64,000 nt of DNA from Thermococcus sp. GTDB taxonomy: Archaea; Methanobacteriota_B; Thermococci; Thermococcales; Thermococcaceae. The position numbers and the translations under genes are program-made. Under the pieces are notes generated by a model, which saw only the letters and a list, made by a program, of their open reading frames with translations, had not been told where the DNA came from and did not search any database. This document shows, piece after piece, positions 1 through 64,000 of this stretch. The stretch is from NCBI RefSeq assembly GCF_027011145.1, contig NZ_JALVAO010000050.1, forward strand, positions 1 through 64,000. Direction: 5' to 3'. Position 1 is the first letter of the stretch, and every line of letters starts with the position of its first letter.

Positions 1-282
1 AGGAGGAACCTCGTCTGGAAGAGGCTGAACGAGATGGGCCTGCCGACCGTTAAACCGAAGGGAGCCTTCTATATCTTCCCGCGCATTAAAGACACCGGCC
101 TCACAGACAAGGAGTTCAGCGAGTTAATGCTCAAAGAAGCTAAAGTTGCCGTCGTTCCGGGTTCGGCCTTCGGAAAGGCCGGTGAGGGCTACATCAGGAT
201 AAGCTATGCAACGGCCTACGAGAAGCTCGAGGAAGCTATGGACAGAATGGAGAAAGTTTTAAAGGAGAAAAAGTTGGTCTGA
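1..282 (+). CDS. PLP-dependent class I aminotransferase, C-terminal fragment
   Basis: The frame is open from the first base, so the gene starts outside the window; only the last 93 residues are seen. The GAFYIFP segment and the GYIRISYA segment are typical of the small C-terminal domain of fold-type I aminotransferases, where the arginine of the second segment binds the substrate carboxylate. The protein would use pyridoxal phosphate to transaminate amino acids in the cytosol; the substrate (aspartate, alanine or aromatic) cannot be told from this piece. It ends one base before the end of the convergent phosphoesterase gene. Confidence 0.9.
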   Translation, partial: RRNLVWKRLNEMGLPTVKPKGAFYIFPRIKDTGLTDKEFSELMLKEAKVAVVPGSAFGKAGEGYIRISYATAYEKLEEAMDRMEKVLKEKKLV

Positions 283-283
283 G

Positions 284-940
284 TTATAGTTCCCCGAGCT
301 CCACGTTTTCCACCTTTTTTGTCGCCTCATTGAGCTCGATAACGGCGTAGTAACCCCTGAAAAGCGGGCCGGGATTAACGATGACTGTTTTTCCGACCCT
401 GTCAACGCTCCTGGCTTCGTGTATATGCCCGGTGACGACGAGGGGTGGCTGGTTCCTCTCAATGAACTCCCTCAGAGCTTTGCTTCCAACGTGGAGGCCC
501 GAATGAATTCTATCAGCTTTGGTTTCCCTCGGAGGAACGTGAGAGAGAATAACATCTCCGGGGCGGTAGTTCCGCTCAAGGATTTTCATAATTTCGTCCT
601 CGGTGAGTTCCCAAACAGTGTTGAACGGGGTTATGTTGGAGCCCCCAATGCCGATGAAGCCGACGCCGTTGATTTCAACCCTCTTGTCGTGAAGGCCGAT
701 GCCGAGTTCATCGAGCAGTTGGGGGACGTCTCTGCCGTCGCAGTTGCCGTGAACTGCAAGAATTGGGATTTCCAACCTTAATAGCGGTTTGAGGACTTCT
801 TTAGCTGTTTCAATTCCTGAAAAGTGTGTTATATCACCAGCAACAAGAAGAACGTCGAAATTCGAATGTGAAACCAAACTAGTAAACTTTTCAACCCACA
901 TTCTGTTACCATGTATATCAGTCACTGCAACTATTCGCAC
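284..940 (-). CDS. Calcineurin-like metallophosphoesterase (YfcE/MJ0936-like)
   Basis: About 218 residues, the usual size for small archaeal phosphodiesterases of this family. The metallophosphoesterase motifs appear in order: DIHGN (residues 8-12), GDITH, HGNCDG, SHVPP and GHIHE, which supply the two-metal site. The enzyme should hydrolyse phosphodiesters in the cytosol; the true substrate is unknown. I chose the GTG at 940 because GGAGGTGA lies just upstream; an in-frame ATG at 955 overlaps that ribosome binding site. A TATA-like stretch lies near 975-985. It converges with the aminotransferase gene. Confidence 0.85.
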   Translation of the reverse strand: MRIVAVTDIHGNRMWVEKFTSLVSHSNFDVLLVAGDITHFSGIETAKEVLKPLLRLEIPILAVHGNCDGRDVPQLLDELGIGLHDKRVEINGVGFIGIGGSNITPFNTVWELTEDEIMKILERNYRPGDVILSHVPPRETKADRIHSGLHVGSKALREFIERNQPPLVVTGHIHEARSVDRVGKTVIVNPGPLFRGYYAVIELNEATKKVENVELGEL

Positions 941-1026
941 TTTCTTCACCTCCATTTATGGAATAACACATGAACTTTAATTAATTTCTATCGACAATTG
1001 ACTAAATTAACTTTAACGTTTACCGA

Positions 1027-1042
1027 AAACCTTATAAGGTTT
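1027..1042 (+). promoter_or_regulatory. Perfect 16-bp palindrome enclosing a TATA box
   Basis: The sequence aaaccttataaggttt is its own reverse complement and has the TATA-like core cttataagg at its centre. The distance to the Shine-Dalgarno site (1061-1067) and ATG (1071) fits a promoter for the downstream small gene. A dimeric repressor bound here would block TBP; this role is inferred. Confidence 0.6.
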
Positions 1043-1070
1043 AGGCTCCCCTAAGAGATTAGGTGATAGC

Positions 1071-1286
1071 ATGGAGAGGGTTAAGTCAATACTTCATAGA
1101 AGACTTGAGGTTGTTAAGAAAAGGAAAGAAATTCTAATCCTTGAAGAGGCAAAGCTAGTGAGAATGGCAAAACAGAAAAAAGACGTCGCCCACAAACTTG
1201 CAAAGGTTAAGAGCGAAAAACTTGCACTGATGATGGAAGAGGCTAAACTTCTAAGAACGCTCAAACAGAACTCTTCCGCTTTCTGA
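1071..1286 (+). CDS. Small basic coiled-coil protein, unknown function
   Basis: 71 residues, almost entirely predicted helix, rich in Lys, Glu and Leu. It contains two related halves: EEAKLVRMAKQKK around residues 25-37 and EEAKLLRTLKQNS around 56-68, suggesting an internal duplication or a short coiled coil. The start is supported by AGGTGAT three bases before the ATG and by a TATA box at 1031-1039. I do not recognise a family. It lies alone between divergent and convergent neighbours. Confidence 0.7.
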   Translation: MERVKSILHRRLEVVKKRKEILILEEAKLVRMAKQKKDVAHKLAKVKSEKLALMMEEAKLLRTLKQNSSAF

Positions 1287-1328
1287 ACTTTCCAAACTTT
1301 TAAGAAGGAAAGGTCGAAAAAGAGGGAA

Positions 1329-2546
1329 TCAGAAGACGTTGAGCTTGTCCTCAAGAATCAGCTTCTGTATCTTCGTTATGTTGGCTAGCCACTCGTCGGC
1401 AATCTCGTAGGCCGGCTTCTGGAGGACGTCGATTGAGTAGCCCTTCTTCGGGATTATCTGGACGCTGGCAACGAGGGGCTCGTCAATTGGCTTGCCTATC
1501 TGGCTCAGAATCCTCACGTAGACCTCCTCAACTCCCTCGACCTGCTCGGCTATGTCGTTGGCTATGAGCATAGAGAGGAGGTTGTATATCTTTCCAACGT
1601 GGCTAACCGGGTTCTTTCCGGCCGCGGCTTCCATACTCATGTGCCTGTTTGGAGTGATGAGGCCGTTTACGCGGTTGCCCCTTCCAACGCTACCGTCGTC
1701 TCCAGCTTCCGCGCTCGTTCCTGTGACAGTGATGTAATAAATTCCATCTTTTGGATCATCGGCTGTGTTAACGTATATCTTTGTAGGTCTCTCTGTGTGG
1801 GCCTCGACTATCTCTTTAGCTTTCTCGTAGATAGCTTCCTTAACTGCCATGTACTCGTCGGGGTTTTCAACTTCACTGTCCACTATAGCCGCGGCTATTG
1901 TGAGGTCAATCTCATCTCCCCTCCTGAGACCCATGACTTTGATGTCCTCGCCGACGGCCGGCCATTCCTTCTTGAACTCGTCGCTGTTGAGTGCTTTCTC
2001 AGTCTCAAGAACTATCTTTTCCGTTTCGCTGAGCGGGGCGTAGCCGACTCCAAAGGATGTGTCGTTGGCGAGCGGAATCGGGTTCTCCTTGGCCTTGTTG
2101 AAGACACCCACGAGGTCAACGCTTCCCTGTCCGATGCGTGAGTCTATGACAACGTGGTTCTCGATGTCAAGGTGCCTAACGGCCTTTTTGAGATAGTCCT
2201 TTGCGGCCTTTATGGCTATCTCGTGGACCGGGAAGAACTCCCTGTCAACCATCTCAACTGCCCTTCCGGAGAGGAGGATGTAAATCGGCTTTATGACCTC
2301 TCCACCGCCAAACTGCGGATAGGCCCTACCGCCAACGACTTCAACCTGGTCAGTGTTGTGGTGGAGGATTATGCCGTATCTCTTGATGTACTCCCTGCTG
2401 AGGGCTCTGCTGACCGCCTCGGCGATACCGTCGGCAATGCTGTCCGGGTGACCTATACCCTTTCTCTCGACGAGTTCAACCTTCTGCATCTCAACAGGAG
2501 TCCTTACGAGCTCCTCAACGACGATGTTCCTAACCTTCTCGGCCAT
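1329..2546 (-). CDS. mat: S-adenosylmethionine synthetase, archaeal type
   Basis: Makes S-adenosylmethionine from methionine and ATP in the cytosol. The 405-residue protein matches the archaeal MAT family, which is distinct from bacterial MetK: the segment [14 protein letters not shown] near residue 28, followed by the [12 protein letters not shown] region and the [14 protein letters not shown] region, are family hallmarks. The start at 2546 (MAEKVRN) is preceded by AGGTGGTGAC; a longer frame to 2630 would cross the TATA-like stretch (2593-2602). Single gene, with a promoter of its own. Confidence 0.96.
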
Positions 2547-2685
2547 GAGCGTCACCACCTTTTCCTTTAGCAAGGCTCGCTTCGGCGGAGCTCTTATATA
2601 ATTTTCGGCATGAATTAGGAAAACTAACATTCCTACTGGTTATGAACCTCGAAAGCCTTAAAATATACCCCGAATAATTTTCTAC

Positions 2686-2835
2686 GACGGTCTCCGCCCG
2701 GTGGCCCGGGCCCGGGAGTGGGTTGAGCCTTCGATGAACGGGTAAGACGATGCCGGGCGGACAGGGCTTGGCCTCCGGACCGCCTGAGGGTGGCGATGCC
2801 TTCGATGAGGGTGGGGGATAGCCAAGCCCACATTT
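2686..2835 (+). ncRNA. Double-hairpin H/ACA-type small guide RNA
   Basis: A GC-rich stretch between AT-rich flanks. Hairpin 1 closes with a perfect 8-bp stem (ccgcccgg 2694-2701 with ccgggcgg 2753-2760) followed directly by ACA (2761-2763). Hairpin 2 closes with a perfect 9-bp stem (gggcttggc 2764-2772 with gccaagccc 2821-2829) followed directly by ACA (2830-2832). Each hairpin has GA/UGA elements in its upper part like the K-loops that bind L7Ae. A TATA-like stretch (cttaaaatat, 2657-2666) lies upstream. Known H/ACA RNAs guide pseudouridylation of rRNA. Ends are approximate. Confidence 0.82.
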
Positions 2836-2869
2836 TTAAGGCGTTTCTCCAACCTTCTCCGGTGGGAGC

Positions 2870-3490
2870 ATGAAGATGGAGGAGATTATAGAGGCCATAA
2901 GGAGCGTTCTGGACGAGAAAGATTCCCTGAGGGAGGAGGCCCTTAAACTTACGAGGGAAATCGTCAGGCTTAGCGGAGATACCGTTAAAGCAATCCACCG
3001 CGGAGAGCTAAACCTCGCAAAGGAGCGCTGGGAAGAAACTAGAGAGAGGGTAGAAAGACTCAGGGAGATGCTGAAAGACCACCCGGACCTCTACTACTCC
3101 GGCTACGTTCAGACCGCCAACCAGGAGTTCGTTGAGGCCTCGCTCCTCCTCAGCTACGTTGAAGGCCAACCGTATCCGTCCCCTGAGAAGCTGGGCGTTC
3201 CCCACGCCGATTACGCCCTGGGTATTGGGGACTTCATCGGCGAGCTCAGGAGGTATTTTCTTCACAGACTCCTGGAGGGGGACATTGAAAGGGCAGAAAA
3301 TGTCTACCGCGAAATGGAGAGCGTTTACAACGCCTTTATAACGCTTGAGTACCCGAAGGGTCTAGTAAACGTCAGGCAGAAGCAGGACCAGGCACGCTAC
3401 GTCCTTGAGAGGACACTCGAGGATTTGGTGAGGGCAAAGCTCAACAGAAGCCTTGAGAAAAAGCTTGAGAAGGCATTGAATAATGATTGA
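2870..3490 (+). CDS. Translin family protein
   Basis: 206 residues, all helical, with the translin pattern: long charged N-terminal helices, the segment [14 protein letters not shown] in the middle, then [20 protein letters not shown] and a C-terminal helix with the arginine-rich [18 protein letters not shown]. Translins form octameric shells that bind or cleave RNA; in archaea the role is unclear. Members in Thermococcales have sometimes been labelled haloacid dehalogenase, which the sequence does not support. First gene of a tight operon; the next start lies inside its last codons. Confidence 0.85.
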
Positions 3491-4070
3491 ATTAAACAAT
3501 TACATAATTCGGGAAAAACTCAAAAAAATTGCCGAGGTTCAGGAGAGACTCTCGAAAAGGATAACCGAGAGACCCGTGAGAAGGGAAGACGTCAAAACCG
3601 TAGGTGCCGTTGATGTCTCCTACCGGGGAAACACGGCAGTCTCGGCCCTCGTGGTGTGCACCTTTCCAAAATGCGAGGTGCTTGAAACGAGAACTGTCAA
3701 AACGCAGGTTGGATTTCCCTACGTTCCAACCTACTTCTTTCTCAGAGAGACAAGGCCAGTCCTGCTCGTGGTTGGAAACGCTAACTTCGACGTTCTACTG
3801 GTGGAGGGACACGGAAGGGCCCACCCAAGGGGCTATGGTCTGGCCTCCCACATAGGGCTTCTCATCGGAAAGCCCGTTATCGGGGTGGCAAGGAAACCCT
3901 TACGGGGGGTTTCGCCCGAGCTGTACAGAAGGGTAGGAAAAGCTTATGTAAGCGTCGGGCATCTGATAGACTTGACCTCAGCAGTTGAGATAGTTAAGAT
4001 ACTAAACGATAATGGATATCCGAAACCCCTCAAGCTCGCTGATAAGCTCTCGAAGAGGTGCAACCGATGA
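3483..4070 (+). CDS. nfi: Endonuclease V
   Basis: Cleaves DNA (and in some organisms RNA) near inosine, so it handles deaminated adenine, a real threat at high temperature. 195 residues, slightly shorter than bacterial Nfi. Landmarks are GAVDVSYRG (metal-binding Asp), [10 protein letters not shown] (the wedge PYIP-type region), [15 protein letters not shown] (second acidic residue plus the GxGxxHPRxxG signature) and [11 protein letters not shown]. It overlaps translin by 8 bp and its stop overlaps the next start as ATGA. Confidence 0.95.
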
Positions 4071-4702
4071 AGAAAATCAAGCTCCTGGTTTTGCTCGCCG
4101 GCAGGGGGGCAGTGGGAAAGAAGGTTCGCGTAACCGTTAGAGAGCTCGCAAACGAACTTAACGTTTCCCCCCAGACTGTTCTTAGACTTCTGGGGGAGAT
4201 GGAAGAAGAAGGGCTCATAAAGAGACTCGTGGAGGGCAAAAGGACTTTCATTGAGGTAACACCCGAGGGGGCAGGCTTTCTAAGAGACCTTTGCGAGGAG
4301 ATTTCGAAGGCACTTTCCACCGGGGTAATAATAGGCGAGGTTGTGTCGGGACTCGGTGAGGGGGCCTATTACGTTAAACAGTACTCTCCTCTAATAAGGG
4401 AATATCTCGGCTTTGAGCCTTACCCTGGAACCCTAAACGTCCGAGTCCTCTTCCCGAAGACCGTTTTCGATGCCCTTTGCAACGCGAGGCCGGTCATAAT
4501 CCCGGGGTTCACAAGAGGGGGCAGAACCTTTGGGGACGTTAAAGCCTACCGCGTGAGGATTGACTCGATAGAAGGGGCTATAGTAATACCCTCGCGAACC
4601 GTCCATCCGCCAAAGATAGCGGAGATAGTTGCCCCCGTCAAGCTGAGGGAGAAACTCGGTCTCCGTGATGGGGACAGAATTAGGATTGAGGTGGTAGAAT
4701 GA
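4067..4702 (+). CDS. ribK: CTP-dependent riboflavin kinase with N-terminal HTH
   Basis: Phosphorylates riboflavin to FMN using CTP, the archaeal route. Residues 1-90 form a winged helix ([17 protein letters not shown], then a wing), and 95-205 form the RibK barrel with [11 protein letters not shown] and [10 protein letters not shown]. The HTH-RibK fusion is common in euryarchaea and could let flavin status control transcription, though that is inference. I chose the ATG at 4067, seven bases after GAGGTG, instead of the GTG at 4058. 211 residues. Confidence 0.93.
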
Positions 4703-5235
4703 AAGTAAACGTTGGTGCCATGCTTACCTTCGCAGGAACGGGCGCGTTCTTTGGGTTTTTACTTGCCGTTCTTGCATACGGGCCCTACGAGAACCAGCTC
4801 TTTGCTTACGGGATTTACGTTGGGCTCATCATCGGGGCCCTCCTTGGGATTAGGGCCGATGAGGGGTGGAACTTCAGGACATCGTCTGTTTCCTTCCTCC
4901 TAGGAATCGCAATGACGCTTATTCTCGCACTATGGTGGGTCTATAGAGGGATAGACGCCCGGTTTGCCAACCTCATGCTTGGAATTGTTCTCGGAACGGG
5001 CCTCTTAGTAAAACCAACGAACTTCACCGACGCGCTTGTAAGCCCCGCGACTTACCTCGGGGGGACCACTACCGCTCTGCTCATCTTGAAGAACTACGGA
5101 AGCTTTCAGTCCGTTGAGCACGGAGTTACGGCAATCCTCATCTTCACGGGAAGTGCCATGGCCCTCATTTTCTTTGGGGCGCTCGGCAGGTGGGGTTTCG
5201 AGAAGTTCAGGAACTTTGGCAAAAAAAGAAAGTAG
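4699..5235 (+). CDS. Integral membrane protein, unknown function
   Basis: 178 residues with about five or six hydrophobic segments (near residues 7-27, 35-52, 65-82, 90-105, 118-130 and 140-162) and a basic C-terminal tail ending GKKRK, which would be cytosolic. Its ATG overlaps the riboflavin kinase stop, so it is translationally coupled to ribK. A flavin-related transport role would be a guess from position only; I do not recognise the family. Confidence 0.75.
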
Positions 5236-5279
5236 CAACGCTTAAATATGCTCATTGATAACCTAAGGCGGTGATTGAA

Positions 5280-5489
5280 ATGGTGATGAGGCTTTCAAAG
5301 CTCTACGGCAAGCAGATTTACAATACGAAGGGCAACTACGTGGGTTACGTTGACGAGGTCTTAATCGAGATTGACAGGGGAAAAGGAAAAGTACTCGCGC
5401 TTGTTTTGCCGGGAGAAAAGGTTGGAGTCCCCTACGACCGCGTTACTGCAATAGGGGACATAGTCCTCGTGAAGGCAAAGGAGGATTAA
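5280..5489 (+). CDS. PRC-barrel domain protein
   Basis: 69 residues folding as one small beta barrel: LYGKQIYNTKGNYVGYVDEV, then a KVLALVLPGEKVGVPYDRV stretch and IGDIVLVKAKE, the standard PRC-barrel order. Small stand-alone PRC-barrel proteins are common in archaea and some act with division or RNA-processing factors; no partner is shown here. The ATG at 5280 follows GGCGGTGAT; a GTG at 5271 lies inside that ribosome binding site. TATA-like cttaaatatg at 5241. Confidence 0.85.
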   Translation: MVMRLSKLYGKQIYNTKGNYVGYVDEVLIEIDRGKGKVLALVLPGEKVGVPYDRVTAIGDIVLVKAKED

Positions 5490-6949
5490 CCTTCTTTCAC
5501 CTTTAAAGCTTCCAGGAACCTTTCTGTAACCGCTTCCTCAACGAGCTTAAGGAGGGAGTTCTTGTCCTTGGCGAGCTTGAAGATTCCAAGGGGTATCCTG
5601 GCCCCTCCGGCCCTCGCGTGGCCACCTCCGGAGCCGAGTTCTCCGAAGGCCTCCTTCATAACGGCACCGATATTGACCCTAACGTCTCTCGTCCTTGCTG
5701 AAATCTCGATTTTGTCGTCAACGATTCCAAAGACGAGGACGGTCGTTATGCCCTCCAGCCTGAGGAGGAAGTCCGCTGCTTCCGCAAGGGCGTCGCGGTT
5801 GGTAATGAAACCTACGTTGCTTATTATTATGTTTTTGTATATCCTCCTGTGCATTATGGCTCTCGCGAGGATTTCGGCGGTTTCGGTACTTATGTCGGGG
5901 TGCTCTATCTTATCAAGGAGCTCGTAGTCAACTTTACCGGCTAAAAATTCTATTGCCTTCAAATCGACGGGGCTCAGCTTCGAGAACTTCTTTGTGTCTA
6001 TGTATATGCCGTAGAAGAGGGCAGTCGCGAGGGGCGGTGAAACTGCTATGTTGAGGCCTTTGAGATACTCCACGAGGATTGATGATGCTGAATTGACGTC
6101 GGGCCTTATGTCCAGGAATGCATCATCAGGAAGGACATCGGAGAGGTGCTGGAGAACCTGATGATGATCGATGACAATTTTAATCCTCTCGTAGTCGGAG
6201 TTCTCGAGTATTGTAAGGTTTCCATTGGGCTGACAATCAACTAGAGCTATGTAAGGATATCTTCTTAGTTCATATGAACCTCTAGAAACGCGAGTTACTT
6301 CGATTCCAAGGAGATTGATAAAGGCTCTGTTTTCGTGATGAGTGATCTCCCCACCGTGAACTATTTTTGTTTTGAATCCAAGGGTTTGAGCTATAAGGCT
6401 TAGAGCTGCGGCGCTTGCAAGAGAATCTGGATCAGGGTTGTCATGCATAACTATAAGCAGAGAATCGCCATTTGCCTTTAGTTCCCTGAGTTTTTTAACG
6501 AGAAGATTAACATTCTTTTTTTCTCCAATGTGCTTTACCATCCTAATCAGAGCATCTCTTAGAGCCGTTCTGGGGGAAATTGCATAGTCCACATTAACGT
6601 CTGCTTCAAAGCTTTCTTTTATGCTCGTCTTGAGCTCTTCAAGATTTATTTCATCGGGGAGCACCGTTATTATAGGAACTTCTTTATTGTTTGTTCTGAT
6701 GACGTAGACGGTCTTTTTTATTGTTTCAACGTCCATAGTTGTTATTATCACGAGCTCTGATTTCTCAATTCCCGCTTTTAAGAGAGTAGCTGTATATGAA
6801 AAATCACCGTGAACTACATGAAAACCGCTTTCTTCAAGAGTTCTCGCTCGGATTTCATTTTTTTCAACTATCACAACATCGAACTCTCCCCTGAGGGCCT
6901 CTGCTATTGAACGCCCCAGGGCTCCCCCTCCAAGTATGAGGATTCTCAT
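5486..6949 (-). CDS. TrkA-N / DHH / DHHA1 fusion phosphoesterase
   Basis: 487 residues. Residues 1-120 are a Rossmann RCK (TrkA-N) fold starting RILILGGGALGRSIAEAL. Residues 150-330 are a DHH phosphoesterase: HDNPDPDSLAS (motif I), VDCQ (motif II) and DHHQ (motif III) with manganese ligands. The C-terminal DHHA1 part ends with GSGGGHARAGGARI. DHH enzymes cut phosphodiesters such as cyclic dinucleotides or nanoRNA; the RCK part may sense NAD(H) or a nucleotide. Start at 6949 follows GGGTGAT. Its end overlaps the PRC-barrel gene by four bases. Confidence 0.88.
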   Translation of the reverse strand: MRILILGGGALGRSIAEALRGEFDVVIVEKNEIRARTLEESGFHVVHGDFSYTATLLKAGIEKSELVIITTMDVETIKKTVYVIRTNNKEVPIITVLPDEINLEELKTSIKESFEADVNVDYAISPRTALRDALIRMVKHIGEKKNVNLLVKKLRELKANGDSLLIVMHDNPDPDSLASAAALSLIAQTLGFKTKIVHGGEITHHENRAFINLLGIEVTRVSRGSYELRRYPYIALVDCQPNGNLTILENSDYERIKIVIDHHQVLQHLSDVLPDDAFLDIRPDVNSASSILVEYLKGLNIAVSPPLATALFYGIYIDTKKFSKLSPVDLKAIEFLAGKVDYELLDKIEHPDISTETAEILARAIMHRRIYKNIIISNVGFITNRDALAEAADFLLRLEGITTVLVFGIVDDKIEISARTRDVRVNIGAVMKEAFGELGSGGGHARAGGARIPLGIFKLAKDKNSLLKLVEEAVTERFLEALKVKEG

Positions 6950-7068
6950 GACTATCACCCACTTTATGCACAACAATGTTTAAATAGGGGCTCTAATATA
7001 CTAAACCGTGACCCTACCTACGGATTCTTTAATGAGAATGGGGATATATATAGATAATGGTGGTGGGT

Positions 7069-8715
7069 ATGCAGCTACCGGATAAAACACCGCTCGTTGA
7101 GAACGTTGTAATAACATCGGCGAGTGAGCTTAGAGATCTTCTTAATCAGGCTCTTAGTCAGGGAAAAGGGGCTTTTCTAAAGATCTTCGCCAAAGACAAA
7201 AATGGGAAGTACTACATAACCGTGCTCCTTGATACTTCAAAAGTTCTGGCTGTAGAATGCCTTGTAGTTGACAATAAGCAGACTTTGATTGGAGAAGAAG
7301 CAGTTACCCTTCTTAAGTCAATACTTGAAAAGCCCATGGTTGTTGATGTGTACTCTTTGGACGAAATTGAAATGAAGCTTTCAATAGCCGAAAACCTCGA
7401 GATATATTCAGAAACTCCCAAAGTTCCCCTCGAAGAACTTCTATCTGGAAAAATAATTCAAACACAGAAGCCTGAAGAGATAACTTCAAGAACAGTTCAA
7501 TCTGAAACACTAGCTGTTAGAAAACCCTCTTTCGAGCCCCAAAAGCCAGCCCAGCCTGAGATCGTTGTCAATTTTACTGGGGGCACACTTCCAGAGGGGG
7601 CCTTTAAGAAATATGCAGAGAACATCATAAGAGAAGCCAATAGAATCAAGGGGCTTTCTATAAGCAGAATTGAGTTCGATGCAAACGTCGGTGAGGGTGT
7701 TGTCTATCTAAATGTAAGGGTCTATGGAACAACTGAGAGTACTGACAGAAGGCAGGTAGAAATAGCGGAGAAAAGAATTTTCCACATAGTAAGCAAGTAT
7801 GCCCCTATAATACTCAGGGAGGCAGAATACAAGCCCATATTGAAGGATATAAGTGTTATTCTAAACGGTGAGGAAGCAAGACCGCATGAGATTGTTGAGA
7901 AAGACAAAAAGAAAACAGGAGCTGTTACGAGGGACGGAAAGATTCAGTTATCTGTTCTTGAAGATGTCTGGCCATACTTTAGCAATTTCGCAAGAACGGT
8001 GATTAAAGAGTTAGAAACGGCAGGAATAAAGGTTAACAGGGCTTATTTTGACGTAAAGGGAAGAAGAGAGTTTGAAATAAATCTTTCAATAGTAGTTGAA
8101 GCTCCCTTTGACAGAGCAACTATTGAAAAAACAGTCAGGACGATTTTGAATAGACACGCAAAGGAACTATCAAGCTCAATAGACCGGTATATCACAGTTC
8201 ACAATATTGAAGTTGAAGTTGTAGAAAGGGCACTTCAAAAACCAGATACAGCAAAAAGAGTTGTGACCAGTGGGAAAGCTGCGGAGATACTTGCCAAAAA
8301 AGAATTACTCGAGAAAGAAGTTGAAAAACTGCTGAAAGAAGCAGGAATAGAGGAACTAGCTCCTTTCACAGAGGAAAAGAAGAAAGAAGCAGAAGAAACT
8401 CTGCTGAGGAGTAGAATAGAGCCGGCAATAGAAACCCTGAAAAACAGAGTTCATGCAGAGCTGAAGCTCATTCCAAGGGTTACATTTAAGTGGCTTAAGC
8501 TCAACCACGAGATTCAGGGTTCGACAGTCTACGTTGATATCGAGGCATCTTTCGTCAAAGAAAGCGTTGGGGGCCTCTTTGGGGCATATTCAGGTGTTTC
8601 AGATGACAGGATAAAACGAGAAATAACTGAGACAATAAACAGAATTATCACAGAAGTCTCCAGAGAGTACAGTGTGTCAATAAGGCCAAGGAAGATAAAC
8701 GTAATCCTCCGCTGA
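7069..8715 (+). CDS. Uncharacterised archaeal protein (possibly DUF2226-like)
   Basis: About 548 residues with no clear enzyme motif. The first 110 residues look like an alpha/beta domain (LPDKTPLVENVVITSASELRD...). Residues 120-160 are a low-complexity linker rich in Pro, Thr and Gln. The remainder holds three similar alpha/beta segments with strand patterns like VYLNVRVYG, FEINLSIVVEA and VYVDIEASF, suggesting a repeated domain. ATG 7069 follows GGTGGTGGG; an in-frame ATG at 7057 is the alternative. Divergent from the DHH gene. The gene is somewhat AT-richer than its neighbours. Confidence 0.7.
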   Translation: MQLPDKTPLVENVVITSASELRDLLNQALSQGKGAFLKIFAKDKNGKYYITVLLDTSKVLAVECLVVDNKQTLIGEEAVTLLKSILEKPMVVDVYSLDEIEMKLSIAENLEIYSETPKVPLEELLSGKIIQTQKPEEITSRTVQSETLAVRKPSFEPQKPAQPEIVVNFTGGTLPEGAFKKYAENIIREANRIKGLSISRIEFDANVGEGVVYLNVRVYGTTESTDRRQVEIAEKRIFHIVSKYAPIILREAEYKPILKDISVILNGEEARPHEIVEKDKKKTGAVTRDGKIQLSVLEDVWPYFSNFARTVIKELETAGIKVNRAYFDVKGRREFEINLSIVVEAPFDRATIEKTVRTILNRHAKELSSSIDRYITVHNIEVEVVERALQKPDTAKRVVTSGKAAEILAKKELLEKEVEKLLKEAGIEELAPFTEEKKKEAEETLLRSRIEPAIETLKNRVHAELKLIPRVTFKWLKLNHEIQGSTVYVDIEASFVKESVGGLFGAYSGVSDDRIKREITETINRIITEVSREYSVSIRPRKINVILR

Positions 8716-8723
8716 CCTTTTCT

Positions 8724-8785
8724 CTTTTCAGCACTCAAGATCGTCATCATCCTTTCGTCAGCACTGCCGAGGTCATCATCGTAAG
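8724..8785 (-). ncRNA. C/D box small guide RNA
   Basis: Read on the minus strand the order is box C ATGATGA (8779-8773), an 11-nt guide (8772-8762), box D' CTGA (8761-8758), a 7-nt spacer, box C' ATGATGA (8750-8744), a 12-nt guide (8743-8732) and box D CTGA (8731-8728). All four boxes match consensus and the spacings are those of archaeal sRNAs that guide 2'-O-methylation through L7Ae, Nop5 and fibrillarin. Guides read cctcggcagtg (D') and cgatcttgagtg (D). Targets were not determined; ends are approximate. Confidence 0.88.
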
Positions 8786-8875
8786 TAGTTCACCGGGACG
8801 GTTAAGTCCTTTTTTCATACCTTCATCTAAACGCTAAAGCGCTAATTTTTTAAGGCTTCCTCCAGAGTGGGAACC

Positions 8876-9742
8876 ATGCAAACGTTAATCCTAGGGGTCG
8901 CATTGGCGCTTGCATCGGCATTTTCTTGGGCCTCGGCGACGATACTGGTTAGATTAGGCCTCAGAAAGCTGTCGCCAATCGGGGCAAATATCTTCAGGCT
9001 TTACGTTGCCTCAACGCTCTTTCTCATAATTTTCGCCCTAACCGGAAACCTGAGCGTTTTTAAACTTCCAGCAAGACTCCTCGTCCTAGCTTTTATCTCA
9101 GCACAGTTCGGCTTCGTTATAGGCGATTACTTCTACTTCAACGCCCTGAAAAGGATGGGCGTCTCGAGAACAGTTCCCATAACCTCAACATATCCCCTCT
9201 GGGCGATTCTGTGGGCAATCCTCTTTCTGGGCAAAAGGGTCAAGCCCCATGTGATTATTGGTGCCGTTCTCGTCGTCCTAGCAATCATCGTGGTCAAGAA
9301 AGCTGAAGAAGAGGAGCACGCCGACAGGCTCGGTTTCCTCTTCGCCTTTATCGCCCCAATTTCATGGAGCGTTGCCATAACTATAATGGACTACCTCACG
9401 AGAAGCATGCCTTCCCTTCAGCTTGCAGGTATTAGGATGGTCTTCGCGGCCCTGGGAATTTCGGTCTTCCTTCCAAGATATGGTGAAGAGGTCAGAAAAA
9501 TAAGCAGAAGGGAAGCAATAGCCCTCACCGGTGCCGCCGTCCTGGGCCTAATCCTTGGGCAGTATCTCTTCGTGTATTCGGTCTCCCTCGTCGGTTCGCC
9601 AATAGCGGCACCGGTTTCAGCGATAAATCCAATAATAGCATCGCTACTGGCCGTCCTGCTTCTCAAGGAGAAGCCAAACGCGAGGATATTCGAGGGTCTG
9701 ATTCTAGCTGTCGTGGGTGTCGTCCTTATCTCGGTGGGCTAA
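8876..9742 (+). CDS. EamA/DMT family transporter
   Basis: 288 residues with ten hydrophobic segments in two EamA repeats (about 5-125 and 145-285). The pattern GDYFYFNALKRMGVSRTVPITSTYP in repeat one and GQYLFVYSVSLVGSPIAAPVSAINP in repeat two is typical of drug/metabolite transporters, which export or import small metabolites. The substrate is unknown. I chose ATG 8876: the TATA box (ttttttaagg, 8845-8854) puts the transcript start at about 8877, so translation is probably nearly leaderless, and the GTG at 8867 would lie upstream of the transcript. Confidence 0.88.
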   Translation: MQTLILGVALALASAFSWASATILVRLGLRKLSPIGANIFRLYVASTLFLIIFALTGNLSVFKLPARLLVLAFISAQFGFVIGDYFYFNALKRMGVSRTVPITSTYPLWAILWAILFLGKRVKPHVIIGAVLVVLAIIVVKKAEEEEHADRLGFLFAFIAPISWSVAITIMDYLTRSMPSLQLAGIRMVFAALGISVFLPRYGEEVRKISRREAIALTGAAVLGLILGQYLFVYSVSLVGSPIAAPVSAINPIIASLLAVLLLKEKPNARIFEGLILAVVGVVLISVG

Positions 9743-9774
9743 ACTTTTAAGGCCCGTTTTCTATTCTAAATCGC

Positions 9775-9934
9775 CGACAGCGAGGGGACAATACCCCTCG
9801 CACGGGCTCGGTCTTCCCGCCTCCGCGAGGTAGTCGGGTTCGATGAGCGGAGCGTGCTCACGCCGAGCCCACAGGGCCGGGAGCATCCACCCGCGGGAGC
9901 AATGACCGCGGGCCTCTGTGCCCGGCCTACAGTA
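9775..9934 (+). ncRNA. GC-rich H/ACA-like small RNA with three hairpins
   Basis: Three stems are visible. Hairpin A: gcgagggg/cccctcgc (9780-9801, 6-nt loop). Hairpin B: gggctcgg (9804-9811) with ccgagccc (9863-9870), followed by ACA. Hairpin C: ggccggg (9875-9881) with cccggcc (9921-9927), followed by tACA (9929-9931). Hairpin C holds an inner 7-bp stem cccgcgg/ccgcggg closing a GAGCAATGA loop, which is a textbook K-loop, and an internal bulge that would be the guide pocket. A TATA box (cttttaaggc) at 9744-9753 lies 25-30 bases upstream. Ends are approximate. Confidence 0.8.
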
Positions 9935-9960
9935 TTAGAAAGGATTATAACTTCTTAGCT

Positions 9961-9987
9961 CCATAAATAACTGGTGGTTATTTATGG
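9961..9987 (+). promoter_or_regulatory. Perfect 11-bp inverted repeat over the regulator's start codon
   Basis: ccataaataac (9961-9971) is the exact reverse complement of gttatttatgg (9977-9987), with a 5-base spacer. The right arm contains the ATG (9984-9986) and the spacer plus right arm contain the ribosome binding site. A dimeric HTH protein, most simply the product of this very gene, could bind here; the RNA could also form a hairpin hiding the start. Confidence 0.75.
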
Positions 9988-10550
9988 TAACAATACCTCG
10001 GCCAATTGATCCCAGAGAAATCCGGCGAATTCGAAAGGAGCTCGGCATAACTCAGGAGGAACTTGCAAAGAAAGCCGGGGTTACTCAAGCGTACATAGCG
10101 AAGCTCGAAGCCGGTAAAGTTGACCCAAGGCTCTCAACGCTGAACAGAATTCTTCAAGCTCTTCTAGAATGCAAAAAGGCTCAACTGAAAGCAAAAGATG
10201 TCATGTCTTCGCCAGTAATATATGTTAAGCCATATGAGAAAGTGGAAAAGGTAATTAGACTTATGAACGAGCACAACATTTCTCAGATTCCCGTTGTTTC
10301 TGGAAACAAGGTAGTGGGTTCTGTAACCGAGCGGACACTCGTAAGACAGAGCCTTGAGTACGAGGACATCTACGACAGAAAGGTCATGGAGATAATGGAG
10401 GAACCGTTCCCCATCGTAAATGAGGAGGAAGACTTGGAAGTTGTTAAGTATCTCCTTGAGGACAATCCAGCTGTTCTCGTCCAGAACAGAGAGGGAAAAA
10501 TTGTTGGAATCATAACTCGTGTTGACCTTTTCAGAGTTGGTAAGGCATAG
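9984..10550 (+). CDS. XRE-type HTH regulator with two CBS domains
   Basis: 188 residues. Residues 10-65 are an XRE-type HTH (IRKELGITQEELAKKAGVTQ, then YIAKLEAGKVDPRLSTLNRI). Residues 70-188 are a CBS pair (AKDVMSSPVIYVKP... and VMEIMEEPFPIVNEEE...), a module that binds adenine nucleotides such as AMP, ATP or SAM. It is therefore probably a nucleotide-sensing transcription regulator. The start codon lies within a perfect inverted repeat, which points to autoregulation. No regulated neighbour is obvious apart from the downstream transporter lipoprotein. Confidence 0.88.
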   Translation: MVTIPRPIDPREIRRIRKELGITQEELAKKAGVTQAYIAKLEAGKVDPRLSTLNRILQALLECKKAQLKAKDVMSSPVIYVKPYEKVEKVIRLMNEHNISQIPVVSGNKVVGSVTERTLVRQSLEYEDIYDRKVMEIMEEPFPIVNEEEDLEVVKYLLEDNPAVLVQNREGKIVGIITRVDLFRVGKA

Positions 10551-10624
10551 TCCACAACTTTTAAAACCTCTCCTTCTCAACATAGTTGGACATTTAATCC
10601 GGACAAAACGTCCAGGTGGTAACC

Positions 10625-12508
10625 ATGAAAAAAACAGCGGTGCTTGTTGTTTTGCTCCTGATTGGAGCTGTTATAGCAACCGGATGTATAGCCTCAAATT
10701 CAACTACCCCCACGAAAAGTTCCTCATCAACGACGTCCCCAGCCTCAAGCCCAACAACCAGCTCAACAAAGAGCCCAGCCACGAGCTCGAGTTCAACGCA
10801 GATGGAAAAGAGCTACTACCCAATAACGATTAAGGACTTTGCAAACAGAACAGTAACAATAAAGGAGGAACCGAAGCGCGTTGTCTCACTCGCCCCAAGT
10901 ATAACCGAGGACCTGTATTATCTGGGACTTCTCGACAGGGTTGTTGGAGTCACAGGTTACGAGGACTGGCCTCCCGAAGTTAAGAAAATCACCTCAGTTG
11001 GAGGCTACGGTGCCTACGCAAGCCTTGAAAAGATAGCAGAACTAAAACCGGACCTTATTATAGCAGACAACGCAGTATTTTACAAGAAGGGTTTCCTTGA
11101 AAGTCTGGAAAAGATAGCACCGGTTGTTATAATAGCCCCACAGAGCATTGATCAGATTCCTCAGGCAATTGAGCTCCTCGGAAAAATCTTCAACAGGGAG
11201 GACAGGGCGAAGGAAGTCATTGATGAGTTCAACGCAAAGGTAAATGCAATAAAGGAACTCACGAAGAATCAGCCAAAGGTCAAAGTCTTCTTCGTAACCT
11301 GGAGCAAGCCCCTCATGACCGCGGGCAAAAACACCTTCATCAACGACGTTATCACGATAGCCGGAGGAGCGAACATCTTTAACGATACCAAGGGATGGCC
11401 ACAGGTCAGTGCTGAGGAGGTCATAGCAAGGAACCCCGATGTTATAATCTTGACACCCCACTGCGGAATGACGATTGAAGAGGCCTACAAGCTCTTTGCA
11501 GGAACCAACGCCGTTAAAGAGGGCCACGTTTACATGATTGAGAACGAGAACGACCTAATTCACCCGAGCCCGAGGATAATAAAGGGAATAGAGATTGTGG
11601 CAAAGCTCCTCCACCCAGATGCCTTCAAGACAAAGTATCCACTCACAATAAAGGACATGGCCAACAGAACCGTCACAATCCCGAAGGAGCCACAAAGGGT
11701 CGTTTCACTTGCTCCAAGCATTACTGAGACAATATTCTACCTTGGAGCCGGGGACAAGCTCGTTGGAGTTACGAAATATGCAGACTGGCCTCCTGCAGTG
11801 AAGAACATAACGAAGGTCGGTGGCTACGGAGCCTACGCCAACCTCGAAGAGATTGCCAAGCTCAAGCCCGACCTCATCATAGCGGACAACGCGGTGTTCT
11901 ACAAGCAGGGCTTCCTTGAAAGTCTGGAAAAGATAGCGCCAGTTGTAATCGTCAACCCGAAGAGCATCGAGGGAATATACAAACAAATTGAGCTCATTGG
12001 AAAGATTCTCAACAGGGAGGAACAGGCCTCGATGGTGATAGCCGAGATGAAAGCACAGATAAGCTACATTGAGGGCCTCGTGGCCAACCAGAGCAGGCCG
12101 AGTGTGATGTATCTCGTTAGTACGTACAACGGCTACTGGATAGCCGGAAAAGACACCTTCGCGGACAGTATAATCAAAATTGCAGGAGGTAAGAATGCCT
12201 TCGAGGACATTACTGGCTGGAAAGCGGTCAGTGAAGAGGAAATCGTAGCAAGGAACCCGGACGTGGTTATCATAGCCTCAGCCTACGTTGACCCGAAGAT
12301 ATTCTGCTCAGGCCCGCTCTCAACGATCAAAGCCGCGAAGGAGGGCAGGGTTTACACTGTCAGCGATCCCAACGTCTTCCAGAGACCGAGCCCGAGGATT
12401 GTACTGGCAATCCGCGAGATGGCCGAACTGCTCCATCCGGACCTCTTCAAGTACCAGCCTCAGCCACTTGTCTGCTCTGCCAACACAACTGCCAACTCGA
12501 CCGGCTGA
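10625..12508 (+). CDS. Lipoprotein with two tandem BtuF-like binding domains
   Basis: 627 residues. A lipobox (AVIATGC, Cys21) follows a short signal peptide, then a Ser/Thr/Pro-rich linker (22-60). Two copies of a helical-backbone cobalamin/iron-chelate binding domain (PF01497 type) follow, about 65-338 and 345-610, each beginning with NRTVTI...P.RVVSLAPSITE. The copies are strikingly alike; 26 bases are identical at 11093-11118 and 11912-11937. Most BtuF/FhuD proteins have one domain. No permease or ATPase gene is adjacent. The tail TANSTG carries N-glycosylation sequons. Start chosen by AGGTGGT upstream of ATG 10625. Confidence 0.87.
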   Translation: MKKTAVLVVLLLIGAVIATGCIASNSTTPTKSSSSTTSPASSPTTSSTKSPATSSSSTQMEKSYYPITIKDFANRTVTIKEEPKRVVSLAPSITEDLYYLGLLDRVVGVTGYEDWPPEVKKITSVGGYGAYASLEKIAELKPDLIIADNAVFYKKGFLESLEKIAPVVIIAPQSIDQIPQAIELLGKIFNREDRAKEVIDEFNAKVNAIKELTKNQPKVKVFFVTWSKPLMTAGKNTFINDVITIAGGANIFNDTKGWPQVSAEEVIARNPDVIILTPHCGMTIEEAYKLFAGTNAVKEGHVYMIENENDLIHPSPRIIKGIEIVAKLLHPDAFKTKYPLTIKDMANRTVTIPKEPQRVVSLAPSITETIFYLGAGDKLVGVTKYADWPPAVKNITKVGGYGAYANLEEIAKLKPDLIIADNAVFYKQGFLESLEKIAPVVIVNPKSIEGIYKQIELIGKILNREEQASMVIAEMKAQISYIEGLVANQSRPSVMYLVSTYNGYWIAGKDTFADSIIKIAGGKNAFEDITGWKAVSEEEIVARNPDVVIIASAYVDPKIFCSGPLSTIKAAKEGRVYTVSDPNVFQRPSPRIVLAIREMAELLHPDLFKYQPQPLVCSANTTANSTG

Positions 12509-12546
12509 TTTTTAAGCTTCTTTTCCCTCTTTTTCCCGGTGATGCT

Positions 12547-12717
12547 ATGGAGAAGAAGACCGTTTACAGGGTTCTGCTCGTGATTGTGATAATCCTGGCG
12601 ATAATATTTACGCTCGGCGTTGTTGGCATCGTTCCCTTTGTCTGGAGCGAATACATAACGGTTTTCATGGTCATCCTGTTCTTCGTTCTGAGGTTCAGTA
12701 AAGGCGCTCAACCCTGA
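12547..12717 (+). CDS. Small two-TM membrane protein
   Basis: A 56-residue frame (MEKKTVYRV...) preceded by GGTGAT three bases before the ATG. It has a hydrophobic helix at about residues 8-31 and a second at about 37-49, separated by a short loop PFVWSEY, and a basic Arg/Lys tail. Its last 23 bases overlap the end of the convergent ABC permease gene. No family recognised. The clean ribosome binding site and membrane topology make it a credible gene. Confidence 0.6.
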   Translation: MEKKTVYRVLLVIVIILAIIFTLGVVGIVPFVWSEYITVFMVILFFVLRFSKGAQP

Positions 12718-13414
12718 GGATTGAGAGGTAAAGGAAGACCATCGAGAGCAGGAGCAGGACGAGGAAGGCATAAATCGGATTGACGACGTCGTAGTAGTGG
12801 AGCATGGCGAAGCGAAGGCCATCAACGGAGTACGTCATCGGAGTTACGAGGCCCACAACGAGGAACCACTTCGGAAAAAGGAGGAGAGAAACTATAGCAC
12901 CGCTCGTGAACATCATGGGGAGCCTAATCAGGTTGAGCCACGTCATGGCGTTTATTGGATTCTCGACGACGAGGGAAACGTAGAGGCCCAAGGCCGAGAA
13001 GGTAAAGGCTGACAGAACGAGAAAGAGCACAAAGAGTGAAAGGTTCCATATCGGATAGACCATGAAAGCCCTCAGGAAGAGAAGGCTAACGAAACCGACG
13101 AAGAGTCCGAATATCGAACCGGTGAGAACCTTGGCCAGAACGATTTCAGAATAACTCACCGGGGCAACCAGGAGTCTCTCAAAGGTTCTAAGCCTTCTCT
13201 CAAAGATTATCGAGGACGAGACGAAGGAGGTCGTCCCGAAGAGGACGGAAATCGAAACGAGACCCGGGGCAAGGTGGTCAACGTCACCGAAGCGAACTGC
13301 AAAGGCCAGGGTGAAAACCAGCGGAAAAACGATGCCCCAGCTTATCGAACCGGGTTTTAGAACGTACTCTCTAAGCTCCTTTTCAGCTATTGCAAGGACC
13401 TTCAAAGCGGACAC
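12695..13414 (-). CDS. ABC-2 type transporter permease
   Basis: 239 residues with six hydrophobic segments. The N-terminal amphipathic stretch LAIAEKELREYVLKPGSISW and the motif RRLRTFERLLVAPVSYSEIVLAKVLTGS are typical of ABC-2 permeases of the DrrB/NodJ type, which export lipids, polysaccharides or drugs. It overlaps the ATPase gene by 13 bp and so forms the membrane half of that exporter. Substrate unknown. Confidence 0.88.
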   Translation of the reverse strand: MSALKVLAIAEKELREYVLKPGSISWGIVFPLVFTLAFAVRFGDVDHLAPGLVSISVLFGTTSFVSSSIIFERRLRTFERLLVAPVSYSEIVLAKVLTGSIFGLFVGFVSLLFLRAFMVYPIWNLSLFVLFLVLSAFTFSALGLYVSLVVENPINAMTWLNLIRLPMMFTSGAIVSLLLFPKWFLVVGLVTPMTYSVDGLRFAMLHYYDVVNPIYAFLVLLLLSMVFLYLSILRVERLY

Positions 13415-14322
13415 CCCCCGCAGGGACAGCCCTTGGTCAGCTCAACGAAAACGTCCTCAACGCTCGGAACCTCTGTGCAGAGGCCCTCAATCCTGAAGCC
13501 AAGCTCGGTCTTTAAAGAGTACAGCCTTTCGAGGAATTCATCGACGTTTTCAACCTCCAGAAGGAGCCTCCCCTCATCGAAGGAAACGTCGTACTCCTCT
13601 AGGGCCCTCAGGAGAGAAGATGTCAAAGGCTCGACCGAGAGCTTTACAATGACCTTTTTTCCGATTAACTTTGCGAGCTCACCCCTCTTGCCCTCGGCTA
13701 CTATCTTTCCCTCCCTCATTATCGCTATCCTCTGCGGAATCGTCTCAGCTTCAACCATGTTGTGGGTCGTTATGAAGACAGTCATGCCCCTCTTATTTAG
13801 AACCCTGATGAGCGCCCTGACGGCCTTGGCGGAGTGAACATCCAGCCCGTTCGTCGGCTCATCGAGGAAGAGGACTTCGGGCTCGTGAATCAATGCTGAG
13901 GCTATCGTCACCCTCCGCTTAAAGCCCGTGCTCAACTTCCCAAACTTCCTATCGGCTGGAAGTTCGAACTCCCTTATGAGCTCCTCAACCCTCTCAAGGG
14001 GGGCATCGTAGAGCTTCGCCATGAACCTTAGGTTGTCCCTTACTGTGAGCTCGTCGTAGAGGTTCGAAACGTCCGGAACAAGGCCTATTGACTTCCTAAC
14101 CGCGAGCCTCTCCCTTTTGACGTCGAAACCGTTGACGTAGGCCTCCCCAGAGGTAATTGACGTTAAGGTCGTTAACATTCTCACGGTGGTCGTCTTTCCG
14201 GCACCGTTGGGACCCAGTAGGGCAAAGGCTTCCCCTTTCTTCACACTAAAGCTAACACCCCTCACGGCCTCGAAGTCACCATAGCGCTTAACGAGGTTCT
14301 TAGCTATTATCGCTTCCGCCAT
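13402..14322 (-). CDS. ABC exporter ATP-binding protein
   Basis: 306 residues. Walker A is GPNGAGKTTT near residue 38, the signature is LSTGFKRRV, Walker B is VLFLDEPTNGLD and the switch histidine is in ITTHN. The 80-residue C-terminal extension is the DrrA-type regulatory domain. Unusually the protein ends CPCGGCPL, a cysteine cluster that could bind metal or form disulfides. It is preceded by, and overlaps by 16 bp, the beta-propeller gene, and is followed by the permease. Confidence 0.92.
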   Translation of the reverse strand: MAEAIIAKNLVKRYGDFEAVRGVSFSVKKGEAFALLGPNGAGKTTTVRMLTTLTSITSGEAYVNGFDVKRERLAVRKSIGLVPDVSNLYDELTVRDNLRFMAKLYDAPLERVEELIREFELPADRKFGKLSTGFKRRVTIASALIHEPEVLFLDEPTNGLDVHSAKAVRALIRVLNKRGMTVFITTHNMVEAETIPQRIAIMREGKIVAEGKRGELAKLIGKKVIVKLSVEPLTSSLLRALEEYDVSFDEGRLLLEVENVDEFLERLYSLKTELGFRIEGLCTEVPSVEDVFVELTKGCPCGGCPL

Positions 14323-15443
14323 AGTAGAACCCCCAACAGCAGGATAGCCAAGAGCAGGGAGAGACCAACGTAGGGGTTAAAGCCAAACGTCTCGGTTTCC
14401 TCGGTCGAGGTGACGGTAGGTCGGGCCTCGCCGAGGGACCACGCCTCAATGACGCTGTAGCAGTTTTGGACATCATGGGAGCCGTATTCCGTCAGGAAGT
14501 AGCCCTTGGGCGAAAAGGCGACGTGGTAAGCGGTCCCGTTGAAGCGCTGGAACCACACAACAGTTCCGTTGGGCGCTATAAGCTCGGCAGTTTTTCCATA
14601 GCTAACGACGGTGTAATTGTCTCTGGTTCCAACGTCGTAGGCGTAGCCGATGAGGGGAACGGAGTAGATGGCTTTTCCATCGAGGGCAAGAAGGGTAACG
14701 TTCCCGAAGTTCCCGGCAACCGCGATGCCATTCCCGTCGGTATCAACGGCCCTGGCATAGCCGTTGAACTTTTTCTTCCAGAGGACCTTCCCGTTTTCAT
14801 CAAACGCTATAAGCTCACTCCACAATTCCGACTGCGGAACCACGAGGGCCAGAACCTCATCTCTGGCTACCAGAACTTTCCTAACCGGGCCGGGATTGGT
14901 TTTCCACAGGGGTTGTCCGGAAGCTGAAAACACCCACAGCCCCGAGTCCGAACCAACGAGAACCTTATTCCCCCACAGGAGAACGCTCCATGTGTAGTTT
15001 CCCAGGCGCTTTTCCCAGGCGAGTTTACCGTTCCGGAAGAGGTAAACCCAGCCCGAGGCATCGCCCGCAACGGCGATACTGCCGTTTTGAGAAATCGAAA
15101 CGCTGACGACGGCTTCCCTCAGGTTCCTCTCCCACAGGACTTTACCGTCTTTAAAGGCCTGAACCCACCTGCCCTCGGTGCCGATGAGCAGAATATCGTT
15201 GTCGGAAAGAGCTGAGGAATAGGCTATCCCCCTTGTTGGTGCCTTCCAGAGAAGCTTTCCGTCGGGACTCAGCAGTTCAGCGTAGTATCCGAAGGCCAGC
15301 CCAATCGCTCCGTTCTCGTTTAAGGCCATCGAGAAGACGGCGCATGTGTCGGAGTAGCTCCAGAGATGGGAGGGCTCAAGGGCAAAGGCGTATGGAATGA
15401 CTAGCAGGATAAGTGCGATTGCAACGAATGTTTTGCTTTTCAT
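14307..15443 (-). CDS. Membrane-anchored PQQ-type beta-propeller protein
   Basis: 378 residues. An N-terminal signal peptide (KSKTFVAIALILLVIPYAFA), a series of repeats of the kind GK.LWK and NGSIAVAGDASGWVYLF spaced about 35-45 residues (PQQ/WD-like blades), a Thr/Glu-rich stalk, and a C-terminal TM helix followed by WRKR. It should be displayed outside the cell and anchored by its C-terminus. First gene of the operon with the ABC exporter, so it may bind the exported substrate or assist it; this is inference. Start at 15443 follows GGTGTGA. Confidence 0.8.
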   Translation of the reverse strand: MKSKTFVAIALILLVIPYAFALEPSHLWSYSDTCAVFSMALNENGAIGLAFGYYAELLSPDGKLLWKAPTRGIAYSSALSDNDILLIGTEGRWVQAFKDGKVLWERNLREAVVSVSISQNGSIAVAGDASGWVYLFRNGKLAWEKRLGNYTWSVLLWGNKVLVGSDSGLWVFSASGQPLWKTNPGPVRKVLVARDEVLALVVPQSELWSELIAFDENGKVLWKKKFNGYARAVDTDGNGIAVAGNFGNVTLLALDGKAIYSVPLIGYAYDVGTRDNYTVVSYGKTAELIAPNGTVVWFQRFNGTAYHVAFSPKGYFLTEYGSHDVQNCYSVIEAWSLGEARPTVTSTEETETFGFNPYVGLSLLLAILLLGVLLWRKR

Positions 15444-15543
15444 CTCACACACCGGCATTCGTTCGGACAACCTAATAAAAAGCTTTCCGGTGTATAGTTG
15501 CTAAAACACTTTTGTTCTTCTTTCCCCGTTAGGCTAAACAAAC

Positions 15544-15560
15544 GATGTAAACCTTTGGTT
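15544..15560 (+). promoter_or_regulatory. Candidate SurR operator upstream of hydBGDA
   Basis: GATgtaAACctttgGTT matches the extended SurR consensus GTTn3AACn5GTT known from Pyrococcus with one mismatch. It lies just upstream of the TATA box, the position from which SurR activates hydrogenase genes when sulfur is absent. Identified by eye only. Confidence 0.55.
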
Positions 15561-15573
15561 TAGAATTCTCGGG

Positions 15574-15582
15574 TTTAAAAAC
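15574..15582 (+). promoter_or_regulatory. TATA box of the hydBGDA operon
   Basis: tttaaaaac, about 90 bases before the TTG start of hydB. It predicts a transcript start near 15604 and a leader of about 60 bases. No other TATA-like element in the 190-base gap is as well placed. Confidence 0.55.
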
Positions 15583-15663
15583 GCTTTTTTAGGCTCCGGC
15601 AGAGTTCATACTGAGGAACAAAAATGGTCGTGTGTATGTTTATGTTCATCGGAGGTGATTGGG

Positions 15664-16767
15664 TTGAGATACGTTAAGTTGCCGAAAGAAAACACCTATG
15701 AGTTCCTCGAAAGGCTCAAGGAGTGGGGCAAGCTCTATGCCCCTGTAAGGATTTCAGAGAAGTTCTACGATTTCCGCGAAGTTGACGACGTCAGAAAGGT
15801 GGAATTTCACTACAACAGGACGATAATGCCTCCGAAAAAGTTCTTCTTCAGGCCTAGGGAAAAGCTCTTCGAGTTCGACCTGAGGAAGCCCGAATACAGG
15901 GAAACGATTGAAGACGTTGAACCCTTTGTCCTCTTTGGAGTGCACGCCTGCGACATCTTTGGCCTGAAAATACTCGACACCGTTTACCTCGACGAGCTTC
16001 CCGACAAGTATTACAGGGTTCGCAGGGAGAAGGGAATCATAATCGGAATAAGTTGCATGCCAGATGAGTACTGCTTCTGCAACCTAAGGGAGACCGATTT
16101 TGCCGATGACGGCTTTGACCTGTTCTTCCACGAGCTCCCAGATGGATGGCTGGTTAGGGTTGGAACCCCCACCGGCCACAGAATAGTGGACAAGAACATC
16201 GAGCTCTTTGAAGAGGTTACAACAAAGGATATCTGCGCCTTCAGGGAGTTCGAGAGGAAGAGAAGCGAGGCCTTCAGGTACCACGAGGACTGGAGCGACC
16301 TGAGGTATCTCCTTGAGCTCGAAATGGAGCACCCCATGTGGGACGAGGAGAGCGAGAAATGCCTGGCATGTGGAATATGCAACACCACTTGCCCCACCTG
16401 TCGCTGTTATGAAGTGCAGGACGTGGTGAACCTTGACGGAGTTACGGGCTATCGGGAAAGGCGCTGGGACTCCTGCCAGTTTAGAAGTCATGGCTTAGTT
16501 GCCGGCGGTCACAACTTCAGACCAACCAAAAAGGACCGCTTTAGAAACCGCTACCTCTGTAAAAACTCCTACAACGAAAAGCTGGGCCTAAGCTTCTGTG
16601 TGGGATGTGGTCGCTGTACGGCATTCTGTCCGGCGGGGATTAGCTTTGTGAGGAACCTGCGCGTCATCCTCGGCCTCGAAGAGCGCTCTTGCCCCGGGAA
16701 AATAGCCGAAGAGATTCCAAAGAAAGGTTTTGCCTATGCGGAAAACATCAGGGGTGAGGACGTATGA
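15664..16767 (+). CDS. hydB: Sulfhydrogenase I beta subunit, 4Fe-4S electron carrier
   Basis: Iron-sulfur subunit of the cytosolic heterotetrameric NiFe hydrogenase I, passing electrons between the hydD/hydA module and the flavin subunit hydG; it also takes part in the enzyme's sulfur-reductase activity in Pyrococcus. 367 residues. Two ferredoxin-like clusters are visible: [14 protein letters not shown] and [14 protein letters not shown], with more Cys in [12 protein letters not shown]. The sequence closely follows the Pyrococcus SHI beta subunit as I remember it. I take TTG at 15664 (RYVKLPKEN) as start because GGAGGTGATT lies just before it. First of four coupled genes. Confidence 0.95.
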
Positions 16768-17645
16768 GCGAATTACCCAAGGATATTATGATGCCCGACG
16801 ATAACCCGTACGCCCTCCACAGGGTTAAGGTTCTGAAGGTCTACCAGCTCACGGAAAAGGAAAAGCTCTTCCTTTTCCGCTTTGAGGACCCGAAGATAGC
16901 CGAGAAGTGGACCTTCAGGCCGGGCCAGTTCGTCCAGCTGACCATTCCCGGCGTTGGAGAGGTGCCGATAAGCATCTGCTCCTCGCCGATGAGAAGGGGC
17001 TTCTTTGAGCTGTGCATCAGAAAGGCGGGAAGGGTGACAACTGTAGTCCACAGGCTTAAGCCCGGAGATACGGTTCTCGTTCGCGGTCCCTACGGCAACG
17101 GCTTCCCTGTTGATGAGTGGGAGGGCATGGATTTACTCCTCATCGCCGCTGGACTGGGAACGGCCCCGCTGAGGAGCGTTTTCCTTTACGCGATGGACAA
17201 CCGCTGGAAGTACGGCAACATAACGTTCATCAATACTGCCCGCTACGGTAAAGACCTGCTCTTTTACAAGGAGCTTGAGGCAATGAAGGACCTAGCGGAA
17301 GCTGAGAACGTCAAAATAATCCAGAGCGTAACCAGAGACCCGGACTGGCCAGGGAGACACGGCAGGCCCCAGAAGTTTATCCCAGAGGCAAACACCGACC
17401 CCAAGAAGACGGCCATAGCCATCTGCGGTCCCCCGAGGATGTACAAGTCAGTCTTCGAGGCCCTCATAGAATACGGTTACAAGCCAGAGAACATCTACGT
17501 AACCCTGGAGAGGAAGATGAAGTGCGGAATCGGAAAATGTGGTCACTGCGTTGCCGGAACGAGCACGAGCTGGAAGTACATTTGCAAAGACGGGCCGGTT
17601 TTCGGCTACTTTGATATAGTTTCAACACCCGGGTTGCTCGACTGA
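16764..17645 (+). CDS. hydG: Sulfhydrogenase I gamma subunit, FAD/NADP(H) reductase
   Basis: Flavin subunit connecting the hydrogenase to NADP(H). 293 residues: ferredoxin-NADP reductase fold with [13 protein letters not shown] (FAD barrel), [16 protein letters not shown] (nucleotide-binding loop), [12 protein letters not shown], and a C-terminal 2Fe-2S site with [13 protein letters not shown] and a last Cys in [12 protein letters not shown] overlaps the hydB stop (ATGA), so translation is coupled. Confidence 0.96.
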
Positions 17646-17655
17646 GGTGATGGGA

Positions 17656-18450
17656 ATGGAGGAGAAAAAAATCCGCATCGGGTTTTACGCTCTAACCTCA
17701 TGCTACGGCTGTCAGCTCCAGTTAGCTATGATGGACGAGCTCCTACAACTCATTCCAAACGCTGAAATCGTATGCTGGTACATGCTCGAGAGGAACAGCG
17801 TCGAGGATGAGCCGGTTGACATAGCCTTTATCGAAGGAAGCGTCTCTACGGAGGAAGAAGTTGAACTCGTTAAGAAAATCCGCGAGAACGCGAAGATAGT
17901 GGTGGCCGTCGGTTCCTGTGCCGTTCAGGGCGGTGTCCAGAGCTGGGAAAAGGATAAGCCACTTGAGGAGCTCTGGAAGACGGTTTACAGCGATGCCAAG
18001 GTCAAGTTCCAGCCCAAGATGGCCGAGCCAGTCTCGAAGTACATCAAGGTGGACTACAACATCTACGGCTGTCCACCGGAGAAGAGGGACTTCCTCTACG
18101 CCCTCGGGACGTTCCTAATAGGTTCCTGGCCGGAGGACATAGATTATCCAGTCTGCCTTGAGTGCAGGCTGAACGGAAATCCGTGCGTGCTTCTGGAGAA
18201 GGGTGAGCCCTGCCTCGGCCCGATAACGAGGGCCGGGTGTAACGCCCGCTGTCCTGCTTATGGTATAGCGTGCATCGGTTGCAGGGGCGCGATAGGCTAC
18301 GACGTTGCCTGGTTCGACTCGCTCGCGAGGGTCTTCAAGGAGAAGGGTCTGACCAAGGAGGAAATCCTGGAGAGAATGAAGATTTTCAACGCCCACAATC
18401 CAAAGGTCGAGGAAATGGTCAACAAGATATTCGAGGGGGTGAAAGAATGA
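17656..18450 (+). CDS. hydD: Sulfhydrogenase I delta subunit, NiFe small subunit
   Basis: Small electron-transfer subunit next to the NiFe site. 264 residues; Cys16 and Cys19 (SCYGCQ) with later Cys in VGSCAVQGG and YGCPPEK bind the proximal 4Fe-4S cluster, and further Cys ([31 protein letters not shown]) bind the other clusters. Start at 17656 follows GAGGTGAT. Ends in an ATGA overlap with hydA. Confidence 0.96.
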
Positions 18451-19733
18451 GCAGGGTTTACCTCCCAATCACCGTTGACCACATAGCGAGAGTGGAAGGC
18501 AAAGGCGGGGTTGAGATTGTAGTTGGCGACGATGGCGTCAAGGAGGTCAAGCTCAACATCATCGAAGGGCCGAGGTTTTTCGAGGCCATAACCATAGGCA
18601 AAAAACTCGAGGAGGCCCTGGCCGTTTACCCGAGGATATGCTCCTTCTGTTCGGCGGCGCACAAACTGACCGCGGTGGAAGCGGCGGAGAAGGCGATAGG
18701 ATTCACCCCGCGCGAGGAGATTCAGGCCCTAAGGGAGGTCCTCTACATAGGCGATATGATAGAGAGCCACGCTCTCCACCTCTACCTTCTCGTTCTGCCC
18801 GACTACCTCGGCTACTCCGGGCCACTCCACATGGTTGAGGAATACAGGAAGGAGATAGGAATAGCACTCGACCTCAAAAACCTCGGGAGCTGGATTATGG
18901 ATGAGCTGGGAGCGAGGGCCATACACCAGGAGAACGTCATCCTGGGTGGCTTCGGAAAGCTTCCCGGCAAAAGCGTTCTTGAGAAAATGAAGGAGCGCCT
19001 GAAGGAAGCCTTACCCAAAGCGGAATACACCTTTGAGATCTTTACTAAGCTTGAACAGTACGAGGAAGTTGAGGGGCCGATAACCCACTTGGCGGTAAAA
19101 CCGAGGGGTAACGCCTACGGAATCTACGGGGACTACATAAAGGCCAGCGACGGCAACGAGTTCCCGAGTGAAGAGTATAAGGAGCACATAAAGGAGTTCG
19201 TCGTTGAACACAGCTTTGCGAAGCACTCCCACTACCATGGGAAGCCCTTCATGGTCGGAGCCATATCGCGCGTCGTCAACAACTCAAGACTCCTCTACGG
19301 GAAGGCCAAAGAACTCTACGAGGACCACAAAGAGTTGCTCAGGCCAACGAACCCCTTCGCCAACAACCTTGCTCAGGCCCTCGAGCTCGTCTACTTCATC
19401 GAGCGTGGAATCGACCTCATCGATGATGCCCTCGCCAAATGGCCCTTCAGAGCCAAAGACGAGGTAAAGATTAAGGACGGCTTTGGCGTCTCTACCACGG
19501 AAGCACCGCGTGGAATACTCGTCTACGCCCTTGAAGTCAAGGACAGAAGGGTGGCTTACGCTGACATAATAACGCCGACGGCCTTCAACCTGGCGATGAT
19601 GGAGGAGCACGTCAGGATGATGGCAGAGAAGCACTACAACGATGACCCGGAGAGGCTGAAGCTTTTGGCCGAGATGGTGGTGAGAGCCTACGACCCGTGC
19701 ATCTCCTGTTCAGTGCACGTGGCGAGGCTCTGA
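18447..19733 (+). CDS. hydA: Sulfhydrogenase I alpha subunit, NiFe catalytic large subunit
   Basis: Catalytic subunit that oxidises or forms H2. 428 residues. The Ni-Fe ligands are complete: RICSFC (Cys65, Cys68) and DPCISC (Cys418, Cys421). The protein ends VHVARL; a short tail after the last cysteine pair fits removal by a maturation protease, a likely candidate being encoded 1.5 kb downstream. Start is the ATGA overlap with hydD; the frame stays open upstream but that region is coding for hydD. Confidence 0.97.
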
Positions 19734-19782
19734 CCTCTCAACTTTTTTAAGGTCTTTAAACTAACTAAAACCGGGGAGAGAG

Positions 19783-19998
19783 ATGGGGGAGGTTGTTATT
19801 CAAGTCGTCGTTCCCGATGGCTACGAGGAGGCCTTTAAAAAAGAGGTTGAGGAGATGGCCAAATACCTTCGAAACAGGGAGAGGCTAAAGAAAAAGATGG
19901 AAAAGCTCTTTGGAATGCTAAAAACCGACAAAACGTGGAAGGAAATGAAGAGGGAGATGTATGAAGGGCGTCTTGCTCGATACCTCGATTCTCCTTGA
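19783..19998 (+). CDS. vapB: VapB-like antitoxin
   Basis: 71 residues, charged and helical after a short N-terminal strand (EVVIQVVVPDGYEEAF). Its last 38 bases overlap a PIN-domain gene, the classical antitoxin-toxin arrangement. The helical C-terminus (KTWKEMKREMYEGRLARY) would wrap the toxin. TATA-like cttttttaagg at 19742-19752. Confidence 0.8.
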   Translation: MGEVVIQVVVPDGYEEAFKKEVEEMAKYLRNRERLKKKMEKLFGMLKTDKTWKEMKREMYEGRLARYLDSP

Positions 19999-20392
19999 GC
20001 ACTTCAAAGGAAATCCCAAGGCCAGAAACGTTCTCCTGAGTTTAATGGAGTCCGATGTAGTTCTCTTCATTAACCCTATAATCTTCAGTGAGGTCGTTTA
20101 TCTGCTTCTCGGCTTCTATTCCGATGTATCTCCAAGAAGCCTGAAGGGAAAGCCTGAAAAGCTACCTGAGGAGCTTGACCTCGTTTTTGAAGTCCTTGAA
20201 GAATACGCCTTTGTGGAACTTGGAGAGAAAACTTCTCTGATAGCTAGAGACCTCATTAGGAAATACGCCATGCTCCCGAACGACGCCTTAATCCTAGCGA
20301 CCTGCATAGAGCACGGCTTCTCCTTGGCGACGCTCGATGAGGATTTTAAAATCCCAGCGAAAGAAGAGGGAATTCAGTTGCTGGGCGTATGA
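19961..20392 (+). CDS. vapC: VapC-type PIN ribonuclease toxin
   Basis: 143 residues with PIN-domain acidic residues in LLDTSILLEHF (Asp7), the SEVVYLLLG region, LPNDALILAT and LATLDEDF. PIN toxins cut tRNA or rRNA and stop translation until bound by their antitoxin. Partner of the overlapping upstream gene. The pair sits right after the hydrogenase operon but has no evident link with it. Confidence 0.9.
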   Translation: MKGVLLDTSILLEHFKGNPKARNVLLSLMESDVVLFINPIIFSEVVYLLLGFYSDVSPRSLKGKPEKLPEELDLVFEVLEEYAFVELGEKTSLIARDLIRKYAMLPNDALILATCIEHGFSLATLDEDFKIPAKEEGIQLLGV

Positions 20393-20410
20393 ATAAAAAG
20401 AAAGGGAAAG

Positions 20411-21151
20411 TCAACCGCTCATTCTCTCGCAGGGGAAGTAAACCTTGCCAACGAAGCCCTCTCCTGTGGGTCCAACGATGTAAACGTCCCCTATTGAGTA
20501 CCTGTAAACGATAACCATGTTCCCACTCTTGGATTTACATATACCGGGCAGAACATACGTTCCGTTTATGAATTCAACTTGGGGAGCATTGGCAATCTGG
20601 ATTGGCTCGTGGAACTTCATGGTAATGTTGAACGTCTCGTTCCACAGGGTTATTCTTTTCACGGACACGAGAAGGGGCCTCACAAGGTAATTGGCTCCGT
20701 ACTTCTCGACCTCATAGTTGACGGTCATATCAACGGTTTTGTTGGGGACTCCCGAAACCCTAATGTTCAGAAGAACAATGGAGCCGTTGATAAGAAAAGC
20801 TGTTAGTGAAAGAGGATCGCGGGACTCGTTGTACTCATAAACTGGAATCATGTATGTGGGAACCATATAAACATCGTTTGAGAGCCTGAATGTTGAAAGG
20901 TTGTAAACAGGCCCCCCGGCCTTTATGAATATCACCGGATATGAGTAGTGAACGACTATGTGACGGTAGCCTGTGAAATTGGCCGTGACGTTAACCGTTA
21001 CGGCAGTTACGTTGATGGGGACTTTAAACGGAACCTCTGTAACGTTGAGGGAAAAGCTCTGAGAAGCCGATGAATTTCTTCCAACCTGCACGAGGCATCC
21101 AGCCGAAAAAACCGCCAGGATGAGAACAAGGACCATAATCTTCTTTGCCAT
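20411..21151 (-). CDS. Secreted lipoprotein, unknown function
   Basis: 246 residues. A lipobox FSAGC follows a hydrophobic signal peptide, then a beta-rich extracellular domain with many N-glycosylation sequons (NVT, NFT, NLS, NES, NGS, NKT, NET, NIT, NGT). No motif identifies a function. Start at 21151 follows GAGGGATG. Divergently arranged with the hydrogenase maturation protease across a region with a palindrome. Confidence 0.75.
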   Translation of the reverse strand: MAKKIMVLVLILAVFSAGCLVQVGRNSSASQSFSLNVTEVPFKVPINVTAVTVNVTANFTGYRHIVVHYSYPVIFIKAGGPVYNLSTFRLSNDVYMVPTYMIPVYEYNESRDPLSLTAFLINGSIVLLNIRVSGVPNKTVDMTVNYEVEKYGANYLVRPLLVSVKRITLWNETFNITMKFHEPIQIANAPQVEFINGTYVLPGICKSKSGNMVIVYRYSIGDVYIVGPTGEGFVGKVYFPCERMSG

Positions 21152-21188
21152 AGGAACATCCCTCACATGTTTCTTTGATACTATTATG

Positions 21189-21203
21189 ACAACTGTCAGT
21201 TGT
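21189..21203 (+). promoter_or_regulatory. Palindrome abutting the TATA box of the hydrogenase protease gene
   Basis: acaactgtcagttgt, a 7-bp inverted repeat around one base, directly followed by tatataaggg (TATA). It contains AACn5GTT, the outer part of the SurR extended motif, but lacks the flanking GTT/AAC trio, so binding by SurR is uncertain. Placed to control either divergent gene. Confidence 0.5.
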
Positions 21204-21263
21204 ATATATAAGGGTTTTGGTAAAACTTCATAAACATCGGGGGGAACTCAATTGGGGGAGTAT

Positions 21264-21737
21264 ATGAGAACACTAATTCTCGCCCTCGGAAACGAACTCA
21301 TGAGGGACGATGGAGTTGGACTTAAAGTTGGCAGAGTTCTCAAGGAGATGGGCTACAACGTTCTCGAAGCTGGAACCGACGTCTTCCTCCTGGCCAACCA
21401 CTACAAAGGAGAGGATAGGATTGTTATAGTTGATGCAATACTCAGCGATAAGCTTGAAGCGGGTGAAATAGTTCATCTGAGGGGGGAGGAAGTTTTTGAA
21501 AAACTAAAGGCAGAGATAAGGAGTGCTCACTTCATGGGTGCGATAGACGGCTTGAAACTCCTAATGGCAATGGACGAGCGCCTTGCCAAAGCGGACATCC
21601 ATTTCGTGGGTGTTGTTGTCAGGGAGATAGACCTTGGGATGGAGCTGAGCGATGAAGTCAAGGACGCCATTCCGAGGGTCGTTGAGCTTATCGAACGCCT
21701 CTCTAGGGACAGTAAAACCCCAAAAGGACATCCTTAA
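21264..21737 (+). CDS. Hydrogenase maturation protease (HyaD/HycI family)
   Basis: 157 residues. Removes the C-terminal peptide of a NiFe large subunit after metal insertion. The start of the protein, LALGNELMRDDGVGLKVG, holds the nickel-sensing Glu and Asp of the family (GNxLxxDDGxG), with the second acidic region VIVDAILSD and the His in SAHFMGA. ATG 21264 follows GGGGGAG. Location close to hydBGDA suggests HydA as substrate, but other hydrogenases may be served. Confidence 0.92.
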   Translation: MRTLILALGNELMRDDGVGLKVGRVLKEMGYNVLEAGTDVFLLANHYKGEDRIVIVDAILSDKLEAGEIVHLRGEEVFEKLKAEIRSAHFMGAIDGLKLLMAMDERLAKADIHFVGVVVREIDLGMELSDEVKDAIPRVVELIERLSRDSKTPKGHP

Positions 21738-21772
21738 ATACAATGTGAGTATAGATAAAATGAGGGATGTTT

Positions 21773-22759
21773 ATGGAGGCCTATAAGTGCGAACGCTGTG
21801 GGGCGCCCCTTGAGGTGACCCCCGAGACAATCGTTGCCGTCTGTCCGTACTGCGGTTTTCCGAACCACATCACCGGAAACCTCAGGACTGAGGACATGTT
21901 CATCGTTCCCTCGATGAACAAAAACCAGATAGCGGAGGCGTTCTGGCGAACCGTTGAGAAGGACTTTGACCTCAGGCGAATTAAGGACTCCATTCAGGTA
22001 GTGGAAATCGAAGGCCACTACGCCCCCTACTGGGTTGGGAACGTTCACGTCGAGGGAGACGTTGAGTATACGGTTCTTGAGGAGGAGTGCCATACCTACA
22101 CCGACAGCGACGGGAACACAGAGACCAGATGTCACACCGTCGAGAAGCACTATCACGACTACGTTGATGAGACGCTCCACCTGATAGGGCCCGCCAGGAG
22201 GCAGGTGGCGAGCTTCGGTGTTGACGACATCATAAAGCACTACTCCAGAACGAATCCAGAGGAGAAGCGCCTGCTCGACCTTGACGAGGGCCAGTGGGAG
22301 AGGCTCAAGCTTGAGATACTAAACACCGAGATGGACGAGGAACAGGCAAAGCTGATGATGAGGGAAGACGCTATAGACGTCATAAGGAACCGCTATTCCG
22401 CGAAAGCTGACAAGATAGACTGGTTCGATGTGAAAGCCGAGGAACCGAAGTACACGCGCCTCGTGCTCCTGCCGATGTGGACTGTCTATTACAAGTTCGA
22501 GAACTCGATATACCATTCGGTCTTCGCGGGCTGGGACGGAAAGAGGGTGGCATCAACCGAACCCATGTCCACCCTGAGGAGGGCCGAGTACCTCGGCGGT
22601 GTAGTGCTTGGACTTCTCATCGGGGCCTTTGGAGTCGCCTACGGAGCGGGAGTGAACGACCTGGGCATAGGGGCCTTCTCCCTCGGAATAGGCTCGGTCT
22701 TAAGCGGTTACTTCGGCCTTAGAGTCCTCGAAGGCCAGCGCGTCGAGAGGGGTGGTTGA
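21773..22759 (+). CDS. Zinc-ribbon membrane protein, first gene of SPFH cluster
   Basis: 328 residues. An N-terminal zinc ribbon (CERC at 6-9, CPYC at 24-27) leads into a long soluble part with a His/Cys-rich stretch (EECHTYTDSDGN, RCHTVEKHYHDY) and ends with two hydrophobic segments around 275-315. The layout resembles YdjG of Bacillus subtilis, a zinc-ribbon membrane protein encoded with PspA and an SPFH protein. TATA-like ccttaaatac at 21731; start 21773 follows GAGGGA. Function not known. Confidence 0.75.
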   Translation: MEAYKCERCGAPLEVTPETIVAVCPYCGFPNHITGNLRTEDMFIVPSMNKNQIAEAFWRTVEKDFDLRRIKDSIQVVEIEGHYAPYWVGNVHVEGDVEYTVLEEECHTYTDSDGNTETRCHTVEKHYHDYVDETLHLIGPARRQVASFGVDDIIKHYSRTNPEEKRLLDLDEGQWERLKLEILNTEMDEEQAKLMMREDAIDVIRNRYSAKADKIDWFDVKAEEPKYTRLVLLPMWTVYYKFENSIYHSVFAGWDGKRVASTEPMSTLRRAEYLGGVVLGLLIGAFGVAYGAGVNDLGIGAFSLGIGSVLSGYFGLRVLEGQRVERGG

Positions 22760-22760
22760 A

Positions 22761-23657
22761 GTGGAAGTCACCTGTCCCACCTGCTCGGCCAAGTTTAAAG
22801 TTCCCGACACCGTTGAAGTGGCAACCTGTCCCTACTGCGGAACGACGTTTCACGTTCATACCAAAGAGACCGGTGAACACTTCTTCTTCCCGCCGATGAA
22901 AAAAGACGCAGGTGGAGTTCTCCTCAAGTTCCTCTCAAGGCAGTATGGTGCCCCGGCTGACATAACAGGGGCGAAGATAACCAAAAAGGAACTTCACTGG
23001 GTCCCGGTTTACTTCTTCTACCTCCACGGGAGGAGCAGAAGATGGGGGAGCGTTGAGGAAGTCCAGTTCATGGGGATTCCGGCAGGTTCTCCCTTCGAGA
23101 GCCTCCTTCAGGGCTATCCCTTCCCGATTAGGGGGAAGGTCTTCTTCAGCGAGGACATTGTGAAGAAAGGCCGCTACTACGAGCCCGAGGTGTCGAGGGA
23201 GGAGGCGGAGGAGCTGGCTAGGGTAGCTTTGATAAACGCCCTGAAGGGCGAAGGAAGTCAGGAGGATAAAGACATAAGCGAGGAGGAACTTGAGCTCGAG
23301 GTTCGCTACCTCGGTTTGGTTCATTACCCCCTCTGGGAGCTCCGCTACGAGTATGGGGGCAACGAATACTGGGGCTACGTTGACGGAACCGATGGGAGGG
23401 TTATCTCAGCTGAATACCCGCTGGAGAGCGAGGCCAGGAAGAAGGCCACCGCCCTGGCGATGGGCGTCGTTGGAGCGGGTGCGGTTCTGGGTGTAATAGC
23501 CTCGGCCATCTTTGGAACTCCATGGGGAATTCTCGGTGGGATTGTCCCGGGCATTGCCGGGGCCTGGGGGATAGGCTCAAAGGGCGCCGTGAAGAAGAGA
23601 ATAGTGAGCGGTGTCATGAAGGGTCGCTCCGGAAACCTTTACTTCCAGCCGATTTGA
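22761..23657 (+). CDS. Second zinc-ribbon membrane protein of SPFH cluster
   Basis: 298 residues with the same plan as the preceding gene: zinc ribbon (CPTC and CPYCG in the first 30 residues), a soluble middle with LHWVPVYFFYLHG and LVHYPLWELRYEY, and two glycine-rich hydrophobic helices near 240-280. The WVPVYFFYLHG and HYPLWELRYEY segments echo the YAPYWVG and LLPMWTVYYKF segments of the upstream protein, so the two are probably paralogues. I chose GTG 22761, after GAGGGGTGG; a GTG at 22752 is possible. Confidence 0.72.
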   Translation: MEVTCPTCSAKFKVPDTVEVATCPYCGTTFHVHTKETGEHFFFPPMKKDAGGVLLKFLSRQYGAPADITGAKITKKELHWVPVYFFYLHGRSRRWGSVEEVQFMGIPAGSPFESLLQGYPFPIRGKVFFSEDIVKKGRYYEPEVSREEAEELARVALINALKGEGSQEDKDISEEELELEVRYLGLVHYPLWELRYEYGGNEYWGYVDGTDGRVISAEYPLESEARKKATALAMGVVGAGAVLGVIASAIFGTPWGILGGIVPGIAGAWGIGSKGAVKKRIVSGVMKGRSGNLYFQPI

Positions 23658-23666
23658 GGTGATAAC

Positions 23667-24161
23667 ATGGGGAAGGAGACCTCAATAGTTGAGAAGCTTG
23701 AGCTCGTGATTCCCGGTTTCCACGGATACAAGAAGAAGGAACTTTTGAGGGAAGACGACAGGCTAATCAGGGGCAAGGTCGCGGAGATACTCGGCCAGGC
23801 CAAGAGGGAAATGGAGAGGGCACTTCAAAGGTGCGCGATGGTGAACTGCCAGCAACTTATGGCCATTGAGAACCTAAGGAAGAAGCTCATGATGCTTGAG
23901 AGCAGGGTCAGACATGCGGAGGCAGGCTACCGCGGTTACTTCGACAGGATTAAGTTCAGGGAGGAGGAGATAAAGAGGCTCATAGAGTACGATGCCAAGA
24001 TGATTGAGCTGGCCGAGGAGATACTCAACGAGGCCAAGAACCTGAACGCGCAGGTTGCAAATCCCCAATCCCTTGGAATGGCGGTGCTGAACCTCGATGA
24101 CAAACTCGTTAACTTTGAAGAGGTTTTGAGCCAGAGGATGAGCTTCGCGGTGGGTGAGTGA
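23667..24161 (+). CDS. Helical coiled-coil protein of SPFH cluster
   Basis: 164 residues, almost all helix. After VIPGFHGYKKKELLREDDRL there are long charged heptad-like helices. In size and position it could be the structural counterpart of PspA (an ESCRT-III-like protein) in the comparable Bacillus operon, but I see no sequence proof of the PspA fold. It is preceded by GAGGTGAT and is followed by the SPFH gene with only one base between stop and start. Confidence 0.7.
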   Translation: MGKETSIVEKLELVIPGFHGYKKKELLREDDRLIRGKVAEILGQAKREMERALQRCAMVNCQQLMAIENLRKKLMMLESRVRHAEAGYRGYFDRIKFREEEIKRLIEYDAKMIELAEEILNEAKNLNAQVANPQSLGMAVLNLDDKLVNFEEVLSQRMSFAVGE

Positions 24162-24162
24162 G

Positions 24163-25134
24163 ATGGTTCAGGTGATAGAATGGGTCAATCCCGGGGAAGA
24201 CGAGATAATCTGGCGCTATCCAAATGAGGTCATAAAGTGGGGCGCCCAGCTGATAGTCCACGAGTACGAGGTAGCGGTCTTCATGCGCGACGGAAAAATC
24301 TACGATGTCCTCGGCCCGGGAAGGCACACCCTAACGACGCAGAACCTGCCACTCCTCTACAAGCTCGTCGGAGGAAGCAACAGCCCATTCAAGGCCACGA
24401 TAATTTTCGTCAGCACCAAACAGTTTCAGGGACGCTACGGAGGAGAAACGCAGACGAGGGAACTGGCTCCGGTCAAGTACTACGGCGTCTACTGGTTCAA
24501 GGTTGCCGACCCGGTTCTCTTCATAACCGAGGTGGTCGGGGGGCAGAGCCTCTACGACGCTCAGGACGTTACAAAGTTCATTCGCGCTTATTTCAACGAA
24601 GGCATGATGAAGCACCTTTCCACTTACTCGATAGTTGACCTCTTCCAGAACCTCGACATGGTGAGCACTCAGGTTAAGGTAAAGCTGATGGAGGACTTCA
24701 GAAGGCTTGGCCTTGAGCTGGTTGATGTAAAGATTGAGGGCGTCAACACCACCGACGAGTGGCGTCAGAGGCTCTTCTGGCTCATGCAGACGGGCAACGC
24801 TCAGGCAGTGATGCAGATGGACACGGTAAAGCAAGTCGCTGCTGAACTCGGAAAGAGCCCCGGAGCTGGGGTGGGAACCGGAATGGTCCTGGTTCCCCAG
24901 CTCTTCCAGCAACCGGCCCAGCCCTATGCTGGAACACCCGCGGGGCCACAGCAACCCGTTGCTCCAGCGATGCAACAAGGCCAGCAGGAAATCTGCCCGT
25001 ACTGTGGCAAGCCGATTCCACCAGGGGCGCGCTTCTGTCCCTACTGCGGGCACGAAATCAAGCGCTGTCCCAACGGCCACATAGTTCCAGAAGGGGCGAA
25101 GTTCTGTCCCGTCTGCGGGGCGAAGATTGAGTAA
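24163..25134 (+). CDS. SPFH-domain protein with C-terminal zinc ribbons (YdjI-like)
   Basis: 323 residues. The first 215 are an SPFH/band-7-like domain of the virion-core/YdjI type (VIEWVNPGEDEIIWRYPNE, FMRDGKIYDVLGPGRHTL). A Gln/Pro-rich linker (about 240-280) leads to two zinc ribbons: CPYCGKPIPPGARFCPYCG and a second with one Cys replaced by a CPNGH element before CPVCG. No TM helix is seen, so membrane contact would come from the SPFH part or its partners. Last gene of the four-gene set; ends before a convergent peptidase. Confidence 0.82.
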   Translation: MVQVIEWVNPGEDEIIWRYPNEVIKWGAQLIVHEYEVAVFMRDGKIYDVLGPGRHTLTTQNLPLLYKLVGGSNSPFKATIIFVSTKQFQGRYGGETQTRELAPVKYYGVYWFKVADPVLFITEVVGGQSLYDAQDVTKFIRAYFNEGMMKHLSTYSIVDLFQNLDMVSTQVKVKLMEDFRRLGLELVDVKIEGVNTTDEWRQRLFWLMQTGNAQAVMQMDTVKQVAAELGKSPGAGVGTGMVLVPQLFQQPAQPYAGTPAGPQQPVAPAMQQGQQEICPYCGKPIPPGARFCPYCGHEIKRCPNGHIVPEGAKFCPVCGAKIE

Positions 25135-25180
25135 TCCCCTTTCCACTTTTCCTGCCCTAAAAGGAGTTAAAAGGGAAAGT

Positions 25181-26197
25181 TCAAAGTCCAAACTTCTCCT
25201 CGATGTAAGCCATTATCAGCTCCTTCGTTGCGAGGAGGCCTTTAACGTGCGTTCTCTCCATGCCGTGGCTCGCATGGACACCGGGCCCAAGGAGGGCAAC
25301 CCTGAAGTCCCAGCCGGCTCTTAAAGCTGCTGAACCGTCGGAACCGTAGTAGGGAAAGATATCCACGACGTGCGGTATGTCTTTCTCTTCGGCCAGCTCT
25401 ATCAGTCTGGTCGTCATCTCGTAGTCATATGGACCGGTTGAGTCCTTCGCCGCTATCGAGACGGCCGTTTCTTTACCGTAGACGCCTTCACCGACAACGC
25501 CCATGTCCACGACGAGTAGCTCTTTAGTGCTCGATGGATAGCCTGCTGAACCCCCGTGGCCGACCTCCTCGTAGGGCGAAAAGAAGAAAGCAACTGGCAG
25601 TTTTTCGAGCTCGTCAGCCAAATCGAGAAGGAGGTCAATCATAACCGCGACGCTCGCCTTGTCATCTAAAAAGTGCGCCTTGACGAAGCCGTTGACGTAC
25701 TCGAACTTCGGGTCAAAGGCTATAAAATCTCCTGGTCTGATGCCGAGCTTCTCGGTGTCTTCCTTCTTCTCGACGAGCTCGTCGAGACGGATGTACATGT
25801 TCTCCTCTTTCCTCTCCTTCTTTCCGGCTTCCCTGTTCACATGGACGCTCGGGTTCTTGAGGAGGAGCGTTCCTCTAAACTTCTTTCCGGAGCGGGTTAT
25901 TATCGTGCAGTACTCACCCTCGAACGTCGGAAGGAGAAGCCCACCGATTTTTGTGAAGCTCAAATGCCCGTCTGGCAAAATTCCCTTCACCATCGCTCCA
26001 AGGGTATCAACGTGGCCCGCTATGACGAGCTCGGGCTCAGGATGGTTGCCCGCTATTAAGGCTCCTTTGTTGGTGTAATACGTTCTTATTCCGGCCTCGT
26101 TGAGCCTCTTCTCAATGTGCGCAAGAACCTCCCTGGTGTAGCCAGTCGGAGAAGGTATCCCCAGAATCTCCCTGAGAATCTCGACGACGCGCTCCAT
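25181..26197 (-). CDS. M42 family metallo-aminopeptidase (TET-like)
   Basis: 338 residues. The two-metal site is visible: AGHVDTLG (His, Asp), HFLDDKASVA (bridging Asp), PYEEVGHGGS (catalytic Glu and metal Glu), VVDMG (Asp) and HASHGMERTH (His). M42 enzymes assemble into TET dodecamers that strip amino acids from peptides coming from the proteasome. Specificity (deblocking, leucyl or lysyl type) cannot be told. Start 26197 follows GGTGGTTCC. Confidence 0.92.
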   Translation of the reverse strand: MERVVEILREILGIPSPTGYTREVLAHIEKRLNEAGIRTYYTNKGALIAGNHPEPELVIAGHVDTLGAMVKGILPDGHLSFTKIGGLLLPTFEGEYCTIITRSGKKFRGTLLLKNPSVHVNREAGKKERKEENMYIRLDELVEKKEDTEKLGIRPGDFIAFDPKFEYVNGFVKAHFLDDKASVAVMIDLLLDLADELEKLPVAFFFSPYEEVGHGGSAGYPSSTKELLVVDMGVVGEGVYGKETAVSIAAKDSTGPYDYEMTTRLIELAEEKDIPHVVDIFPYYGSDGSAALRAGWDFRVALLGPGVHASHGMERTHVKGLLATKELIMAYIEEKFGL

Positions 26198-26279
26198 AGG
26201 AACCACCGTTAAGAAGTGGCTCGAAGGGTTAAAAAGGGCATCGGCAGAAGGTCAAGGGGACAAAAGCGCCCAAGAAATC

Positions 26280-26357
26280 TGGTAGCGGGGGGAGGATTTG
26301 AACCTCCGACCTCCGGGTTATGAGCCCGGCGGGCACTCCTAGCTGCCCCACCCCGCT
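26280..26357 (-). tRNA. Initiator tRNA-Met (CAU) with encoded CCA
   Basis: The minus strand folds into a 75-nt cloverleaf beginning agcgggg, with anticodon loop ctcataa (CAU), T arm ggaggttcaaatcctcc and acceptor end ccccgcta followed by an encoded CCA (26280-26282). The A1-U72 end pair and three G-C pairs at the base of the anticodon stem (ggg/ccc) are the marks of the archaeal initiator. A TATA-like gatttataaag lies upstream on the minus strand near 26390. Confidence 0.95.
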
Positions 26358-26450
26358 GCTCGACCCGTTAGTTAGTCATTCGGGGAGACTTTATAAATCT
26401 TTCGGAGCGGGATTTATATTCCCTCCCGTCGTTCTTGGTTCGGTGGTGTC

Positions 26451-27611
26451 ATGTACCTGACGAAGGAAGAGGAGCTTATTCTAGCCGGGGAATACGGCTA
26501 CGCGCTCCAGAAGGCGATGGAGATACTGGTGGCACTCGGCGATATTTACGGTGCCGAAAGGCTCATTCCGATAAAAAGTGCCCAGATTGCCGGCGTTTCC
26601 TACAAGAACCTTGGTGAAGCTGGCCTTGAGTTCCTGAGGGACTTTGTAAACGCTGGAGCAAAGGTGAGTGTCTACACAACGCTGAATCCGGCGGGGATAG
26701 GCGATGAGGAGTTCATGGAAAAGCAGAGGGAAGTCCTGGACCTTTACAGGGCCATGGGGATAGAGGTTACCTCAACGTGCACGCCCTACTACGGGGCGAA
26801 CCTGCCCAAGTTCGGCGACCACATAGCTTGGAGCGAGAGCTCGGCGGTAAGCTTTGCCAACTCGATAATAGGAGCGAGAACCAACCGCGAAGGTGGACCC
26901 TCAAGCCTCGCCTCAGCCATCGTTGGCAAAACGCCTGAATACGGACTCCACCTCGACGAGAACAGGAAAGCCACCGTGAAGGTAAAAGTGGAAGCGAGAG
27001 TAAAGACGTTCGTGGATTACTCAGCACTCGGCTATCACCTAGGAAGGGCCCTGGGCAACGACGTGCCCTACATAACCGGCCTCAAGCCAGAGAGTCTGGA
27101 CTACCTCAAAGAACTCGGCGCTTCAATGGCGGCAACGGGTTCTATAGCTCTCTACCACGTCGAGAACGAGACGCCGAAATACAAAAACGCGATAGACAAA
27201 GAGCTGGAAACCATAACCGTCGATGATAAGGACATCGAAGCCGTTAAGGAGCAGTTCCAAGATGACTGGAAGGACATCGACATGATTCTAATCGGTTGTC
27301 CCCATGCATCCCTCCAGGAGGTCAAAGAGATAGCCGGGCTTTTAAAGATGCGGGGAAGGCCACTCAAAATACCGCTCTTCATCACCGCGAGCAGAGCTGT
27401 AAAAGCGCTCGCCGATGCCCTCGGCTACACGGAAACCATAGAGCGCTACAACGGCAGGATTATAGCCGATTCGTGCTTTGTTGTGTCCCCGATAAAGGGC
27501 TGGTACAGGGGAATAGCAACAAACAGCGGGAAGTCGGCTTTCTACTTCCGTTCCTTCGGCTTCAACGTCAGGCTGGACGATGCTGAGAGGCTCATAAAAG
27601 AGGCCCCGTGA
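26451..27611 (+). CDS. Aconitase X catalytic subunit, phosphomevalonate dehydratase large subunit
   Basis: 386 residues of the AcnX/DUF521 type: SAQIAGVSYKNLGEAGL, the Cys in TSTCTPYYGANLP, GARTNREGGPSSLASAIVGKTPEYG, and GCPHASLQEV and ADSCFVV supplying Fe-S Cys. In archaea this enzyme with its small partner dehydrates mevalonate 5-phosphate to trans-anhydromevalonate phosphate in the archaeal mevalonate pathway that feeds isoprenoid lipid synthesis. Small subunit starts nine bases after the stop. TATA-like ggatttatatt at 26410. Confidence 0.92.
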   Translation: MYLTKEEELILAGEYGYALQKAMEILVALGDIYGAERLIPIKSAQIAGVSYKNLGEAGLEFLRDFVNAGAKVSVYTTLNPAGIGDEEFMEKQREVLDLYRAMGIEVTSTCTPYYGANLPKFGDHIAWSESSAVSFANSIIGARTNREGGPSSLASAIVGKTPEYGLHLDENRKATVKVKVEARVKTFVDYSALGYHLGRALGNDVPYITGLKPESLDYLKELGASMAATGSIALYHVENETPKYKNAIDKELETITVDDKDIEAVKEQFQDDWKDIDMILIGCPHASLQEVKEIAGLLKMRGRPLKIPLFITASRAVKALADALGYTETIERYNGRIIADSCFVVSPIKGWYRGIATNSGKSAFYFRSFGFNVRLDDAERLIKEAP

Positions 27612-27620
27612 GGTGAGACC

Positions 27621-28013
27621 ATGAAGCTTAAGGGGAGGAAAATCGTTGGCGGAAAGGCAGAGGGAGAACTGATAGTGTCCCAAAAGCCCCTCTCATTTCT
27701 CGGAGGCGTTGACCCCGAGACGGGAATCGTCACCGATGCCGAGAGCGACATAAGGGGAAAAAGCATAGCCGGGAAGATACTCGCATTTCCAAGGGGAAAG
27801 GGCTCAACGGTTGGCTCCTACATAATCTACGCCCTCAAGAAGAACGGAAAGGCGCCAAAGGCCATAATAGTGGGAGAGGCAGAGACAATAGTTGCAACCG
27901 GTGCCATAATAGCGGGAATCCCGATGGTTGATGGCATAGACGTCTCAAAGCTCAGGACTGGAATGAAGGTTAAGGTTAATGCCGACAGAGGAGAAATCGA
28001 AGTTGAGGAGTAA
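27621..28013 (+). CDS. Aconitase X swivel domain, phosphomevalonate dehydratase small subunit
   Basis: 130 residues of the DUF126 type. Landmarks are KGRKIVGGKAEGELIVS, the conserved GKSIAGKILAFPRGKGSTVGSY region that carries the catalytic serine, and AIIAGIPMVDGID. It closes over the active site of the large subunit encoded just upstream; the two genes form an operon. Confidence 0.92.
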   Translation: MKLKGRKIVGGKAEGELIVSQKPLSFLGGVDPETGIVTDAESDIRGKSIAGKILAFPRGKGSTVGSYIIYALKKNGKAPKAIIVGEAETIVATGAIIAGIPMVDGIDVSKLRTGMKVKVNADRGEIEVEE

Positions 28014-28054
28014 CTTTTTAACCTCCCTTTCAATTTTAACCTCGGAGGTAAAAG

Positions 28055-29335
28055 ATGCCGAAGGGAATTTACGAGTGTCTCAATTGTGGATACAGAGAAG
28101 AGAAGGATTCAAGCGAACCCCTTCTTGAGCACTCCTGTCCCCGATGCGGGGGAGATATGATTCTCGTTGGTTACGTTACTGAAGATGTCACTAAAAAACC
28201 AGTAGAAGTCCCTTCATCAGGACAATCCGAGTTCATTGAGAATGAAACACCAGGCCTTCCTCCTGAGGTGAAAGCAAAAGTAAAGACATTTTATAACGCA
28301 AGTTTTGTAGGATTTGATGGAAGAGTGTTTGTCTTTGAAGTCAACGAGATACTTGAACCAAATTTTGAAAAGGTTCTAAGAGAGATGGAAGAACTAGGCT
28401 ACTGGTGTGCACTAAAAAAACGCAATGGGAAGATACTCCTGTTTGTCTTCCCAGCGGGAGAAATCAAACCCGACAACAAATGGCTACCCTGGGTTTTTCT
28501 CGTTGCGACGATACTTACAACATTCTTTTCAGGTTACTTGCTGGCGGTAAATTACATTTCTGCTCTGGACTATTATGGTCTTTCCGGATTCAGAAATCCA
28601 TATTTAATAGCTCTTTCCTTCTCAGTAAGTGTTATGGCAATTATCGGAACTCACGAGCTTGGTCACAAAATAGCAGCTGCTTATCATGGTGTTCGCGCAA
28701 CCATGCCTTACTTCATTCCTTTTCCCTTCAGCTTAATTGGTACTCTCGGTGCAGTTATAAGAGTTAAGTCTCCGCTTCCAACTAGAGATTCCGCAATAGA
28801 TTTAGGCGCTAGCGGACCAATAGCTGGTTTCTTAGTTGCAATTCCGGTTACAGCAGTCGGATTAAAACTCTCAATAGTTGTTCCCCCAACTGCCGTTCCT
28901 CAAACAAAGGGAGGTGTCTATTTCGGAACTAATCTCTTGTTTGAGCTCTTAACCAAAGCGATACTTCATGTACCAGATAATTATGTAATATTCCTTCATC
29001 CAGTTGCTATGGCAGGGTGGGTTGGATTGCTTGTTACATTTCTCAACTTAATACCCGTCGCTCAGCTCGATGGAGGCCATATTCTAAGGGCGTTTATCAG
29101 TGAAAAAATTCACAGGGCAATAACATACGTAACAGCGTTTGTTCTTATAGGGCTGAGTTATCTTTGGAGTGGCTGGCTTATATGGGGTTTACTCGTGCTG
29201 TTAATAGGCTCTGCAGGCAATCCAGGTGCTCTAGATGAAGTTTCTCCGATATCAAAGAAAAGAATAGTTCTTGCAATAATTGCAGGGATAATATTCATAC
29301 TTACAGCAACTCCGAGGCCAATATGGACTACTTAG
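28055..29335 (+). CDS. Site-2 protease family (M50) membrane metalloprotease with N-terminal zinc ribbon
   Basis: 426 residues. N-terminal zinc ribbon (ECLNCG at 7-12, CPRCGG at 28-33), a soluble segment, then about seven or eight TM helices. The zinc site is HELGH (200-204) in TM helix one of the core and the third ligand is in LDGGH (Asp339). S2P enzymes cut membrane-bound proteins inside the bilayer, often to release regulators. From within this gene onward the DNA is AT-richer than the rest of the window. Its end overlaps the convergent HTH gene by 8 bases. Confidence 0.9.
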   Translation: MPKGIYECLNCGYREEKDSSEPLLEHSCPRCGGDMILVGYVTEDVTKKPVEVPSSGQSEFIENETPGLPPEVKAKVKTFYNASFVGFDGRVFVFEVNEILEPNFEKVLREMEELGYWCALKKRNGKILLFVFPAGEIKPDNKWLPWVFLVATILTTFFSGYLLAVNYISALDYYGLSGFRNPYLIALSFSVSVMAIIGTHELGHKIAAAYHGVRATMPYFIPFPFSLIGTLGAVIRVKSPLPTRDSAIDLGASGPIAGFLVAIPVTAVGLKLSIVVPPTAVPQTKGGVYFGTNLLFELLTKAILHVPDNYVIFLHPVAMAGWVGLLVTFLNLIPVAQLDGGHILRAFISEKIHRAITYVTAFVLIGLSYLWSGWLIWGLLVLLIGSAGNPGALDEVSPISKKRIVLAIIAGIIFILTATPRPIWTT

Positions 29336-29888
29336 ATTTACCTGCTTCCTTGAGTATTTGTTCAATATCGTAGTATATTGAATCTCTCGAAACGCCAAAA
29401 ATTCTGGCTAGTTCGGAAATGTTCAGGACCTTAGGATTGTAGTTAAAGGCCTCAAGAACCATGGCTATTAATTTTCTGCGCTCTTTAAGTGTGTATTCTC
29501 CAATAGGCTTTTTCTGGTCAAAAACATTGTAAACAACAACTCCCACAGCATAAGTTCTCCTAGTTACTGGTGTTGTGTATGTTTTTACCTCAAAATCAAC
29601 AATTTTACTTTTTTCTGGAATTAATGTGTTGAGCTTTTCAAGGGTTTTGTTGATGGCGTTGTCCTTGTTCCGACCAGACGAAAACTCAGCCCTTACGACT
29701 TTGTTGGCAGTAATGGATTTATCAATTGCCAATACCACCCCTAAATTCATGAATGCTCCAAAACTTAGGTGTATCTTTGCGGAATTTACAAAGCCAGGAA
29801 TATCTCGTAAGATATTTTCTGACCTTTTATTGATTTCTTCTACACAATCTTCGATACTTGAAGATTCGCAATGAAAGCTTATTAACAT
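29328..29888 (-). CDS. HTH protein, putative transcription regulator
   Basis: 186 residues. The C-terminus carries a helix-turn-helix (PKVLNISELARIFGVSRDSIYYDIEQIL). The first 130 residues form an alpha/beta domain I do not recognise, possibly a ligand sensor. The start is preceded by AGAGGTG. It is divergent from two pilin-like genes, with an inverted repeat between, so it may control them. AT-rich codon use like its neighbours. Confidence 0.7.
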   Translation of the reverse strand: MLISFHCESSSIEDCVEEINKRSENILRDIPGFVNSAKIHLSFGAFMNLGVVLAIDKSITANKVVRAEFSSGRNKDNAINKTLEKLNTLIPEKSKIVDFEVKTYTTPVTRRTYAVGVVVYNVFDQKKPIGEYTLKERRKLIAMVLEAFNYNPKVLNISELARIFGVSRDSIYYDIEQILKEAGKSK

Positions 29889-29913
29889 ACTATAGCACCT
29901 CTTGGAACCTTTG

Positions 29914-29943
29914 CAATATTGAGCATGGTCATACTCAGTATTG
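29914..29943 (+). promoter_or_regulatory. Imperfect inverted repeat between HTH gene and pilin gene
   Basis: caatattgag (29914-29923) and ctcagtattg (29934-29943) match as inverted repeats at 9 of 10 positions, with a 10-base spacer. It lies just upstream of the pilin promoter (gatatttaagc near 29951) and of the HTH gene. Candidate operator for the HTH protein. Confidence 0.5.
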
Positions 29944-30010
29944 GGCAGAAAGATATTTAAGCTTTTTTAGTCGAAATTCAGTTGAAGTAAACCTTTGGAG
30001 GTGATAATAA

Positions 30011-30184
30011 ATGATGAGAAAGGCCCAGGGTGCAATTGAGTACCTCTTCATGATTGCCGCAGCGCTTGTCATTATACTGATAGTTGTCAGGCAACTTCAG
30101 AACAGGGGTAAAACTGCTTCAACAACTGCAAACACAGCTGAAACATCAATAAACAACACCCTTAACAGCATGCTTAGCGGATAA
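30011..30184 (+). CDS. Class III signal peptide pilin-like protein
   Basis: 57 residues: MMRKAQGAIEYLFMIAAAL and onward, i.e. a short basic leader, then QGAIEYLFM at the head of a 20-residue hydrophobic helix, and a Thr/Asn-rich tail. This is the class III (archaeal type IV pilin) signal cleaved by the FlaK/EppA-type peptidase before the Gln. Preceded by GGAGGTGAT. Mature product about 50 residues, probably a minor pilin or adhesin filament subunit. ATG 30014 is an alternative start. Confidence 0.85.
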   Translation: MMRKAQGAIEYLFMIAAALVIILIVVRQLQNRGKTASTTANTAETSINNTLNSMLSG

Positions 30185-30272
30185 TTTCGTGTTCTTTCAT
30201 ACTTTTTGAGTTTTTTGTTTTTAAAAAAAATTTATAAACACTATTAGTAGAAGATCCAATTAGGGATGCGAT

Positions 30273-30464
30273 ATGAAACATAATGCTCAGGCATCACTTG
30301 AGTATATATTTATGTTTGCACTTGCACTTGTTGTTATATATCTAGCACTAAAGAAGTTTATCGATCCTCGAACCGGTACTATAAAAAAGGAAGGACAGTT
30401 TGTAAATACAACTATTGACCGGATAAAGACTTCATTAAACTCTATAATCTCTTCAGGACCTTGA
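30273..30464 (+). CDS. Second class III signal peptide pilin-like protein
   Basis: 63 residues: leader MKHNAQ, then ASLEYIFMFALALVVIYLAL as the hydrophobic helix, then a charged tail ending SLNSIISSGP. The QASLEYIFM start is close to the QGAIEYLFM of the previous gene, so they are related pilins, separated by 88 AT-rich bases that include a TATA-like tttataaac. It overlaps the end of the convergent glycosyltransferase-like gene by 23 bases. Confidence 0.82.
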   Translation: MKHNAQASLEYIFMFALALVVIYLALKKFIDPRTGTIKKEGQFVNTTIDRIKTSLNSIISSGP

Positions 30465-32607
30465 GCTGAATAGAGCCTTCGGCAGTGAGTTTGTCATGAA
30501 AGACCTTGATTTTTCCCGAGAGTAGGAAGCACGATTCAGATGTACACAGAATCACATTGTCAAAAATACCATTTCTAACGGGTGTTTTGTTGTGTAGAAT
30601 GACCCCAGGAGAAGTAATTGTTAGAGTTACATTATAAGGAAAAGCTATGGACATGGAGTTATTCCCAAGAGTTATCCTGCCTTCAAAAGTTCTGTTATGA
30701 GAAACAATTAACAGTTCATATCCATTATCCTCCTTTACAAGCTTCAAAAATCCCGGAGAGGGATTAAAGTTAACGTTAATTCTGGCTATACTGTAATATA
30801 CTTGAAGAGAAGTTCCATAGAGGTCAACTCTCCACGGATATGGAGGAGTTCTAAAGGAGAACAAAGCTATTATTTCTCCATCTTTTAAGGACTCTTCAAA
30901 TAACAGAGTACCATTTTGGAGGGTGTAATTAAACAATGGACCATACACCCGCTGAAGGGGTTTGTTTTTCATCATATTGAACATCCACGTATCATAAATC
31001 ACGTAATCAGGAGAATATTCTCTGACTAAATCAACTAAGTTATATTTTTCAAGATATCCTAATCCAAAAGTATCTACCATAAAGGGAACAACAGTAAGCC
31101 GAAGATAATAGGCATCCATAGGATTAATCGAAAGATAAGTGCCGTTGAGGTTTTCTTGATGGATATATGACAAGAGGTCCTCTCTTAGTTCCTTTGTATG
31201 AGGCGCACAAGAAATTCTGAGAAGGCCCTTAGGGTAGTTGTAGATAACCCCGGCATCAATTAGAGCAACTAGGAGTACTATAGATATCAGGATTCCAAGG
31301 AATTTCTTCCAGACATCTCCGGTCTTTAAAGTAATCTCTCCGGAAAGAAGATATATGTAGAGCACTAAAAGTAGAGGATATATAAATCGTGGATTTGGAA
31401 TTATAGGAGCTACAATTAAATAAAAGATTCCATTTAAAAGTGCTAACGCTCCGAGAGGTTTTGAAAATAAGAGTTTGGTGCCTAAAGCCTTAAAAGTAAT
31501 CCACAAAATGATCAAAGAGAACAATGGTAAGTAGTAAACTAAAAGTTCCAATGAGGACTTTTGAATATAGGTGAGAACATTGTTTAAAACCCAGAAAATA
31601 CCAACGAAAGGAAAACCACGTGTCCCTTGGGCAAAATAAGTTTGATTGACATAATTTCGTGAAACCATAATTCCTAAAGGTATCTCAACAAGAGCCTTTG
31701 AGAAAATAACAATTAAGGATAATATAATTATGTAGCTAAAAACATTACTTAAACCTTTCAATAGCATCTTAAAGGAACTTAAATATCGGATGTTAAGTAT
31801 ATAGACTGTTAGAAAAATCCAGAAAAACAAGAACAGCACACATCCATATATATTACCAATTTTTGCTATTGGGTGAATCCCTGGAACAATGAGAATTATC
31901 CTTGCTATATCTCTAGGCCAGATAACAATAATGCTTGTTGAAATTAATATCCACAGCATATATGCAAGAGGTAATACATATTGCTGATTTCTAGTTAAGA
32001 TGTTTGGGAAATTCAAAAGGATCTTTCTCAAGGGTTCAGATTCATAGAAGATCAAAAAAACAAAAATTGCAAGCAAATACGGAATTAAAGTAAATTTGAC
32101 AGAAGTTCCAAGAGAAGCTATCACCACAGAAAAATAAGAATATTTTCTTTTTTGGGTAGAGAGATATTTTGTTAAAAATAGAAGGGACAACACTGTGAAT
32201 AGTTCAACCATGCTTTCATGAAGAACTAAAGTGTTTATTCGAATTGCTAATGGATCTAAAGCAAGAACTAAGGCAAACAGGAGACCAAGATTTTTGTTTT
32301 TAACTTCTTTTCCAACAAGATAAGCTATGAAAATCGAAAACAACCCTAAAATGAGAGAAAAAACACGACCCATTATATAACTGTCACCAAAGATTCTTAT
32401 CCATCCCGCTAGGGCATAGTAGTATAGAGGAGGATGAACTGCGAAAATATCCCGATATGGAAGGATGCCATGGTTTATTAATCGAGCAATAAGAAGGTAA
32501 GTCCCTTCATCATAATCAACATAGGAGTTCATAACTGGCAGAAGAGGAAGCCTTAGTATCAATGCCAAAAGACATATCAACAACAGATAGAACGAAGATT
32601 TTTTCAT
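30442..32607 (-). CDS. GT-C type membrane glycosyltransferase (ArnT/PMT-like)
   Basis: 721 residues: about 11-13 TM helices then a soluble beta-rich C-terminal domain from about residue 480. The first outside loop has DYDEGTYLLIAR, the acidic motif of lipid-linked sugar transferases of the ArnT/PMT type, and HPPLYYYALAGW follows. It would move a sugar from a lipid carrier to a protein or lipid outside the membrane. AT-rich. I chose ATG 32607, after GGGGTGA; the GTG at 32616 overlaps the upstream stop. Confidence 0.75.
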   Translation of the reverse strand: MKKSSFYLLLICLLALILRLPLLPVMNSYVDYDEGTYLLIARLINHGILPYRDIFAVHPPLYYYALAGWIRIFGDSYIMGRVFSLILGLFSIFIAYLVGKEVKNKNLGLLFALVLALDPLAIRINTLVLHESMVELFTVLSLLFLTKYLSTQKRKYSYFSVVIASLGTSVKFTLIPYLLAIFVFLIFYESEPLRKILLNFPNILTRNQQYVLPLAYMLWILISTSIIVIWPRDIARIILIVPGIHPIAKIGNIYGCVLFLFFWIFLTVYILNIRYLSSFKMLLKGLSNVFSYIIILSLIVIFSKALVEIPLGIMVSRNYVNQTYFAQGTRGFPFVGIFWVLNNVLTYIQKSSLELLVYYLPLFSLIILWITFKALGTKLLFSKPLGALALLNGIFYLIVAPIIPNPRFIYPLLLVLYIYLLSGEITLKTGDVWKKFLGILISIVLLVALIDAGVIYNYPKGLLRISCAPHTKELREDLLSYIHQENLNGTYLSINPMDAYYLRLTVVPFMVDTFGLGYLEKYNLVDLVREYSPDYVIYDTWMFNMMKNKPLQRVYGPLFNYTLQNGTLLFEESLKDGEIIALFSFRTPPYPWRVDLYGTSLQVYYSIARINVNFNPSPGFLKLVKEDNGYELLIVSHNRTFEGRITLGNNSMSIAFPYNVTLTITSPGVILHNKTPVRNGIFDNVILCTSESCFLLSGKIKVFHDKLTAEGSIQLKVLKRL

Positions 32608-32612
32608 ATTTT

Positions 32613-34916
32613 TCACCCCAGTTTAATTTTATAGATCATAAGCACTCCCTTAGATTTGGTTATCTGTATTGTATTTAATGAGTTTTTTTGAACAGTTTCA
32701 TTAATTTTCACAACATTAAGTCCCCTATTTAACTCTCGGGTTAATACTCTCTTTCCGTTGATACTTACATTAATTTCCATTCTTGTAGATGCAAAGAGGG
32801 TTAGATATATTTTGTCATAGTTCTTGCACGGGTTAAATGCTATTACTCCCGTCTTTTCTGAAATCCACGCAACATATAATCCTTCAAATGCAAAATATTC
32901 GACATAAAAATATTTTTTAGTAAATCCCCAGACATAATATTTGCCAAACTTATATACATTTCCCGGAAGCGTGCTGGAACATAAAAGAAGATTATGAAGA
33001 ATTATCTCTCTATTTTTAGAAACATCATGAGATGATAAATCAAAAATCCAGTCGTTTCCATTAAGTCTTAGGAGCTTATATTTTTTGGCAAACTCCAAGG
33101 GATTTAAGCTGGGCGCATTTGTATCTATAAAAGCGAGAGTTTGAGGTAATGTCAAGTTCTTGGAAAAGACCTTGTTCACATATTCTTCAACAGTCTTATT
33201 CTTGATGTGGCATCGATCAAAATAGGGATCCGTGAGAACAAGATAGTTAGTTCCCTCAAAAAAAGGTAACCATGGAGATGAATCAGAATGACACGATCCA
33301 AGAACCGAGACAGAATCATAATGAGCTGAGATCCACTTAAAATCATTAAGAACCTCTGGAGTTACATAGAAGTTTGCTTCAGCCGAAACAATATCCCTTG
33401 CTGTCCCATAAGCTGGAACTAGAAAAAATGATGCAATTATCATACTATAAACAAACATAATAACCCCCCTTGCAAGTTGATTCTTGGAATTGCCTCTAAA
33501 GTGCTCTACAAGAAGCGATAAGGCATTCATACCAGCGCCGACTAGTACTGGAAAAAATGGCACAGTCCATAGGAATTGTCTTTCCATAGCTGCAGCACTA
33601 TAAAATGGAACAGGCACGTTAAGAGTGAGCTTATCAATGTTTAAAAATATAACAAATAAAACAAACACAAAAATTGATAAAAGTTCAATTTTCTTTGAGG
33701 ATTTTTTAAATATGTAATAGGTAAGTCCCAAGATGATCAAAAAGACTTCCACATAATTCCCATTTCTGATAGTTGCCCACTTCCACATAAAATCAAAGAA
33801 GGCCCAATTATCATGACTTGTTGAAACATTAAAAAAGTACGCTCCCTTAGCTTCAATTCCTTGAACAAGGATTTTAGTGAAATAAGGATTGAGAACAGCA
33901 TAGGATAACAGAGGAACAAGGAGATACATAAAGAGTATTGTCCTGAAATCTTTCCGAATAGATTCTTTACCTGTTTTTAATAGAGTTTTTAATAGAATAT
34001 ATACTAATATCACGAACACATAGTTCTGAAAAGAGTAGGGATGAAAAAATATAGAGGCAGTTCCCACAATAACCCCAACCACGTTATAGGAAAATATGCT
34101 ATGTCTAAAATCACTATTGTTAAGATATGAGGCTGTTAAAGCTAGCATGACCAAGAAAAAGTAAAAACTGACAAAATTTGGTTCAACATAGACAAGTAAG
34201 TAATAGTGGACAATGTTCGTAGAAAGTATAGCAAGGACCGAGTACATCGCAATTTTGTTATCAAACCATGTTTTAGCAAAAAAATATATCCCAAACACAA
34301 ACAATAACCACGCAAGAGTTCGTATAGCAAGCATAACATCTGGTATTGACGATCCAGTAAGTTCTACTAGATAACTCGCGAGAGAATGATACCCCCCTGG
34401 ATAAAAAACTACACTGGGGGAGGGAGCATCGGTTGGGAACATTGAATCATATCTCAATATATAGAGCACCTTTGTTGCATGAAAATAGTTATCCACGTTG
34501 TCTGCGGGATAAGTGTATGCGAAATAATGGATAGTTACCAAGAGAAATGCTGAAAGAAGAACAGTAATGATTTCCTTAAAGTCAAAAAACAATTCCAGAT
34601 TTGGCTTGTTCCACAGAAGTAGTGAGGTAATAACAACAAAAAAAGTGTATGCCCAATAATATATATGAAGAGGAATATTGAGATCACTACTAACATAAGC
34701 CCCGATAGCGAGAACAGAAAGACCCAGAGCTGGAGAAAGTGTAATAAGTACGCTAAATGGAATTCTTGACCTCATTAGGAGCATTAAAATATTAGAACCC
34801 AGGATAAATGGAACAAAAAACCCTAAATATGGATTGTTTAAATAATACGCCAAGAGCACAACAACAATTGACAAAAGATTCCATAGTATAAGTTTCTTTC
34901 TAGGGACATGCATCAT
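32613..34916 (-). CDS. Large polytopic membrane protein, GT-C-like
   Basis: 767 residues: about 13-14 TM helices, then a C-terminal soluble domain with beta strands. The loop PADNVDNYFHATKVLYILRY and FYPGGYHSLASYLVEL resemble the acidic first loop of GT-C transferases, but the family is not clear to me. It is translationally coupled to the next glycosyltransferase-like gene (stop and start overlap). Upstream TATA (tatttttataag on the minus strand, near 34945) suggests a nearly leaderless start. AT-rich. Confidence 0.65.
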   Translation of the reverse strand: MMHVPRKKLILWNLLSIVVVLLAYYLNNPYLGFFVPFILGSNILMLLMRSRIPFSVLITLSPALGLSVLAIGAYVSSDLNIPLHIYYWAYTFFVVITSLLLWNKPNLELFFDFKEIITVLLSAFLLVTIHYFAYTYPADNVDNYFHATKVLYILRYDSMFPTDAPSPSVVFYPGGYHSLASYLVELTGSSIPDVMLAIRTLAWLLFVFGIYFFAKTWFDNKIAMYSVLAILSTNIVHYYLLVYVEPNFVSFYFFLVMLALTASYLNNSDFRHSIFSYNVVGVIVGTASIFFHPYSFQNYVFVILVYILLKTLLKTGKESIRKDFRTILFMYLLVPLLSYAVLNPYFTKILVQGIEAKGAYFFNVSTSHDNWAFFDFMWKWATIRNGNYVEVFLIILGLTYYIFKKSSKKIELLSIFVFVLFVIFLNIDKLTLNVPVPFYSAAAMERQFLWTVPFFPVLVGAGMNALSLLVEHFRGNSKNQLARGVIMFVYSMIIASFFLVPAYGTARDIVSAEANFYVTPEVLNDFKWISAHYDSVSVLGSCHSDSSPWLPFFEGTNYLVLTDPYFDRCHIKNKTVEEYVNKVFSKNLTLPQTLAFIDTNAPSLNPLEFAKKYKLLRLNGNDWIFDLSSHDVSKNREIILHNLLLCSSTLPGNVYKFGKYYVWGFTKKYFYVEYFAFEGLYVAWISEKTGVIAFNPCKNYDKIYLTLFASTRMEINVSINGKRVLTRELNRGLNVVKINETVQKNSLNTIQITKSKGVLMIYKIKLG

Positions 34917-34984
34917 AAAGCATTAAAGGTAAGGAAGTCTTATAAAAATATACCCAAATTAAAAAGTTTAATGGGGTGACAATA

Positions 34985-35545
34985 ATGCCATTATTTAGTT
35001 TTGGTTCCAAAAAGAAAAAGGTCAGACAGATGCTTGAATCGGGGCAGTTCGAGCTTCTAGTTCAGGAGGCAATAAAGGACAAAAAGGTTATGAACGCTCT
35101 TATAGAGCTTTTAGATGACTCTAACCCGGGAATTGTTGGTGACGCACTGCTAACATTTACACAGATCCTTGAAACAGATAAAAATGTCCTCAAGCCATAT
35201 ATAAATGATGAATCATTTAGAAAACTCATGTCGCTGGTACATAGCAGAAACCCCTATGTCAAGGAGAACGCAATGATTTTGTCATACAGTGTTATTAAAG
35301 AATTTCCAGAGCTCGTAAAGAAATATCACAAGTGGATTGTTGAAGAAATAAAAAGTACTCTCTCAGAATGCAACAAAGATGAAAAGGGCTTCCTCCTTGT
35401 CGTGATAGGAGAACTTGGACTGAGCGAGTTAAAACCCTTCGTTGAGGAACTCACGGGAGTTGAGGACAAGGTTGTCCTACCATTTGAGGGCAAGAAGTGG
35501 GTTCCCCTCGGCCAGATTGCCAAGGAAACACTCGAAAAGCTCTGA
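34985..35545 (+). CDS. HEAT-repeat-like helical protein
   Basis: 186 residues, helical with a repeated pattern (MNALIELLDDSNPGIVGDAL, FRKLMSLVHSRNPYVKENAM) that fits HEAT/armadillo units. A basic N-terminus (FGSKKKKVRQML). No catalytic motif, so probably a scaffold. Followed after nine bases by the BofA-like gene, probably in one operon. Start chosen by GGGGTGA before ATG 34985. Confidence 0.75.
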   Translation: MPLFSFGSKKKKVRQMLESGQFELLVQEAIKDKKVMNALIELLDDSNPGIVGDALLTFTQILETDKNVLKPYINDESFRKLMSLVHSRNPYVKENAMILSYSVIKEFPELVKKYHKWIVEEIKSTLSECNKDEKGFLLVVIGELGLSELKPFVEELTGVEDKVVLPFEGKKWVPLGQIAKETLEKL

Positions 35546-35554
35546 GGTGATTTC

Positions 35555-35809
35555 ATGCCGGATTTGTTGCTCTCAGTACTCTTCCTTTTCCTTTTGGTTC
35601 TCTTCGGATGGGCCATCCTAGCACTGACAATAGCCGTCCTCAAGTGGCTTGCGGTTAACGCTATAGCTGGACTTCTTGTGATTGGCCTGCTGAACTTTCT
35701 CGGGGTAACCCATGTTCCCATAAACCTAATGACCCTTCTCGTACTCGCTGTCGGTGGAATCCTTGGAGCATTCATCTTGATAGTCCTCTCGGTTCTGCAC
35801 CTTCTCTAA
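35555..35809 (+). CDS. BofA-family small membrane protein
   Basis: 84 residues, three hydrophobic segments. The core VLKWLAVNAIAGLLVIGLLN and the following VPINLMTLLVLAVGGILGA match the pattern of BofA-type proteins, known in Bacillus as inhibitors of pro-sigma-K processing. Archaea do not sporulate, so here the role must differ. Possibly an assembly factor or modulator of a membrane protease; inference only. Confidence 0.72.
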   Translation: MPDLLLSVLFLFLLVLFGWAILALTIAVLKWLAVNAIAGLLVIGLLNFLGVTHVPINLMTLLVLAVGGILGAFILIVLSVLHLL

Positions 35810-35869
35810 CGCCAAACTTTTATAAGGGCCCCTTCTACCCAGAAACGGGAAGAGAAAGGGGTGATGCTC

Positions 35870-37117
35870 ATGTCTCACAAATCAGCCGAGATGTATGAAC
35901 TGAAAAAGAAGGTCGAAGAGCTCAAAAGCTATCGAGGTCGTGCTACCGAACTGGTAAGCCTCTACATTCCAGCGGGCTACGACATAAACAAGGTAATGCA
36001 ACAGTTAAGAGAAGAGTACGGAACAGCACAGAACATCAAGAGCAAATCAACGCGAAAGAACGTTCTTGGCGCGTTGGAAAGGGCCATGCAACACCTCAAG
36101 CTGTATCGAAAGACTCCGGAGAATGGCCTAGCCCTCTTCGTCGGCAACGTCAGCGAGCAGGAGGGTGTCAGCGACATAAGGCTCTGGGCTATAGTTCCTC
36201 CGGAGCCCCTCAAGGTTCGCCTCTACCGATGTGACCAGACCTTTGTCACAGAACCGCTTGAAGAGATGCTCCGCGTTAAGGATGCCTATGGCCTAATCAC
36301 CGTCGAGAAAAACGAAGCTACGATAGGGCTCCTTCGAGGGAAGCGCATAGAGGTCATAGACGAGCTTACCTCGAACGTTCCCGGAAAGACTAGGGCCGGT
36401 GGTCAGTCGGCGAGGCGTTATGAGAGAATTCGCGAGCAGGAAACCCACGAGTTCATGAAGCGCATAGGAGAACACGCCAACAAGGCTTTCCTGCCACTCC
36501 TAGAAAAGGGTGAGCTCAAGGGAATAATCATCGGAGGTCCCGGGCCGACGAAGGAGGAGTTCGTTGAAGGGGACTACCTCCACCACGAGCTCAAAAAGAA
36601 AATTATCGGCGTCGTTGACATAAGCTACCACGGCGAATACGGTCTCAGGGAGCTCGTCGAAAAGGCCAGCGACATACTTAGGGATCACGAAGCGGTGAAG
36701 GAGAGGAAGCTCATCCAGGACTTTTTCAAGCACCTCGTCAAAGATACAGGCATGATAACCTACGGTGAGAAAGAGGTAAGGCAGGCCCTCGAGCTTGGGG
36801 CGGTTGATACCCTCCTCATAAGCGAGGGCTACGACAAGGTTCGGGTGAGAGTCAAGTGCAACAACTGTGGCTGGCAGGAAGAGAAAACCATGAGCGAGCA
36901 GGAATTCCACGTCTACAAGAAGAAGCTAACGCACTGCCCCAAGTGTGGGAGCCAGAACCTGAGTTTTGAAAAGTGGGACGTTGCCGAGGAGCTCATAAAG
37001 ATGGCCGAGGAGGCCGGCTCAAACGTGGAGATAATTTCCCTTGACACTGAAGAGGGCCAGCAGTTCTACAAGGCCTTTGGTGGATTGGGAGCTTTCCTCA
37101 GGTATAAGATTCACTGA
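35870..37117 (+). CDS. prf1: Peptide chain release factor aRF1
   Basis: Recognises all stop codons and triggers peptide release. 415 residues with the eRF1 layout: NIKS (55-58) for stop reading, the GGQ loop (177-179) for hydrolysis, and a C-terminal domain with a zinc mini-domain (CNNCG from Cys330, CPKCG). Start at 35870 ([10 protein letters not shown]) follows GGGGTGAT; upstream GTG/ATG codons overlap that site. TATA-like cttttataagg at 35817. A run of eight T after the stop is a likely terminator. Confidence 0.96.
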
Positions 37118-37125
37118 TTTTTTTT
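37118..37125 (+). terminator. Poly-T terminator after prf1
   Basis: Eight consecutive T residues directly after the aRF1 stop codon, in an AT-rich gap before the convergent argS gene. Oligo-T runs terminate archaeal RNA polymerase. Confidence 0.5.
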
Positions 37126-37171
37126 ACATTTAAACTAAACTCCACTCCAAAGAATCAAAGAGAGAAAGACA

Positions 37172-39450
<2,279 letters not shown>

Positions 39451-39454
39451 TATC

Positions 39455-40000
39455 GTGAATGCCAAGAAAATCTTCGGTCTGCTTTTGCTGACCTTTGGCA
39501 TTGGGATAGTTTTCGGTGTTGCATACGCCTACGCTCAGCCTGAAAGAGCGGGTGAATATGTTCTCAAGCTGGCTAAAGAAATTGGTACTCTCTCTCCAAA
39601 TCCATTCGATAACTTCATCAAAATATTTACCCACAACGCAAGTGTTGCACTCCTCGTCCTGGTCTCCGGGTTGTTCTTCGGCTTAGGACCATGGGCGATG
39701 ATGTTTTTCAACGGTGCCGTTGTTGGGGTTGTCGCAGGAGTTTTTGTTAGAAAAGGCTTTCCCGTTGAGAAAATTGTCCTGGGTCTGGTTCCTCATGGAG
39801 TAGTTGAAATCCCCGCCTTTGTTCTGGCAGGAACAGCAGGGGTTCTCTGGTACAGGAGCATAAGAAACTCAGAGGAACCGGCGGAAGGATTTAAGGAGGG
39901 AATGAAAACGGCTTTGAAGCTCTACGGTTTAACGCTTATCATGCTCTTACTTGCGGCTTTCATTGAGGCTTACATAACCCCCAAGGTTGCCGGTCTCTGA
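39455..40000 (+). CDS. SpoIIM / DUF95 family membrane protein
   Basis: 181 residues with four or five TM helices. The pattern FTHNASVALLVLVSG, MMFFNGAVVGVVAGVF, then LVPHGVVEIPAFVLAGTAG is that of the stage II sporulation protein M family, widespread in archaea with unknown function there. GTG start. The last 54 bases overlap the convergent DUF354 gene. Confidence 0.85.
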   Translation: MNAKKIFGLLLLTFGIGIVFGVAYAYAQPERAGEYVLKLAKEIGTLSPNPFDNFIKIFTHNASVALLVLVSGLFFGLGPWAMMFFNGAVVGVVAGVFVRKGFPVEKIVLGLVPHGVVEIPAFVLAGTAGVLWYRSIRNSEEPAEGFKEGMKTALKLYGLTLIMLLLAAFIEAYITPKVAGL

Positions 40001-41047
40001 GACTTCGAAAGTTCCGCTCTCCTCATAAGTTTCTATTTCCTTCAGTATGGCATCCATGGGATTTTCAAGGCTCGAAACAACGCTTCTTATATAGTTCCTG
40101 TAGCTTTTACCCGACTCTATCATATGCTCCGCGACCTCGGCTATTTCCATGGGGTCAGTTGAGTGGAACTTAACGCCGAGCTCGACGAGCCATCTGGTAA
40201 CGGCCAAGAGCCTTCCTGGATAGGTGGAGATTGTCGGCGTTCCGAGGGCTATCGCTTCCCTGTTCATGGTCCCGCCGGCCCCTATCATCAGTCTGGCGTA
40301 ATAAAGCAGGCTCAAGCTGTCAACGGGTTTTTCCGGCATTATGACGTTATCAAACCGCTCAAAACGCTTTCTTTGTTCCTCCGTTCTTGGGAAGAGGACC
40401 ATCGGCATCTCGGGTAGGAGCGGGATTACATCCTCGAGGATGCTCTTCTCGGGGCCGTTGAAGTAGTTGGCCTTGACCGGTTCGGTGCGCATTACTATGT
40501 AGCCGTTCCTCCTGAGGCCGAGCTCCTTCAGGACTTTCCTGCTGGGCTTAAAGCCGTAGAGATGAGCAAGTTCGGAGAAACCGTTGACGGGCTTCATGCC
40601 GTTGGGGTTGGCACCGCACTTGAGGAGTTCGTAGGCGTCTATTGCCTTCGGATACAGGAGGAGCCTTGTGAGGGGCAAAATGAGCTTGTTTTGAGCAACC
40701 GCGGTCTCGTTATCGACGAAACCTATGCTCGGGATTCCGAGGCCAAAGGCAACACGGGGTGCCTCAACGGAGTGCTTGTAGATGGCCAAATCCGGTTTTT
40801 CCTCGATTATCAGCCGGCTGAGCTTGTAAACCCTTTCGGCGCTCGCTATGAGTTTGCCCTCAAGCGTGGAACCCCCGTGCTTCCCGACCACGTAGTAGTC
40901 AAAACCCAGCATGTCAAGAATCCCTGTTAGGCCATCAAACTTCCTCGTCGTGATTAGAACCTCATGACCAGTTTTTTCAAGTTCCTTGACGATACCCTTG
41001 AAAAAGTGAACGTGAGGCGCGTTCGTTATATCAATCCACACCTTCAT
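39947..41047 (-). CDS. DUF354 family protein, glycosyltransferase-like (GT-B fold)
   Basis: 366 residues. Starts KVWIDITNAPHVHFFKG with a Rossmann pattern and, in the second half, GAGGTMNREAIALGTPTIS, a GT-B style nucleotide-sugar binding loop like that of UDP-GlcNAc 2-epimerases. Likely transfers or handles a UDP-sugar; it lies next to wecC and wecB, divergent to them. Start 41047 follows GGGTGGT; TATA-like gccttatattgg on the minus strand near 41083. Confidence 0.8.
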   Translation of the reverse strand: MKVWIDITNAPHVHFFKGIVKELEKTGHEVLITTRKFDGLTGILDMLGFDYYVVGKHGGSTLEGKLIASAERVYKLSRLIIEEKPDLAIYKHSVEAPRVAFGLGIPSIGFVDNETAVAQNKLILPLTRLLLYPKAIDAYELLKCGANPNGMKPVNGFSELAHLYGFKPSRKVLKELGLRRNGYIVMRTEPVKANYFNGPEKSILEDVIPLLPEMPMVLFPRTEEQRKRFERFDNVIMPEKPVDSLSLLYYARLMIGAGGTMNREAIALGTPTISTYPGRLLAVTRWLVELGVKFHSTDPMEIAEVAEHMIESGKSYRNYIRSVVSSLENPMDAILKEIETYEESGTFEVSETGNLGGYVSLNESRK

Positions 41048-41341
41048 TCTACCACCCGCCGATGAATGAACGGTTTTGTCCAATATAAGGCTTTCCGAAA
41101 AACGGTTGTGGAAGCGTTTTTTCAATTGGTTCTAGGAAGTCCGTTTGATGAAAAACGATTTCTAACGCTTTCTTTCCATGAGGTGAGTTTTAAACGGGCC
41201 ATCACAGAAAGATGGAATGAACAGAGATGTTCCTCATGAGGAAAGAGGCAAAACCCGAGTAAGAACCGTTCCAATGCTTTCAAAATCGTTACCTCAAAAA
41301 GGCTTTTATCTGGGGTTTTCCAACGGGCCTCGGTGAGTGGA
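41048..41341. other. Noncoding gap between DUF354 gene and wecC
   Basis: About 290 bases with no credible gene. It holds the two divergent promoters and a 14-base perfect palindrome (41230-41243). Short AT-rich words recur loosely (aacgctttc, aatgctttc, aagcgtttt). No C/D or H/ACA boxes were found. Confidence 0.5.
41230..41243. promoter_or_regulatory. 14-bp perfect palindrome upstream of wecC
   Basis: ttcctcatgaggaa equals its own reverse complement. It lies about 100 bases upstream of wecC and 180 bases upstream of the DUF354 gene. Possible operator; no binding protein is known to me. Confidence 0.35.
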
Positions 41342-42613
41342 ATGAATGAAATGCAGGAGATAGCGGTCATAGGTCTTGGCTACATAGGCCTCCCCACGGC
41401 CATAATGTTCGCGAATTCCGGATTCAGGGTTACCGGTTATGAAATCAGGGAAGAAGTTGTCAGGAAGATAAACTCCGGAAAAGCCCACATCGTCGAGCCT
41501 GAAATAAACGAACTGCTCCAGAAGGCAATAGAGAGTGGTAACCTCAGGGCGACCTCAAATCCGGACGAGATACGGGGGAAGGACGCCTACATAATCTGCG
41601 TTCAAACGCCCCTCAAAGAAGACAAAACCCCGGATTTGAGCTACCTTGAGAGCGCCGTCAGGACGGTAGCTAAAGCCATGAAAAAGGGCTCCCTCGTGGT
41701 GATAGAGAGCACGGTTCCACCACTGACAACGGTAAAGATGGCCCGTCTGATTGAGGAGATTACGGGCTTTAAAGCGGGCGAGGACTTCTACATGGTCCAC
41801 GCACCGGAAAGGGTAATGCCCGGGAGGATTTTCAAGGAGCTGGTTTACAACTCAAGGATTTTCGGCGGAATAACGCCGGAGAGCTCGGAGATTGCTGAAG
41901 AACTCTACAGGGCTTTTGTCAGGGGCCAGACCTTCAAAACGAGCTCCACCGTCAGCGAGGTCGTTAAGCTGATGGAGAACACCTTTAGGGATGTTAACAT
42001 AGCCCTGGCCAACGAGTTCGCCTTTTTAGCTCACCAGTACGGGATAAACGTCTTCGAGGCAATAGAGCTCGCCAACACCCACCCGAGGGTCAGAATCCAC
42101 GTTCCGAGTATAGGTGTTGGGGGCCACTGCCTGCCCAAAGACCCCTATCTTCTCCTCTGGCCGGCCAAGGAGGACTTCGGGCTCATAAAGCTCGCGAGGG
42201 AGATAAACGACTCGATGCCCCTCTTCACGAAGGATTTACTCTTCTCAGCTTTAAAGGAACTCAATGTTCCACCGGAAGAGGCGGTTATTGCAGTTCTGGG
42301 TCTAGCCTACAAGGGCGACAGCGACGACACTAGAAATTCCCCTGCCCTGGCCTTTATAGATGCCATAAAGGACGACGTGAAGGCCGTTAAGACTTACGAC
42401 CCGTTCGTTGGGGGAACCGCTGAAAGCGTCGAGAGAGCAGTTGAAAACGCGGACGCGGTTGTTATAGCCACCGACCACACGGCCTTTAAGTCCCTCGACT
42501 GGGAAAGCCTTGGGAAACTCATGAGGACGAGAATCCTCATAGACGGCAGGCATGTTGTTAAAGAACCGCCGAGGGGATTCCTCTTCAAGGGCATAGGGAG
42601 GGGCGAGTTTTGA
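41342..42613 (+). CDS. wecC: UDP-N-acetyl-D-mannosamine dehydrogenase
   Basis: 423 residues, UDP-glucose/GDP-mannose dehydrogenase superfamily. NAD-binding loop IAVIGLGYIGLPTAIMFANSG; TPLKEDKTPDLSYLESA; catalytic region IGVGGHCLPKDPYLL with the thiol Cys; C-terminal LAYKGDSDDTRNSPALAF. Oxidises UDP-ManNAc to UDP-ManNAcA for surface or N-glycans. Start 41342 follows CGGTGAG. Coupled to wecB by a TTGA overlap. Confidence 0.93.
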   Translation: MNEMQEIAVIGLGYIGLPTAIMFANSGFRVTGYEIREEVVRKINSGKAHIVEPEINELLQKAIESGNLRATSNPDEIRGKDAYIICVQTPLKEDKTPDLSYLESAVRTVAKAMKKGSLVVIESTVPPLTTVKMARLIEEITGFKAGEDFYMVHAPERVMPGRIFKELVYNSRIFGGITPESSEIAEELYRAFVRGQTFKTSSTVSEVVKLMENTFRDVNIALANEFAFLAHQYGINVFEAIELANTHPRVRIHVPSIGVGGHCLPKDPYLLLWPAKEDFGLIKLAREINDSMPLFTKDLLFSALKELNVPPEEAVIAVLGLAYKGDSDDTRNSPALAFIDAIKDDVKAVKTYDPFVGGTAESVERAVENADAVVIATDHTAFKSLDWESLGKLMRTRILIDGRHVVKEPPRGFLFKGIGRGEF

Positions 42614-43743
42614 AGCCGGCCTTCGTCTTCGGGACGAGACCTGAAATAATAAAGCTCTCCCCCGTGATAAGGGCATTTATTGAGGCAGGCATTAAACCCC
42701 TCCTAATTCATACGGGCCAGCACTACGACTACGAGATGAGCAGGGTCTTTCTTGAGGAGCTTGAACTGCCGGAGATAGACTACCACCTTGAGGTCGGCTC
42801 CGGAACCCAGGCGGAGCAGACGGGGAAGGCCATGATAGAAATCGAGAGGGTATTAATGAAGGAGAAGCCTGACGTAACGCTCGTTCAAGGCGATACGAAC
42901 ACCGTTTTGGCGGGGGCTCTTGCGAGCGTCAAGCTCAAAATCCCTGTGGCCCACGTTGAAGCTGGACTGAGGAGCTTTGACAGGACGATGCCGGAGGAGA
43001 TAAACAGAATCTTAGCCGACCACGCCAGTGAAGTCCTTTTCCCTCCGACAGAGGAAGCGAGGAGAAACCTCGAACGGGAGGGAATAACTGAGAACGTTTA
43101 CGTAGTTGGCAACACGGTTGTTGATGCGGTTTTACAGAACGCCGAGGTGGCGGAGAAGAAAAGCGACGTTCTGGAGAGGTTTGACCTCAAGCCAGGGGAA
43201 TATCTCCTTATAACCGTTCACAGGGCCGAGAACACGGACAGCAGGGACAACCTTGAAAAGCTGGTTGAAATCCTCGAAAGCCTCCCGATGAGGGCGATAT
43301 ACCCGATGCACCCGCGCACGAGGAACCGGCTTAAGGGGTTCGGCCTGCTGAAGAGAGTCGAAAACATAGAGAACCTGACAATCACAAAGCCCCTCGGCTA
43401 CCTTGACTTCCTCAGGCTAGAGAAAAACGCCTTCGCGATTATGACGGACTCGGGCGGAATACAGGAGGAGGCGATAATCCTCAACGTGCCCTGCCTGACG
43501 CTCCGCTACAACACTGAGAGGCCGGAGACGGTTAAAGCCGGCGGAAACGTCCTGGTCGGCCTTGAGAAGGAGAGGGCAATGAATTATCTGAGACGGCTGA
43601 TGGAAGAGGGGGAGTTCTACGAGAGAATGGCCAAAGCTAAAAATCCCTTCGGCGATGGAAAAGCTGGGAAAAGAATAGTGGAAATCCTGCTGGAGCTTTA
43701 TAAGGCAGGAAAACTAAAGGTGAGGAGCTCAAGGTTCATCTGA
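42610..43743 (+). CDS. wecB: UDP-N-acetylglucosamine 2-epimerase
   Basis: 377 residues. FVFGTRPEIIKLSPVI at the start, HTGQHYDYEMS, VQGDTNTVLAGALA, HVEAGLRSFDRTMPEE and TDSGGIQEEA are the family landmarks. Makes UDP-ManNAc, the substrate of the upstream dehydrogenase, so the pair converts UDP-GlcNAc to UDP-ManNAcA. TTG start inside the wecC stop region. Ends overlapping a convergent gene by 15 bases. Confidence 0.95.
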   Translation: MKPAFVFGTRPEIIKLSPVIRAFIEAGIKPLLIHTGQHYDYEMSRVFLEELELPEIDYHLEVGSGTQAEQTGKAMIEIERVLMKEKPDVTLVQGDTNTVLAGALASVKLKIPVAHVEAGLRSFDRTMPEEINRILADHASEVLFPPTEEARRNLEREGITENVYVVGNTVVDAVLQNAEVAEKKSDVLERFDLKPGEYLLITVHRAENTDSRDNLEKLVEILESLPMRAIYPMHPRTRNRLKGFGLLKRVENIENLTITKPLGYLDFLRLEKNAFAIMTDSGGIQEEAIILNVPCLTLRYNTERPETVKAGGNVLVGLEKERAMNYLRRLMEEGEFYERMAKAKNPFGDGKAGKRIVEILLELYKAGKLKVRSSRFI

Positions 43744-44280
43744 GGTCCTTAGGAGTTCACCTGTTTTTTCCGCCACTATCTTCGCCAGCTCCCGGTACGG
43801 GTCAAACTTTGAGCGGTAGCCGGCCCTCATCGTGATCGTTAGATTGGCAATTGCCACGGGTTTAGCCTCAACACTTCCTGAGGAGTAGATGTACTGCAAA
43901 ACCACTTCCCTAACGTTGACATTCTTGTAGTACTCGATGGTAACGTTGGCTTCATACGTAACCGAGAGAAAGCCTGAGAGCTCTGCCCAGATCGGCACTT
44001 TTATCAGAAGAAGGTTTCCAGTTTCATTGGGTGCATTGTAATAGTCGATGAAAACCGGTCTCAGTTTCAGCGAGCCAAGGGACTCATTTATATAAGCTGG
44101 AAGGTATAAATATGTGTTGCCACCGCCCTCTAAGAAAACGTACACCGTGCCGTTTCTGGGTCCCTCATAGGTTGATGTCACTTCATGATACCATTGGTAT
44201 GAGACATTATACGAAACCAGACGGTAAACTACCAGCGCCGTGAGAATCAGAAGGATAAACGCGAAGGTTCTTGCCCTCAT
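43729..44280 (-). CDS. Secreted/anchored protein, paralogue of next gene
   Basis: 183 residues. N-terminal signal anchor (TFAFILLILTALVVYRLV), beta-rich outside part with several N-glycosylation sequons, and a C-terminal helix DPYRELAKIVAEKTGELL. The tail resembles NPYEMIANEIASQLDQFL of the protein encoded just upstream, and both have a similar size, so they are likely diverged duplicates. Function unknown. Confidence 0.7.
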   Translation of the reverse strand: MRARTFAFILLILTALVVYRLVSYNVSYQWYHEVTSTYEGPRNGTVYVFLEGGGNTYLYLPAYINESLGSLKLRPVFIDYYNAPNETGNLLLIKVPIWAELSGFLSVTYEANVTIEYYKNVNVREVVLQYIYSSGSVEAKPVAIANLTITMRAGYRSKFDPYRELAKIVAEKTGELLRTSDEP

Positions 44281-44306
44281 GGTTTCACCTCAAAATAAGG
44301 GAAAAA

Positions 44307-44969
44307 TTAAGAGCTCTTGAGGAACTGGTCGAGCTGTGATGCTATCTCGTTAGCAATCATCTCGTAGGGATTTCCACTCTTCAATTTTCCGACCTTTGCT
44401 TTTAGATTCCACCAGTAGGCTACGCCAACGGTCTGGTTTGAAACGTGTTCCCTCTTTAGCCGTCTAACGCTCGAAGAGCTCAGTTCAAGAGCAAGCTTTT
44501 TGATGGTTTTCTCAGTTTCTTTGGAAACGTTTCTGCTGAGCATGAGCTCGGCGAAGGTCCTAGCGTCGCCGGGGTAGGAGTAGTAGAGAACCCCCGAGAC
44601 TCCGCACTCAGTGCTGAGGAGCCCCTCACTCCGGAAGTCCATTGGGAGGTAAACGATCACGATCCTTCCCTTAAGGTCGTAGTCGGTTATCGGCTTGTTG
44701 ACGTAGACTAACCTTAGGCCGTGGGAACGGGTCACGTTTTCAAGGGCGCTTTTAATGGCCTCCTTAAGTCTGACGTTTGGGACTATGATCGATACGTAAA
44801 CGGTTTGAGGGTCCTCCGGGGCACTTCTCCAGCCTGGACCATTTGGAGTAGAGGAGTATTGGTATTCCCCCCAGAGATCTGAGAAAACACCGGATTCGCT
44901 GGCCAATGCCACCGCAACGAGCGAAAAAACTATCACGACCAAGAGGCCGAGGAAGGATAAGCGCCCCAT
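44307..44969 (-). CDS. Secreted/anchored protein, unknown function
   Basis: 220 residues. Signal peptide or anchor (LSFLGLLVVIVFSLVAVALA), then an alpha/beta outside domain with PQTVYVSIIVPNVRLKEAI and a C-terminal helix NPYEMIANEIASQLDQFL. Start 44969 follows GGGTGAAA. In tandem with the 43729 gene. I do not recognise the family. Confidence 0.7.
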   Translation of the reverse strand: MGRLSFLGLLVVIVFSLVAVALASESGVFSDLWGEYQYSSTPNGPGWRSAPEDPQTVYVSIIVPNVRLKEAIKSALENVTRSHGLRLVYVNKPITDYDLKGRIVIVYLPMDFRSEGLLSTECGVSGVLYYSYPGDARTFAELMLSRNVSKETEKTIKKLALELSSSSVRRLKREHVSNQTVGVAYWWNLKAKVGKLKSGNPYEMIANEIASQLDQFLKSS

Positions 44970-45009
44970 GTTTTCACCCGATGGAGTTTGGAAGAGCACC
45001 TTAAAAGGA

Positions 45010-46269
45010 TTAAATCTCCGTCCCGATGTAAATCCCGTGCCTTGTCCTGACGATTCTCACCCTAATCCTGTCTCCTACTTCGGCCCTCGTCCCGACGACT
45101 TCGATGAGCCTGTTCCTCGCTTTGGCCAGCATTTCGCCCTCTATCCTGCCCGGCAGAACGACTTCAGCCTTGACAACTTCCCCGGGTCTAAATGCCAGGG
45201 GGATAAAATCGCGTCTCTCCATGCCGAAGTGGCTCGGCTTTAGGACCAGCGGTTTCATTCCCGTCCTCTCCTCCAGATTCCTTAGCCAGGCGTAGAACTC
45301 CTTGAAGGGCTTTACCTTGGCTATCGTCGGGTTCCTTCCGAACTTGTAGGGTATGTAGTTCTGGAAGCCGAGTGCCGGCCAGCGCTTTCCGGCTCCAATC
45401 TTCCGGGCGAACTCTATGAAGGCCTCAGCTTCATCGTCGTTGATTCCGAAGATTATAACTGGGGCTATTAGAACGTCTATTCCAGCGTTCACTAAGGCTT
45501 CGGCCATATCAAGGACGTGCTCAAGGTCGTAGCTCTTCATCCCCATGAGCATCTTGGCCTTGTCGGGATCTAGGGAGTGAATTGAGAGGTTCACCCTGTC
45601 GAGTCCCGCCTCGGCAAGCTCCTCAACGAGCTTATCTGTTAAGAGCGTCCCGTTGCTCTGCATCGATATTACAGAAACGTTTGGATGCTCTCGCAACGCC
45701 TGAACCAGCTCAACCCTGAAGGGATAAATCAATGGTTCCCCTTGGCCGTCGAGGTGGGCTTCCAAACCCTTTCCCTTTATCCTCGCAACGTCGTCGAACC
45801 AGTTCATAAGGTAGTCAACGTCAACTACATAGTCAAGCTTTCTCGTCCTTGAATAGGGTCCCTCATCAACGGAACAGAAGATACAGCTCAAATTACACCC
45901 GCTTACTCCCCGGATTTGAATCAGGTTTGTTCCCCTGTCTATAAGTCCGAAGGCATTGTAGCCGAGAAGCGGGACGTCGAGTCCCTCGTGGATGTAGAGG
46001 ACTTTCCTCTTTGTGTAGCGATTCCGCAAAAGCGCGCCGAGGTTGTTCTGGATGTAGAGCGCAATGAATCCCTCAACCTTTTCGTAGTCCGTGTCGATTA
46101 CCAGCGCGCCGTCCTTGGCCGAGATCTCAGGGGAAACCCTGTACTTCTTCCTTATAACCCGCTCAAGCTCTCTCTTGGGGAAGTCTGCATAAAGAGTTTC
46201 ACGCCAGATTAACCTAACCGTGTCTCCAAGGTCTTCGAACGTAACGTGGGGGAGGCGGAGCTCTATCAT
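45010..46269 (-). CDS. Radical SAM protein with C-terminal TRAM-like domain
   Basis: 419 residues. Iron-sulfur motif SGCNLSCIFCS (CxxxCxxC) in the middle third, followed by LDGQGEPLIYPF and SMQSNGTLL, the usual radical SAM barrel. An N-terminal 110-residue domain precedes it, and the last 60 residues (VVLPGRIEGEMLAKARNRL, then VGDRIRVRIVRTRHGIYIG) look like a TRAM RNA-binding barrel. This suggests a tRNA- or RNA-modifying radical enzyme; target unknown. Confidence 0.82.
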   Translation of the reverse strand: MIELRLPHVTFEDLGDTVRLIWRETLYADFPKRELERVIRKKYRVSPEISAKDGALVIDTDYEKVEGFIALYIQNNLGALLRNRYTKRKVLYIHEGLDVPLLGYNAFGLIDRGTNLIQIRGVSGCNLSCIFCSVDEGPYSRTRKLDYVVDVDYLMNWFDDVARIKGKGLEAHLDGQGEPLIYPFRVELVQALREHPNVSVISMQSNGTLLTDKLVEELAEAGLDRVNLSIHSLDPDKAKMLMGMKSYDLEHVLDMAEALVNAGIDVLIAPVIIFGINDDEAEAFIEFARKIGAGKRWPALGFQNYIPYKFGRNPTIAKVKPFKEFYAWLRNLEERTGMKPLVLKPSHFGMERRDFIPLAFRPGEVVKAEVVLPGRIEGEMLAKARNRLIEVVGTRAEVGDRIRVRIVRTRHGIYIGTEI

Positions 46270-46429
46270 GGTCGTGTGTCGTCACGTTTTGGTTTAAAAA
46301 GCCGGCGGTGGATAAAACATCCGCCCGGAAAAATTTTTAAATTCCCCCGGTGAAGGCATGCGGGCATGGAAACATTTTAATATTATTGGATTAAAAAGTC
46401 TATTGGTGAACTTAACTGGGTGATAGTCC

Positions 46430-46930
46430 ATGTGGGGAAAGATTGAACACTATTTTGATGAGTATCCTGTCAGGAAACAGATTGCCAAAACCCTCCTGAA
46501 GTATGGCCTGAAAGTCTCAGATGACATGAAGATTAAAGCAGGGGACATAGAGGTTCCCTACACGAAGATAGCCAAGGCCCTCGACGTTGACAGGCGCGTT
46601 GTAAAGGAGACAGTTGCCATGATACTCAAAATTCAAGAGTTAAAGGATATCTACACTAATCTCGAACCGACTGTCCATATGAAGTACGTTGGAAGACACG
46701 TTGGCTATGGTGTCATCGAAATTGAGCCCGAACCGAGGGCCATAGGGATTCTCGCCAAGATTGCCCAGAAGATAGCGGAGCGCGACATCAACATCGTTCA
46801 GGTCGTTGCTGAGGATCCCGAGCTCTATCCAGAGGCAACGCTGACGATAATAACGGAAAAGCCCATACCCGGCGACCTTATCAACGAGCTCTCGAAGCTC
46901 GAAGGTGTCAAAAGGATATCAATCTATTGA
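46430..46930 (+). CDS. HTH and ACT domain regulator
   Basis: 166 residues. N-terminal HTH (EVPYTKIAKALDVDRRVVKETV), C-terminal ACT domain (GVIEIEPEPRAIGILAKIAQ, INIVQVVAEDPELYPEATLTII). Probably senses an amino acid and regulates transcription. TATA-like attttaatatt at 46374. Single gene; a T-run follows. Confidence 0.85.
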   Translation: MWGKIEHYFDEYPVRKQIAKTLLKYGLKVSDDMKIKAGDIEVPYTKIAKALDVDRRVVKETVAMILKIQELKDIYTNLEPTVHMKYVGRHVGYGVIEIEPEPRAIGILAKIAQKIAERDINIVQVVAEDPELYPEATLTIITEKPIPGDLINELSKLEGVKRISIY

Positions 46931-46936
46931 CCGAAA

Positions 46937-46943
46937 TTTTTTT
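46937..46943 (+). terminator. Poly-T terminator after ACT regulator gene
   Basis: Seven consecutive T shortly after the stop codon at 46930, separating this gene from the mbx promoter region. Confidence 0.4.
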
Positions 46944-47049
46944 GAACATCATTTTCTCTTTTCCCAAAAGATTTTGTTACCTCTTCTCGAAGAACGAACG
47001 CCCATGAACGCTTTTCTGAACTATGGGACAAGTTAGAGACGTCCATTTT

Positions 47050-47066
47050 AACCAAAAGTTCTAAAC
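47050..47066 (+). promoter_or_regulatory. Perfect SurR operator match upstream of mbx
   Basis: AACcaaaaGTTctaAAC is an exact reverse-orientation match to the extended SurR motif GTTn3AACn5GTT. It lies about 22 bases upstream of the mbx TATA box. Nine fixed bases match, which is expected by chance only about 0.5 times in a 64-kb window. Confidence 0.72.
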
Positions 47067-47087
47067 CTTTCTTCTTCTCAGGTAAGG

Positions 47088-47095
47088 TTTATAAG
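47088..47095 (+). promoter_or_regulatory. TATA box of the mbx operon
   Basis: tttataag, predicting a transcript start near 47118 and a leader of about 38 bases before ATG 47156. It lies between two SurR-like sites. Confidence 0.65.
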
Positions 47096-47109
47096 TTATG
47101 GTTAGTAAC
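47093..47109 (+). promoter_or_regulatory. Second SurR-like site overlapping the mbx promoter
   Basis: AAGttatgGTTagtAAC: the core GTTn3AAC (47101-47109) is exact, and the third half has one mismatch (AAG for AAC). It begins at the end of the TATA box and reaches toward the start site, where bound protein would repress. Confidence 0.6.
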
Positions 47110-47155
47110 TCCCCAGTAGTCACTCCCAATGAGTGTCATTGCTGGAGGGTTGAAT

Positions 47156-47689
47156 ATGGAGGAAGCAAGTCGCGCCAGCAAGTTCGCGTACACTTTTATC
47201 GTGCTCTTTATTCTGTGGCTGGTTGTTACTTCCAGCCTAGACAGCCAGGAGATAATAACTGGGGCAATTATAGCGCTGATAGTATCTGCACTAACGTACG
47301 ACGTTTTCACAAAGGCAGGGCTAGCAAACCTGCACCCGAAGAAAGTCGCCTACGCAATAGCCTACATACCCTACTTCCTGTGGGCAATGATAATGGCAAA
47401 CCTCGACGTTGCATACAGAGTTCTCCACCCCTCGAGGCCAATAAGACCCGGAATCGTCAAGTGCAGGACAATCCTTGACAGCGACACTGGAAAGCTTTCA
47501 CTGGCGAATTCGATAACGCTCACCCCCGGAACGATAACCCTTGATGTTGACGGAAAAGACTACTTCATCCACTGGATATGGGTGTCCGATGAAGTTCTCA
47601 AGGCTAAAGACGATTCTGAGCACGTTGAAAGGGCCTCCGAGGCCATAACAAGACCGTTTGAAAAATTCCTGAAGGTGATATTCGGATGA
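47156..47689 (+). CDS. mbxA: Mbx subunit A, MnhE/MrpE-like antiporter subunit
   Basis: First gene of the 13-gene operon for the membrane-bound sulfane reductase (MBX/MBS), an ion-pumping relative of complex I and Mbh. 177 residues, two or three TM helices at the N-terminus (FAYTFIVLFILWLVVTSS, IITGAIIALIVSAL), then the MrpE soluble part with SLANSITLTPGTITLDVDG. Start 47156 follows GGAGGG; an ATG at 47129 lies upstream of that site. Confidence 0.93.
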   Translation: MEEASRASKFAYTFIVLFILWLVVTSSLDSQEIITGAIIALIVSALTYDVFTKAGLANLHPKKVAYAIAYIPYFLWAMIMANLDVAYRVLHPSRPIRPGIVKCRTILDSDTGKLSLANSITLTPGTITLDVDGKDYFIHWIWVSDEVLKAKDDSEHVERASEAITRPFEKFLKVIFG

Positions 47690-47940
47690 TAGGGATTAAC
47701 ATTTATCTCGCTCTGATTGCTATAGCAACGCTCCTCAGCACCTACAGGGTCTTCAGGGGGCCAACAACAGTTGACAGGCTGGTTGCTGTTGACATCATGA
47801 CGACGATAACTACCGGGCTAATGGTTCTCTTTGCACTCTACTACGGCAGAATGATTTACATCAGCGTCGCTTTGGTTTACGCGCTCCTAGCTTTCGGTGG
47901 AGTCATAGCTTTTGCCCGCTACTTGGAGGGAGGCCTATGA
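47686..47940 (+). CDS. mbxB: Mbx subunit B, MnhF/MrpF-like
   Basis: 84 residues, three TM helices. STYRVFRGPTTVDRLVAVD is the MrpF signature. Part of the sodium/proton-translocating half of the complex. ATGA overlap with mbxA and with mbxC. Confidence 0.93.
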   Translation: MIGINIYLALIAIATLLSTYRVFRGPTTVDRLVAVDIMTTITTGLMVLFALYYGRMIYISVALVYALLAFGGVIAFARYLEGGL

Positions 47941-48335
47941 GCGTTCTAGCTATTATCGGCGAAATCCTCGTTCTCATAGGAACGTTCTTCTACTTCCTGT
48001 CGGCCCTCGGCCTAATCAGGATGCCCGACGTTTACAACAGGATGCAGACCTCGACGAAGAGCGCTACTCTTGGAAGCCTGGGTGTCATAGTAGGAACAGG
48101 AATCTGGGCCGTTGGCAAGGGCTACTCCCCGGCATGGATAGTCCAGACGATAGCGGTTGCTGGGTTCCTCCTCCTCACTAATCCAATAAGTGCCCATGCC
48201 CTTATAAGGGCCGCCTACAAGCGCGGAATTCCACTGTGGCACGGTAGCGTCGTTGACAAGTACGCCGAGCACCTCGCGAGCAAGGCCCAGGCCGAAAATA
48301 GCGAAGGTGAAGCCCCTGAGGAGGTGAGTGAATGA
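47937..48335 (+). CDS. mbxC: Mbx subunit C, MnhG/MrpG-like
   Basis: 132 residues, three TM helices then a hydrophilic tail. GTFFYFLSALGLIRMPDVYNR and STKSATLG mark MrpG. Overlaps its neighbours by ATGA. Confidence 0.93.
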   Translation: MSVLAIIGEILVLIGTFFYFLSALGLIRMPDVYNRMQTSTKSATLGSLGVIVGTGIWAVGKGYSPAWIVQTIAVAGFLLLTNPISAHALIRAAYKRGIPLWHGSVVDKYAEHLASKAQAENSEGEAPEEVSE

Positions 48336-48616
48336 ACTGCATAACCTGTATTGACTACATCATAGTCGCTGTCATGATAGTCTCGGCCATACTGGCGGTT
48401 GAATGGAGGGACTTACTTGCTGCGGCAGTTGGAATGGCAGCTGTGAGTTTGTTCGCCTCGATACTGTTCCTAATCCTGCAGGCGCCGGACGTTGCTATGA
48501 CCGAAGCGGCTATAGGTGCCGCGCTGAGCGGTGCGATATTCATCTTCGCCATTAAGAGGACCAAGCGCTTTGAGACCGAAGAGGAAGAGAGGCCCGGGTG
48601 GTGGGTAAGATGGTGA
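48332..48616 (+). CDS. mbxD: Mbx subunit D, DUF4040-type membrane subunit
   Basis: 94 residues, three TM helices; LILQAPDVAMTEAAIGAAL is the conserved segment shared with the C-terminal part of MrpA and with MbhD. Overlaps mbxF by 7 bases. Confidence 0.9.
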   Translation: MNCITCIDYIIVAVMIVSAILAVEWRDLLAAAVGMAAVSLFASILFLILQAPDVAMTEAAIGAALSGAIFIFAIKRTKRFETEEEERPGWWVRW

Positions 48617-49326
48617 GCATTCTGAAGCGCGGTCTCGCGATAATTACCATTCTAATCATAGGCTACTGGCTTGCCCAAGCTCTGGCCGGGATTCCCTTTG
48701 GCCAAGATAAGATGCTTGTCGGTCAGTACTACCTCGACCACGTTAAACAGCAGACGGGTGCAATAAACGCCGTAACAGCCGTTGTTGTCAACTACCGTGG
48801 TTTCGATACGCTCGGTGAGGTTACGGTTCTCTTCATAGCATCAACCGGCGTCGGAGCACTTCTGTGGGAGAGAAAGAAGAGGAGAACTGCCAAAACCGAG
48901 GGTTCAATCGTGCTCACAACAGGAACGAGACTCCTTGTCCCCTTCGTGATACTATTTGGAGCGTACATCTTCATCCACGGACACCTGACCCCGGGTGGAG
49001 GTTTCCCGGGAGGAGCAACGATAGCGACCGCCTTCCTGTTGCTCTACATGGCATTCACAATGTACGAAATCCCGCACAAGGCCTTCGAGAAGACCGAGGG
49101 GCTTGTTGGAATGGGCTACGTCATCGTCGGTCTCATAGGCCTTGCAATAGGGGGTTACTTCCTCTTTGACTGGATATGGCAAACTTGGGGCTGGGGACAC
49201 GAGAACATCGGCAGGCTATTCAGCGGTGGTTTCATACCAATAATCTACATCATCATAGGCCTCAAGGTCGGCACCGAGCTCAGCGGAATCATTGACAACA
49301 TGCTCAAGGAGGGGGTGAGCGAATGA
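48610..49326 (+). CDS. mbxF: Mbx subunit F, MnhB/MrpB-like
   Basis: 238 residues. The N-terminal third resembles the MbhE-type segment (VNYRGFDTLGEVTVLFIAS), the remainder is MrpB-like: FVILFGAYIFIHGHLTPGGGFPGG. It therefore combines two units that are separate in Mbh. Start 48610 follows GGGTGGTG. Confidence 0.9.
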   Translation: MVSILKRGLAIITILIIGYWLAQALAGIPFGQDKMLVGQYYLDHVKQQTGAINAVTAVVVNYRGFDTLGEVTVLFIASTGVGALLWERKKRRTAKTEGSIVLTTGTRLLVPFVILFGAYIFIHGHLTPGGGFPGGATIATAFLLLYMAFTMYEIPHKAFEKTEGLVGMGYVIVGLIGLAIGGYFLFDWIWQTWGWGHENIGRLFSGGFIPIIYIIIGLKVGTELSGIIDNMLKEGVSE

Positions 49327-49679
49327 ACCTTCCTCACATAAGCGTCTTCTACTTCGGGGCCATTTCCCTTGTCCTCATAGGCCTCTACGCGATACTGGTC
49401 AAGAAGAATATCCTCAAGATGCTCATTGGTCTGAGCATAATGGAAACCGGTGTAAACCTGCTCCTCGTCAGTATAGGTTACATCTACGGAAGGAGTGCTC
49501 CAATTTTAAGCGAGGGAATAGGCCCAAACCAGGCAGTTGACCCGATTCCGCAGGCCCTTGTCCTGACTGCAATAGTCATAGGCGTTGCCACAACTGCCAT
49601 GGCTCTTAGTGCCGTTATTGTCCTCTACAGGCATTACGGAACCCTCAACATTGAGGAGATAAGGAGGTTGAGAGGATGA
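49323..49679 (+). CDS. mbxG: Mbx subunit G, MnhC/NuoK-like
   Basis: 118 residues, three TM helices, with MLIGLSIMETGVNLLLVS and DPIPQALVLTAIVIGVATTA, the MrpC/NuoK signature including the acidic residue in the second helix. ATGA overlaps on both sides. Confidence 0.95.
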   Translation: MNLPHISVFYFGAISLVLIGLYAILVKKNILKMLIGLSIMETGVNLLLVSIGYIYGRSAPILSEGIGPNQAVDPIPQALVLTAIVIGVATTAMALSAVIVLYRHYGTLNIEEIRRLRG

Positions 49680-51163
49680 ACGGGCAGTACGCTTCACTCC
49701 TCATAGCGTTACCCCTCCTTGGTGCATTCTTCGTCCCCCTCATCAAGGGACTCGGGAAGAAGGCCATAAAGACCTACGTGCTCATAATCACCGCCATCCA
49801 GACGGGAATAGCGGCGTGGGTCTTCCAGCAGGTCTACTCCACCGGAAAGCCTATTATAGTAATGGCAGGTGGCTGGAAGCCGCCCGTTGGAATAAACCTT
49901 TACATCGGCTACTTCGCGGCACTCTTCATACTCATAGTTGCCATAGCGAGCTTCCTCATGGCGGTATTCAACTTCAAGGCTGTGGACGTTGAGCCGATTG
50001 ACAAATACGCCATGCTGTTCCTGCTCCTCATGCTTGGAGCTACGGGCATGATAGCCACAGGTGATATCTTCAACCTCTTCGTCTTCATGGAGATAACTGC
50101 GATAACCGCCTACGCCCTGACGGCCTACAACAAGACCGGTGAAGCCGCCGAGGCATCCCTCAAGTACATGATTCTCGGTGGCATAGGGTCAAGCTTCTTC
50201 CTAATCGGCGTTGCCCTGATTTACGGTGCCACGGGAACTCTCAACATGGCCCAGATTGCCCAGCTTGCAGGCAACATAAACCCGACAGTTGCACAGGTCG
50301 GATTGGCCCTCATAGTGTTCGGTCTTGCCGTTGAGGCCGAGCTCTTCCCGCTCAACGCCTGGGCGCCAGATGCCTATCAGGCCGCGCCACACCCGATAAC
50401 GGCAATGTTTTCCGCCTTCGTCGTCAAGGCCGGCCTCTACGCTCTGGCGAGGGTTCTCTACCTTCTCAGCGCCGTTGGAACCTGGCACAACGTCCTGAAG
50501 CTCCTCGTGGTCATGGCCACCCTGACGGTGGTCGTTGCCGAGTTTTCCGCTTTAAGGCAGAGGAACGTCAAGAGGATGATAGCCTACTCGTCAATAAGCC
50601 AGGTTGGACTCATAGCCCTTGCCTTCGCCCTCGGAACCCAGGCTGGAGTTGACGCCGGAGTCTTCCAGATGATAAACCACGCAGTAATCAAGCTCCTCCT
50701 GTTCCTCGGCGTCGGCTACGTCGCCCTACAGCTCGGAGGGGCAGAGATTGAGAACTTCAGGGGTCTTGGCAGGAAAATGCCCTTTACAGCCCTTGGAATA
50801 ACAGTCGGCTCTATGGCGGCCGTGGGAATACCGCTGTTCAACATATTCTGGAGCAAGCTCAGGATAATCCTGGCAACAATTGAGGCCGGTTATACTTGGG
50901 CCGCTTTCCTCGTCTTGGGTGCCAGCGTCGTTGAGGCCGTCTATTACTTCAGGCTAATCCATGCCATCTGGTTCGAGGGTAGCGGTGAGAGGATTTCGGA
51001 GAGCGTTCCCATCGTTGCCATAGTCGTTGCCCTGGTGATACTCGTGATTGCAATAGGAGTCTATCCGAACTACTTCTGGAGCGTTTCCCAGAAGGCCGGA
51101 AGTGACATATTCAACGTGGCCAACTACATCAAGAACGTTCCCTTGATGGGGGTGGGAGCATGA
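49676..51163 (+). CDS. mbxH: Mbx subunit H, MnhD/NuoN-like ion channel
   Basis: 495 residues, about 14 TM helices. Typical antiporter landmarks: MEITAITAYALTAYN (conserved Glu), LKYMILGGIGSSFFL (Lys in the channel), FPLNAWAPDAYQAAPHPITAM and RMIAYSSISQVGLI. One of the two ion-pumping subunits in this complex. Confidence 0.96.
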   Translation: MNGQYASLLIALPLLGAFFVPLIKGLGKKAIKTYVLIITAIQTGIAAWVFQQVYSTGKPIIVMAGGWKPPVGINLYIGYFAALFILIVAIASFLMAVFNFKAVDVEPIDKYAMLFLLLMLGATGMIATGDIFNLFVFMEITAITAYALTAYNKTGEAAEASLKYMILGGIGSSFFLIGVALIYGATGTLNMAQIAQLAGNINPTVAQVGLALIVFGLAVEAELFPLNAWAPDAYQAAPHPITAMFSAFVVKAGLYALARVLYLLSAVGTWHNVLKLLVVMATLTVVVAEFSALRQRNVKRMIAYSSISQVGLIALAFALGTQAGVDAGVFQMINHAVIKLLLFLGVGYVALQLGGAEIENFRGLGRKMPFTALGITVGSMAAVGIPLFNIFWSKLRIILATIEAGYTWAAFLVLGASVVEAVYYFRLIHAIWFEGSGERISESVPIVAIVVALVILVIAIGVYPNYFWSVSQKAGSDIFNVANYIKNVPLMGVGA

Positions 51164-53016
51164 ATGACACCCTGATAATTATGGGAATGCTTTTTGCTCC
51201 CCTCATTGCCGGATTCCTTGCATGGGCCTTTGATTTCAAGGTAATAAGGGAGCTAATAGGTATCGTTGGATCAATATTGCCCTTAGGGATTTTGGCTTGG
51301 TATTACCCAACCGTAATTGCCCCTACCTTTAAGGGGATAACGGCTTCAATAAACGCGGGCGGGTTTAACCTTATCTTCCAGCTCAGCAGATTAAGCTGGT
51401 ACTTTGCCGTTATTGCTTCCCTCGTTGGAGTTGCGATGGCCTTTGGAATGGCCAGCACTTCCAAGAACGCCTACGAGTGGCTCTTCGCCCTAATGAGCTA
51501 TACAGGTGTCCTCGGCGTATTCCTCAGCGGTGATTTCGTGAGCTTCTTCCTGTTCTGGGAGCTCATGACATTCGCAAGCTTCATGATGGTCCTCAAGAGA
51601 AACAAACACGAGTCCCTGAAGTATTTCGTGCTCAGCGTTATAGGTGCCTACGCGATGCTTATAGCGATAGGAATAATCTACGCCAAAACAGGGGCCTTAG
51701 ATTTTGCAACAGTCAGCAATGCTCTTTCAATGGACGCCATGCTAGGAGGTATAAGCAAAGGCTTAACGGCATTGATATTCCTGCTCTTCCTTACAGCATT
51801 CGGTGTTAAGGCTGGAGCCGTTCCCCTTCACGTCTGGGCACCAGGAGCTTACAGCGAGGTTGACCAGAGCTATACGGCCTTCTTCAGTGGTGCCCTCAGC
51901 AAGGCCGGAGCCTATGGATTCCTGCTCCTCTACATCCTCATGGGGTACAAGCTATACACTGCCCTCGGTATCTGGCACAATCACATGGTGTTTGCTTACA
52001 TAATGGCATGGATTGGGGCGATAACCGTCGTCGTTGCCGGGTTCCTCGCGGTCCTTCAGGAGGACATAAGGAAGCTCTTCGCTTACTCCTCTGTCAGTCA
52101 GGTTGGTTACATCCTCCTTGGTTTCGGAATAGGTTCAACTTTAGGTTTCGCCGGAGCACTCTTCCACGTGCTGAGCCACGCAATCTTCAAGGGTCTCTTC
52201 TGGTTGGTAATCGCGGCCCTGATACTTAGAACCGGCAAGACGCGCTTTGAAGACTTCGGTGGTCTAGCGGAAAAGATGCCGATAACCTTTGCAATGTCCC
52301 TTATAGCCGTCCTCAGCCTAACAGGAATTCCCCCAATGGCGGGATTCGCCAGCAAGTGGCTCCTCTACGAAGCGGCAATACAGGCCCACATGCCACTCAT
52401 CGCTGGAGCAATATTCCTTGGCAGTGGACTGGCCTTTGCCTACGTAGTCAGATTCCTCTACGCTGTCTGGTTCGGCCAGAGGCCAAGTGACCTTGAGAAC
52501 GTTAAGGAGGCACCACTCCCGCTCATTATTGGAATGGCAATACTCGCTATTCCAAACCTCGTCTTCGGTATTGCTCCGGGACTTGTGACCAAGTACCTCA
52601 ATAGAATTCTCGGGAACTCTGTTGGAGGTGACTACTTCAAGCTAATAACCCCAACGGGAACATACAACGCGCTCCTCGTCACCGTAGTCCTTATCCTAGG
52701 CCTCGCCATAGCCGGACTTATTTTCCTCTATGGGGCTAAAGTAAGAAAGGTTCCCGTTACTGACACCTACCAGTCGGGTAACCCTGTTACAGAGGACTAC
52801 AACCTCAGCATAAGGAGGAACTTCTACAGACCCCTAGCGGAAGCCCTCGACTTCTGGCTCAAGTACAGCTGGGACAGGTTCTACGAGAGACTCGGGGGAA
52901 TAGCAGAGGACTTCGCAGACTGGCTCAGGGAGGGCTTCTACAACGGAAACGTCCAGAGTTATGCTTGGTATCTGGCCATTATACTCCTGATACTGGCACT
53001 ATGGGGGGTGTTGTGA
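51160..53016 (+). CDS. mbxH': Mbx subunit H', second MnhD/NuoL-like subunit
   Basis: 618 residues, about 14-16 TM helices and a C-terminal extension with amphipathic helix (DFWLKYSWDRFYERLGG) before a last TM helix. WELMTFASFMMVLKRN, VPLHVWAPGAYSEVDQSYTA and KLFAYSSVSQVGYILL are the antiporter signatures. The presence of this second copy sets mbx apart from mbh, which has only one such subunit. Confidence 0.95.
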   Translation: MNDTLIIMGMLFAPLIAGFLAWAFDFKVIRELIGIVGSILPLGILAWYYPTVIAPTFKGITASINAGGFNLIFQLSRLSWYFAVIASLVGVAMAFGMASTSKNAYEWLFALMSYTGVLGVFLSGDFVSFFLFWELMTFASFMMVLKRNKHESLKYFVLSVIGAYAMLIAIGIIYAKTGALDFATVSNALSMDAMLGGISKGLTALIFLLFLTAFGVKAGAVPLHVWAPGAYSEVDQSYTAFFSGALSKAGAYGFLLLYILMGYKLYTALGIWHNHMVFAYIMAWIGAITVVVAGFLAVLQEDIRKLFAYSSVSQVGYILLGFGIGSTLGFAGALFHVLSHAIFKGLFWLVIAALILRTGKTRFEDFGGLAEKMPITFAMSLIAVLSLTGIPPMAGFASKWLLYEAAIQAHMPLIAGAIFLGSGLAFAYVVRFLYAVWFGQRPSDLENVKEAPLPLIIGMAILAIPNLVFGIAPGLVTKYLNRILGNSVGGDYFKLITPTGTYNALLVTVVLILGLAIAGLIFLYGAKVRKVPVTDTYQSGNPVTEDYNLSIRRNFYRPLAEALDFWLKYSWDRFYERLGGIAEDFADWLREGFYNGNVQSYAWYLAIILLILALWGVL

Positions 53017-53916
53017 ATGTTTGACTGGAAGCTTGCCCTCGAGACGATAGGCATGATAATCTACGCAACCTTCATGGGTTTCATCTTCATGGGTATTGAG
53101 AGAAAGGCCATGGCGAGAATCCAGAGGCGCGTTGGGCCTCCCATCTATCAGCCCCTGATTGATACCCTGAAGCTCCTCGGCAAAAAGGAGAGCATAAGCC
53201 ACGGCTTCATCTACGACTTTGGTCCAGTGTTCGCGCTCGGAGCGAGCATAGCTGCGTTGTTATTTATCCCCATAGCCAACTTCCAGCTCTTCAGCAGTAA
53301 CGCCGATTTAATCGTCGTTGCTTATCTCCTTGAGGTTCCGATGCTCGGAATAATGCTGGGTGCCATGAGCTCTGGGAACCCGTATTCTGCGGTTGGTGTC
53401 CAGCGTGGACTCTTGACAATGGTTGCCATGCAGTTGCCCTACGGTTTAGCACTGATAGCTCTAATTCAATATTGGGGAACTTTCAAGCTCAGCAACATCG
53501 TTGCCCTCCAGCAGATACACGGGTGGAGCATAACGGTTCCTGCCCTGTTCCTAGCCTTTATAGTCTTTGACATAGTCTTCCAGGCGATGCTTGGCCTTGA
53601 GCCCTTCGACATAATAACTGCCCCTGCAGAAATCTCAATGGGTCCAATGGTTGAGTATGGTGGTAAGCACGCTGCCTTGCTCTTCACCCAGCACGCGGTT
53701 CAGCTCTTCGCCGAGACGGCTTTCTTCGCAGTGCTCTTCCTCGGCGGGGCCAGCAACCTCCTAGAGTTGCTCATCAAGCAGATAGCAGTGCTCTTCATAG
53801 CTATATTCGTTGCCAGCATCTACCCGCGCTTTACAATAGACCAAGCCGCTAAGTTCTTCTGGAAGTGGCCAACCATACTTGGGATAATAGCCGTTATCCT
53901 CACGATGGGGTGGTGA
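53017..53916 (+). CDS. mbxM: Mbx subunit M, NuoH-like membrane anchor
   Basis: 299 residues, eight TM helices. Signatures GIERKAMARIQRRVGPP near residue 30 and FDIITAPAEISMGPMVEYGG (complex I NuoH loops). Anchors the hydrophilic arm to the membrane arm. Starts right after the mbxH' stop. Confidence 0.96.
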   Translation: MFDWKLALETIGMIIYATFMGFIFMGIERKAMARIQRRVGPPIYQPLIDTLKLLGKKESISHGFIYDFGPVFALGASIAALLFIPIANFQLFSSNADLIVVAYLLEVPMLGIMLGAMSSGNPYSAVGVQRGLLTMVAMQLPYGLALIALIQYWGTFKLSNIVALQQIHGWSITVPALFLAFIVFDIVFQAMLGLEPFDIITAPAEISMGPMVEYGGKHAALLFTQHAVQLFAETAFFAVLFLGGASNLLELLIKQIAVLFIAIFVASIYPRFTIDQAAKFFWKWPTILGIIAVILTMGW

Positions 53917-53919
53917 AAG

Positions 53920-54498
53920 ATGGGTGAGGACTTCATAAGCTACGAGCTCAAAGAATTCAAGCTCTTCGAGCCTTTATTTAGGTGGGCGAGGAAAAAGAGC
54001 CTTTGGATTGTTGCGTTCTGTACCGGTTGTGGTGGTATAGAAATGCCTCCCCTGATGACTGCAAGATACGACCTTGAACGCTTCGGCATGATGCCAAACC
54101 CCGCTCCAAGAATGGCGGACCTATTTCTGATAACGGGTTACGTTACGCCGAAGACCCTCAAGAGAATCATCATAACCTACGAGATGATGCCGGACCCCAA
54201 GTACATACTCGCCCACGGCTCCTGCCCAATTAACGGCGGTGTCTACTGGGATTCATACAACGTCGTCAAGCAACTCGACAAGTACATCCCGATTGACGTT
54301 GCAATAGCGGGCTGTATGCCAAGGCCAGAGGCAGTTATGGACGGCATTAGAGAAATAATGCGCAAAATAGAAACCGGAGAAGCCGATGGGTGGAAAAGAT
54401 ACAGAGAAAACTACGAATACTACAAGAAAAACCAGGACGAGCTCTTTGGCGAAGGCTGGCGTGAGAAAGAAGGCAAGAGGTGGTTGGCATGGCTGTGA
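53920..54498 (+). CDS. mbxJ: Mbx subunit J, NuoB-like Fe-S subunit
   Basis: 192 residues. The proximal 4Fe-4S ligands are Cys34 and Cys37 (CTGCGG), Cys102 (GSCPINGG) and Cys132 (GCMPRPEA). In the MBX family the first motif is CxxC. It passes electrons between the Fe-S subunit N and the L subunit. The C-terminal helix is very charged. Overlaps mbxK by 10 bases. Confidence 0.95.
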   Translation: MGEDFISYELKEFKLFEPLFRWARKKSLWIVAFCTGCGGIEMPPLMTARYDLERFGMMPNPAPRMADLFLITGYVTPKTLKRIIITYEMMPDPKYILAHGSCPINGGVYWDSYNVVKQLDKYIPIDVAIAGCMPRPEAVMDGIREIMRKIETGEADGWKRYRENYEYYKKNQDELFGEGWREKEGKRWLAWL

Positions 54499-55049
54499 AC
54501 GAGAACGTTGGGAATGTGGAGGAAAAGCAGACCCTCCCCGACACAAAGGAGGGAAGGCTCGTAAAGCTCATCCTCGAAAAGGCCCCCTACGCCGAGGGGA
54601 ACGTAAGAAGGGAGAGGCGCGTTGAGTTCCAAGTTCCAATAGAGAAAGTACATGAATTCCTTGAACTTGCAAGTGAAACCTTTGAGATGCTTATCCAAAT
54701 CAGTGTTGTAGACTGGATTAAGGAAGGGGAGTTTGAACTTGTCTACCAGCTCTGGAGCGTTAGCGAGAGCGTGCATGCCTCCGTCAGGACGAGGGTTCCG
54801 AGGGAAAATGCAAAGCTCCCGACCGTGATGGACATTTGGCCGGTCGCTGAAACCTACGAAAGGGAGGCACATGAGTTCTTCGGAATAATCTTCGAGGGCA
54901 ACCCGAGGCTCGGGCCCTTCATCCTTGAGCCAAGGGAGTACGAGAAGCACCCCTTCAGAAAGGACTTCAACACGCTGAGCTATGTCAAGGCCCTCTATGG
55001 AGAGGATTTTGACAGATACGATGAGAGCAAGACAAATTATGTAATCTGA
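54489..55049 (+). CDS. mbxK: Mbx subunit K, NuoC-like
   Basis: 186 residues. The conserved NuoC part is PTVMDIWPVAETYEREAHEFFGI and EYEKHPFRKDF. It helps assemble the J/L pair. Start 54489 follows GAGGTGG; a GTG at 54480 is in frame but is inside that site. Confidence 0.94.
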   Translation: MAVNENVGNVEEKQTLPDTKEGRLVKLILEKAPYAEGNVRRERRVEFQVPIEKVHEFLELASETFEMLIQISVVDWIKEGEFELVYQLWSVSESVHASVRTRVPRENAKLPTVMDIWPVAETYEREAHEFFGIIFEGNPRLGPFILEPREYEKHPFRKDFNTLSYVKALYGEDFDRYDESKTNYVI

Positions 55050-55059
55050 GGTGATGCTC

Positions 55060-56244
55060 ATGTCTAATTTGGAAGTTCCGAAGGAGCTTAGGGAGGAGGC
55101 AAAGGCCCACGACATGTACCTTCACCCGATAGCCAAGGACACCTACGAGCTGTTCTTCGGTCCACAGCACATGGCAACCGAGAACTTCAGCATAATCCTC
55201 AAGATGGACGGCAACAGGGTTGAGAAAGCCATAGTCAATCCCGGATTTCTCCACAGAGGATTCGAAAAGCTTGCCGAGAACAGGCCTTGGTTCACCAACA
55301 TAGCACTTCTACTTCGTATCTGTGTGCCTGAGAGTGACGTTCCCGAGAACATATACTCAATGGCAGTTGACGAGATAATCGGCTGGGAGGTCCCAGATAG
55401 AGCAATATGGATCAGGAACGTTGTGCTTGAGATGGCAAGGGTTTCGGCATGGATGTTCTGGATAATGGGTTTTGGAAACGAGATAGGTCTCTACACAGCG
55501 GGTCAGTGGGCAGCAGCTTACCGTGAGAGGTTCATGCGCCTCTTTGAAGAACTCACCGGTGGAAGGGTTTACCACATCTATACTGTTCCCGGTGGGGTTA
55601 GAAGGGACATACCGGGCGACCGCTGGCTTAGACAGCTCCGCGATACCGTGGAGTACATCAAGTCCAAGCTCAAGGACTTCGACGAGATACTCTTCGACAA
55701 CTACATAACCTTCGAGAGGACTGAAGGTGTTGGTGTGATGGACAAGAAGTTTGCCCTCAAGCACGCCGTTACCGGGCCTAACCTTAGAGCCGTCGGCGTT
55801 CCCTACGACGTCAGGAAGGACGACCCATACTACCTCTACGACCAGCTCGACTTTGAGGTTCCCGTCCTGAAGGAAGGAGACAGCCTTGCGCGCGTTCTGG
55901 TAAGGAGGTACGAGCTGGAGCAGGACCTCTACATACTGGAGCAACTCCTCGACATGGGGCCTCCCAGCGGGCCCTACATGGTTCAGGATCCCAAACTCAA
56001 GAACCTGCCGAGGTTCAAGGTTCCGGCTGGAGACGCTTACGCCCACGTCGAGTCAACGAAGGGCGACTTTGGTGCCTACGTCGTCAGCGACGGAAGCCAC
56101 AAACCCTACCGCGTCCATATACGCGGACCGAGCCAGAGCCACGGTGTGACAGTGCTTGAAGAGCTCCTTAAAGGTGCCCGCCTTGCCGATGTGCCCGTCA
56201 TATTGAAGACCCTTGACAACTGTCCGCCCGACATAGACAGGTGA
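55060..56244 (+). CDS. mbxL: Mbx subunit L, NuoD/NiFe large-subunit-like
   Basis: 394 residues. Homologue of the hydrogenase large subunit that no longer carries a full NiFe site: where hydrogenases have RICGxC this protein has RICVPES (Cys88), and where they have DPCxxC it has DNCPPDIDR (Cys388). Only one Cys of each pair is left. In Pyrococcus this subunit is the catalytic site of sulfane reduction. Start 55060 follows GAGGTGAT. Confidence 0.94.
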   Translation: MSNLEVPKELREEAKAHDMYLHPIAKDTYELFFGPQHMATENFSIILKMDGNRVEKAIVNPGFLHRGFEKLAENRPWFTNIALLLRICVPESDVPENIYSMAVDEIIGWEVPDRAIWIRNVVLEMARVSAWMFWIMGFGNEIGLYTAGQWAAAYRERFMRLFEELTGGRVYHIYTVPGGVRRDIPGDRWLRQLRDTVEYIKSKLKDFDEILFDNYITFERTEGVGVMDKKFALKHAVTGPNLRAVGVPYDVRKDDPYYLYDQLDFEVPVLKEGDSLARVLVRRYELEQDLYILEQLLDMGPPSGPYMVQDPKLKNLPRFKVPAGDAYAHVESTKGDFGAYVVSDGSHKPYRVHIRGPSQSHGVTVLEELLKGARLADVPVILKTLDNCPPDIDR

Positions 56245-56249
56245 TGAAT

Positions 56250-56912
56250 ATGGCAAGAGTTGTTGGCGAGGAGAAGGTCAAGCTCAAGAAATCATTCGTC
56301 AAGCCCTGGATGGGCATCAAGTACCTGTTCAAGAAGCCGGTAACGATAAAAATACCCTTTGAAAAGATAGAGCCCGCTCCGAAGTACAGGGGCTTCCACA
56401 CCCTTGACTGGAAGAAGTGCGTCGGCTGTAACTTCTGCGGACAGATATGCCCGGCTAGAGCGATAGAGATGACGTGGCTCGAAGTGGACGGCAAGATGGA
56501 GAAGAGGCCTCACCCGAAGGTGGACTATGGAAGGTGCACCTTCTGCCAGTTCTGTGTGGACGTCTGCCCGACGGGAGCCCTCGGCTTCAGCGAGGCCTAC
56601 ATTCTAACCACAGACGGAACGGAAGATGCCCTCGAGCTCTTCAACTGGGTGCCCATTCACCCCGACAAGGTCAAAGAGCTCAACGAGCGCTTTGGTGACT
56701 ACCGCTTCCCCGTGGTTAAGATAGAGAGGAAAGCCGATGGAACATATGTCTACCACCTCCGCGACGGTTCGAAGATAGAGTTCAAGATACTCGGTTACGG
56801 CATAAGGCCACCGAAGAAGCCGACGCCCGCAAAACCGGCAACAAAAACCACAACGACAAAAGGCACCGCTGGGAAGAATGAGAAGTCCTCAGGAAAGGAC
56901 TCCAAGGAGTGA
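56250..56912 (+). CDS. mbxN: Mbx subunit N, NuoI-like 2x[4Fe-4S]
   Basis: 220 residues. Two clusters CVGCNFCGQICPARAIEM and CTFCQFCVDVCPTGAL. Takes electrons from ferredoxin. The last 40 residues are a Pro/Thr/Lys-rich disordered tail (KPTPAKPATKTTTTKG). Start 56250 follows AGGTGATGA. Last gene of the operon; the convergent aminotransferase ends nine bases on. Confidence 0.95.
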   Translation: MARVVGEEKVKLKKSFVKPWMGIKYLFKKPVTIKIPFEKIEPAPKYRGFHTLDWKKCVGCNFCGQICPARAIEMTWLEVDGKMEKRPHPKVDYGRCTFCQFCVDVCPTGALGFSEAYILTTDGTEDALELFNWVPIHPDKVKELNERFGDYRFPVVKIERKADGTYVYHLRDGSKIEFKILGYGIRPPKKPTPAKPATKTTTTKGTAGKNEKSSGKDSKE

Positions 56913-56920
56913 GTTTTCTT

Positions 56921-58258
56921 TCACCACCCCTGCACCTTTTTTATAACGTCTTCCGGGACATCTCCATTTTCAACGTCCTCTATCGCCTCCTCAAGCCTGT
57001 CAAGGCCTTCCTCGAGGAGCTCCTCCTCTATTGTAAGGGGTGGTTGAACCCTCAGGACGTTGCCCTGGAGGAATGCCACTATAAGGCCCAGCTCATAGGC
57101 CCTCCAGACGACCTTCTTGGCCTCGTCGGAGGCCCTCTCCTTCGTTTCCCTGTCCTTCACGAGCTCAACGCCGAGCATGAGGCCGAGGCCGCGGACGTCG
57201 CCTATGAGCTCGTGCCTTTTCTTCATTCTCTCGAGCCTGTTCTTGGCTTTCTTTCCAAGCCTCTCTGCCCTAGCCAGAAGGTTCCGCTCCTCGATTTCCT
57301 CGATAACGGCCAAAGCCGCGGCGCTCGCCACGGGATTTCCGCTCAGGGTGAATGCATGACCGAGCGGTGGAAGGGAGTCCATTATCTCAGCCCTTCCTAT
57401 TACAGCGCTTATTGGAAGGCCTCCGCCGAGTGGCTTCGCGAGGGTTATTATGTCCGGCTTCACCCCAAAGTGCTCGATGGCGAACCACCTGCCAGTCCTC
57501 CCGAGCCCGCTCTGAACCTCATCAACGCCAAGGAGGATTCCATGCTCGTCGAGGAGCCGTTTCAGTTTTTTGAAGTAACCCTCTGGTGGAACCACCATTC
57601 CTGCATCGCCCTGTATCGGCTCCGCCAGGAGGAGCGCGACGCCATCGGCGTGAACCTCTCCCTCGAACTTCTCCTTCAGGTATTCCAGGCATTCCATACG
57701 ACACTTTCCGGGTTCTTTTCCAAAGGGACAGCGGTAGCAGTTGGGGTAGGGAATGAAGTGAACGTCGCTGAGCTGACCGACCTTGGAGCGGACCTCGAAG
57801 TCGAGACTGGTGACGCTCATCGCTCCATAGGTAGAACCGTAGTAGCTCCGCAGGTAGCCGATTACAGACCTCCTGCCTGTGTAGGCCCTCGCGAACTTTA
57901 TTGCCCCGTCGTTGGCATCGCTCCCGCTCAGGCCGAAGGCCACCTTCGGACCCTCTACCGGGGCTATTTCAGCGAGCTTCTTCGCTAGCAGGTAGGGCTC
58001 GACCGGGAAGCCGTAGATGAAGGTGAAGTGGAGCAACCTGTCCGCCGTCCTCTTAACGGCCTCGACCACTCGGGAGTTATTGTGGCCGACGTTCTGAACG
58101 GCAGCGTCGCTCAGGAAATCTATGTACTCCCTTCCATCAACGTCCCATACCAGGGCGTTCCTGGCTTTGTAGGGAACAATGGGAGCGTAGGTAACGTGGG
58201 AGGCGCGCGATATGTATCTGGAGTAGCCATCTATGACCTCCTCCTTCCTGGGTAGCAT
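56921..58258 (-). CDS. Class III PLP aminotransferase / amino acid racemase
   Basis: 445 residues. Class III aminotransferase fold with [21 protein letters not shown] (cofactor phosphate loop), [36 protein letters not shown] and the Schiff-base lysine in [17 protein letters not shown]. In Thermococcales this family includes an ornithine aminotransferase and broad-range amino acid racemases; sequence alone does not decide. Divergent from an Lrp gene, which probably regulates it. The start follows GGTGGTTCC. Confidence 0.9.
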
Positions 58259-58373
58259 GGAACCACCGTATCCTTTTTGTTTTTGAAATTAATAGCAATT
58301 TCGGTCAATTTTTGCGGATTTTCTAGAAAAGTTTAAAAGTATGGTGCTAAAAAATTAAAATTGGTGGTTTAAA

Positions 58374-58835
58374 ATGGCTGAGGTAGAAAAGCTGGACGAG
58401 CTGGACAGGGCGATACTCCACATACTCCAGGAGGATGGACGAGCCAGCTACTCCGAGATAGCGAGAAGGTTAAAGGTGCCAGAGTCAACGGTCAGGCTAA
58501 GGGTGAAGAAGCTCGTTGAGAGGGGCATAATAAGAAAGTTCGTCGCACTCATAAACCCCTTCAAAGCCGGCTACTCCGTTGTGGCGTTCATAGCGGTTGA
58601 CGTTGAGCCGAGCAAGATAAAGGAGGCCGTTGAGAAGCTGAAGGAGTTGCCAGAGGTTGACGTCCTCGGAATAGCCACGGGGGCGCACGACATACTCATG
58701 CAGGTAACGGTAAAGGACCTGCAGGAGCTTGAGAACTTCCTCGTTGAGAAGCTTGGAAGGATAGAGGGAATAAAGAGCACGGAGACATCAATCATGACAA
58801 GTGTTAAGAAGTGGGGCTATGCAAGAGTGTTTTGA
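58374..58835 (+). CDS. Lrp/AsnC family transcription regulator
   Basis: 153 residues. N-terminal HTH (LDRAILHILQEDGRASYSEI, then RRLKVPESTVRLRVKKL) and a C-terminal RAM ligand domain (VDVLGIATGAHDILMQVTVKD). Senses amino acids. Preceded by GGTGGTTTAAA and TATA-like gtttaaaag near 58330. Divergent to the aminotransferase/racemase gene, a typical Lrp-target pairing. Confidence 0.93.
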   Translation: MAEVEKLDELDRAILHILQEDGRASYSEIARRLKVPESTVRLRVKKLVERGIIRKFVALINPFKAGYSVVAFIAVDVEPSKIKEAVEKLKELPEVDVLGIATGAHDILMQVTVKDLQELENFLVEKLGRIEGIKSTETSIMTSVKKWGYARVF

Positions 58836-58854
58836 TTTAGATGGAGGGATAGGC

Positions 58855-59430
58855 ATGAGAAACAAGCTGGCCGTTGTCATTGTGATGTTCCTTCTGCTGG
58901 CCCCTCTGGTTCTCGCCGATGAGTACGAGAACGAAGAGAACGAATACGAAGCCGGTTATACTGCGTTTGCAGTCGCGGGAGTTGGTCTCATAGGTTTGGG
59001 AGTCGTCTACTATGCCCTGACCAAGAGAAAGCTCATCATACGCCACAGAAAGGGCGAAAAGTGGGGCTTTGAAATCCAGCCCGAGCATCCGTACATAACA
59101 TTCATAGGACCAATATCGCCGATGACGGTTCATCATGCCCTGACGATAACAGGAACACTGCTCGTTTTCGTCCACTTTCTCTCGTGCGGGAACTACTCCG
59201 GACTCGGAGGAATGGCTGGACTGGGGATGGGGATAACCCTGGTCATAATCAACGCCCTAGGATTTATCGGGAGGGCAATAAACAGGAAAATACTCGCACT
59301 CGCGAAGGAGGGCAAACGTGACAGTGCCAGAAGGTACATAAGGATGTATCAGACATGGAAAAAGGTTCACATAGCCTTTGCCGTTCTCTTTGCAGTACTG
59401 CTGGCGATTCATTTGAACGCCGTTGATTGA
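58855..59430 (+). CDS. Membrane protein with histidine-bearing helices (b561-like?)
   Basis: 191 residues. Signal peptide (KLAVVIVMFLLLAPLVLA), an acidic stretch (DEYENEENEYEAGY), a TM helix, then three further TM helices carrying histidines at VHHALTITGTL, LVFVHFLS, and WKKVHIAFAVLFAVLLAIHL. The spacing resembles the heme-binding four-helix bundle of cytochrome b561/ferric reductase proteins. Thermococcales are not known for heme use, so this is only a resemblance. Start 58855 follows AGGGAT. Confidence 0.68.
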   Translation: MRNKLAVVIVMFLLLAPLVLADEYENEENEYEAGYTAFAVAGVGLIGLGVVYYALTKRKLIIRHRKGEKWGFEIQPEHPYITFIGPISPMTVHHALTITGTLLVFVHFLSCGNYSGLGGMAGLGMGITLVIINALGFIGRAINRKILALAKEGKRDSARRYIRMYQTWKKVHIAFAVLFAVLLAIHLNAVD

Positions 59431-59497
59431 GAATTTTCACATCTTTTCTGCCGTTAGCGTTTTTAACTTTCCAAAACTTTCCTCTTTCGGTGATAGC

Positions 59498-59851
59498 ATA
59501 GACGAGCTGGAGATAATAAGGCGAAGGAAAATGCTCGAACTCATGAAGCGAGCTGGCATGATTGAAGTAAAGCCGAAGCGAAAAGTGATTATAGAAGTAA
59601 TAACAGCACCGGAATGTCCCTACTGCCCGATAGCTGTTCAGATGGCGAGAGAACTTGAGAAAAAGTATGAAGGTGTTGTGGCGAGGGAACTGAGCGTTGC
59701 CACTCCTGAAGGCCAAAGGAAAGCCATGGAACACAACATCCTCGGAACGCCGACGATACTCATAGACAACAAAGTTGAATTTATCGGAGTCCCAAATTTC
59801 GCGGAATTCGAGAGGAGAGTTAGAAAAAGGCTGAGTCTAGCCACCCAATAA
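59498..59851 (+). CDS. Thioredoxin-like protein with apparent ATA start
   Basis: 117 residues if read from ATA 59498; 106 from the first ATG, 59531. Thioredoxin fold: VIIEVITAPECPYCPIAVQMA with the active-site pair CPYC, then cis-Pro in GTPTILIDN. The promoter cgtttttaac (59459-59468) puts the transcript start near 59488, right before GGTGAT. This is the same GGTGATAGC-start context as the ATG at 1071, but here the codon is ATA. An earlier TTG at 59423 lies upstream of the promoter. Next to the convergent ccdA, with which it overlaps by 15 bases. Confidence 0.78.
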   Translation: MDELEIIRRRKMLELMKRAGMIEVKPKRKVIIEVITAPECPYCPIAVQMARELEKKYEGVVARELSVATPEGQRKAMEHNILGTPTILIDNKVEFIGVPNFAEFERRVRKRLSLATQ

Positions 59852-60559
59852 GACCCATACCCCAATCGCAACGAGCAGGAGTCCCGCAATGACGGAAAGC
59901 TCAGCGCTGTGCCTGACCATCGCCTGAGAAAAGCGTTTGCTCTCACTAACGCTACCCAGGGCGAGGAGTATCACAACGAGGGGCAGGACGAATATCAGGT
60001 TGTAGAGCGCCAACAGGAAGAATGCAAGTGCCCTGCTTCCGTGGGCTATTATGGTGGCGTAAACCAGGTAGCTCCCAGCGGAGCACGGTAGGAGGGTTGT
60101 CGATACGATTACTCCCAGCAGAAAAGAGCCGATAAACGTCGCATCGGCGCTGAAGATTTTCCTCCTTATTTTGGCCTTGTCACCAATCCTCGAACGCTCA
60201 AGGATTCCCGTTACCATCGTGTATATTCCAAAGCCTATGGCAAAAACTCCCGCGAGCCAGAGCGGGATGTACTGGCCGAGGTAAAGAAGACCGACTCCGA
60301 GGAGAAAATACGAGATGTAAACGGCCAGTATGAAGGCTGACCCTATTACGTAGAGCCTCCTCCGTGATACCTCCCTTACAGATATTGCTATGAGAAGCAT
60401 CGTGTAAATCACGAAGGTGCAGGGATTGATTGAGTCACTCATGGCCAGTGCGTAGAACTTTGGAATGAAACCCGGGATGCCGAGGAGGTACAGGGCTAAG
60501 GCACTGATTCCAAAGGATGAGGCTAGAATAATTGTTAAGGCCTTAATTTCGCCTTTCAT
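59837..60559 (-). CDS. ccdA: CcdA-type transmembrane thiol electron carrier
   Basis: 240 residues, six TM helices. Two halves with one redox Cys each: DSINPCTFVIYT and TTLLPCSAGSYLVY, the NPC/PC motif pair of CcdA/DsbD. Carries reducing power across the membrane from a cytosolic thioredoxin to an outside thiol protein. The neighbours encode both partners: a thioredoxin-like protein and a CPHC lipoprotein. Confidence 0.88.
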   Translation of the reverse strand: MKGEIKALTIILASSFGISALALYLLGIPGFIPKFYALAMSDSINPCTFVIYTMLLIAISVREVSRRRLYVIGSAFILAVYISYFLLGVGLLYLGQYIPLWLAGVFAIGFGIYTMVTGILERSRIGDKAKIRRKIFSADATFIGSFLLGVIVSTTLLPCSAGSYLVYATIIAHGSRALAFFLLALYNLIFVLPLVVILLALGSVSESKRFSQAMVRHSAELSVIAGLLLVAIGVWVLLGG

Positions 60560-60605
60560 GGAGGCCGATACTCAGAAGGGCTTTTCACAGTTTCCAGAAC
60601 AAAAG

Positions 60606-60622
60606 GTTGAAAACAAAAGGTC
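60606..60622 (+). promoter_or_regulatory. Candidate SurR-like site upstream of ccdA
   Basis: GTTgaaAACaaaagGTC: exact GTTn3AAC core and a one-base mismatch in the third half. It lies about 50-65 bases upstream of the ccdA start (minus strand). One-mismatch sites occur around ten or more times by chance in 64 kb, so this is weak. Confidence 0.3.
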
Positions 60623-61244
60623 ATCCAGTTGAGTTGCCAGTTGAATTAGCCGTCGAGTTCCCCTTCAGCTCGTTGAGTATCTCCTGAACGTTGACGGGCT
60701 CGTGTCTGACGAATATCGTGTAGAGCGCTTTTATGACAAGCCTTGCCTTGGGGTCCTTGTAGGAGAGCAGGTACGTCTTTCCCGTGAAGAGTAGCACACC
60801 GTCGTTCTTGATTGCCGTAGCGAGGATTTCCGGCGTTGCGGTAACGTTGAACTCGCCCTCAATGACCGCGTAGAGTGTTCCGTTGTAGGTTATCGCTATG
60901 GCCGGAACACCCGTTATGCCCGTCAGCTGGGCGAGCTGATTGAAAAGGTTCATGTTGGTTTGGTTGTCCACGAGCTCGTAGTAGGTCAGGGCCTTCTCGC
61001 CGTATTCCTGGGGAATCCACTCGTGCATATGCCTGCAGTGGGGACAGGTTTTAAGCCCGTACATGTAGAAGTGAATTTCGTTCAGGTAAATCCTCGTGCC
61101 ATTAACGTCAACGTAGGCCTGCTTTTGGGGTTCCTTGGGGGCTGTTGAGGTCGGAGACGTGGTGGAGTTGCTGGAGCTCCCTATACAGCCGGCCGAGAAT
61201 CCAACGAGGACAAGCAGTAGAAGAACCATCCCTGCCTTTTTCAT
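60621..61244 (-). CDS. Extracellular thioredoxin-fold lipoprotein (CPHC)
   Basis: 207 residues. Lipobox FSAGC, Ser/Thr/Pro-rich linker, then a thioredoxin fold with HFYMYGLKTCPHCRHMHEW; cis-Pro in TGVPAIAI. Ends NSTANSTGNSTG, repeated N-glycosylation sequons. Likely the outside partner of CcdA. Start at 61244 follows GGTGATT. Confidence 0.85.
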   Translation of the reverse strand: MKKAGMVLLLLVLVGFSAGCIGSSSNSTTSPTSTAPKEPQKQAYVDVNGTRIYLNEIHFYMYGLKTCPHCRHMHEWIPQEYGEKALTYYELVDNQTNMNLFNQLAQLTGITGVPAIAITYNGTLYAVIEGEFNVTATPEILATAIKNDGVLLFTGKTYLLSYKDPKARLVIKALYTIFVRHEPVNVQEILNELKGNSTANSTGNSTG

Positions 61245-61350
61245 CCAATCACCGTCTCCCCATAGTATGGATGTGGTTATAAACATTGAGACCCGGAAAA
61301 TCCAACGGAACCCTTAAATCATGCCGGTTCCTAATGGTATGGGGGTATTC

Positions 61351-61806
61351 ATGCAGGCATGGTATCGCTCCCGGGCCCTTTACGATGCCGTCATGAAGCT
61401 TGTTAAGGCAGGAAGATTTGAGGAAGCACTAAAACTCGCCTCCGGAATACCGGACGGAAACGTCCGCTCCAAGGCCATGACCGGGATAGTCGTTGAGATG
61501 GCCCGTTCGGGGGCTGACTACAGGGAAGCTCTTGAGCGCGCAATTGAGACGGCCCTTGAGACAAAGAGTTCGATTAAAAACCTCATGGGACTCGCCTTTG
61601 AGTTCATGGAGCTCGGAAAGTTCGAGGACGCCCTGTATATAGCGGAGCACATCACAGACCTCCCAAACCGCTCAAAGGTTCAGGCGGAGGTCGCTCTGAG
61701 GCTTGCGAGGAGAGGGGAACTTGAGAGGGCCATGAAGCTCATAGAGGATATCCTCGATGAGGACGTCAAGACGTGGGCAACATCAATGCTCGCCAGCGAG
61801 CTTTAG
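61351..61806 (+). CDS. TPR-like helical protein, unknown function
   Basis: 151 residues, a string of about 34-residue helical hairpins (YDAVMKLVKAGRFEEALKLA, FEFMELGKFEDALYIAEHI, RLARRGELERAMKLIEDI). TPR/SEL1-like scaffold. The TATA box cttaaatc (61313-61320) puts the transcript start near 61340, so ATG 61351 is chosen rather than ATG 61321. Confidence 0.75.
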   Translation: MQAWYRSRALYDAVMKLVKAGRFEEALKLASGIPDGNVRSKAMTGIVVEMARSGADYREALERAIETALETKSSIKNLMGLAFEFMELGKFEDALYIAEHITDLPNRSKVQAEVALRLARRGELERAMKLIEDILDEDVKTWATSMLASEL

Positions 61807-61905
61807 CTTGCAGGAGTTAAAACGGAAATTTTAAAGGGAGTATTTTAACAGAAACCCCGCCACAATCCTTTTTTAGAAGAGCCCGTTTTTATCCCGGGTG
61901 AGACC

Positions 61906-62160
61906 ATGAACGGCGGAGAGGTAATAGGACTGCTCGGAATGTTGCTCCTCGTAAGTGCCTGGGTTCCCCAGACCTTGGAAACGATAAAAACAAGAAAATG
62001 CCCCCTGAACATGCAGTTCATAATAATCTACGTGACGGCATCAACGCTCCTGACGATATACTCCTACATAATCGGGGACTGGATATTCTTCGCCCTGAAC
62101 TTCCTCGCGGCGCTCCAGAGTGCCATAAACCTCGTGATAAAACTGACGGAAAAAAAGTAG
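61906..62160 (+). CDS. PQ-loop / SemiSWEET-like small membrane protein
   Basis: 84 residues, three TM helices, with the PQ motif in AWVPQTLETIKTRKCPLN in the loop after helix one. SemiSWEETs form dimers that pass sugars; some related proteins handle other solutes. Preceded by GGGTGAG. Confidence 0.82.
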   Translation: MNGGEVIGLLGMLLLVSAWVPQTLETIKTRKCPLNMQFIIIYVTASTLLTIYSYIIGDWIFFALNFLAALQSAINLVIKLTEKK

Positions 62161-62161
62161 G

Positions 62162-62710
62162 TCATTTCCGCTCGTAGAGACCAACGAGCTCTCCCCACTG
62201 GATTACGTGCCCTTCCATTGCCTTTTCAAGTTCTTTTCTCGTTGCCCCCGGCGGGAGGTTCAGGGTGGTATCGAGGGCGTAAACTTTGAAGTGGTAGTGG
62301 TGGGGTTTTCCCCTCGGGGGACACGGACCGCCGTAGCCTATCTTCCCGAAGTCGTTCCTTCCCTGAACCATGGGAATCGGCTTCTCCACCCTTCCAACCT
62401 TTGGAACCGCCTCGGGAATCTCACCAACGGGAGGTATGTTCCATGCTATCCAGTGGGTGAACGTTCCAGCGGGAGCATCGGGGTCGTCAACTATAATGAC
62501 GAGGCTTTTTGCCCTTTCACTTATGTTGCCTATGAAAATCGGCGGATTTATGTCCTCCCCGTCGCAGGTGAACTTGGCCGGGATGTAGCTCCCGTTATGG
62601 AAGACGGAACCCACCTCAAGGGTCTTCGGGGCGCTCATTTTCTCACCCCCACCTATACACCCGGCCCCGATTAGGAGTAGCGCTATTACCAGCGGAACCA
62701 TCGACCTCAT
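62162..62710 (-). CDS. PEBP/YbhB-YbcL family lipoprotein
   Basis: 182 residues. Lipobox LLIGAGC near residue 18, then a phosphatidylethanolamine-binding-like fold: IVDDPDAPAGTFTHWIAWNI, IGYGGPCPPRGKPHHYHFKVYALD. Ligand unknown. I keep the ATG at 62710 because it supplies the basic residue of the signal peptide; ATG 62701, after GAGGT, is the alternative. Convergent with the PQ-loop gene. Confidence 0.88.
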   Translation of the reverse strand: MRSMVPLVIALLLIGAGCIGGGEKMSAPKTLEVGSVFHNGSYIPAKFTCDGEDINPPIFIGNISERAKSLVIIVDDPDAPAGTFTHWIAWNIPPVGEIPEAVPKVGRVEKPIPMVQGRNDFGKIGYGGPCPPRGKPHHYHFKVYALDTTLNLPPGATRKELEKAMEGHVIQWGELVGLYERK

Positions 62711-62784
62711 GTTCAGGACTACGCCATTTCCCTGTAAAAGGGTTTTGCCAAAGGTTAAAATACTCCAAAAACGTTCAACGAACT

Positions 62785-63246
62785 ATGAAGGTGCTCTGGG
62801 AGAAGGAAGTGCCGGCGGAGAAAATAGTGGTCTCACCCCGACCGGTGTGGAAGTGCCGGGCGTGTCCCATGTACGGCAAGAGGCCAAGCTGTCCTCCGCA
62901 CGCTCCGGACTGGAGGGAAGCAAAGGACTGGGTCGGCCACTACAGGAGGGCCCTTTTGGTAAAGTTCCAAGTGGACATGGCACGCTTTGAGGAGGAAAAG
63001 AGAAAGGCCCTCCTTTATCTGCTCAAACGCGAGGAGGAACTCTTCAAGGAGGGAAAGCTCTACGTGATGGCACTCTTTCCCGGGAGTTGTAACCTCTGCG
63101 ACGACTGTCCCTTCGAGAAAGGGAAGGCCTGCAGAATGCCAACCAAGGTCCGCCCGAGTGTTGATGCCATCGGGATAGAGATAAGCTCGCTCGTTCAAAT
63201 CAACTTCTCGGAGAGTGTCCTCTACGGGATAATCATGGTGGAGTGA
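62785..63246 (+). CDS. DUF2284 predicted metal-binding protein
   Basis: 153 residues with Cys-rich motifs: VWKCRACPMYGKRPSCPPH near residue 22 and GSCNLCDDCPFEKGKACRMP near residue 100, as in DUF2284. Likely binds an iron-sulfur cluster or other metal. A TATA box gttaaaatac (62754-62763) lies 26 bases upstream of the ATG with no Shine-Dalgarno site, so the messenger is probably leaderless. First gene of a three-gene set. Confidence 0.85.
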   Translation: MKVLWEKEVPAEKIVVSPRPVWKCRACPMYGKRPSCPPHAPDWREAKDWVGHYRRALLVKFQVDMARFEEEKRKALLYLLKREEELFKEGKLYVMALFPGSCNLCDDCPFEKGKACRMPTKVRPSVDAIGIEISSLVQINFSESVLYGIIMVE

Positions 63247-63251
63247 TTGAT

Positions 63252-63740
63252 ATGGCGATAGCCTACGTCACACTGCTCGGTCGTTCGCCCTGGGCCGTGG
63301 TAAACACCTATTACAAAATCCTGCGTGAGGGGAAAGGGAGGAAGGAAATCAAAAGAATCTACATCTTCACGGAGCGGAGGTACAAAAACTTTCTTCCCAA
63401 GGTCGTTAGAGCCCTCAGGGAGATATCGGAGGCATATCACATAAACCCCGTCATCGAAACCGTCGTTATCAGGGACTATGGCTTTTTTGAGGCGGATAAA
63501 AAGTTTAAGGAGCTGTTTTCAAAGCTTAAAGGCGAGGGGTTCAGGATAGGCCTCGACATAACCTCGGGCAGGAAAGCACTGGTTGCAGCTGCCATAGTCC
63601 AAATCAAGGACTTCCCGGTGGAGTTCATAGTCTACATGGGGCTCCTCGACATGGACTTCCCTGACAGGCCCTACATGATGATTCCAACGCACATGCAACC
63701 GATAAAGAACTTCCTCGGTGATGGGAATGAAACCCGCTGA
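63252..63740 (+). CDS. CARF-like Rossmann-fold protein
   Basis: 162 residues. N-terminal strand-loop AIAYVTLLGRSPWAVVNTYY and a later IGLDITSGRKALVAAAIV are the two ligand-binding loops seen in CARF domains of type III CRISPR effectors and ring nucleases (pattern TLLGxSP and DxTxGxK). No nuclease domain follows, so it is CARF only. No CRISPR array or cas gene lies in the window. Start 63252 lies after GGTGGAGTGAT; the preceding gene overlaps that region. Could be a nucleotide sensor or a ring nuclease. Confidence 0.6.
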   Translation: MAIAYVTLLGRSPWAVVNTYYKILREGKGRKEIKRIYIFTERRYKNFLPKVVRALREISEAYHINPVIETVVIRDYGFFEADKKFKELFSKLKGEGFRIGLDITSGRKALVAAAIVQIKDFPVEFIVYMGLLDMDFPDRPYMMIPTHMQPIKNFLGDGNETR

Positions 63741-64000
63741 GGTCATCACGAAGCCCGAACTTCAGGTTCTCCTAAACGTCTTGGCTGAAAAGGGAGAGCT
63801 CCTCGTGAGCTATCCCCTCTACGGTATTCCACTCCTCAAAGCCCGGCCGAGCGAGAATGGCTACACCGTTGAGGTTATCGCAGATAGGAAGACCTTCAAC
63901 TCCCGCGTTCCGCCGAGGCTATCCTCCGAGCTTCCGACGTGGAGCGACTTTTACGAGTGCTTCATCTCATCGGGAATACTAAAGTACGACAACGTTGGTG
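63727..64000 (+). CDS. Unknown protein, C-terminally cut by window end
   Basis: 91 codons seen, frame open to the edge. Begins MKPAEVITKPELQVLLNVL. It overlaps the CARF-like gene by 14 bases and follows GGTGATGG, so it is in the same operon. I do not recognise a family from this part. Confidence 0.72.
   Translation, partial: MKPAEVITKPELQVLLNVLAEKGELLVSYPLYGIPLLKARPSENGYTVEVIADRKTFNSRVPPRLSSELPTWSDFYECFISSGILKYDNVG

Follow-up and report, generated by a model that had tools for sequence, protein, structure and literature searches.

SPFH proteins are nearly universal, and for most of them we know of no binding partner. The window analysed here, a 64,000-nucleotide stretch of a 1.73-Mb Thermococcus genome, holds an SPFH gene in a row of four, which raises the question of what an archaeal SPFH protein works with. 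According to the original prediction, the row resembles the pspA-ydjGHI membrane-stress operon of Bacillus subtilis, with a small helical protein in the place of PspA. In B. subtilis, the SPFH protein YdjI is soluble, with a C-terminal zinc finger and no transmembrane segment, and the membrane foci formed by YdjI and PspA require the membrane proteins YdjG and YdjH, to which they are linked by two-hybrid assays (PMC8581546). We give a probability of about 0.6 to the reading that the archaeal operon encodes a Ydj-like SPFH membrane scaffold that does without PspA, in which the helical protein is an obligate partner of the SPFH protein and two zinc-ribbon proteins serve as anchors. The features of the locus, with the short names used below, are as follows.

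21734..21743, plus strand: CTTAAATAC, a candidate TATA-like element some 30 bases 5' of ZA, recognised by eye only.
21773-22759, plus strand: ZA, zinc-ribbon protein of 328 aa, ATG start with GAGGGAT ahead of it.
22761-23657, plus strand: ZB, zinc-ribbon protein, GTG start most likely (the frame opens at the GTG at 22752).
23667-24161, plus strand: CC, helical protein of 164 aa, with GAGGTGAT ahead of the start.
24163-25134, plus strand: SP, YdjI-type SPFH protein of 323 aa.

The tight four-gene operon with a spacing of a few bases was thus found as described, all on the plus strand from 21773 to 25134, with intergenic gaps of 1 base (ZA-ZB), 9 bases (ZB-CC) and 1 base (CC-SP). The order ZA-ZB-CC-SP is conserved in related Thermococcus loci, where CC retains 63-98% identity, which argues that the four genes are real and under selection. 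In the window, HycI, a gene for a hydrogenase maturation protease, precedes the operon; at the same place three related loci (L079, L080, L081) carry a gene for a HAD-type phosphatase, identified by reading. Since this upstream neighbour differs, we consider the HycI protease to lie outside the system.

SP matched Band_7_1 (PF13421) at 1.5e-33 with 116.6 bits, above the cut-off of 24, and Band_7 at 4.9e-22. It carries the two C-terminal zinc ribbons that had been claimed for it, together with a Pro/Gln-rich linker, and Kyte-Doolittle hydropathy revealed no transmembrane segment or hydrophobic stretch. On sequence grounds it is classed as a soluble SPFH protein of the YdjI type.

The description of ZA and ZB as paralogous zinc-ribbon membrane proteins also held: the two align with an hhalign E of 3.6e-13 across 252 columns, and hydropathy places C-terminal membrane segments in both of them and in neither CC nor SP. 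ZA consists of an N-terminal C4 zinc ribbon, a beta region, a PepSY-like segment (LLPMWTVYYKFENSIYHSVFAGWDGK) and a C-terminal hydrophobic segment at about residues 271-295, the predicted membrane anchor. In ZB, the zinc ribbon and beta region are followed by a PepSY-like domain, whose PepSY/YpeB match is weak (0.11), and by a helical membrane hairpin with helices at 224-252 and 256-273 in the structure model. That model is only moderately confident (pLDDT 76), and comparison of the ZB fold with the PDB gave no useful match.

A second ZA/ZB pair is encoded in the same genome just beyond the end of the window (C50:67153-69122, minus strand, equivalent to L090:7154-9123). It is accompanied by neither CC nor SP, adjoins a gene for a TIP49-like AAA protein and is kept in other Thermococcus genomes; its separate existence suggests that ZA and ZB probably act as a pair. 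ZB was found in 49 of the 57 CC-bearing genomes of the phylum, and an incomplete genome yielded one further ZB fragment. In other phyla, CC and SP have ZA/ZB-type genes in their vicinity at L121, L126 (both types), L129 (both types) and L140, so that the full set recurs beyond the genus. Close relatives of ZA and ZB are absent from many loci with CC and SP, which, with the stand-alone pair, indicates that they are tied to the system less tightly than CC and SP are to each other. At L091:5238-7185 and L121:2164-4620, a ZB-like gene divergently adjoins a gene for an HtpX-like membrane protease, again identified by reading.

Within the phylum, CC and SP occur in an identical set of 57 of 115 genomes, adjacent and on the same strand every time (Fisher 3e-34, with SP counted as strong Band_7_1 genes and the counts uncorrected for phylogeny). 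Across 396 archaeal genomes, SP accompanies CC in 81/81 cases and appears without it in 3 only, again uncorrected for phylogeny; a marginal match in genome G110, inside an 887-aa frame, was left out of these counts. Thirteen of the Thermococcus genomes searched have neither CC nor a strong SP. Outside the phylum, SP lies at most 430 bases from CC on the same strand in 16/24 loci; in the seven genomes of one family (f42), 3-7 kb separate the two, or they fall on different contigs; one further locus (G199) is cut off by the end of its contig. The proposed co-occurrence across archaea was thereby borne out, most strictly for the pair: CC and SP form an inseparable core that recurs across archaeal phyla, and ZA/ZB-type genes accompany it in some other lineages. 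Every CC-bearing archaeal genome found thus links one branch of SPFH proteins with the same uncharacterised partner family and sets that branch apart from PspA.

AlphaFold2, in a monomer prediction from 13 Thermococcus sequences, confidently folds CC into a compact bundle of four helices (pLDDT 89, pTM 0.86). On this model, the expectation of an all-helical 164-aa coiled-coil protein was right as to the helices and wrong as to an extended coiled coil. The family shows two motifs, PG-x2-GYK-x-KE-x2-R-x2-D-x3-R and HA-x2-GY-x-G, and Y21, R28, D31, R35, G87, D109 and R157 are conserved among 15 archaeal CC proteins. NCBIfam model NF047596 (LIMLP_15305) was matched by 14 of 15 diverse archaeal CC proteins, the best at 8e-21. 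The CC of the window reaches 23.6 bits against a curated cut-off of 210 bits, which no genome of the phylum attained, and CC appears to be only a distant relative of the LIMLP_15305 family; the Leptospira paper that names LIMLP_15305 makes no statement on function. Foldseek against the PDB returned nothing for CC under E 0.001, the best matches being Chlamydia IncA (TM ~0.5) and other helical bundles, and a PDB profile search gave generic coiled-coil and helical chains only. No copies of CC were found in viral contigs, or on plasmids with four different queries. At one archaeal locus (L139:5831-6517), a fusion has placed zinc ribbons at the N-terminus of CC.

The likeness to ydjGHI was upheld for the parts other than CC. 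Both operons are tight and combine a YdjI-type SPFH protein with a C-terminal zinc finger, zinc-ribbon membrane proteins and one further partner gene; SP and CC are soluble, and ZA and ZB carry membrane segments, much as YdjI stands to YdjG and YdjH. YdjG itself is a membrane protein with a zinc ribbon and a YpeB-related domain; ZA and ZB have a ribbon and a membrane segment, and ZB the weak PepSY/YpeB match, which would make them possible counterparts of YdjG. ZA and ZB also match bacterial ribbon proteins encoded directly 3' of YdjI-like SPFH genes. In Comamonas (L087), the neighbour is a TFIIB-type zinc-ribbon protein that ZA matches over 240 columns, nearly its full length (hhalign E 9.8e-10 in a one-to-one comparison), and in Paracoccus (L085), hhalign matches the neighbouring protein to the ribbon domain of ZB. 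No CC gene was recognised at these two bacterial pairs, where the association is annotated but unexplained.

In other respects the two differ. The archaeal operon has no PspA, its partner CC being a four-helix bundle of a different family, it has the paralogues ZA and ZB where Bacillus has YdjG plus YdjH, and its SPFH protein bears two zinc ribbons. No protein with a TPM domain (YdjH-type, PF04536) was matched in the genome. The function of Ydj is known from one bacterium and relies there on PspA and the TPM protein, neither of which was found here. An SPFH protein with a coiled coil and a zinc ribbon occurs beside genes for membrane remodelling at the Meth_adaptin ESCRT loci of Methanobacteriales (PMC11188069), which resemble the present locus in having an archaeal SPFH protein with a zinc ribbon; those loci hold Vps4 and ESCRT-III, whereas the Thermococcus locus has neither and its genome lacks Snf7. 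The combination of an SPFH protein with zinc-ribbon membrane proteins is already known from ydjGHI, which has been treated in comparative studies (PMC11237479, PMC9239133). A search of the open-access literature turned up no account of the CC family or of a link between it and SPFH proteins; CC is the newly recognised core partner.

From the division of labour that the operon shares with Ydj (a soluble SPFH protein, membrane ribbon proteins and a soluble helical partner), we infer a physical complex of the following topology. ZA and ZB would be held in the membrane by their C-terminal hydrophobic segments, with the zinc-ribbon and PepSY-like domains probably cytoplasmic, and would form a paired anchor for SP, probably through contacts between their ribbons and the C-terminal zinc ribbons of SP. 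SP would oligomerise at the inner face of the membrane, and CC would be its dedicated adaptor or assembly subunit rather than a membrane-remodelling polymer. The most likely physiological role would be the organisation or protection of the membrane, or the handling of damaged membrane proteins, under stress. The function of YdjI-type SPFH proteins thereby becomes testable in genetically tractable hyperthermophiles.

A bolder version, which we offer tentatively and would sooner bet against, is that CC and the YdjI-type SPFH protein, a pair recognised by its co-inheritance across archaeal phyla, constitute an ancient prokaryotic two-protein membrane machine. The four-helix bundle would then fill the PspA/ESCRT-III role of Bacillus as an independent means of membrane maintenance in archaea that have no PspA, and exchangeable zinc-ribbon adaptors would pick the client.

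Among the alternatives, the one that survives best, although we regard it as rather unlikely, is that SP and CC act as a holder or adaptor in membrane-protein quality control, corralling unfolded membrane proteins for proteases in the manner of HflKC-FtsH or stomatin-NfeD. Links with the proteases FtsH or NfeD are known for other subfamilies of SPFH proteins (PMC2636767), and the pairing of a ZB-like with an HtpX-like gene in two lineages hints at such a link. The HtpX-like genes were named from sequence reading rather than by a family search, however, and the neighbourhood of the operon contains no HtpX, either in the window or in most of the CC-SP loci read.

A membrane-repairing polymer of the PspA/ESCRT-III kind, brought to the membrane by SP, ZA and ZB, was the identity originally proposed for CC, and we now consider it improbable. 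The gene order does resemble that of pspA-ydjGHI, and neither PspA (PF04012) nor Snf7 was matched anywhere in the genome. PspA (23 genomes) and CC (81 genomes) never occur together among the 396 archaeal genomes, as would be expected if CC replaced PspA; outside the phylum, however, this exclusion is not significant (p 0.24). The sequence of CC itself speaks against the proposal. None of the members of the Thermococcus CC alignment matched the Pfam PspA or Snf7 models; one distant CC member matched Snf7 at 0.061, which is chance level. The hhalign probability of CC against E. coli PspA was 0.1%, a weak test alone given the single-sequence template. The structural comparison with PspA, Vipp1 and Snf7 that had been suggested pointed the same way, with no significant ESCRT-III or PspA fold match for the predicted bundle: its helices measure about 35, 25, 30 and 30 residues with no long hairpin, and the sole ESCRT-III-type chain in the Foldseek top 50 was CdvB2 (TM ~0.2, E 0.41). 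An ESCRT-III/PspA identity of CC was accordingly rejected by the profile, hhalign and Foldseek searches, which removes a tempting, unsupported label from the family.

It is very improbable that the ribbons of ZA and ZB are DNA- or polymerase-binding regulators that relay a membrane signal to transcription. The ZA ribbon is weakly similar to RNA polymerase subunit P (4e-4), ZB-type ribbons are likewise weakly similar to LysW, and a DNA-binding role has been suggested for YdjG (PMC9239133), but these ribbon matches are generic and far under the cut-offs, and since SP itself bears zinc ribbons, protein-protein contact is the simpler role. That the gene set is a patchily kept accessory system, for instance for anti-phage defence or secretion, is hardly credible despite its patchy spread and the Thermococcus genomes that lack both CC and a strong SP, because the gene order is fixed across the genus, no defence genes recur around the loci read, and PADLOC gave no meaningful match for ZA, ZB, CC or SP, on which ground a defence system was ruled out.

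Returning to the scaffold reading, other zinc-ribbon proteins accompany CC and SPFH elsewhere. A second subtype, found in family f37, has the order TPR/zinc finger, zinc-ribbon protein of about 510 aa, CC, SPFH; the ribbon protein is present at L124, L131-L133 and L135, and the finger gene was seen at L132, L133 and L135. Two Thermococcus genomes (at L045:5397-9473 and L077:7679-11932) contain CC, an SPFH protein with a SHOCT-like tail, a TPR/zinc finger protein and a 503-aa zinc-ribbon protein, and are without the ZA/ZB type; the finger and ribbon genes are here downstream of CC-SPFH, not upstream. The occurrence in these genomes of a subtype common to a distant archaeal family is probably due to replacement or transfer.

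In three genomes of one family (L042:7627-10469, L078:1258-4100 and L041:1-1952), a zinc-ribbon protein is encoded 5' of CC-SPFH; its complete form has 529 aa. It ends in a Cys/Ala-rich tail, CVCACVSCACACACVSCACACAGGGGF, and is followed by a PqqD + radical SAM + SPASM enzyme. The tail thus seems to undergo a modification of the peptide type, in connection with the CC-SPFH system.
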